From positions 1 to 32,006 of the IMG/VR virus record IMGVR_UViG_3300025647_002749: a DNA stretch of 32,006 nucleotides; one strand, given 5' to 3'. Position numbers and translations under genes: made by a program. The notes under the pieces were generated by a model. The model was not told the origin of the DNA, ran no database searches, and saw nothing but the letters and a program-made list of their open reading frames with translations. This document shows, one piece after another, positions 1-32,006 of this stretch. The number at the start of each line of letters is the position of its first letter. Within the stretch, counting starts at the first letter, position 1. This stretch comes from a virus.

Positions 1-57
1 GAAGAAAGGCTGATACATACAGCTAAGGATAGAGTTAAGAGTAGGATTCGAGATTAG
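1..57 (+). CDS. C-terminal end of an upstream gene (partial, unknown)
   Basis: Frame 1 is open from the left edge and reads 18 residues (EERLIHTAKDRVKSRIRD) before TAG at 55-57. The other two forward frames stop within 25 bases. The fragment is charged and helical-looking, and too short to assign. It has the same orientation as everything downstream. It is probably the end of a real gene because the intergenic character (AT-rich, no open frame) begins right after the stop. Confidence 0.5.
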   Translation, partial: EERLIHTAKDRVKSRIRD

Positions 58-113
58 TTAACACTTAGATTTACTAATCAAATAAAATGTAAACAATTAA
101 ATTTACTTATATA

Positions 114-1673
114 ATGGAATACAATGTACCTAGTCAGATTGTCAAGGAGTTAAACTTCGGGCAAGATGCAAGAGAGAAAATCATGAAAGGCGTGGATAAA
201 CTATCCATGGCAGTTAAATCCACTTTAGGAGCATCGGGAAGATGTGTAATATATGAAGACGGACTTGGTAAACCAGTTATCACTAAAGATGGTGTGACGG
301 TTGCTGAGTCCGTTATTCTATTAGACCCTATTGAGAATATTGGTGCTACACTTATTAAAGAGGCTGCAAGGAATACAGTTAGGGAAGCCGGTGATGGAAC
401 TACTACATCGACAGTTTTAGCGCAAGCAATACTGCATAAGTATTACGAAGCGTTAAAAGAAACCAAAATTTCAGAGAGGCAACTTAAAGCAGAAATTTTG
501 GAAGCAACAGATAAAGTTATCGAGTATATCGATAGCATCAAAGTAGACGTCACTGAAGATTCTATTATTGATGTAGCTTCTATTAGCTCTAATAACGATA
601 AAGTTTTAGGTGCAATTATAACTGATGTATTTAAAAGTGTTGGTAAGAACGGAGTTGTTTTAATTGAAGAGTCTAGCACAGAAAAGACTTACATAGAAGT
701 TGTTGATGGGGTTCAGTTTGATTCACCATTAAAATCTCCACATTTAATAACAGACTCTGACTTAGGGTCTTGCGAGTTAGTTAATCCATACGTGCTTATT
801 GTTTCGTCTCCAATCCCAAATATTAGGAAGATTCAAGGTGTATTAGAGTTTGTGATTAAGGCAAATAGACCACTACTTATAATAGGGCCTGTAGAGCAAC
901 AACCAATGGCGACATTAGCTGCAAACAAAGTTAAGGGTAACCTAAAGGTTAATGTAGTTGACCAACCAGGATTTGGTAAGATGAGGGATGACGTTGTTAG
1001 TGATTTAGCAATACTTACTGGAGCTAGGGTTATAAACGAAGAGCTTGGTGATGACATGGACTTAATTGCACCAGAAGATCTTGGAACGGTAGATAAGTCA
1101 ATAACAGACAGTAAGAGCACTATATTAACAATCTCTAGTACTAGCAATGACTTAACAGAAAGAATTGAGTTAGTAAAAGAGAAAATAAAGAATGAAGAAA
1201 ACCCATTCCTTAAGAAGAAGCTTGAAGAGAGAATGGCAATGCTAGCAGGAAAGGTTGGAGTTTTATATGTTGGTGCAAACTCATTAGTAGAACTGAAGGA
1301 GAAGAAGGATAGAGTAGATGACGCTGTGAGCGCAACGAAGGCCGCTTTAAGAGACGGAATAGTGCCAGGTGGTGGAGTAGCATTGAAAAATGCTTCAGAG
1401 CTCTTAGAATCGACCGGATTGGGTTATGATATATTGTTTGACGCAATCAGAGTTCCATTCGAATCAATATTGACTAACGCAGGTATGGATACCAGTTTAG
1501 ATTCTGGTGGTGTTGGTTTTGGATTTGATGTTACAACTGGAAACATTGTTAACATGATTGAGGCTGGGGTTATTGATCCGGCATTAGTAACGAAGACAGC
1601 ATTAAGAAACGCAGTATCGGTAGCAACTACAATTATATCTGCGGATTGTGTAATCAGTAATATTAGAGCATGA
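114..1673 (+). CDS. groEL: Phage-encoded chaperonin GroEL (Hsp60, group I)
   Basis: Group I chaperonin subunit, 519 residues against about 545 in bacteria, expected to form a ring that folds proteins using ATP with a GroES cap in the cytoplasm. Seen: TKDGVTVA at 57-64 (D59 matches E. coli D52), the ATP motif GDGTTT at 93-98 (D95 matches D87), VDDA at 401-404 (D403 matches the hydrolysis residue D398) and GGGVAL at 419-424. Equatorial, intermediate and apical segments align throughout, so it should be active. The Gly-Gly-Met C-terminal tail is missing; the protein ends soon after the position of E. coli residue 525. Apical positions that bind substrate and GroES in E. coli differ: Y199, Y203, F204, L234, L259, V263 and V264 become L206, H210, L211, Q241, M265, A269 and A270. 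This suggests altered client choice (inference). The start has an A/T-rich leader; groES overlaps the stop by four bases. Confidence 0.97.
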   Translation: MEYNVPSQIVKELNFGQDAREKIMKGVDKLSMAVKSTLGASGRCVIYEDGLGKPVITKDGVTVAESVILLDPIENIGATLIKEAARNTVREAGDGTTTSTVLAQAILHKYYEALKETKISERQLKAEILEATDKVIEYIDSIKVDVTEDSIIDVASISSNNDKVLGAIITDVFKSVGKNGVVLIEESSTEKTYIEVVDGVQFDSPLKSPHLITDSDLGSCELVNPYVLIVSSPIPNIRKIQGVLEFVIKANRPLLIIGPVEQQPMATLAANKVKGNLKVNVVDQPGFGKMRDDVVSDLAILTGARVINEELGDDMDLIAPEDLGTVDKSITDSKSTILTISSTSNDLTERIELVKEKIKNEENPFLKKKLEERMAMLAGKVGVLYVGANSLVELKEKKDRVDDAVSATKAALRDGIVPGGGVALKNASELLESTGLGYDILFDAIRVPFESILTNAGMDTSLDSGGVGFGFDVTTGNIVNMIEAGVIDPALVTKTALRNAVSVATTIISADCVISNIRA

Positions 1674-1930
1674 AAGGAGCATTAGGTTATTATTTAGTTA
1701 TAGATAAGATTAAGGAAGAAGAGGTTAAAACAAGTGGCCTCTTTATTCCGGAATCTCAAAATAAAGAAGTTAGATATGGTAGGGCGAAAGTTATGTCTGT
1801 TGGGGATGAGGTTAAAAATGTGTCAGTTGGTGACATCGTTAGGTACGACAAACACGCAGGCCATGGTATTGAACTTGATAGCCATCTTTATAGTGTGATT
1901 AGGATTGGTGACGTAATATACATAGAGTAA
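1670..1930 (+). CDS. groES: Phage-encoded co-chaperonin GroES (Cpn10)
   Basis: Small (86 residues) GroES-family lid protein that should cap the GroEL ring. Seen: an N-terminal beta strand (GYYLVIDKIKEE), a mobile-loop region with TSGLFIPE, where L24-F25-I26 occupy the place of the E. coli Ile-Val-Leu anchor, then GRAKVMSVG and VSVGDIVRYD, the hallmark of the family core. It ends GDVIYIE, matching the GroES C-terminal strand. Slightly shorter than bacterial GroES (about 97), with a short roof loop (KHAGHGIELD). Its ATG overlaps the groEL stop (ATGA), so the two are almost certainly translationally coupled. The order groEL then groES is the reverse of the usual bacterial groES-groEL operon, which argues against recent capture of an intact host operon. 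Confidence 0.93.
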   Translation: MKGALGYYLVIDKIKEEEVKTSGLFIPESQNKEVRYGRAKVMSVGDEVKNVSVGDIVRYDKHAGHGIELDSHLYSVIRIGDVIYIE

Positions 1931-1931
1931 T

Positions 1932-2372
1932 ATGCGTATAGATCCTTCAGACATAAAAGATGCAAAACTATTTAAGTATTATCGATTAGTTAGAAAGTGG
2001 GCTGCAAAGTCATACGGTTTAACTGAGGCTGACTTAGAGTTAATAATATATCTTGAATGCGAAGGTCAGTTCACTAGGCAAGACTTCATGAATGGGCAGT
2101 TTGCTTATTCTTGGGATAAGAATAGATGGATCAGACTTAGGAAAGCAGGTTGGATAGATATATGGAGGGAAAGGAATAGGACTACAATGAAGTATAACAT
2201 CTACTCCGTGTCGCTAAAGGCTAAGATAATGACTAATAGAATATTTAAAATACTTCTAGGGCAAGAAGATTTACCAAGGAGTGAAAGAAATGTTTTCTAT
2301 AAAGGGAAGACTTACACAGATAAAGTTTACAGTAAGGCTGTTGACTTAATGTTAAAAGATGAATCACGTTAA
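1932..2372 (+). CDS. Putative winged-helix DNA-binding protein
   Basis: 146 residues, basic. The segment from about residue 15 to 95 reads like a MarR-type winged helix: helix YYRLVRKWAAKSYGL, then TEADLELIIYLE, a recognition-helix-like RQDFMNGQFAYSWDKNRW, and an aromatic wing with RKAGWIDIW and YNIYSVSLKAK. The C-terminal part (SERNVFYKGKTYTDK) is not recognised. It follows groES by one base and lies a few genes before the large terminase. It may be a transcription regulator of the late genes or a DNA-recognising small terminase; the sequence does not decide between them. The fold call comes from pattern only; that the gene is real is very likely from operon position and codon use. Confidence 0.5.
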   Translation: MRIDPSDIKDAKLFKYYRLVRKWAAKSYGLTEADLELIIYLECEGQFTRQDFMNGQFAYSWDKNRWIRLRKAGWIDIWRERNRTTMKYNIYSVSLKAKIMTNRIFKILLGQEDLPRSERNVFYKGKTYTDKVYSKAVDLMLKDESR

Positions 2373-2388
2373 TTTAAAAATAAATAAA

Positions 2389-2637
2389 ATGATGTTAAAG
2401 ATTGAAGAACAGGAATTAAAAGGATTGCAAGAAATAGTTTCAGCGATTAACTCTATGAAGTCAAGTATTGGTGAGATGGAAGTTAGGAAGCACGAAGCTA
2501 TGCATCAGTTATTTTCTGCTGAGTCTAACCTAAGAGAGCAGCAGGAAGCGTTAAAAGGAAAGTACGGTAATGTAACAGTTAGTCTTTCTGATGGAACAAT
2601 TAAACCAGTGGAAGATGAATCTAATACGGAAGATTAG
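2389..2637 (+). CDS. Small coiled-coil protein, unknown function
   Basis: About 82 residues from the ATG at 2389; an in-frame ATG at 2359 would add ten residues and overlap the previous gene by 14 bases. I prefer 2389 because it follows an A-rich, stop-free leader (aaaataaataaa) like those of other genes here and begins after the upstream stop. The protein is almost entirely a heptad-patterned helix (KIEEQELKGLQEIVSAIN, then MEVRKHEAMHQLFSAESN), followed by a short strand-like KYGNVTVSLSDG and an acidic tail. It is probably an oligomeric accessory protein, but no family is recognised. It overlaps the next gene by 23 bases. Confidence 0.7.
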   Translation: MMLKIEEQELKGLQEIVSAINSMKSSIGEMEVRKHEAMHQLFSAESNLREQQEALKGKYGNVTVSLSDGTIKPVEDESNTED

Positions 2638-2833
2638 TATAGGAACTGACTACAAAGACAATGCGATGCATTACGCTGTTGGTCAGGAAGTGTATGGTGG
2701 GCATAGAATATGCGACATACAGGAAAAAGATGATAGGTATGTGATACTTATTGAAAAGGATGGAGAAGTTTTAACTTGGAAAGACTTTAATAAGAATATG
2801 GGAATATCAGTCGAATATAACTTGAACTATTAA
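2615..2833 (+). CDS. Small conserved-looking phage protein, unknown function
   Basis: 72 residues from the ATG at 2615; an upstream in-frame ATG at 2591 lies deeper inside the previous gene. The 2615 start is preceded by ggaag, a weak ribosome-binding match, and gives the N-terminus MNLIRKISIGTDYKDNAM. The body alternates short strands (YAVGQEVYGG, DRYVILIEKDGEVLTWKDF), suggesting a small beta-barrel or SH3-like fold (inference). The stop TAA overlaps the next ATG by one base (TAATG), indicating coupled translation with the GroES-like gene. Function is not recognisable. Confidence 0.65.
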   Translation: MNLIRKISIGTDYKDNAMHYAVGQEVYGGHRICDIQEKDDRYVILIEKDGEVLTWKDFNKNMGISVEYNLNY

Positions 2834-3450
2834 TGAAAGCAGTATTTAATTATATAATATCTCCAGTAAGCAGTAGATACAACAATAAGAAAGTTATTGA
2901 TACAGAGAATGGAGAAAAGGAGATAATATTGAATACTGAAATATTTAACCACCAGTACGTTAGTAGGAATGCTACCGTACTGGCAGTTCCCACTCAAGTA
3001 GACACACCGATAAAAGTTGGGGATGAGGTAGTCGTGCATCATAATATATTTAGACGATGGCATGATGTTAGAGGTATTGAAAGAAATAGCTCTTCATTTA
3101 TATCAGAATCAGAATACACTTGCAGTCCGGATCAGCTATTTTTATATAAAAGAGATAAGGATTGGACAGCAATGACTGGATATTCTTTTATACAGCCAGT
3201 TGAGGAAACGGATAAACTATCGACTGATAAAGAAAAAGAGCTAGTTGGTATAGTTAGATACATAGACAACAGCGACTACGAAATAGTTGCTATTGGGGAC
3301 TTAGTTGGATTTACACCGTCTTCTGAGTTTGAATTTATTGTTAATGGAGTTAGAATGTACAGAGTTTTAACTAAAGATATTTGTTTTAATTATGGAGACA
3401 ACGAAGGAAAAGAGACGGCTTATAATCCAAGCTGGGCGAAAGGCAGTTGA
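2833..3450 (+). CDS. Tandem GroES-like (double co-chaperonin-like) phage protein
   Basis: 205 residues that read as two GroES-type beta barrels in series. Domain 1 (about 4-106): a first strand NYIISPV, a polar loop with a conserved Gly (27-45), then ATVLAVP, IKVGDEVVVHHN and a late SPDQLFLYK strand. Domain 2 (about 111-187): GYSFIQPVEE, a Lys/Glu loop, LVGIVRYID, VAIGDLVGFTP and MYRVLTKDI. The core pattern VGD-V-V/F and the closing D-I strand match GroES. The C-terminus ends in YNPSWAKGS. Chloroplast Cpn20 is the known case of two fused GroES domains; a similar role as a cap or adaptor for the phage GroEL at position 114 is inference. It could instead have a GroES-derived structural role. 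It starts by one-base overlap with the upstream stop and overlaps the next gene by 59 bases. Confidence 0.6.
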   Translation: MKAVFNYIISPVSSRYNNKKVIDTENGEKEIILNTEIFNHQYVSRNATVLAVPTQVDTPIKVGDEVVVHHNIFRRWHDVRGIERNSSSFISESEYTCSPDQLFLYKRDKDWTAMTGYSFIQPVEETDKLSTDKEKELVGIVRYIDNSDYEIVAIGDLVGFTPSSEFEFIVNGVRMYRVLTKDICFNYGDNEGKETAYNPSWAKGS

Positions 3451-3676
3451 TGAATTAATAAAAGTTGCTGAAGAAAAAATAGTTACTGGAGGAGAAGATG
3501 ACGTGTCTGTAGATCGATTAAAGAATGCGGCAGCCACAAAGAAGTTAGCAATATTTGATGCATTTGAAATACTGACAAGGCTTGATGCAGAGGAGAATAT
3601 GCTGAATGATGTGGTAGTAGAAAGTAATAAGACTGAATCATTCAAGGGGTTTGCAGAAAAAAGAAAGAGGAACTAA
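3392..3676 (+). CDS. Candidate terminase small subunit (small helical protein)
   Basis: 94 residues, predicted almost all helix, ending in a basic tail (EKRKRN). It lies directly before the large terminase with a two-base gap, the usual place of the small subunit that recognises DNA for packaging. It is shorter than most small terminases (about 120-180) and I see no clear helix-turn-helix. Segments such as GRKAVDELIKVAEEKIV and RLKNAAATKKLAIFDAFEI suggest a helical oligomerisation core. The only ATG near the N-terminus is at 3392, inside the previous gene by 59 bases, and it has a local A/T-rich leader (ttttaatt). The role rests on position, not on motif; the 146-residue winged-helix protein at 1932 is an alternative candidate. 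Confidence 0.45.
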   Translation: METTKEKRRLIIQAGRKAVDELIKVAEEKIVTGGEDDVSVDRLKNAAATKKLAIFDAFEILTRLDAEENMLNDVVVESNKTESFKGFAEKRKRN

Positions 3677-3678
3677 TT

Positions 3679-5889
3679 ATGTATCAACAGACTCTATATA
3701 AAATAATTGAGCCAATACAGTTTAATCGAAAGTCTAGATTAAATAGGCTTAAGAAATGGAGTTATGGCTACCATAAAGATGATGACATTGTTGTTATTAG
3801 TAAGACTGGCACTATAGGTGACATATATGAAATATCTGGATTAAAGATAGCTATACCACCAGAACCAAAAAGTATACCAAAGGGTGATAACAAGTGGGTT
3901 GCAACTCCAGTACCGAAAGAATTAAGTCAGATAAAAAGTATATTTCAATGGAGAGACTACCCAGACTCTTTTAAGCACAAATGGGCAGAACATATAGAAA
4001 GTGAGTTTGAGAATAGGGATAATGGTGTGTGGTTTATGAATAACAACATAAAGACATACATAACAGGATCTCACTGGATGTATTTAAATCATAGCAAGAT
4101 AGATGTAGGTAAGGCTGATTATAGAGATTCAAATAGAATCTTTTATTACTTTTGGGAGGCGTGTAAAGCTGATCCAAGATGTTATGGTATGTCATACTTG
4201 AAAAACAGACGTTCTGGATTCTCAACAATGGCATCTGCTGAATTAGTATCAGAGGCAACATCAGTAAGCGATAAGCGTTTGGGTATATTATCAAAGACTG
4301 GGCCGGATGCTAAGAAAATGTTTACTGATAAGGTTGTTCCAATATCACTAAGCTACCCATTCTATTTCAAACCAATTCAAGATGGTATGGATAGACCTAA
4401 GACTGAATTAGCTTATAGAGCACCTGCTTCGAAACTTACAAAGAAATCAATAACTTCAGTTGAGGCTGTTGAAATTTTAGATGGACTTGATACAACAATT
4501 GACTGGAAGAACACTGGAGATAACTCTTATGATGGTGAAAAGCTATATAGATTGGTTCATGATGAATCCGGTAAATGGGAGAAGCCAAATAATATACTTG
4601 AGAACTGGAGGGTTACAAAGACTTGCCTTAGACTTGGTAGTAAGATTATAGGTAAATGCATGATGGGCTCTACCTCTAACTCAAAGTCAAAGGGTGGAGA
4701 TAATTTTCAAAAGCTATTTAATGACTCAAATACTTCAAAAAGAAATAAGAATGGACAGACAGCATCTGGACTGTATTCTTTATTTATACCTATGGAGTGG
4801 AACTATGAAGGCTTTATAGATGAGTTCGGTATACCTGTATTTGAGACTCCAGAAAAGGAAACGTTTGGCCCAGACGGAGAGCCTATAGAAATTGGCGTTA
4901 TAGAACACTGGGAGAATGAAGCAGAAGGATTAAAGCACGACCAGGATGCTCTAAATGAATTCTACAGACAATTCCCAAGAACAATTGAGCACGCATTTAG
5001 AGATGAAACTAAGAACAGTCTTTTTAATCTTAGTAAGATATATGCACAAATAGATTTCAATGGTGACATGAGGCATTCGTCATTAATAACTAGGGGTGGG
5101 TTTAGTTGGAAGAATGGTGTAATAGATTCTGAAGTTGAATTTACTCCAGACAAGAGTGGTAGATTTTTAGTTTCTTGGATACCACCAAAAGAATTGCAGA
5201 ATAGAGTTATAACAAAGTCGAATGGAATAAAGTATCCAGGTAATGAGCATATTGGAGCATTTGGTTGCGATAGCTATGACATATCGGGTACAGTTGGTGG
5301 AAGAGGTTCGAATGGAGCTCTACATGGATTAACGAAGTTCTCTATGGAGAATGCTCCTGCAAACCAACTTTTTCTACAATACATAGCTAGGCCTCAAACA
5401 GCGGAGATATTTTTTGAAGATGTACTAATGTCTTTAGTGTTTTATGGAATGCCAATACTTGCTGAGAATAACAAACCTAGACTTTTGTATCATATAAAAA
5501 ATAGAGGTTACAGAGGGTTTTCGATGAATAGACCGGATAAGGCTTGGAATAAATTATCAGCAACAGAAAAAGAAATTGGTGGCATACCTAACAGTAGCGA
5601 GGATATAAAGCAGGCTCACGCTTCTGCAATAGAATCTTATATTAATGATTATGTCGGACTAAGAGAAAATGGTGAATATGGCAATATGTACTTTAACGAA
5701 ACTCTAAATGATTGGGCCGCATTTGATATTAACAACAGAACTAAGTATGATGCTTCTATTAGTTCTGGATTGGCTATTATGGCTTGCAACAAAAATAGGT
5801 ACGCTCCGGTGGCTCAAAAACAAGATATTAAAGTTTCATTTGGATTTAAAAAATATGACAATTCAGGAAGTTATTCAAAATTAAAATAA
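3679..5889 (+). CDS. terL: Terminase large subunit (packaging ATPase/nuclease)
   Basis: 736 residues, longer than the typical 450-650. It is the motor that drives DNA into the prohead and cuts it. Seen: a P-loop-like segment KNRRSGFS at 175-182 (a non-classical Walker A with arginines), a Walker B-type LVHDE at 292-296, a coupling motif MGSTSN at 329-334, and a probable RNase H-type nuclease start GCDSYDIS at 529-536, whose D531 would be the first metal ligand. A segment GILSKTGPDAKKMF (202-215) follows the P-loop as in related phage terminases. The long N-terminal part (1-120) is unusual and unassigned. It is followed after three bases by portal. Family certain from the motif set and position; exact catalytic residues are my reading. 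Confidence 0.9.
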   Translation: MYQQTLYKIIEPIQFNRKSRLNRLKKWSYGYHKDDDIVVISKTGTIGDIYEISGLKIAIPPEPKSIPKGDNKWVATPVPKELSQIKSIFQWRDYPDSFKHKWAEHIESEFENRDNGVWFMNNNIKTYITGSHWMYLNHSKIDVGKADYRDSNRIFYYFWEACKADPRCYGMSYLKNRRSGFSTMASAELVSEATSVSDKRLGILSKTGPDAKKMFTDKVVPISLSYPFYFKPIQDGMDRPKTELAYRAPASKLTKKSITSVEAVEILDGLDTTIDWKNTGDNSYDGEKLYRLVHDESGKWEKPNNILENWRVTKTCLRLGSKIIGKCMMGSTSNSKSKGGDNFQKLFNDSNTSKRNKNGQTASGLYSLFIPMEWNYEGFIDEFGIPVFETPEKETFGPDGEPIEIGVIEHWENEAEGLKHDQDALNEFYRQFPRTIEHAFRDETKNSLFNLSKIYAQIDFNGDMRHSSLITRGGFSWKNGVIDSEVEFTPDKSGRFLVSWIPPKELQNRVITKSNGIKYPGNEHIGAFGCDSYDISGTVGGRGSNGALHGLTKFSMENAPANQLFLQYIARPQTAEIFFEDVLMSLVFYGMPILAENNKPRLLYHIKNRGYRGFSMNRPDKAWNKLSATEKEIGGIPNSSEDIKQAHASAIESYINDYVGLRENGEYGNMYFNETLNDWAAFDINNRTKYDASISSGLAIMACNKNRYAPVAQKQDIKVSFGFKKYDNSGSYSKLK

Positions 5890-5892
5890 TAA

Positions 5893-8310
5893 ATGGTAAC
5901 AACACCACCAAAAAGCATTTTTCCAAGTCACGCAGTTGGACACGAAGAGAAGGAGTCGTTTGATTACGGACTTCAAGTAGGTAGGGCTATAGAGTCTGAG
6001 TGGTTTAAAGATGATAGAGCCAGTTCTAGATACTTTGCTTTAAAAGATAGCTTTCATAATCTTAGACTTTACGCAAGAGGTGAGCAACCTATTCAGAAGT
6101 ATAAGGATGAGCTGTCTGTTAATGGTGATATGTCCTACCTAAATCTTGATTGGAAGCCTGTACCAATAATACCCAAATTTGTTGATATTGTAGTAAATGG
6201 TATATCAGAAAGACCTTATGCATTGAAAACATTCTGTCAAGACCCTGCGTCAATGAACAAAAGAACTCAGTACATAAAGGATATTATGATTGATATGCAA
6301 AATAAAGAAGCATTCAACATAATAAGAGAAGCTACTGGGGTTAATCCATTTGTTAATGACCCAAATGGACTTCCAGAGAATGACGAAGAGTTAGCTTTGC
6401 ATATGCAGCTTGACTACAAGGAAAGCATAGAGATAGCACAGCAAGAAGCGTTAAGTAATGTATTTGATTTAAATAAATACGAATACATAAAGAGGAGACT
6501 TGATTACGATATAACTACATTGGGTATTGGGTGCTTAAAGAACTCATTTAATACAGCGGAAGGAATAAAGATAGAGTATGTTGACCCGGTTAATATAGTT
6601 TACTCTTACACAGAATCTCCGTACTTTGATGATTTATATTACGTTGGGGAAGTTAAAAGAGTTAGTATTCCAGAATTAAAGAAATCATTCCCTCAATTAA
6701 CTCAAGAGGATGTAAAGAAGCTAGAGTCATCTTATTCTGGAGAAAGGTCTATTTACAAAACTGTTAACACAGAAGATTCTTACGACAGTAATTATGTCAA
6801 TGTTCTGTACTTTGAATATAAGACATATCAAAACCAAGTATATAAGATAAAAGAAACTACCTCTGGAGGAATTAAATCAATAAAGAAAACAGATGACTTT
6901 GATCCACCAGCAGATGATAGATCTAAATTTGAAAAAGTAGATAGATCTATAGAGGTTCTTTACTCTGGAGCAAAGATAGTTGGACTTGATATGTTATTGG
7001 CTTGGGATATGAATAAGAATATGACTAGGCCAAAGTCTGATATTACAAAGGTAAATATGAGTTACAGTATTGTAGCTCCTAGACTATATAGAGGAGTTCC
7101 TGAATCTTTAGTTGGTAGAATGGTATCTTTTGCAGATATGATTCAATTAACACACATGAAGTTACAGCAAGTTTTAAATAAGCTTGTTCCTGATGGAGTG
7201 TATTTAGATGCTGATGGTTTATCTCAAATAGATTTAGGTGATGGTACTTCATATAGCCCTCAAGAAGCATTAAATATGTATTTCCAGACAGGTAGTGTTA
7301 TCGGTAGATCTTTAACTCAAGATGGAGACTTTAATAATGCAAGAGTACCAATTCAACAATTAACATCGTCTGGTGGTAATGCTAAGATAGCTAGTCTTAT
7401 TCAGTCTTATAATTATTACTTACAAATGATTAGAGATGTTACAGGACTTAATGAGGCAAGAGATGGTAGCTCTCCAGACAAAGATGCTTTAGTTGGAGTT
7501 CAGAAGTTAGCTGCCGCAAATTCAAACACAGCAACAAGGCATATTGTTCAAGCAGGATTATATGTTACCCTAAAGATGGCTGATGGCGTTTCTCTGAGGA
7601 TATCTGATGTATTGGAGTACTCTAACACCAGAGAGTCATTTATAAACTCTCTAGGTAGATTTAATGTAGCGACTCTTGACGAGATAAGAAAGCTTCACTT
7701 ACATGATTTTGGAATATTCATTGAATTAGCTCCAGACGAAGAAGAGAAGTCTGCTCTTGAAGGTAATATACAATTAGCTTTAGGTAGAAATCAAATAGAC
7801 CTTGAGGACGCAATTGATATTAGAGAAATCAAGAATTTAAAGTTAGCTAATCAACTACTCAAGAAAAGAAGAAGAGATAAGGATAAAAGAGATAGACAAA
7901 TAGCTCAAGAGAATATGCAGATGCAAGGGCAGATAAATGCTCAGTCAGCTCAAGCTTCAGCGGAAGCAGATATGCAAAAGGAGCAAGCAATAGCTTCTAC
8001 TAAGGTTCAAGTTGAGCAAGCTTCAATGCAGTTTGCAATTCAAAAAATGGAACGTGAAGCTCAGTTAAAGAAGGAATTAATGCAATTTGAGTATGAGTTA
8101 AACATTGGTCTTGAAGAAAAGAAGATGGGTGTTATATCCGATAAAGAAAAATTCAAGGAGGATCGTAAGGACGAAAGAACAAAAATACAAGCAACTCAAC
8201 AGAGTCAATTAATAGAACAAAGAAAGGGTGGAACTCCACCAAAAAACTTCGAGTCAGCAGGATTTGATAATTTAGGTGGATTTGGATTTGAGCAATTTGA
8301 GCCTAGATAA
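5893..8310 (+). CDS. Portal protein
   Basis: 805 residues, a dodecameric head vertex ring through which DNA enters and leaves. It sits between large terminase and scaffold/capsid genes. Sequence features typical of the family: an early segment LYARGEQPIQKYKDEL and PKFVDIVVNGI (the clamp-side core), a stem-like region after YNYYLQMIRDVTGLNEARDG, and DALVGVQKLAAANSNTA, a signature seen in podoviral and crAss-like portals. Residues about 657-770 form a long coiled coil, strongly charged at first (KKRRRDKDKRDRQ), then Gln/Ala-rich; this matches the barrel or internal extension of large portals. It ends with a Gly/Phe-rich tail (GGFGFEQF). The start follows a short A-rich leader (aaaataata). Confidence 0.88.
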   Translation: MVTTPPKSIFPSHAVGHEEKESFDYGLQVGRAIESEWFKDDRASSRYFALKDSFHNLRLYARGEQPIQKYKDELSVNGDMSYLNLDWKPVPIIPKFVDIVVNGISERPYALKTFCQDPASMNKRTQYIKDIMIDMQNKEAFNIIREATGVNPFVNDPNGLPENDEELALHMQLDYKESIEIAQQEALSNVFDLNKYEYIKRRLDYDITTLGIGCLKNSFNTAEGIKIEYVDPVNIVYSYTESPYFDDLYYVGEVKRVSIPELKKSFPQLTQEDVKKLESSYSGERSIYKTVNTEDSYDSNYVNVLYFEYKTYQNQVYKIKETTSGGIKSIKKTDDFDPPADDRSKFEKVDRSIEVLYSGAKIVGLDMLLAWDMNKNMTRPKSDITKVNMSYSIVAPRLYRGVPESLVGRMVSFADMIQLTHMKLQQVLNKLVPDGVYLDADGLSQIDLGDGTSYSPQEALNMYFQTGSVIGRSLTQDGDFNNARVPIQQLTSSGGNAKIASLIQSYNYYLQMIRDVTGLNEARDGSSPDKDALVGVQKLAAANSNTATRHIVQAGLYVTLKMADGVSLRISDVLEYSNTRESFINSLGRFNVATLDEIRKLHLHDFGIFIELAPDEEEKSALEGNIQLALGRNQIDLEDAIDIREIKNLKLANQLLKKRRRDKDKRDRQIAQENMQMQGQINAQSAQASAEADMQKEQAIASTKVQVEQASMQFAIQKMEREAQLKKELMQFEYELNIGLEEKKMGVISDKEKFKEDRKDERTKIQATQQSQLIEQRKGGTPPKNFESAGFDNLGGFGFEQFEPR

Positions 8311-8329
8311 AAACAAAGTAAAAATTATT

Positions 8330-8344
8330 TTATAGTATTATATT
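8330..8344 (+). promoter_or_regulatory. AT-rich leader box shared with the gene at 11017
   Basis: TTATAGTATTATATT lies immediately before the ATG at 8345. The 15 bases at 11002-11016 before the ATG at 11017 match it at 13 of 15 positions with identical spacing. It could be a phage late promoter core or a translation leader; no -35-like or TAnnTTTG element accompanies it, so the role is a guess. Confidence 0.3.
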
Positions 8345-9532
8345 ATGTCAGAAGAAGCAAGCAAAGAAACAATTGTAGAAGAAGTAGTAAATCAAGAATC
8401 TACACAAGAAAAATCGCCTTCAGTAACTAAGAAAACTGATGGTACATACAAAATAAACTTAAACCCAACAGAAGATGTACAACAGCAGGGGAATAATGAA
8501 CACGGAAAAAACAGCAATGAAGAAATCAACAAAACCGGGAGCGAAGAAACCAATGAAACCGGAAATGAAGTCGTTCAAAGCTTGCAGCAGCAAGAAGGGA
8601 ATGATGAAGTAGTAGTTGAAATAACTGGAGAGGAAGAGGCTCAGACTGCACAAAAAGAAACAGTAGAAACAGTAATAGAGTCTGCTGTTGAAAACAAAAT
8701 CGAATTACCTGAGAATATTCAGAAGGTGGTTGAATTTATGAATGAAACTGGTGGGTCTTTAGAGGACTACGTTAGGCTTAATGCAGATTACTCTAATGTA
8801 GACGAGAAGACACTACTAAAACAATATTTACAACAAACAAAATCTCATTTAGATGGAGAAGAAATAGACTTCTTAATTGAAGATACTTATCTATACGATG
8901 AAGATTTTGATGATGAAAAAGAGGTCAAAAGGAAGAAGTTGGCTTACAAAGAGGCTGTAAAAGAGGCTAAAGGTTATTTAGAAGGATTGAAGGGCAAGTA
9001 TTACGATGAAGTCAAGTTGGGTTCAAAGTTATTGCCTGAGCAACAGAAAGCTATTGAGTTTTACAATCGATACAACCAAGAGTCAAAGACTTCCGAGGAG
9101 CAGGCCAAAATGAAGCGAGATCGCTTTATGTCTGAATCTGAAAAATTATTTTCTAGTGAATTCAAAGGTTTTGATTTTCAAGCTGGGGATAAAAAGTTTA
9201 GGTTCAATGTAAAGGATGCAGCTAAAGTAAAAGAAGCTCAATCTGATATTGTATCGGCATTCTCCACTTATTTAGGAGAAGATGGTACACTAAAAGATGC
9301 TAAGGGTTATCATAAAGCTTTATTTGCAGCCAGAAACGCTGATTCTCTAGCAACTCACTTTTACGAACAAGGTAAAGCTGAGGCTATCAAACAAATGATG
9401 GCCGAATCAAAGAACATCGATATGAATCCTAGGAAAGTTAATAACGGTGTTGTAGATACAGGCAAAGCCAAAGTGAAGGTAGTTAATGGAGATAATGCTC
9501 AAAAGGTAAAGTTAAAATTAAAAAATTATTAA
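8345..9532 (+). CDS. Scaffold-like capsid assembly protein
   Basis: 395 residues between portal and major capsid protein, the standard scaffold position. The N-terminal third (1-120) is disordered-looking, rich in Glu, Gln, Asn and Thr (for example KTGSEETNETGNE). A helical charged middle follows (EEIDFLIEDTYLYDEDFDDE, then KLAYKEAVKEAKGYLE), and then a region with DKKFRFNVKDAAKVKEAQ. The basic C-terminus (KAKVKVVNGDNAQKVKLKLK) is what scaffolds use to contact capsid protein. No protease motif is evident. It probably acts inside the prohead to guide shell assembly and is then lost. Assigned by position and composition rather than by a definite family motif. Confidence 0.65.
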   Translation: MSEEASKETIVEEVVNQESTQEKSPSVTKKTDGTYKINLNPTEDVQQQGNNEHGKNSNEEINKTGSEETNETGNEVVQSLQQQEGNDEVVVEITGEEEAQTAQKETVETVIESAVENKIELPENIQKVVEFMNETGGSLEDYVRLNADYSNVDEKTLLKQYLQQTKSHLDGEEIDFLIEDTYLYDEDFDDEKEVKRKKLAYKEAVKEAKGYLEGLKGKYYDEVKLGSKLLPEQQKAIEFYNRYNQESKTSEEQAKMKRDRFMSESEKLFSSEFKGFDFQAGDKKFRFNVKDAAKVKEAQSDIVSAFSTYLGEDGTLKDAKGYHKALFAARNADSLATHFYEQGKAEAIKQMMAESKNIDMNPRKVNNGVVDTGKAKVKVVNGDNAQKVKLKLKNY

Positions 9533-9547
9533 AAAAAATATTAAAAA

Positions 9548-10945
9548 ATGGCATTAACAAGTTTTGCAGGTGGTCTACCAACGGATTTGACCCCAGCACA
9601 TAAGCAGTCAGTATTACCAAGCAACTATATTGACTTTCATTCAACTGATTTTAGTCAGTGGACACAACAATTTTTACCAGAGCTTTACGAAGCGGAAGTA
9701 GAAAAATATGGTAATAGAACAGTAGGTTCATTCTTACGTTTAGTAGGTGCAGAAATGCCAATGCAGTCTGACCAAGTTATTTGGTCTGAGCAAGGTCGTT
9801 TGCATTTATCTTACTCAGCAGCTTTAGCAGCTGATGGAACTGGAGTTAATGTTTTGACTATTGCAGACTCAGGCACTCATTCAGTTAGAGTAGGGCAAAC
9901 TATCGCTATTCATGATGCGGCTTCTAAGACAGCTAAAGCTTACGTTACAGAAGTTACAAGTACAACTATTACAGTTAAGTCTTACGCTAGTGCAACTGGT
10001 TTAGTTAATGCTGGATTGACAGCAGGTGCAGTTAAATTATTCGTTTATGGTTCTGAGTTTGCTAAGGGTACTAATGGTATGGCGACATCTATTACTCCAG
10101 AAGTTGAAACTTTCTCAAACAAACCAATTATCTTAAAGGATAAATTTGAGGTTTCTGGATCAGATACTGCTCAAATTGGATGGATTGAGGTTTCTGGTGA
10201 GGCAGGTCAAAGTGGATATTTATGGTATATGAAGGCTGAGGGCGACACAAGGACTCGTTTCGAAGACTACTTAGAAATGTCTTTAGTTGAAGCAGAAGTT
10301 GCAGTTAACAGTACTTTAATTACTGATAAGATTCAAGGTACTGAAGGTTTATTTTCAGCTTTAGAGAACAGAGGTATCGTTGCAGACGGAGCGTTTGATA
10401 CCGTTGTAGAAGTAATTCCAACATTTGATTTAATTCTTAAAGAGTTGGATAAGCAAGGATCTATAGAAGAAAATATGTTATTCTTAGGTAGAACCGCTTC
10501 TTTAGGTATCGATAGCGCATTAGCTGAACAAAATTCTTACGGGGCAGGTGGTACATCTTACGGTGTATTTGAGAACAGTGAGGATATGGCTTTAAATTTA
10601 GGTTTCTCTGGTTTCAGAAGAGGTTCTTATGACTTCTACAAAACTGACTGGAAATATCTAAATAGTGCAACTACTCGTGGTGGTTTTGATGATGTTGAAG
10701 GAGTATTAGTTCCTGCTGGAACAACTTCTGTTTACGACCAAATGATGGGTAAAAACATTAGACGACCATTCTTACACGTTCGATACAGAGCTTCTGAAAC
10801 TGATGACAGAAAGATGAAGTCTTGGGTTGTTGGTTCTGTAGGTGGAGCAAGTAACTCTGACAAGGATGCGATGGAAATCAATTACTTATCAGAAAGATGT
10901 TTGGTAACTCAAGCAGCTAACAACTTTGTATTATTCAAAAAATAA
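9548..10945 (+). CDS. Major capsid protein (HK97-type fold expected)
   Basis: 465 residues. The N-terminal segment (SNYIDFHSTDFSQWTQQFLP, then EVEKYGNRTVGSFLRLVGAEMP) is typical of the capsid proteins of marine Bacteroidota podoviruses and uncultured relatives as I know them. Residues about 90-175 form a Thr/Val/Ala-rich beta insertion (TVKSYASATGLVNAGL) that likely makes a surface domain. The second half contains long helices and strands fitting the peripheral and axial domains, ending NYLSERCLVTQAANNF. The codon choice (many ggt, tct, gtt, cgt) is more uniform than in neighbouring genes, fitting very high expression. The start follows a long A-rich leader, and the gene is closed by a strong terminator at 10961. 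It is the main shell protein of the head. Confidence 0.85.
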   Translation: MALTSFAGGLPTDLTPAHKQSVLPSNYIDFHSTDFSQWTQQFLPELYEAEVEKYGNRTVGSFLRLVGAEMPMQSDQVIWSEQGRLHLSYSAALAADGTGVNVLTIADSGTHSVRVGQTIAIHDAASKTAKAYVTEVTSTTITVKSYASATGLVNAGLTAGAVKLFVYGSEFAKGTNGMATSITPEVETFSNKPIILKDKFEVSGSDTAQIGWIEVSGEAGQSGYLWYMKAEGDTRTRFEDYLEMSLVEAEVAVNSTLITDKIQGTEGLFSALENRGIVADGAFDTVVEVIPTFDLILKELDKQGSIEENMLFLGRTASLGIDSALAEQNSYGAGGTSYGVFENSEDMALNLGFSGFRRGSYDFYKTDWKYLNSATTRGGFDDVEGVLVPAGTTSVYDQMMGKNIRRPFLHVRYRASETDDRKMKSWVVGSVGGASNSDKDAMEINYLSERCLVTQAANNFVLFKK

Positions 10946-10960
10946 TAGCAATTAATTACC

Positions 10961-10998
10961 ATAGTGCGGTCGCTAAATGCGGCTGCACTATTTTTTTT
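10961..10998 (+). terminator. Intrinsic terminator after the major capsid gene
   Basis: A 13-bp stem (ATAGTGCGGTCGC against GCGGCTGCACTAT, two G-U pairs) with a five-base loop (TAAAT) runs straight into eight T. It lies 15 bases after the capsid stop. It is classic in form and would end or reduce transcription from the head module. Confidence 0.9.
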
Positions 10999-11001
10999 AT
11001 C

Positions 11002-11016
11002 TTATAATATTATATC
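11002..11016 (+). promoter_or_regulatory. AT-rich leader box before the terminator-enclosed gene
   Basis: TTATAATATTATATC abuts the ATG at 11017 and matches the leader of the scaffold gene (8330-8344) at 13 of 15 bases. It contains TATAAT at 11003-11008, but no -35 hexamer at the usual spacing. Because a terminator ends four bases upstream, a promoter is expected here unless read-through suffices. A transcript starting just after this box would be nearly leaderless. Confidence 0.35.
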
Positions 11017-11982
11017 ATGCCAGTAGCAAAAAAGACAGTAACTAAAAAACCGGTAACTAAAAAACCAGTAGCTAAAAAAGTAGAGCCGGTTAAAGTAGAA
11101 GAAGAAGCAATTATCGACAATACTTCGGTAATTGAAAAAAAAGTAGAAGAAGTTTTTGTTCCAGAAGTAAAAGCTGATATAGTTAAGGAGGAAGTAAAGC
11201 AATCAGAAACTAAATCATTAATTACAAAGGAAGTAAAAATGGAAGCAAAAAATATTGAAAATAAGTGGGAAATTAAAGATAGACAATACTACTTATTAGG
11301 TAATCAAGAAGCAATAGTTAGAATAGTAAGATCTAAAGGGATTTATTACTTTGATGAAGACATGGGTTATGAAAGAGAGCTTAAGTTGACATCAAATCAA
11401 ATAACTCCTTTTGTAGATGAGTTTAAAGGGCCAGCAAGATTAGAGCACATTGTATTTAGAGATGGAGTCTTGTCAGTTCCAAAAAATAAACAAACACTTC
11501 AAAAGTTACTATCTCTATATCACCCACAGAAGGGTATTGTTTACGATGAAGTAAATAATGAAGCAGAAGCAGTGGATCAATTGTCATTAATTGAAATTGA
11601 ATTAGAAGCAATGAATACTGCAATGCAAATGGATATTGATTTAGCTGAGGCTATAGTTAGAACAGATGTTGGTTCTGCAGTAGCTAAAATGACATCTAAG
11701 GAAATTAAGCGAGACTTAATGTTGTTAGCTAAAAAGAATCCAGGATTATTCTTAGAGTTAGCGAATGATGAGAATATCGAAATTCGAAACCTAGGAATTA
11801 AGGCTGTTGAAAAAGGCTTGATTAAGCTATCTTCAGACCAAAGAACATTCTTATGGGGGTCTAATAGCAGAAAGCTAATTACAGTTCCATTTGATGAAAA
11901 TCCATACTCAGCATTAGCTGCATACTTTAAGACAGATGATGGCTTTGAAGTTTATCAGCAAGTCGCTAAAATGTTAAACTAA
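11017..11982 (+). CDS. Probable head-associated structural protein, unknown family
   Basis: 321 residues. The first 73 are low-complexity: four VxKK(T/P/V) pentapeptides at 3-22, then Glu/Val/Lys-rich sequence, likely an extended arm. Residues 75-321 form a folded domain, starting WEIKDRQYYLLGNQEAIVRI, with helix-rich later parts (LIEIELEAMNTAMQMDIDLA, IRNLGIKAVEKGLI). I do not recognise the family. It lies right after the capsid gene and is enclosed by two intrinsic terminators, so it forms its own transcription unit or is fed by read-through. This suggests a distinct, perhaps abundant, dosage (head decoration, head completion or DNA-contacting protein; inference). An internal ATG at 11239 preceded by aaggaag could give a shorter form without the arm. 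Confidence 0.75.
   Translation: MPVAKKTVTKKPVTKKPVAKKVEPVKVEEEAIIDNTSVIEKKVEEVFVPEVKADIVKEEVKQSETKSLITKEVKMEAKNIENKWEIKDRQYYLLGNQEAIVRIVRSKGIYYFDEDMGYERELKLTSNQITPFVDEFKGPARLEHIVFRDGVLSVPKNKQTLQKLLSLYHPQKGIVYDEVNNEAEAVDQLSLIEIELEAMNTAMQMDIDLAEAIVRTDVGSAVAKMTSKEIKRDLMLLAKKNPGLFLELANDENIEIRNLGIKAVEKGLIKLSSDQRTFLWGSNSRKLITVPFDENPYSALAAYFKTDDGFEVYQQVAKMLN
11023..11082 (+). repeat. Four tandem 15-bp units encoding VxKK(T/P/V) repeats
   Basis: Units begin at 11023, 11038, 11053 and 11068, each of form GTARCHAAAAAAVNN and encoding VAKKT, VTKKP, VTKKP and VAKKV. They keep the reading frame and give a basic Lys-Pro arm at the protein N-terminus. Confidence 0.75.
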
Positions 11983-11987
11983 TTAAT

Positions 11988-12025
11988 AGTATCGCTTTAA
12001 GAATATCTTAGGGCGATACTTTTTT
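11988..12025 (+). terminator. Intrinsic terminator after the gene at 11017
   Basis: A 14-bp stem (AGTATCGCTTTAAG against CTTAGGGCGATACT, two G-U pairs) with a five-base loop (AATAT) is followed directly by five T. It begins five bases after the stop. It has the same architecture as the terminator at 10961 but a different stem sequence. Confidence 0.9.
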
Positions 12026-12046
12026 AAACTATAAATAATAAAACAA

Positions 12047-12442
12047 ATGTTTAAAAACGAAGAGGAAGAAGAATACAAAAAAGGAAATTTAATTAAACCT
12101 ATAGATTCAAAACCCACATCCACTATATCAATTCTTGACGAAAGAATGCCAATGACATATAATTCTGTTAACTTTAAAGACAAAGATACAGAAAAAATGA
12201 ACTCAAATAAGGCTATGACTGGAGAGAATGAGGAATACAAAGTTCCAATTACTGGAATGAAGAGTTCTAGCTCATACTTTAATCTTGGTATGGCACTTAG
12301 AGGTCAAATGGAGAAGAAGGCTAAAAGTCAAGGATTCGAAAGCTTATCAGACAGGACTAGCAAAATGAAGTCGGAAAGAAAAGAGGGTAGATCCTTAAAA
12401 AGAGAAGAAAAAGCAAGAAGAAAGCAATATAAAGCGAAGTAA
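12047..12442 (+). CDS. Small basic protein, unknown function
   Basis: 131 residues, highly charged and probably largely disordered: an acidic start (MFKNEEEEEY), a Ser/Asn/Thr-rich middle (KSSSSYFNLGMALRGQ is the only ordered-looking stretch), and a strongly basic C-terminus (KREEKARRKQYKAK). It is the first gene after the terminator at 11988 and has an A-rich leader (ataataaaacaa). The next gene starts on the base after its stop codon. The context between head and connector genes suggests a virion assembly or DNA-binding role, but no family is recognised. Confidence 0.65.
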   Translation: MFKNEEEEEYKKGNLIKPIDSKPTSTISILDERMPMTYNSVNFKDKDTEKMNSNKAMTGENEEYKVPITGMKSSSSYFNLGMALRGQMEKKAKSQGFESLSDRTSKMKSERKEGRSLKREEKARRKQYKAK

Positions 12443-13465
12443 ATGAATATAGATGTAATCTACAAAACAGTTCTATCTATAATTAATAAAGAGCAAAGAG
12501 GTTATATGACTCCAGATGAGTTCAATAAAACCGCAAAGCAAGCTCAATTATCTATTATAGATAAAACATTCTACGAGTACAATGACGCATTAACAAAAAT
12601 GAAGTCCAGAGTGGTCGGTTCTGGGTATGCAGACATTGTGTCAAAATCAAGAGAGAAGTTAGAGCATCTATATAGAAGTGCTCCAATAACTTTTTCTGGA
12701 GGAGCTGCTGCATTACCTACGGACTCATTTAAGATAGAAGGTATATTTAGTCAAGATAGGATGACTAAGTATGAAGAAGTAACTAAAGATAAATTAAATT
12801 ACTTACTATCTTCTCCATTAACTGCTCCCGATAAAATGTTTCCAGTATTTTTTAGATCTTCATCTGGCACTAGTGTAATAGTTAAACCATCCGGAACATC
12901 TTTAGATAGCGCTTCTGCTGAAGTAGATTACATAAAATTACCAGACGCTCCTAGATGGGGGTATTATGTAAATACCGGATTAGACAACTACATTTACGAT
13001 GAGGATAAATATGTGCCAGATGGATTTGTTTTGGGTCAAGATGATATAATTGATTTTGACACAAACGTTGATTCTGTTGGCAATGGAACTTACAATGGAT
13101 CGTTAGTGAATGACACAAATCCAACTGAAGATAAAGCTAACGTATCTGTAGTAGTGAGTGGAAACACGGTTGAGTCAATAAGAATAGTGTCTTCTGGTAG
13201 CGGATATTCTGTTGGTGATACTGTTTCTTTAGATAATGTAATATTCTTTCCTTCTGGAGCTACAGGGAAGTTGACGTTTACGGTGACTGAAGATAATTTA
13301 TATCTATACAGCACTAAAGGTTCTACTGATTTTATTCTGCACCCATCCGAAGAAACTAAGTTGATTAATTCAATTTTAGTTTATGCTGGAATAATCATTA
13401 GAGATCCATCTATAGTAAACCTGGCATCTCAATCAATACAAACAAACGAAGCAGCAAAAAAGTAA
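12443..13465 (+). CDS. Head-to-tail connector-type structural protein
   Basis: 340 residues. The N-terminus (MNIDVIYKTVLSIINKEQRG, then TPDEFNKTAKQAQLSIID) is the conserved start of a structural protein common between capsid and muzzle genes in Bacteroidota podoviruses; this is family knowledge recalled without a search. Residues about 80-200 look like a beta-rich core (LPTDSFKIEGIF, YIKLPDAPRWGYYV). A Gly/Ser/Val module at 230-285 with GSGYSVGDTV interrupts the protein and also occurs in the muzzle protein at 14568. The C-terminal helix (INSILVYAGIIIRDPSIVNL) is of the type used to pack into a ring. It probably forms part of the neck; its exact ring position cannot be told. Confidence 0.6.
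   Translation: MNIDVIYKTVLSIINKEQRGYMTPDEFNKTAKQAQLSIIDKTFYEYNDALTKMKSRVVGSGYADIVSKSREKLEHLYRSAPITFSGGAAALPTDSFKIEGIFSQDRMTKYEEVTKDKLNYLLSSPLTAPDKMFPVFFRSSSGTSVIVKPSGTSLDSASAEVDYIKLPDAPRWGYYVNTGLDNYIYDEDKYVPDGFVLGQDDIIDFDTNVDSVGNGTYNGSLVNDTNPTEDKANVSVVVSGNTVESIRIVSSGSGYSVGDTVSLDNVIFFPSGATGKLTFTVTEDNLYLYSTKGSTDFILHPSEETKLINSILVYAGIIIRDPSIVNLASQSIQTNEAAKK
13130..13297 (+). repeat. Beta module with GSGYSVGDTV, copy 1
   Basis: This encodes residues 230-285 of the connector protein. It matches residues 232-295 of the muzzle protein: alternating Val strands, then S-I at the strand end, SGSG, an aromatic residue, and VGDTV. The similarity is at protein level with different codons, so it is an old shared module rather than a recent DNA duplication. 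Confidence 0.55.
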
Positions 13466-13469
13466 ATAA

Positions 13470-14564
13470 ATGGGATTAATAAAAGAAACAGCTTACCAAT
13501 ACTACACCTCTAAGCAAGAGTTTGTTGCAGCTTTTAATCAAAAAGACTTCGTATTAACATTTAAAAACCTACCAGAATCAAAAGATGAATTTAAGGTTTA
13601 TATAAATTCGTTAGAAGTTTCCGCATCAACATACTCATACGACTACCCTATTTTAAAGATGAATAGCGGTATGCCGTTAAATACTGTTGTTGAGGTTGAG
13701 TTAATAAAAAAGAATACTGGAGATTATAGATTTATATCACTAAAAGATATCGTAAATAACTTTATGGTAGCTTACGTTGGTGATGGTAAAATAATAGATA
13801 ATGTTCATAGGTCAGAAGCTTTGTTTCACTGCAAGAGAGGTATTCAAGAGTTTGCTTACGATGTATCTAGAGTTGAGAAGATACTAGAAGTTGAATTACC
13901 AATGAGCCTTAGTATTCCAATGCCTCAAGATTATGTTAATTACGTAAGAATATCTTGGGTTGATAGTTCTGGAATTGAGCATCCAATATACCCATCTAGA
14001 CTAACATCAAGACCAAGTCAAAGCATAGTTCAATCTTCTGATTACGAATACGTATTCTCTAATGAAGGAGGCCTCGTTGAAGGAGAGCCTATAACCAACT
14101 CTGCTTTCAATGCATTTAATATTGACAATCTATCAAATAGCTTTCAGCAAGAAGACTCTTACTTAAATAGAGACTACAATAACAGTAGGGCTATGACTAT
14201 TGGTCAGAGATATGGATTGAATCCAGAAACAGCCAATATAAATGGAGTGTTTATTATTGACGAGGCTAATGGTAAGATTTCATTTAGTAGTGACTTGAGT
14301 GGTAAGGTTATTACTTTGAAGTACATATCTGACGGATTAGGAACTGATTCAGAAATGAAAGTCCATAAATTCCTAGAAGAAGCCATGTATAAACATATGG
14401 CTCATGCAATACTTTCTAATAAATTAAACGTACAAGAGTACATTGTAGGTAGATTTAAAAAAGAAAGAAGAGCTGCAATATCTAATGCAAAAATAAGACT
14501 ATCTAATCTAAAGGTTGCTGAATTAACTCAAGTGTTAAGAGGGGCCGGAAAACCAATAAAATAA
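13470..14564 (+). CDS. Tail adaptor/ring structural protein
   Basis: 364 residues, lying between the connector protein and the muzzle protein. The N-terminal 90 residues are beta-rich (FVLTFKNLP, EFKVYINSLEV, VVEVELIKKNTGDYRF). A helical segment follows with HRSEALFHCKRGIQEFAYDV and MPQDYVNYVRISWVD, the arrangement expected of gp4-like or crAss-type ring proteins: helices that read the portal plus a beta barrel. The C-terminus is helical and basic (EEAMYKHMAHAILSN, KKERRAAISNAKIRLSNLK), ending GAGKPIK. No enzyme motif is seen. It is likely a ring below the portal linking head and tail; assigned from context and secondary-structure pattern. Confidence 0.6.
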   Translation: MGLIKETAYQYYTSKQEFVAAFNQKDFVLTFKNLPESKDEFKVYINSLEVSASTYSYDYPILKMNSGMPLNTVVEVELIKKNTGDYRFISLKDIVNNFMVAYVGDGKIIDNVHRSEALFHCKRGIQEFAYDVSRVEKILEVELPMSLSIPMPQDYVNYVRISWVDSSGIEHPIYPSRLTSRPSQSIVQSSDYEYVFSNEGGLVEGEPITNSAFNAFNIDNLSNSFQQEDSYLNRDYNNSRAMTIGQRYGLNPETANINGVFIIDEANGKISFSSDLSGKVITLKYISDGLGTDSEMKVHKFLEEAMYKHMAHAILSNKLNVQEYIVGRFKKERRAAISNAKIRLSNLKVAELTQVLRGAGKPIK

Positions 14565-14567
14565 CAT

Positions 14568-17500
14568 ATGCCATTAGTTAAAAATAACTTCCTGAAAGGG
14601 AAGATGAACAAGGATGTAGATCCAAGACTTGTAGGCGAAGGAGAGTATTTGGATGCAAGAAATGTATCTATACTTAATTCAACTACAGGTAATTCTGGAT
14701 CTGTTGAAAACGTACACGGTAATGTGGAGCTGTCTGACTTTGGATTAACTGACAGACACTTAGAAATAATTGGAAAGTACGCAGATGAAGCTAATGATAG
14801 AATCTTTGCCTTCGTAACAAACTACAGTGATTCGTCTGTAGATAAATTATCAAACTTCGCTCCAGTAAAATCGAAGCACTATATATGTGTTTATGATTTA
14901 AAAAACAATACCAATTCAATATTAGTTGGTGGAAACTTCTTGAACTTTTCTAAAACACACGAAATACTATCTGTAAATCTATTAGAGGATTTTTTATTTT
15001 TTACAGACAATAGAAATCAACCAAGAAAGATAAATGTAAAAAAAGCGTTAATAGCTCCATTCGGGTCAACTAATCCTTACTACACTAGAGAGGAAAATAT
15101 ATCCGTAGCTAAGTATTATCCATGGAAGCCAATTGATTTGTATAGAAACTCCTTGACAGGAGAATTGTCTGTTTACGATAGTGAGTTGGTTGGAGCTATA
15201 ACTCAAAACGTTGATGACGCAACTAATGGCTCATCAACTATATCAATACCTGATGCTGGAGTAGTTTCAAGAACTGGAATTGGAAGTGGGGCGGAAGCAG
15301 TGATAGTTGTAGAATCAAATAAGGTAGTTTCAATTAAAGTCAATATATCTGGATCTGGGTTTGAGGTTGGTGACACCGTTACAGTGTCAGGTGCTGGCTT
15401 AGGCTCAATTAGTGGGTCTGATTTAATATTTCAGATTAGAGAATGCGACATAAAGAAGGAATCAACATTAAAGGATACTAAGTCTGAACTGTTACCTTAC
15501 TCGATAGACACGACCGTGAAGTTAGACGTATCAGGATCAACAACGTACGCAATAAATGAAACTCCAGTTCCATCGGACATAATCAAAATGTATGGTTGCA
15601 AAGTTATTGCGAAAGATCCGGAAGGAAACTATAGAATAGATCACGAGCAAAACATAACAATAGTTAGTCTATCTGGCGGAACAGTAACGCTTTCTGAAGC
15701 AGTAGGATTAAATGCTGGAGACGTAGTTACAATAGGAGTAAATCCATACTATATTGCTGACAACAAATCAGATGACGTGTTAACTGAGCAGTTTGTTAGG
15801 TTTAGCTATAGATACATATATGAAGACAATGAAGTTTCATTAATGGCTCCATTTACTCAACACGCATTTATACCAAAACAGGATGGCCATTTCTTAGGTG
15901 TAGACCCTGCTGTAGATGGAAGTTTGGAGGAAAAAGAAATAGACAAAGACGAGCAAGAATCTATTACCTCTACAATTGTAAGCTTCTTTGAAAACAAAGT
16001 AACTGAAGCAGGGTTAGTAATATCAGCACCGGAAGGTATTGATGGATTCAAGAATTTAGGCAAAGAATTCAAAGTAAAGTCTGTAGAAATTTTATACAAA
16101 AGCTCAAAAGACCAATCCATAAAAGTAATAGACTCGATAAGTATTGACGAATTTGTTGGAATTAACGAAAGCAAATATGAATATGTATATAAGTCTGAAA
16201 AACCAATAAGGACATTACCTCAAAAGGATGTAACTAGAGTTTATGACACTGTCCCTATTAGAGCGAAAGCTCAAGAAGTCATTGGCAATAGAGTCATTTA
16301 TGGAAACATATTAGTTAAGAGTACCTCTCCGTCTAAATTGAATTACTCTATATCTGTTGGAGATAAGCCGAGCCAATCTAGCGATTACGGAACTTTGTCA
16401 AAAATAGAACATCAAAGCAGTACAGTAAAACAAAACAGGACGTATCAAGTTGGCATTGTTTTAGTGGATAAGTTTGGTCGACAGTCAGACGTTATTCTAT
16501 CAAGGAATTCTAGCGTGTTTAACAAGTTTAAATCTCCGAATGATGCTCTTGTATCAGAAAATGATATTTATTCAGGAGATAGCCTTAAATTATCCTTAAA
16601 TGAGGTGATACCTGAATCTTATTCCAAGCCGGGTTACGTTGGATTGTATAGTGAAGAAAATCCGATTGGTTGGTATAGTTATAAAGTTGTTGTAAAGCAG
16701 CAAGAACAAAGTTATTATAATTTATACGTGCCAACATTATTGAATGGATACCCTCATTCTCAATCAGCTCATGATGATGATGTTCATTCCGATTTAGCTC
16801 ACATAACATTATTTGGAGACAACATTAATAAAGCCCCAAGGGACTTAAATAAAATATCTGGGCAAGATAAAGTTTTTTCTAGTAGTGTTGAGCTAGTGTC
16901 TAGAGTGGATAATAATATTTACACAAGCGGAGCTCATACGTCTTTCCAAAATTCATCGAATAGAACTTATGATGAGATTACTCTAATTGGAGAGAGAAAT
17001 GAAATTGGACTGGCAAGAACTCAAGATGGATTAGACTATGAAGATTCTCCATTTTTTGGAATACCAGTAGCTCCCGAAATAAATGATGACATAAACGACA
17101 GTAGGGGATCAAATCCATTAATAGGAAGAATGTCTACTAATTCAGAACTAGGTTGTCATGGAGGCCATGAAGACACCACTTCAATAACATTCGAAAGGTT
17201 AAGGTTAAATGTTCTAGAAACAAAGCCATTAGAATCAGCTTTAGATATATTTTGGGAGACGACTACAGCTGGATTAATATCAGAGTTGAATAAAAATGTT
17301 TCAAATAGCGCACCAGAAGGAGCTGTTGCTGTTTCAGTCCAGTCATTAGGATTTAGACTTACGGAGGCAAGTAATGTAGATGATATAATTTCGGCATACT
17401 TTTCTCCATTGGATTTTAATAGAATTCCAATAATAAATGACGATGTAGAAATGTCTATAGTTAGCGTTATAGGCGATAGTGGAAGTGGGTCTAATTTTAC

Positions 17501-18305
17501 TGACAGTTTTGAAATAATAAAAGAGAGTAATAATAAATTTAGATTAAAAAATAAAAGCTATTGGGTTTACGATATAAATAGCGATACTATTCATAATTTT
17601 AAATTTACATTTCAGGTGAAGAATTTCATCGATGGACAAGAATACGTTTCGGTAATTTCTACTTCTGAGCCAAATATTTTAACAAATAAAAGCCCTTTAT
17701 TGATACAAAATTCAGATGGAAGCTATTATGGTATAGAATTTTTTACTCAAGGAGGTTTAGAATATATAAAGTCTAGCGATACAATAGAGAATTACGTTAG
17801 GGCTGATAGAGATACTTTTACCTCTAGTGGAGGAATGAGTAAGATTGTAATGCAATTTAATGCTTCAAACGGTTCTATATACAACCCAAGTTTACTTGGA
17901 AAGAATAGAATAGTAGGTTTATCTCCAGAAACCATAAGCATTGAGTTTTATCACGACCAAAGAGGCGTGTGGAGGAATTTAAGAAAAAGGCCTAGTAGTG
18001 GTTACTCTAAAGAGGATGTTCCAAAGTCTCAACTTGATAAATACTGTGTAGTATCTAATGCTCAGAGCAATTCAGGAGTTCTTTACAATTTATCATTTGG
18101 AGAGGAAATGGTTCCGCTAAATGTAAGTAAAGAGAACGAATGGGAGGATATAGTTTTAGAAAATTTAGGATCTAATTTACTTAGAAGCGTTTATCATCCC
18201 AGAAAATGGGTGAGAACTATATTTAGAGTGAGAGTAAGGATTCACGACTCGCAAAGATTTGGACAATATAAAGATTGCCTTTTTTATTTTAGAATAAACC
18301 CTTAG
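14568..18305 (+). CDS. Muzzle / tail stabilisation protein (P22 gp10-like, crAss-type)
   Basis: 1245 residues. The N-terminus FLKGKMNKDVDPRLVGEGEY followed by LDARNVSI is the hallmark of the crAss-like stabilisation (muzzle) protein, which surrounds the distal tail tube. An early beta-propeller-like stretch follows (IFAFVTNYSD, HYICVYDLKNN, LLEDFLFFTDNRNQPRKI). A beta module with GSGFEVGDTV is inserted at 232-295. The middle (400-650) contains VRFSYRYIYEDNEVSLMAPF and the receptor-like TYQVGIVLVDKFGRQSDVIL, typical of this family. The protein ends soon after KWVRTIFRVRVRIHDSQRFG. Two further genes (18308 and 19428) look like parts that in relatives continue in the same or a neighbouring large polypeptide. 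It is expected at the tail base, controlling DNA release. Confidence 0.75.
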   Translation: MPLVKNNFLKGKMNKDVDPRLVGEGEYLDARNVSILNSTTGNSGSVENVHGNVELSDFGLTDRHLEIIGKYADEANDRIFAFVTNYSDSSVDKLSNFAPVKSKHYICVYDLKNNTNSILVGGNFLNFSKTHEILSVNLLEDFLFFTDNRNQPRKINVKKALIAPFGSTNPYYTREENISVAKYYPWKPIDLYRNSLTGELSVYDSELVGAITQNVDDATNGSSTISIPDAGVVSRTGIGSGAEAVIVVESNKVVSIKVNISGSGFEVGDTVTVSGAGLGSISGSDLIFQIRECDIKKESTLKDTKSELLPYSIDTTVKLDVSGSTTYAINETPVPSDIIKMYGCKVIAKDPEGNYRIDHEQNITIVSLSGGTVTLSEAVGLNAGDVVTIGVNPYYIADNKSDDVLTEQFVRFSYRYIYEDNEVSLMAPFTQHAFIPKQDGHFLGVDPAVDGSLEEKEIDKDEQESITSTIVSFFENKVTEAGLVISAPEGIDGFKNLGKEFKVKSVEILYKSSKDQSIKVIDSISIDEFVGINESKYEYVYKSEKPIRTLPQKDVTRVYDTVPIRAKAQEVIGNRVIYGNILVKSTSPSKLNYSISVGDKPSQSSDYGTLSKIEHQSSTVKQNRTYQVGIVLVDKFGRQSDVILSRNSSVFNKFKSPNDALVSENDIYSGDSLKLSLNEVIPESYSKPGYVGLYSEENPIGWYSYKVVVKQQEQSYYNLYVPTLLNGYPHSQSAHDDDVHSDLAHITLFGDNINKAPRDLNKISGQDKVFSSSVELVSRVDNNIYTSGAHTSFQNSSNRTYDEITLIGERNEIGLARTQDGLDYEDSPFFGIPVAPEINDDINDSRGSNPLIGRMSTNSELGCHGGHEDTTSITFERLRLNVLETKPLESALDIFWETTTAGLISELNKNVSNSAPEGAVAVSVQSLGFRLTEASNVDDIISAYFSPLDFNRIPIINDDVEMSIVSVIGDSGSGSNFTDSFEIIKESNNKFRLKNKSYWVYDINSDTIHNFKFTFQVKNFIDGQEYVSVISTSEPNILTNKSPLLIQNSDGSYYGIEFFTQGGLEYIKSSDTIENYVRADRDTFTSSGGMSKIVMQFNASNGSIYNPSLLGKNRIVGLSPETISIEFYHDQRGVWRNLRKRPSSGYSKEDVPKSQLDKYCVVSNAQSNSGVLYNLSFGEEMVPLNVSKENEWEDIVLENLGSNLLRSVYHPRKWVRTIFRVRVRIHDSQRFGQYKDCLFYFRINP
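15261..15452 (+). repeat. Beta module with GSGFEVGDTV, copy 2
   Basis: This encodes residues 232-295 of the muzzle protein and resembles residues 230-285 of the connector protein at 12443. It sits between two stretches that read continuously as the muzzle fold, so it looks like an inserted surface domain. Confidence 0.55.
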
Positions 18306-18307
18306 TT

Positions 18308-19417
18308 ATGCCAGCAATAGTAGATATAAAATATTTCAATAGTTTCTTAATAAAAAAGACTGTAAATGGAAATACAGAAAAAGCATCTTGGCCTAGTGTG
18401 CCTTGGAATCCGGAATATTACCCACAGTTTCCTCTAAGTGTAGACTTAAACTCATCATATCATTGGTATGTTGAAGAATCAAGAATAAGGGGAGGTTTTA
18501 ACAACACGGAAGTTGATTTTGGAGTAAAGGCTTATGTAACAGAAGACATTGATGATGAAAAATTTAGGTCTAACTCATTAATATTTTCAGGTCTTTACAA
18601 CTCAAATACAGGATACAACGAAACAAATGTATTTTCAGTTGGGGAGCAAATAACAAAGAGCGTTGACCCAAGGTATGGTTCAATTCAGTTGCTTTATGCA
18701 AACGATGGTGATATGCTTGTGTTTCAAGAAAACAAAGTGAATAGAGCCTTAGTTGATAAGTCTGCAATATATTCGGCAGAAGGAGCTGAAACTTTAGTGT
18801 CTACGGAGTTAATTCTTGGGAAAATAAACCCTTATCCAGGAGACTATGGAATAAGCAGAAATCCAGAATCTTTTGTGAAAAGAGGGTATAGATCTTATTT
18901 TGCTGATAGAGATAGAGGCGATATCATTAGATTGTCAATGGATGGAATGACCTCGATTAGCGAATACGGTATGGGCAATTTCTTTAGAGAGTCTTTAGCT
19001 GAGATATCGTCAGAATATAAGAGATATGTAGTCGACACAAATTGGACAATACCTTGGTCTGTAGAAACGGATCAGATAACCATAAGTGGAGATAACATTC
19101 TTGATGTTGAGCTGGGAATGACTGTTGAGGGAATAATTGGATATAATGGAGCCACTCACGTAATAGATATAGACGTAACGAGTGAATCTACAGCAAATAT
19201 AACATTGTCGTCATCAATATACCCTGCATCAACTCAAGAGTCATTTATTAGTTTCGTGAAGTATGTAAAAGATAAAGTTGTTGGTGGATATGATGTTGTT
19301 GGAGACTCTTATGTAGTATCCATGTCTGTAAATCAAGAATCTAGGAATGAAAATTCCCCAATTCAACCAATAAACGAAGAGTCGATATCTCAACCATCAG
19401 CTTTAGAAAACGCTTAA
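18308..19417 (+). CDS. Tail structural protein, beta-propeller-like (split-off part)
   Basis: 369 residues. The core has a family-typical run: SVDPRYGSIQLLYANDGDML, VFQENKVNRALVDK, then IYSAEGAETLVSTELILGK, YPGDYGISRNPESF, and YRSYFADRDRGDIIRLSMDG. I know these segments from the C-terminal half of very large tail proteins in Bacteroidota phages, where they usually follow the muzzle-type part. Here the gene starts two bases after the muzzle stop and has its own N-terminus with MPAIVDIKYFNSFLIKK. The C-terminus is Ser/Gln/Asn/Glu-rich (NQESRNENSPIQPINEES), a natural linker end. It presumably assembles with the muzzle protein in the tail; it could be a separately folded tail spike base. Confidence 0.6.
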   Translation: MPAIVDIKYFNSFLIKKTVNGNTEKASWPSVPWNPEYYPQFPLSVDLNSSYHWYVEESRIRGGFNNTEVDFGVKAYVTEDIDDEKFRSNSLIFSGLYNSNTGYNETNVFSVGEQITKSVDPRYGSIQLLYANDGDMLVFQENKVNRALVDKSAIYSAEGAETLVSTELILGKINPYPGDYGISRNPESFVKRGYRSYFADRDRGDIIRLSMDGMTSISEYGMGNFFRESLAEISSEYKRYVVDTNWTIPWSVETDQITISGDNILDVELGMTVEGIIGYNGATHVIDIDVTSESTANITLSSSIYPASTQESFISFVKYVKDKVVGGYDVVGDSYVVSMSVNQESRNENSPIQPINEESISQPSALENA

Positions 19418-19427
19418 TAAAAAATAT

Positions 19428-20042
19428 ATGGCAAAAGTAACAACACTAAGTTTTACGGAATCAGGGAATGCTTGGCAATCATTTTGGGACTACAACCCAG
19501 ACTTTGCGTTTAGTCTAAAAGACTCTTACATAACAGTTAAAGATGGAAAGATATGGAAGCATTACGACAATACTTTAAACAACAATAGAGGTAGGTTTTA
19601 TAACGTAGATTACGATTCAAGCATAACTCTTATATTTAACCCGGAAATATCTACCTCTAAGAACTTTAAAACAATATCTTACGATGGCACAGATGGGTGG
19701 GAAATGGATAGCTTTGTTTCTGATACGCAGGGTTTCAATTTAGATAGTGCTGAAGCATTTATTGATACATCTATACCAGTTAAAAGTTACTCAGAGGGAG
19801 CTTACTTGGAAAGAGGCGTTCAATATAGAGCAGGTTTTAACAAAAAAGAAAATAAGTATCACTCAAATTTAAGGAATAATAGTGCAATAATTAGGTCAGA
19901 AGAAGTTCGTAGCGGAGCGAGTATGTCTGGAATAAAAGGGGATGTAGCTATTGTTAAACTTTCAACGGACTCTTCAACTCAACTTGGTGGGCAAAAAAGA
20001 CTATTCTTAGTCGCATCGGAGTATTCATTATCAGCATTTTAA
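19428..20042 (+). CDS. Tail structural protein, C-terminal-type domain as separate gene
   Basis: 204 residues. The start (LSFTESGNAWQSFWDYNPDF, then KDSYITVKDGKIWKHYDN) and the segment YDSSITLIFNPE, NFKTISYDGTDGW match a domain that in many Bacteroidota phages forms the C-terminal end of the same large tail protein. The order of the domain relative to the gene at 18308 is preserved, with only a linker break and ten bases between genes. The C-terminal half (ERGVQYRAGFNKKENKY, SGIKGDVAIVKLS) is beta-rich. It is likely a tail-tip or sleeve component. The start follows an A/T-rich leader (taataaaaaatat). Confidence 0.6.
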   Translation: MAKVTTLSFTESGNAWQSFWDYNPDFAFSLKDSYITVKDGKIWKHYDNTLNNNRGRFYNVDYDSSITLIFNPEISTSKNFKTISYDGTDGWEMDSFVSDTQGFNLDSAEAFIDTSIPVKSYSEGAYLERGVQYRAGFNKKENKYHSNLRNNSAIIRSEEVRSGASMSGIKGDVAIVKLSTDSSTQLGGQKRLFLVASEYSLSAF

Positions 20043-20051
20043 TTTATTTTT

Positions 20052-20645
20052 ATGGAAGAAATCGAGGAGCAAATAAAACTAGATCCAATAACAAAGGACG
20101 AAGCTAGAGAGCAGTTTATTCAAAAAACTAATGAACTTGGGCTAAAGCATAGATTTGATTTTGATACTACATGGGAAGCAATGGTTGATATTGAAAACAA
20201 GAGAGCATTTAGAGAGAAAATAATGAAACTTCAAGAAGATGTGGAATCTGACGAAGGCTCTTTAAAGGATGAAGCATTACACTCCTACAATCCTGTAAAA
20301 CACAATTTCGCTGATGGATGTTACATTAGAGAAATATTCAATCCGGCAGGACAACTACTAATCACAAAAATACATAAGAAAAGGCATCCATTCTTTTTAA
20401 TGAAAGGGAAGATGTCTATACTAACAGAAAATGGTATATCTACTATTGAAGCTCCATATAACGGCATTACAGAGCCTGGAACTAAGAGAGCGATATACAC
20501 ACATACGGATTGCGTTTTCATTACAGTACACGCTACAGAATTGACTGATGTCGATGAAATAGTTAATGAGGTTACTGCTACAGATTTTTCTGATGAAGAC
20601 ATTGCGTTAATAGATTTTACACAACTAAAAATTGAAGATATATGA
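20052..20645 (+). CDS. Phage cupin-domain protein
   Basis: 197 residues. A helical charged N-terminus (1-75) precedes a single cupin beta barrel at about 82-165: ITKIHKKRHPFFLMKGKMSI, EAPYNGITEPGTKRAIYTH and DCVFITVHA. Possible metal ligands are H108, H112, H151 and H160. The EPGTKRAIY segment is characteristic of cupins encoded in tail regions of many phages, whose role is unknown. The C-terminus is acidic. It overlaps the next gene by four bases (ATGA), so it belongs to the internal-protein operon. An enzymatic role is not shown; a virion structural or sugar-binding role is equally possible. Confidence 0.7.
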   Translation: MEEIEEQIKLDPITKDEAREQFIQKTNELGLKHRFDFDTTWEAMVDIENKRAFREKIMKLQEDVESDEGSLKDEALHSYNPVKHNFADGCYIREIFNPAGQLLITKIHKKRHPFFLMKGKMSILTENGISTIEAPYNGITEPGTKRAIYTHTDCVFITVHATELTDVDEIVNEVTATDFSDEDIALIDFTQLKIEDI

Positions 20646-21256
20646 GTATGGTTACGGCTAGTTTAATTATTGGAGGAGTTGGTGCTACATCAACAGCATT
20701 AGGTGGCTTCATGTCTTTGAATGCAGCTAATAATGCAAAGAGAGATGCTGCGGCTCAACAAGCAGCTATAGATAAAATATTATCAAATAGAGGAGAAGTT
20801 CCAGATTTTGGAGCAGGATTGACTAATCCATATTCAAATATGCAAGTCGCCACTGGAGCAGCAGAGATGCAATATGAATCAGCAGATATGTCATTGGCTA
20901 ATACATTGGATGCATTAAGATCTTCCGGTGGTGGAGCAGGTGTCGCTACAGCTTTAGCGCAACAAGCTATGGCTAGTAGAGGTCAAATATCAGCAACTAT
21001 AGAACAGCAAGAAGCTGCTAATCAAAAGATGAGAGCTGAAGGTCAAGCCAACTTAGAGCGAATGCAAGCGCAAGCAAAACAAAATCAATTCCAATTCCAA
21101 GAGAATAGAATTAATGCAGATTTAGATAGAGCTTCGAATTTGCAAGATAGATATTTAGCAGAACAAAATGCATACAAAGGACAAGCCTTAGGGTCTCTTT
21201 CTAGTTTTGGAGGCGGCCTTATGGAAGTTGGTGCTGGATTCGCAATGAGGGAATAA
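20642..21256 (+). CDS. Probable internal virion (ejection) protein, gp14-like
   Basis: 204 residues. It starts with a Gly/Ala-rich hydrophobic segment (about 3-28: TASLIIGGVGATSTALGGFM) that could cross a membrane. A long Ala/Gln-rich helix follows (AKRDAAAQQAAIDKIL, ANQKMRAEGQANLERMQAQA), and the gene ends with another Gly/Ala segment (SSFGGGLMEVGAGFAM). This architecture is the one of small podoviral internal proteins (T7 gp14 type) that exit with the DNA and form a channel through the outer membrane. It is placed directly before two larger candidate internal proteins. Assigned from composition and position; no conserved catalytic motif. Confidence 0.6.
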   Translation: MSMVTASLIIGGVGATSTALGGFMSLNAANNAKRDAAAQQAAIDKILSNRGEVPDFGAGLTNPYSNMQVATGAAEMQYESADMSLANTLDALRSSGGGAGVATALAQQAMASRGQISATIEQQEAANQKMRAEGQANLERMQAQAKQNQFQFQENRINADLDRASNLQDRYLAEQNAYKGQALGSLSSFGGGLMEVGAGFAMRE

Positions 21257-21281
21257 TAGTTTAAAATATAAAAGATAAAAA

Positions 21282-22796
21282 ATGAGTTACGCTAATCCAT
21301 CAACAGACGTAGGTGTTGTAAATTACTCTGTCGTAGGCGACAATATAAATAAATCTCTAACAAATATAGAGATAGCTAGAGAAGAAATAGTTACTCAGCA
21401 AAAGGAGGCTCAAGCTATTCTTGACGAAAAGTTCGAGACTATCTCAGACGAATTGGCTACTAAAAACATTATGTTATTCGGAGGTGAAGTTTCTGATGCG
21501 CTCCGCAATTCATTTAGGGATCTTGCAGATAAAGAAACCCTTAATAATCTTAGTAGTCAAGGGTTTAGAGATTTAAAGCTTAGAGCTGGAAATATGAAGT
21601 CTTCACTTGATAAGATTGCTGAACTATCTTTATCTAATGTTGAATTATCTAAGCAATTTGACGATCCAGCATTAGCTTCTCTGATTGCATCAGTAAGAGC
21701 TGGGGATGGTAGCTCAACTGCTGCTGTAGAAGACGGTAAGCTCGTGTACACTCATGAATACAATGGAGTGAAGAGAACTTGGACTGATGAAGATATAATT
21801 AGAGAATCTAGCAAGTTTGAAGATATTAGCGTAAAACGAGATGAATATAACAAGACCATTGCGTCCTTGTCTAACCCTATAAATCAAAATGTAAAAAGCT
21901 TTCTCGATCAAGGTGAAGACTATCCTACCGAAAATTTAAATGTGGACATAAATTCGGCAATAAAAGGAGTTGGGTCTACCACTAGAAGTTATGTCTATAA
22001 TGAAATAATTCCAGACTCTGAGAAGTCGGGACTTCCTAATGCTTATTCATCTAATAAAGACGTTAATGGTAGAATATTAAGCGCAAAAGAGATGGCTGAA
22101 GCTAGGGATGCCAAAAACGCTTTGATTGATGGATATTTGAGAACTGAGTTTGAAAAGCAATTGAAAACGTACACAAAAGTTGCTCAAGAACCAAGTTATG
22201 CGGAAAAGAAAGCTATAGATCTTCAGTATGCAAAGAAGTTAGCTGAATATAACAATAAAATTAAAGCAATAGATAAAAATAAAATGATTCCAGATGCTGA
22301 CTTATTTAATAGAATATCTAACTTATCTAAAAATACCTCTGGTGTCGAACCAATGGTTGATAATTCTGGATTTGATTTGCTTGGTTTTAGCTTTTTTAAG
22401 GATAAAGTCGATGCGATAGACAGAGAGGAGGTTATTAAATTTGTCAATGACTCTAAATTAATTGGGGAGCCTATATTGTCGGGAGATGCATACACAATAA
22501 TTAGCGACATTGTGCCGACATCGGATGGGAAACAGCTTGATGTATATGGAGAAGTATCTTTAAAAGATGGGAGTAAGTCAGAAACTAAAAGAGAAATAAT
22601 AGCTACAATACCGTTAGGTGGAGAGGGAAATCTGTATCCATTAATTATAGCTGGTAGGGCTAAAGCTGGTATTTCTAAAATAAAAACGCCAAAAGCAAAT
22701 CCTATGTCTAGAAATGAGTGGATAAAGACGGTTCCAAAGGGTGGAGACACTTCCACTGAAGCATTTAAAAAGTATAGAGAATCTTTTAATGATTAA
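21282..22796 (+). CDS. Probable internal virion protein (middle-sized), unknown family
   Basis: 504 residues, largely helical and charged: coiled-coil-like stretches at about 26-60 (ARLEEI-type pattern, IEIAREEIVTQQKEAQAI), 100-125 and 285-340 (FEKQLKTYTKVAQEP, KLAEYNNKIKAIDKNK). A compact beta-rich part follows (about 385-455: GDAYTIISDIVPTSDGK, VYGEVSLKDGS). It lies between the gp14-like protein and the giant protein at 22800, the slot of the second ejection protein in podoviruses. It has no signal peptide or clear membrane segment. The start has a long A/T-rich leader. Role inferred from context only. Confidence 0.55.
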   Translation: MSYANPSTDVGVVNYSVVGDNINKSLTNIEIAREEIVTQQKEAQAILDEKFETISDELATKNIMLFGGEVSDALRNSFRDLADKETLNNLSSQGFRDLKLRAGNMKSSLDKIAELSLSNVELSKQFDDPALASLIASVRAGDGSSTAAVEDGKLVYTHEYNGVKRTWTDEDIIRESSKFEDISVKRDEYNKTIASLSNPINQNVKSFLDQGEDYPTENLNVDINSAIKGVGSTTRSYVYNEIIPDSEKSGLPNAYSSNKDVNGRILSAKEMAEARDAKNALIDGYLRTEFEKQLKTYTKVAQEPSYAEKKAIDLQYAKKLAEYNNKIKAIDKNKMIPDADLFNRISNLSKNTSGVEPMVDNSGFDLLGFSFFKDKVDAIDREEVIKFVNDSKLIGEPILSGDAYTIISDIVPTSDGKQLDVYGEVSLKDGSKSETKREIIATIPLGGEGNLYPLIIAGRAKAGISKIKTPKANPMSRNEWIKTVPKGGDTSTEAFKKYRESFND

Positions 22797-22799
22797 ATA

Positions 22800-25700
22800 A
22801 TGAACGAAGATAAAATACAAGAAATATATAATTTAATACCAGAAGGGTATCTTAGTGGAACAGATGAATTGAAGGAGATAATTTCTTCAGAAGGTCTTGA
22901 TGGAGCTTACAATTTAATACCAGACGGATTTTACGACAATAAAAGCGATTTTTTAAATGAATTTGAGCTGTCTTTTACGGACGGCTCTATGGAGCAGCAA
23001 GAGCAGCCTATAGAGCCTTTAAATCAGAGTGGAGAACCCTTAGTTATTTCAAAGACTGAAGATGAATTAGTTGCAGATAAGCTGTACGAAGAGGCCGTAA
23101 AAGAATACACTCAAGAGGAAGTTATAAGCTTAAAGCCTCTTGAAAGTAAAAATAAGCCACCAGAGAAAACAATAAAATCTCTTTTAAGTAAAGATGGAGT
23201 TGATATTAGTACTGCTAGAAAAATAGCAATGGCTGAATCTAATGCTCTAAAGGAAAAATCTTTATTAATAGAGCAGAAAAACGAGGACTTGTCTGCTTTT
23301 TTAGAGATGGTTAAAAAGGAGGAGTCTAAATTAATAGAGGAATACGAATTAGACCCAAGTGTTGTCAACACTGAGTTTTACAAATCTAAAGTTGCAAGCA
23401 CTCAAGAAATGTACGATTCTTACAATACTGAATTGAAAGCCAATCAAAAAGAGTATTTACTTTTTTACAATAAAAACAGGGAGATTAGTGACTACTCAAA
23501 ATTTTTAGATAAGAAACAAGAAAATATAGACCAAGCCACCAATAAAGCCACTAAGGATATAAAAATAGCTACATCTGGAATTGGTGGTTATTTAGCTCAA
23601 GAGGCGGTTGGATCTATGCTTAATTTTACAGAATCTTTTATAGTTGCAAGTACGTCAGGGTTTGTTGCTCAGGCTTTTGATGAAGGAGGGTCTGACGATT
23701 CTTTTGTTACTCCAGAGAAGATAAAATCAAAGCTGTCTGAACTGGAGTCGCTTGGGTATAGCGAATCTCAAATTGATTCGTATAAAAAGGCTATGTCTCA
23801 CAAGATAAAAACGCAAGAAAGAAATAAAGACATAAAGTCTAATCTTGTGAAATTCGGTATGGACAGAGTTGAGTCGGCAAATATCAGAACTAAAGATTGG
23901 GCTTTAACAAATAGTATAAGCAAAATAGACTCAAGTAATCCTCTAGATTATATCGCATTCGCAATAAATGCATCGGCAGAAATTGCTCCTCAATTAGTTT
24001 TAACAAAAGCAACTGGCGGCTTAGGTACGTTCGTTACCACTTCTGGATCTATGTATATAGATGCTGTTTCTAGACAAGTTGACGCGGAAATGGAAAGAAG
24101 TGGGTCTACTAGAGAGGAGGCTTTTGATGTGGTCATGTCAGACACTAAAATAAATAAGGTAGGATTAAATACTGGCGCATTAATAGTTTCAGCTTTAGAT
24201 TATGTTGGATCGTTAAAGATTCTTGGAGGAGCCGGCAAGGAGGTTCAAAAGAAACTAGTAAAAGAAATGCTTGACGATGTAGTGCTTTCTAGAACTGGAA
24301 AAATACTAAAGACAGGTAAAGAATTTGTAGAGGGCCAAATTGTTGAGTTAGGTACAGAATTAGTTCAAGAGGGTATTGAGTCTGAAGCGACATCAATGTC
24401 TATAGGTAATCAATTTGGTGAAGGACTTAAAGAGTTTACTGTTGACGAAACATTAGACTTGGTTGCAAAGGTTGCTGTTGGTACTATTGGGCCACAAATA
24501 ATTCAAGCTGTATCTAGCAATAATTTCTCAAACAATCTAATAAAATCTATAGCCAATGACTTTGAAGCTAAGACTTTCGCATTCGAGCAGATAGATTCTA
24601 GAATATTAAAAGGAGAAATAACTCAAATTCAAGCAGACCAAATAAAAGGAAGGATTGATAAAAAGATGGCCCACGTAAAGAGTTTATCTGAAATGATTTC
24701 CGATGATAATATTGAGGAGGCAATGCAGCTTCAAGATGAATGGGATTCTTTTGAAGAGCAAATATCTACAAACACCACTGGATTAAAGTCTTTATTAAAG
24801 TCAAAGCAAAAAGAAGTTCAAACTAAATTAGAGGAGTTGGCTAATTCAAAACCAGTAGATGCTGAACCTAATGTCGAGTCTTTAGGAGCAGAAGCTGCGC
24901 CATCTAAAACAAATGAAGTAGAAAAACTAAGACAGCAGGAGCAAGACGAAATGCTTGAGCAAATACCTAATTCTGAAGATTTTTTAACTGATGGTAAGGT
25001 TGATAGAGACAAGATAGATAGCGAGGAAGGTAAAGCTAAGTTTGACGAGATATACGATAGGTATGATAAATTAATAACACCTTTATTAGAGGACACTTCT
25101 TTAGAAATTGATATTCCGGAAAAATTTAACAATATAACAGAAAGGGTATCTAAAGGAGAATTGATAAATAATGTAGAGATATCTGATGCTATTGAAGAAG
25201 GATACTCTCTGCTTGAGCAGTTAGACGGAAATAATTCAGAAGAGGCTACTGTTGAAAAGTCTATTATTGAAGAAGAAATAGCAAAATTAGAAAATTATGA
25301 AAATATCACAGAGACTAAAAATGTCAAAACTACCGAAAGAAGATCAATTAAAACTCCTATTGAGTCTCCAACAAAAGCTATCGACTCAGACAAATTCTTC
25401 GAAGGAGAAGAAGTAGAGATAAATGGATTTCCAACAACATTGTCTATAAATAATGGTAGGCTCGAGGCGAACGCAAGTGATGGAGTTGTTGTTATTGATA
25501 GACCATCATTAGACGTAAAAGAGGACGGAATTTCTTTTGATGAAAGCGGAAGATTAGAATCTATAACTCTTGTAGATAGATTTGGAAGCGAAGTATTATT
25601 TAAAGGAGAAGCTGCTTTAGATTTAGCAATAAAAAATAGAGAGAATAAAATAGGTACTGTCCCGGAGGCTATGTTTGAAACAGCCTATCAAGAAATAGTT

Positions 25701-28700
25701 TCCGAAAAAACTGAAGAAGTTTCAGTAAATAGAGTTGAAAATCAAGATTTAGCGATAAATAAAATGGAGGTTGAAGAAAAGCCGACAATTAAAGACGCCA
25801 AATCAAAAGCTTTTGACAGTATAGATTCTATTGCTGAAAAATTAAAGAAAGCATTAAGTGTAGACATTCCAGGAGGAAGAAAAACACAGGGAGTAGGAGT
25901 TACTCAAAATGATATAATAGACTTAGCTTCCAGAGCTGTTAAAGCGTTAGTGGCTACTAGAATTGATGTTAAGGTAGCTATAGATAAAGTAATTTCTGAA
26001 CTAAAAAGTCAAGGCATTTTTAATGTTTTTAATGAAAAATCAATTACTGATGCACTATCTAATAAAGAAAACAAACCGAAAGCAAAGTCCGTCTACTCTG
26101 AAACTAGAGGAATGTCTGAAAGAGAATACTTCACTCAGGGATTCGAGGAGGTTTATTCTTCTTTAAGAAATAAAATATCTGAAATAAAAAATAAGTATAA
26201 AGAGGAAATAAAAAATCTAAAGGAAGATAGTAAGGAAAAGAAATTAGCAGAAAGAGAACTAATAGCTAAATTATCTTTATCTATAGAGGCAATCCTTCCT
26301 AAAGACGGAGTAGTATCTAGATCTATTGCAATACAACTATCTAAAGCTAACACAGTTTCTAGAGTTGAAGCTGTAATTGATAGATTAGAAAAGCTTGCTA
26401 CAAAAAATTATGAGAAACAGTTAAAATCTATTAAGGATAAGGCTTCTGACGATATTTTAAATAACTTACTTAAACAAAAGAACTGGACAGGAGAAAGAGA
26501 AAAAGGTAAACCAAGAAAGAAAAAGCTTACTGATGAAACTATTTCTTTATTAAAAGAAATTGCTAGCGTTTACAATGAAGCTGAATTAGAATCGATGTCA
26601 GCAGATGAGGTAGTTTCTTTGCAAAAAGAAATAATTGAACTTCTTTCAGAGTCTGAGCTAGAAATAAAGTCAATAAATTCTGCTAAGAAAAAAGTAAGGA
26701 AAGTTTTTTCTGGAAGAATTACTGAAATGATTGCAAGAAAAAATAACAAGAAGAAGCCATTGAATAACAGAGAAGATGCTGTTGACTTATTGAAATCCGG
26801 TAGCGTTGTTATTATAGATGGGGTTACATTTAACTCATTGAAAGATTTTAAATTAGCATACCCTGAAGGTACTAAAATATCTGGAGAAAGCATTTATATA
26901 CCTAGTCAACCGGGGCTGTCTATGTCTGGAATTAAGTCTAGATTATGGAGTAGATTTAGTAAGATACTGGATCTTCAAGGAATGCTAGAGACATTTATTC
27001 AAACAGCTGAAGACAAGTCGTTTATTTCTGAGCAAATGCTAAAGCCATCTTCAGATAAGTTTTATGGAAAAGATAATGACATTCAAAAGCTAGATAAAGC
27101 AAGAAGGAAATTGGTCAGCGAAACTTTAAATAAGGGTAAAGGTCTTGTTGGAGCGATTTCTAAAGTAGCTAGGCTTTACGAAAAGTCTGGAATATCGTTC
27201 ATAAACAAATTTGGAGAAAAGTCTTTAGAGACAACGAATGATAATGCAATATATCTGTACAATGCATTTAAGCAATTAGATGGAGTAGAGAAATTTATAG
27301 GCTCAGGATATTCTCTAAAAGAAGTATCTGCTGTAATTGATTACATAAATTCAAATCAAGATTTAAAAGCTTATGCGGATGGTTTGAATTCGATATACTC
27401 AGAGTACTTACCATCGATAAATGAATCTCTAGTCAGCAATGGATTTGAAAGTATAGCTGAAGCAACAACAAAATCAAAAGAGGACTTAGCTAAAAAGAAT
27501 GGAGAGGAGTTTGCTAATGACTACTACGAAATATTATCTAAGATATACGGTGGAGAGCAGAATATCCCTGCAATAGAAAGATACTCGCCAATAAGTGTAT
27601 CTAGTAAGCAAATCGATAGTATGCAGAATACGAATATATTTGATTCAAAAGCCTTTAATATATCAGCATTTGCTCCAAATGTTTTTGAAAGGTCTAAGGG
27701 TGGAACATTAAATATAAGAAGTAGCACATCTGTATTTAATAGCTACTCAGACTCCATGGCTAATATGGTTCACTCTTTAGATTTGCTAAAGAAGTTTCAG
27801 TCTTTTATGACTACTGAAAATAGAAGACTTATTGTAGATAATTATGGGCAGCAATTTTATCAGTCAATAGAAAACTCTATGAATGATATCATTTATGGAA
27901 AAGCTAAGTCAACAATGTCTGATGCGGAAAGCTATAGCAGTATGAAGCAGTGGTTAAATAACGCAAATGCTTCGGTGATGTTCTTAAATTTTAAGTCCGC
28001 AGCAACTCAGCTTTTATCAGCAACAAACTTTGCTTTAGAGTCAGATATAAGCTTTTCAGACTATATGAATAATGCTTTTAATTACTCCTCGAAAGAAATG
28101 GTAACAGCTAGAGAGGAGTTATCTGAAGCTTTAGCGATAGAATATCGTGGAGATAGGAATGCATCTAGTATTGAAATAGATGCATTAAAAAATTCTGAGT
28201 TTGGAGATAAAGATGTCACTCAAAATGCAAGTCACTTAATATCAAGTGTTCTTTCTAAGGGTTATTACTTCACAAGCAAGGCCGATGTATTTGCGATAAA
28301 GCTAGGAGGAGCTCCTTACTACATGGCTAAGAGGAATGAATTTTATGCTGAAAATATAGCTTCCGGAATGGAAAAGACAGAAGCTTACAAAGATGCAAAA
28401 GATAGAGCGCTAAAGAAGACCTATGAGGTAGCAAACAAAACACAACAGTCATCCAATTTAGATAGAGTTAGTGCGGAGCAAAAAGACCCTTTATCAAGAC
28501 TTGTACTTACCTTTGGTACTGTATCTATGCAATATAATAGAGAGATGATATCGGCAGCGAGAGACATAAGAAATGGTAGAGGCGACTTGTCTAATAATTT
28601 AGCTAAGATAGTTTACTATGGCACAATTCAAAATGTTATATTCCAAACAATATCTGCTGCAATGGGAGCTATAGGTGGAGAAGATGATGAAGTGAAAGGC

Positions 28701-29294
28701 GCAACTATAATCAATAGATCCATTGATTCATTATTGAAGGGTTTTGGTGTTTATGGAGTAGCAGCATCAGCAGCAAAGAATGGGTTGTATGACTTTTACT
28801 CCTATGTAAAAAGAAAGCAAAACGAAAATGGAGAATTAAGTAACGCAGACAAGAAAGCAATAGAAGAGCTTACAGATATTGATTTTAATAAAAAGACATA
28901 TAAGGAGCCACAGAAAGTTGTGTTAAACACAATTTCATCTATAAGCCCAGCAATAGGAGGAAAAACTAAACAGGCTGTAGGTTTGTTTTATCAAGCAGGA
29001 GATGGAGAGTACACAAAAGCTGTATTAAATTCAATAAATTTTGCTGCAAATGTTCCAGCAGATAGACTTTTAGATTTAACGGATGCATTTAATGAAGATT
29101 TATCTGGATTCCATAGATTAGCTAGAATAACTAACATTATGAAAAACTACGAAGTTGAGAAGAATTTACAGAAAAAAGAAAAATCAAAAACTTCCGGTAG
29201 AAAAACCTCTGGAAGAGAAACTTCTGGAAGGGAGGTATCGTCAGGTAGAGACGCTAGTGGAAGAGAAGTATCATCAGGCAGAAATACTCAATAA
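22800..29294 (+). CDS. Giant internal virion / polyvalent ejection protein
   Basis: 2164 residues. The N-terminus has two 27-residue-spaced repeats (YNLIPEGY at 10-17, YNLIPDGF at 37-44). A helix-rich region follows, with a hydrophobic Gly/Ala part at about 260-293 (EAVGSMLNFTESFIVASTSG). Residues about 1000-1330 are Lys/Glu coiled coil. The C-terminal quarter contains SVMFLNFKSAATQLLS (about 1721-1740), DPLSRLVLTFGTVSMQYN (about 1896-1913) and a hydrophobic segment YYGTIQNVIFQTISAAMGAI (about 1938-1960), resembling the PLxRFG/LPD38-type region of large polyvalent proteins (recalled, not searched). The last 34 residues are Ser-Gly-Arg repeats. No lysozyme or peptidase motif is evident. Likely ejected with DNA, like T7 gp16. 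Confidence 0.7.
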   Translation: MNEDKIQEIYNLIPEGYLSGTDELKEIISSEGLDGAYNLIPDGFYDNKSDFLNEFELSFTDGSMEQQEQPIEPLNQSGEPLVISKTEDELVADKLYEEAVKEYTQEEVISLKPLESKNKPPEKTIKSLLSKDGVDISTARKIAMAESNALKEKSLLIEQKNEDLSAFLEMVKKEESKLIEEYELDPSVVNTEFYKSKVASTQEMYDSYNTELKANQKEYLLFYNKNREISDYSKFLDKKQENIDQATNKATKDIKIATSGIGGYLAQEAVGSMLNFTESFIVASTSGFVAQAFDEGGSDDSFVTPEKIKSKLSELESLGYSESQIDSYKKAMSHKIKTQERNKDIKSNLVKFGMDRVESANIRTKDWALTNSISKIDSSNPLDYIAFAINASAEIAPQLVLTKATGGLGTFVTTSGSMYIDAVSRQVDAEMERSGSTREEAFDVVMSDTKINKVGLNTGALIVSALDYVGSLKILGGAGKEVQKKLVKEMLDDVVLSRTGKILKTGKEFVEGQIVELGTELVQEGIESEATSMSIGNQFGEGLKEFTVDETLDLVAKVAVGTIGPQIIQAVSSNNFSNNLIKSIANDFEAKTFAFEQIDSRILKGEITQIQADQIKGRIDKKMAHVKSLSEMISDDNIEEAMQLQDEWDSFEEQISTNTTGLKSLLKSKQKEVQTKLEELANSKPVDAEPNVESLGAEAAPSKTNEVEKLRQQEQDEMLEQIPNSEDFLTDGKVDRDKIDSEEGKAKFDEIYDRYDKLITPLLEDTSLEIDIPEKFNNITERVSKGELINNVEISDAIEEGYSLLEQLDGNNSEEATVEKSIIEEEIAKLENYENITETKNVKTTERRSIKTPIESPTKAIDSDKFFEGEEVEINGFPTTLSINNGRLEANASDGVVVIDRPSLDVKEDGISFDESGRLESITLVDRFGSEVLFKGEAALDLAIKNRENKIGTVPEAMFETAYQEIVSEKTEEVSVNRVENQDLAINKMEVEEKPTIKDAKSKAFDSIDSIAEKLKKALSVDIPGGRKTQGVGVTQNDIIDLASRAVKALVATRIDVKVAIDKVISELKSQGIFNVFNEKSITDALSNKENKPKAKSVYSETRGMSEREYFTQGFEEVYSSLRNKISEIKNKYKEEIKNLKEDSKEKKLAERELIAKLSLSIEAILPKDGVVSRSIAIQLSKANTVSRVEAVIDRLEKLATKNYEKQLKSIKDKASDDILNNLLKQKNWTGEREKGKPRKKKLTDETISLLKEIASVYNEAELESMSADEVVSLQKEIIELLSESELEIKSINSAKKKVRKVFSGRITEMIARKNNKKKPLNNREDAVDLLKSGSVVIIDGVTFNSLKDFKLAYPEGTKISGESIYIPSQPGLSMSGIKSRLWSRFSKILDLQGMLETFIQTAEDKSFISEQMLKPSSDKFYGKDNDIQKLDKARRKLVSETLNKGKGLVGAISKVARLYEKSGISFINKFGEKSLETTNDNAIYLYNAFKQLDGVEKFIGSGYSLKEVSAVIDYINSNQDLKAYADGLNSIYSEYLPSINESLVSNGFESIAEATTKSKEDLAKKNGEEFANDYYEILSKIYGGEQNIPAIERYSPISVSSKQIDSMQNTNIFDSKAFNISAFAPNVFERSKGGTLNIRSSTSVFNSYSDSMANMVHSLDLLKKFQSFMTTENRRLIVDNYGQQFYQSIENSMNDIIYGKAKSTMSDAESYSSMKQWLNNANASVMFLNFKSAATQLLSATNFALESDISFSDYMNNAFNYSSKEMVTAREELSEALAIEYRGDRNASSIEIDALKNSEFGDKDVTQNASHLISSVLSKGYYFTSKADVFAIKLGGAPYYMAKRNEFYAENIASGMEKTEAYKDAKDRALKKTYEVANKTQQSSNLDRVSAEQKDPLSRLVLTFGTVSMQYNREMISAARDIRNGRGDLSNNLAKIVYYGTIQNVIFQTISAAMGAIGGEDDEVKGATIINRSIDSLLKGFGVYGVAASAAKNGLYDFYSYVKRKQNENGELSNADKKAIEELTDIDFNKKTYKEPQKVVLNTISSISPAIGGKTKQAVGLFYQAGDGEYTKAVLNSINFAANVPADRLLDLTDAFNEDLSGFHRLARITNIMKNYEVEKNLQKKEKSKTSGRKTSGRETSGREVSSGRDASGREVSSGRNTQ
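22827..22961 (+). repeat. Two N-terminal YNLIP(E/D)G repeats of the giant protein
   Basis: TATAATTTAATACCAGAAGG at 22827 and TACAATTTAATACCAGACGG at 22908 are 81 bp (27 codons) apart and nearly identical. They encode YNLIPEGY and YNLIPDGF, each followed by an acidic helix. A short duplicated docking motif is likely. Confidence 0.6.
29190..29291 (+). repeat. Ser-Gly-Arg repeat tail of the giant protein
   Basis: 34 codons encode six SGR units (TSGRK, TSGRE, TSGREV, SSGRDA, SGREV, SSGRN) and end the protein. The Ser, Gly and Arg codons vary (tccggtaga, tctggaaga, tctggaagg, tcaggtaga, agtggaaga, tcaggcaga). The protein motif is therefore kept although the DNA has diverged. Confidence 0.8.
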
Positions 29295-29296
29295 GC

Positions 29297-29575
29297 ATGA
29301 ACGTAAATAATATTAAGTTGAACTTATCCATAAAGGATATAATAGGATACTCAGTAGTTCTATCAACAATCATAACAATGTGGTTAACACTAAAGGCAGA
29401 GGTAGCTTCAGCGAAGGAGCTACCGAAGCCAATAATAGATAGAGTTGAGTACGACTTAAGGCACGAGATGATCCATCAAAATATGGAAGAAATAAGAGAA
29501 GACCTTATTGAAATAAAGTTACTAATAATAAAGCTAGATAAGAGAATTTATGAAGACTCAAGAAAGAATAAGTAA
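29297..29575 (+). CDS. Small membrane-anchored coiled-coil protein (lysis region)
   Basis: 92 residues: a single membrane segment at about 13-31 (KDIIGYSVVLSTIITMWLTL), a short Pro-containing linker (KELPKPIIDR), then a charged coiled coil (NMEEIREDLIEIKLLIIKLD). This form is typical of small proteins next to phage endolysins, which can be holin partners or membrane anchors (XhlA-like in form). It starts two bases after the giant gene and overlaps the endolysin by 26 bases. Membership in the lysis cassette is by context; which lysis role it plays cannot be told. Confidence 0.55.
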   Translation: MNVNNIKLNLSIKDIIGYSVVLSTIITMWLTLKAEVASAKELPKPIIDRVEYDLRHEMIHQNMEEIREDLIEIKLLIIKLDKRIYEDSRKNK

Positions 29576-30020
29576 ACACATTAGCTACAAGGAAGGCGTG
29601 TATAGCAACACAGCCACAAGGAAAGGTATCGACAACAATCCTGGAGAGATTGAACTTAAAGCTATGAAGAACGTAGCTGAGAACGTGTTTGAGCCACTTA
29701 GGGAGAATTTTGGATGTCCTATAAGTATTAATAGTTTCTTTCGCTCTAAAGCCTTAAATACAGCCGTAGGAGGGAGTACAAAATCTCAACACTGTAAAGG
29801 TGAAGCTATGGACATAGATGATACGCTTGGTGGTGTAACTAATGCTGAGATGTGGTTGTTCATTAAAAACTATTTAGAGTTCGACCAGCTTATATGGGAG
29901 TTTGGTGACTTAAATAATCCGGATTGGGTTCATGTGTCACTAAGATTAGATGGAGAAAATAGGAAGCAATGTTTAAGAGCAAAGAGGGTAAATGGGAGAA
30001 CAGTTTATGAAAAAATGTAA
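29550..30020 (+). CDS. Endolysin, peptidase M15 family (zinc peptidoglycan peptidase)
   Basis: 156 residues, a single catalytic domain of the M15 (D,D- or L,D-peptidase) type that cuts the stem peptide of peptidoglycan. Seen: NSFFRSKALNTAVGGSTKSQ, then H81 and D88 in SQHCKGEAMDID as the first two zinc ligands, and WEFGDLNNPDWVHVS, where D125 is the probable catalytic base and H128 the third ligand. An N-terminal KHISYKEGVYSNTATRKGID resembles the start of phage M15_3 enzymes. No signal peptide is seen, so release needs a holin; the holin-like gene at 30685 fits. The start at 29550 is the only ATG before the conserved core and lies in the end of the previous gene. Confidence 0.9.
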   Translation: MKTQERISKHISYKEGVYSNTATRKGIDNNPGEIELKAMKNVAENVFEPLRENFGCPISINSFFRSKALNTAVGGSTKSQHCKGEAMDIDDTLGGVTNAEMWLFIKNYLEFDQLIWEFGDLNNPDWVHVSLRLDGENRKQCLRAKRVNGRTVYEKM

Positions 30021-30354
30021 GTTGATAGCATTAGTACTATCGTTAATATTAGTTTTATCCATTTTGATGCAATATAATAGTAGCGAAGATTCTATCGATA
30101 CAATTAGTAAAGATGAGATACTGAAGCTTAGAGATAGCATAACAAAGCAGAATGAAGAGTCTATAAAGTATAGAGATAGCTTAGAGATGGAGATAGTTAT
30201 AATAAGTGACTCTATTTCTTCTCAACTAAATAAAGACTCTTTAAGGAAAATCGAAAGAATTAATACATATGAAAAGATTTCAAATAGTAATATCGATGGT
30301 GTTTATGTTGGTATTAAACTGCATCTCGATTCAATTGAAATCCCAAAGCAATAA
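30007..30354 (+). CDS. Inner-membrane spanin-like lysis protein
   Basis: 115 residues from the ATG at 30007. The upstream in-frame ATG at 29992 would add only MGEQF; 30007 is preferred because gggaga precedes it at good spacing and it gives a normal KKCK membrane N-terminus. One membrane segment (about 5-22: LIALVLSLILVLSILMQ) is followed by a periplasm-facing charged helix (KDEILKLRDSITKQNEESIK) of the sort i-spanins have. It overlaps the endolysin by 14 bases. The following gene starts inside it in another frame, 86 bases before its stop, like the Rz/Rz1 arrangement. Function inferred from shape and order. Confidence 0.6.
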   Translation: MKKCKLIALVLSLILVLSILMQYNSSEDSIDTISKDEILKLRDSITKQNEESIKYRDSLEMEIVIISDSISSQLNKDSLRKIERINTYEKISNSNIDGVYVGIKLHLDSIEIPKQ

Positions 30355-30688
30355 AGGATTTACGGACGAAGAAGTTAGGAAGATAGCTTACATAATTGAA
30401 TGCAAAAAGTTTCTTGAGCAAGACACAATATCTTATAAGAATCAGATAGCTAGTATATCTAAAAAGTACTCACTATTAGAGTTGAAATACAAAAGCTTAG
30501 ATAAGTCAAAAACAGAGTGCGATAAGTATTCTGATTTTTTATATCAAGGATCTTTATCTTTAATTGAAAGTACAGCGTCGTTATCTAAGGAAAATAAAAA
30601 ACTAAAATTTAAGTTAAAACTAAGTCAGTACTCTATGCCAATTTATTTTGGAGCTGGTGTATTAACTGCAATACTTATATTGAAATGA
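30269..30688 (+). CDS. Exported coiled-coil protein with C-terminal membrane segment, spanin-like
   Basis: 139 residues. The N-terminus looks like a signal sequence (KRFQIVISMVFMLVLNCISI); C18 is not in a good lipobox. Residues 33-118 are a charged coiled coil (KYSLLELKYKSLDKSKTE), with C45 and C84 as possible disulfide cysteines. The C-terminus is a membrane segment (122-138: SMPIYFGAGVLTAILIL). The gene begins in frame +1 within the previous spanin-like gene (86-base overlap) and its stop overlaps the next ATG by four bases. Rz1 is normally a lipoprotein without a C-terminal membrane helix, so this is either a unimolecular-type spanin or another envelope protein. Confidence 0.55.
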   Translation: MKRFQIVISMVFMLVLNCISIQLKSQSNKGFTDEEVRKIAYIIECKKFLEQDTISYKNQIASISKKYSLLELKYKSLDKSKTECDKYSDFLYQGSLSLIESTASLSKENKKLKFKLKLSQYSMPIYFGAGVLTAILILK

Positions 30689-30933
30689 AAAAATCAGTTA
30701 CTTGGATAGGTGGATTATTTAGGGATGAATTTAGCACACCATCATCAAAGAGGTTTATAGGTATAGTTTCTGGATTGACTCTATGCGTAACATTATTTGC
30801 AAACCAATTTACAGACGAACACATAGCTCCATCATCGACATTAGTTAATGCTGTTGCTGCTTTGTCTTTTGGTGCTTTAGGGTTATCTTCAGCAGATAAG
30901 ATATTTAAGAAGAAGGAGAGTAAGGATGCCTAA
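30685..30933 (+). CDS. Holin-like protein
   Basis: 82 residues with two hydrophobic segments (about 23-41: RFIGIVSGLTLCVTLFANQ; 53-69: TLVNAVAALSFGALGLS) linked by a short acidic loop (FTDEHIAPSS) and a basic C-terminus (KIFKKKESK). Size, topology and the tail match small phage holins with two membrane spans. The segment ALSFGALGLSSADKIF is of a kind often seen in Bacteroidota phage holins. It starts by ATGA overlap with the spanin-like gene and overlaps the next gene by eight bases. It is the best candidate to open the inner membrane for the M15 endolysin. Confidence 0.7.
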   Translation: MKKSVTWIGGLFRDEFSTPSSKRFIGIVSGLTLCVTLFANQFTDEHIAPSSTLVNAVAALSFGALGLSSADKIFKKKESKDA

Positions 30934-31279
30934 AGACGCTTGTTATAAAAAAGTAAAAGCATCTTACAATGTATTTCCATCAGCAAGAGCATCTCAGGCT
31001 ATAGCTAAGTGCAGAAAGGCAAGTGGCTCAGTAAAGAAGTCTAGCAGTGGAGCGAGTTTAAAAAGATGGGAGAAAGAGAAGTGGGTTGACACTCGAACCG
31101 GTAAGGCTTGTGGAGATGGAGGCAAGAATGAGTACTGTAGGCCATCAAAGAGGGTATCGTCAAAAACACCGGTAACTAAATCAGAGATGAGTAAGTCTCA
31201 ACTTGATAAAAAGAAGAGAGAAAAGTCTAAGGTTGGTATGGGTAAAAGAGTTTCCAATGTTAGTAAAAAGAAGAAGTAA
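30926..31279 (+). CDS. Small basic Cys-containing phage protein (DUF5872-like)
   Basis: 117 residues, strongly basic. The first part, ACYKKVKASYNVFPSARASQ plus AIAKCRKASG, matches a motif common in phages and large algal viruses (KVKxxYxVWPSAxASxxxxxCRK). The second part, LKRWEKEKWVDTRTGKACG with EYCRPSKRVSSKTPVT, resembles what I know as DUF5872 (name recalled, not searched). Cysteines C6, C29, C62 and C71 might bind metal. The C-terminus is Lys/Ser-rich. A nucleic-acid-binding role is suggested by charge only. A good ribosome-binding sequence (aaggagagtaagg) precedes the ATG, unlike most genes here. Its stop overlaps the next start (TAATG). Confidence 0.65.
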   Translation: MPKDACYKKVKASYNVFPSARASQAIAKCRKASGSVKKSSSGASLKRWEKEKWVDTRTGKACGDGGKNEYCRPSKRVSSKTPVTKSEMSKSQLDKKKREKSKVGMGKRVSNVSKKKK

Positions 31280-31569
31280 TGGCTGATAAATCTAAAATGT
31301 CTTGCAATAAACCAGTTTCTTCAGATAGAGCTGGAAAGAAAAAGATGGTTAAGGCTTGTTCTGGAGGCAAGGAAAAGTTAATACATTTCGGAGCTAAAGG
31401 GTATGGCCATAATTATAGCGCAGCAGCAAGAAAAAGCTTTAAAGCTAGACACAGTTGCGGAACGGCAAAAGATAAGTTAACGGCTAGATATTGGGCTTGT
31501 AAAAATTTATGGGCAGGAAAGGGTGGAGACACTGCTTCTTCTCCAAAAAATAGAAAAGGTAAATATTAG
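31279..31569 (+). CDS. Small basic Cys-containing protein, unknown function
   Basis: 96 residues, strongly basic, with four cysteines (C9, C27, C60, C73). The core KEKLIHFGAKGYGHNYS, AARKSFKARHSCGTAKDKL and TARYWACKNLW is a conserved pattern in phage proteins of this size, often next to a DUF5872-like gene as here (recalled, not searched). It may bind DNA or zinc; that is inference from charge and Cys/His content (H38, H45, H58). It is coupled to the previous gene by a one-base overlap, suggesting the two act together. Confidence 0.65.
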   Translation: MADKSKMSCNKPVSSDRAGKKKMVKACSGGKEKLIHFGAKGYGHNYSAAARKSFKARHSCGTAKDKLTARYWACKNLWAGKGGDTASSPKNRKGKY

Positions 31570-31571
31570 AT

Positions 31572-32006
31572 ATGAAATATAATAAAGTTCCATCAATAAC
31601 AGAGTCTCTAAAGAAGGTTGCTTCATCTGAAGCTAGGAATATGTCTGCTTTGCCGGCTATGAGATTTATGAGTGGAGTAGTTCCAAGTAGAAGAAATACT
31701 GTAAATGGCAATAGGAAGCCTAATAGAGATGCAGATAAGAAGTCTGTAGGGGAAATAGACTGGAATAACTTTGCAGTGTCAAGAGGATCTTACAAGAACT
31801 TTGATTTAATAAGTAAGAAAGAAAGTTATAATGTAATTGTAGAGCCAGTAGAACCATCTCTATTACTTTTAGACTTGTATCCTAACGCTGCTGCTGCTTA
31901 TTCACTGCGTAAGTTAAGAAGTGATTATACAGGCCCTGCGATTAGAGTAAGAGAAACTGCTTCAGGTTTGCATAATGAACAAGACATTTATTTTGTAGGC
32001 AATGAA
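31572..32006 (+). CDS. Probable tail fibre protein with arabinofuranosidase-type domain (partial)
   Basis: The frame is open from ATG 31572 to the window end (145 codons, no stop), so only the N-terminal part is visible. Residues 1-90 are basic and structured (MSALPAMRFMSGVVPSRRN, DWNNFAVSRGSYKNFDLIS). At 96-145 the pattern SLLLLDLYPNAAAAYSLRKL, YTGPAIRVRETASG and EQDIYFVGNE matches the start of a domain found in many phage tail proteins that is often labelled as the catalytic domain of alpha-L-arabinofuranosidase B (GH54-like). In phages it is more probably a carbohydrate-binding fold. A receptor-recognising or glycan-degrading fibre is likely. The start is chosen by the two-base gap to the previous stop. 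Confidence 0.65.
   Translation, partial: MKYNKVPSITESLKKVASSEARNMSALPAMRFMSGVVPSRRNTVNGNRKPNRDADKKSVGEIDWNNFAVSRGSYKNFDLISKKESYNVIVEPVEPSLLLLDLYPNAAAAYSLRKLRSDYTGPAIRVRETASGLHNEQDIYFVGNE

Follow-up and report, generated by a model that had tools for sequence, protein, structure and literature searches.

Chaperonin lids in which two GroES domains are fused in one chain have been considered specific to plant-lineage eukaryotes, and both domains of that protein, Cpn20, retain a mobile loop (PMC3542282, 2013). Cpn20 is known to form hetero-oligomers with Cpn10 that contain seven domains (PMC3542282, PMC5780408). Phages also encode chaperonin components: T4 makes the co-chaperonin gp31, and the GroEL homologs of phages EL and OBP reportedly function with no co-chaperonin (PMC5934643, PMC7185714). 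The single-ring GroEL called SR1 carries the changes R452E/E461A/S463A/V464A (PMC5653362), and single-ring GroEL is functional with lids in which two or three of the seven loops have been disabled (PMC5575113). Here, we analyze a phage locus that encodes a GroEL, a single-domain GroES, and a 205-aa protein, the tandem protein, with two predicted GroES barrels.

The window, by which we mean the whole stretch of DNA analyzed, is a 32-kb IMG/VR phage record, and the genes of the block lie head to tail on the plus strand. A sequence-only reading had proposed a GroEL, a GroES, and a two-core protein, and the observation holds at the stated coordinates, with three open reading frames (ORFs) at exactly 114 to 1673 (519 aa), 1670 to 1930 (86 aa), and 2833 to 3450 (205 aa), with support from Pfam, phrog families, and AlphaFold. 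GroEL was recognized by PF00118 (E 2e-52) and phrog_5725 (E 2e-134). GroES, the start of which overlaps the GroEL stop by 4 nt, was recognized by PF00166 (E 5e-10, 39.7 bits against a Pfam cutoff of 21.1), and a GroES-type mobile loop, SGLFIP, is visible in the alignment. Two clade-conserved ORFs follow: a 146-aa ORF between GroES and the packaging block (1932 to 2372), which weakly matches a phage DNA-binding family (E 0.003) and might regulate late genes, and a 92-aa ORF (2359 to 2637). An 80-aa ORF (2591 to 2833) lies directly 5' of the tandem gene here and in most relatives, including Panino, elemo, and ctfjg026, and, as relatives are about 73 aa long, it may really begin at an internal ATG near 2615. 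Downstream, a 94-aa ORF (3392 to 3676) overlaps the 3' end of the tandem gene and stops 2 nt before the gene for the terminase large subunit (3679 to 5889; phrog_6681, E 1e-162), which is followed by a portal-like ORF (5893 to 8310) whose relatives are annotated as portal. Thus, the block indeed sits just upstream of packaging genes, as had been claimed. By position, the 94-aa ORF is a candidate small terminase subunit, and phi18:3 gp097 (L137, 42071 to 42370), also a candidate, is a small protein in the same place between tandem and terminase, such that both lineages have one. Farther downstream, a 2,164-aa ORF (22800 to 29294) with no Pfam match follows a tail-fiber-like ORF (20052 to 20645).

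How the tandem protein is related to GroES was seen mainly by structure. No Pfam family matched it and the curated cutoff of PF00166 was not reached, whereas phrog_13932 ("co-chaperonin GroES") aligned with both domains (E 5e-15, residues 1 to 183 of 205 on profile positions 1 to 195). Searching PDB sequences with the protein or with a profile of 24 sequences brought up nothing relevant, and fold comparison alone succeeded. An AlphaFold model built from 24 relatives (pLDDT 85, pTM 0.76) had as its best full-length PDB match Cpn20, chain R of the Chlamydomonas complex 7EKQ (Foldseek 4e-5), and the superposition covered both domains at once (VIA Z 10.1, 156 residues, 3.5 Å, model residues 1 to 188). 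The likeness to chloroplast Cpn20 that the sequence-only reading had noted was therefore borne out by the nearest solved structure. Domain 1 spans residues 1 to about 108, domain 2 about 109 to 188, and a conserved tail (YNPSWA) 189 to 205. Domain 2 matched GroES chains at Z 8 to 9.4 and the cellular GroES profile at an hhalign probability of 95% (E 4e-8), whereas controls, column-shuffled or reversed, stayed below 2%. As domain 1 can be masked by domain 2 in fold comparison, it was also folded separately (pLDDT 88), and its first 16 VIA rows were all Cpn10/GroES chains (Z 6.0 to 7.8), even though profiles alone did not recognize it as GroES (hhalign 8% and 3%). Each barrel also matched 1g31 and 2cgt (Z of about 7). 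We conclude that both halves are predicted GroES barrels, since the full-length model and domain 1 alone match GroES folds, and the structure prediction on which the earlier claim had been staked thus came out in its favor. The joint superposition on Cpn20 weakly suggests that the two domains would lie side by side in a ring, a geometry beyond the reach of monomer models. Two further ideas were discarded. Recent duplication as the origin of the two domains is not supported, as their profiles share no similarity (hhalign 1.7%), and the idea that phages enlarged the cage through a smaller roof hairpin fails because the roof is already short in the GroES of flavobacterial hosts.

The two domains differ in the loop by which GroES would bind its ring. 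The mobile loop of GroES has an IVL triplet. In domain 1, a putative GroEL-binding loop (residues 31 to 46, IILNTEIFNHQYVSRN; 2923 to 2970, plus strand) is among the best-conserved stretches in 21 nonredundant members of the window's clade (consensus LILNTEIFNHQYVNRE; 83% majority-conserved versus 70% for the whole protein), and its residues 31 to 33, likened to that triplet, are hydrophobic in 95 to 100% of the sequences. At the mobile-loop position of domain 2 (residues 122 to 138; 3196 to 3246, plus strand), the same clade has a shortened and variable stretch (61% majority-conserved) without a hydrophobic triplet. To judge from the alignment, domain 2 has lost its mobile loop in this clade. 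A canonical-looking domain 2 loop is still present in the relatives from L097 (GSIIVPNSGETHKG) and phi18:3 (SLIYIPEDNKEK), both without a detected GroEL, an association of two cases that is only suggestive. Moreover, the Pfam Cpn10 model accepts domain 2 from three relatives, those of phi38:1, L097, and phi18:3.

At least 596 IMG/VR stretches encode a tandem relative. So do six phages that have names (phi38:1, Calle, phi18:3, Panino, elemo, and ctfjg026), each with the gene just before terminase. Detected genes of the block lie on one strand in 80 of 80 kept IMG/VR loci, with the tandem gene just before the 94-aa ORF and terminase, and from the 80-aa ORF to terminase the median gaps are 3 nt or overlaps. 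As in phrog_13932, the window gene is upstream of terminase with at most one small ORF between. A single GroES accompanies the tandem in six of the six named phages and GroEL in five; phi18:3 has GroES and tandem without GroEL. In those five, GroEL and the single GroES lie elsewhere in the genome, and the distance from GroEL to the tandem gene, 2.9 to 5.8 kb in 19 loci, is greater. Also, a 72.8-kb contig, possibly incomplete (G050), has a tandem without a detected GroEL. Thus, the tandem is not tied to the phage ring, as it occurs without GroEL in phi18:3 and without a detected one in G050 and adjoins terminase instead. Exact co-occurrence is not countable in IMG/VR, where contigs without GroEL are mostly fragments, and no match turned up when viral contigs were scanned with the tandem of Panino. 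We conclude that the tandem is a recurrent gene in a common marine phage group that infects Flavobacteria, with phi38:1 and Calle in the Pervagoviridae and phi18:3 in the Pachyviridae. The sequence-only reading was thus right about the three proteins and the tandem fold but overstated the rarity of the set in this phage neighborhood.

Parts of the set have been noticed before. "Chaperonin cpn10" is listed among Pervagoviridae core proteins (PMC8776804), GroEL and GroES are reported for Panino (PMC11590407), and phage relatives of the tandem are already annotated "co-chaperonin GroES" or "chaperonin cpn10." The cpn10 annotation is therefore known, but our search, which did not extend to the viral chaperonin survey of Marine et al. 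2017, found no paper describing the tandem architecture in phages. We note two neighboring observations. The crAss-like phage phi14:2, which has its own GroEL, encodes a tentatively GroES-like single-domain protein two genes before terminase (gp093; L139, 42263 to 42652; hhalign 70% on 21 columns only, weak BFVD fold match), and its gp103, which adjoins GroEL, is not GroES-like. A Flavobacteriaceae metagenome-assembled genome (G009) contains three extra phage-like GroES/GroEL copies (L105, L106, L107) besides its own, which suggests that several such phages were binned with the host.

The phage GroEL is altered where rings and lids meet. Aligned with E. coli GroEL as the reference (39% identity), it keeps the residues for ATP binding and hydrolysis, D52, GDGTTT, D87, and D398, the three aspartates being present in all clade members that cover them. 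The double-ring contact residues K105, A109, R452, E461, and V464 are not retained: among 16 clade GroELs, R452 occurs in none, E461 in about 19%, K105 and A109 in about 10%, and V464 in 44%. The same residues are near invariant in 28 to 30 GroELs of Flavobacteriales hosts. Mean retention in the 16 sequences was 0.16 at inter-ring versus 0.55 at equatorial positions. The comparison draws on a single alignment, its permutation support is modest (P of about 0.02), and the protein has diverged widely elsewhere too. The window GroEL has Glu at 452, one of the SR1 changes. Moreover, the C-terminal GGM tail and the E386-R197 pair are lost in the clade, and the apical face that binds lid and substrate is consistently changed, with Y203 to H and L234 to Q in 16 of 16. 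Such losses are seen in the window protein (114 to 1673) and in L018, L030, L035, L044, L049, L056, and L059. The lost inter-ring contacts suggest that the phage-clade GroEL is a single-ring chaperonin, a prediction from residues. That the ring protein is made is clear for phi38:1, as its GroEL was detected by mass spectrometry in infected cells (PMC13288928); the same paper counts it as one of the methylated proteins that are maintained in free virions. In L055, GroEL and GroES read as a single ORF (185 to 1909), but the N terminus of GroES and the start of its mobile loop are missing, and the apparent fusion is probably a deletion or an assembly error.

How might these parts work together? 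Computation and modeling supply the double fold, its conservation beside terminase, the co-occurring single GroES, the one conserved loop, and the altered GroEL, and from these we infer that the 205-aa protein serves as a lid, a phage co-chaperonin with two GroES barrels in one chain. The reading we favor, though we rate it somewhat short of an even chance, is that tandem and single GroES form a mixed lid, poor in loops, on a ring made by the phage, perhaps a single ring, for late virion proteins. The two proteins would sit side by side in one seven-domain lid, for example three tandems and one single GroES (3 × 2 + 1). That lid would close the ring of the phage's own GroEL or, where the phage lacks one as phi18:3 does, that of the host, and the closed ring would let late virion proteins fold. 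Because domain 2 has lost its mobile loop in the window's clade, its positions would be silent, leaving about four working loops out of seven to grip the ring. Such a weakened lid might suit a ring working singly, as suggested by the lost inter-ring contacts. A precedent for a mixed lid is 7EKQ, in which one Cpn11, one Cpn23, and two Cpn20 chains make seven domains by count. For a lid with silent loops, the precedent is the single-ring GroEL that tolerates two or three disabled ones (PMC5575113), an attractive fit to this reading.

The strongest rival to the mixed lid, although in our estimate unlikely, is that the GroES-fold protein is no lid but a factor dedicated to terminase or portal, in assembly or packaging, as the tandem gene keeps company with terminase rather than with GroEL. 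The invariable position before the 94-aa ORF and terminase, the same in IMG/VR loci and named phages, fits such a factor, as do the occurrence of the tandem without a phage GroEL and, tentatively, gp093 of phi14:2. A packaging factor, however, would not account for a conserved GroES-type hydrophobic loop in domain 1, for canonical mobile loops that persist in domain 2 of L097 and phi18:3, or for the co-occurring single GroES. Moreover, the structural genes that neighbor the tandem in phi18:3 are annotated as detected by tandem mass spectrometry (MS/MS) of virions and the tandem is not, and thus it is probably not a virion part.

A tandem that makes a lid by itself, for phage or host GroEL, with the single GroES serving separately, also seems improbable. 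It might form an eight-domain tetramer, as reported for plant Cpn20, or a heptamer in which a tier of domain 1 binds the ring and domain 2, stacked on it, enlarges the cage. Tetramers are known for Arabidopsis Cpn21, and Cpn20 is functional as a homo-oligomer (PMC5780408, PMC3542282); moreover, a hydrophobic loop conserved in domain 1 only, as in the window's clade, is expected if domain 1 alone binds the ring. A self-sufficient lid would nevertheless make superfluous the single GroES of every named tandem phage, and two barrels that superpose together on a ring-forming Cpn20 chain fit a side-by-side arrangement better than the stacked form. Finally, a cap for some other ring, such as the ClpP protease of the host, or a means of tying up host GroEL and redirecting it is a very improbable role for the tandem. 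Its best structural match does come from the ClpP complex of Chlamydomonas, where it is the Cpn20 chain, but that match reflects tandem architecture, and the window annotation showed no link to Clp by sequence or by genomic context.

We speculate that the mixed lid could go further and be a natural asymmetric chaperonin, in which a single phage GroEL ring would carry a lid of three tandems and one GroES, domain 2 would be a silent spacer, four loops would grip, and the lid would be released without a second ring. The whole of that combination is a long shot. If true, the engineered single-ring system of PMC5575113 would have a natural counterpart, and the asymmetric 3+1 lid would answer the Cpn20 symmetry puzzle outside plastids. 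If the tandem is a lid at all, these phages offer a small bacterial system in which to study how a sevenfold ring is served by GroES domains that come in even numbers, and how a chaperonin ring can work alone. There is also a hint that the late genes of a very common group of marine phages include a co-chaperonin. Whatever its role, a fused double GroES that was called plant-lineage specific (PMC3542282) is a recurrent gene of flavobacterial phages.

Among known systems, the nearest are the named members of phrog_13932 (phi18:3 gp096, phi38:1 gp089, and those of Calle, elemo, and Panino), full-length homologs with two domains and the same place before terminase. Identity to the window protein is only about 27 to 35%, and the window protein differs in its added, conserved YNPSWA tail and, from the L097 and phi18:3 relatives, in the lost mobile loop of domain 2. 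Like T4 gp31, the tandem is a phage-encoded protein of the GroES co-chaperonin fold, but gp31 has a single domain and uses host GroEL. The EL and OBP chaperonins resemble the window GroEL in being phage homologs of GroEL that are single rings in at least part of their cycle, but the window GroEL is far closer to bacterial GroEL and is accompanied by two lids. The engineered GroEL-SR with GroES7 (PMC5575113) has the pairing predicted here, a ring without inter-ring contacts and a partly silent lid, except that it is a laboratory construct with seven GroES units on one chain. In architecture, the tandem is most like chloroplast and apicoplast Cpn20 (Cpn21, Cpn23), with two head-to-tail GroES-like domains in about 200 aa of one chain according to its predicted structure, and just as chloroplast Cpn20 works beside single-domain Cpn10, the tandem co-occurs with a single GroES. 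Unlike Cpn20, however, it is viral, has no detectable sequence relation to the plastid protein, and conserves a mobile loop in one of its two domains rather than in both.
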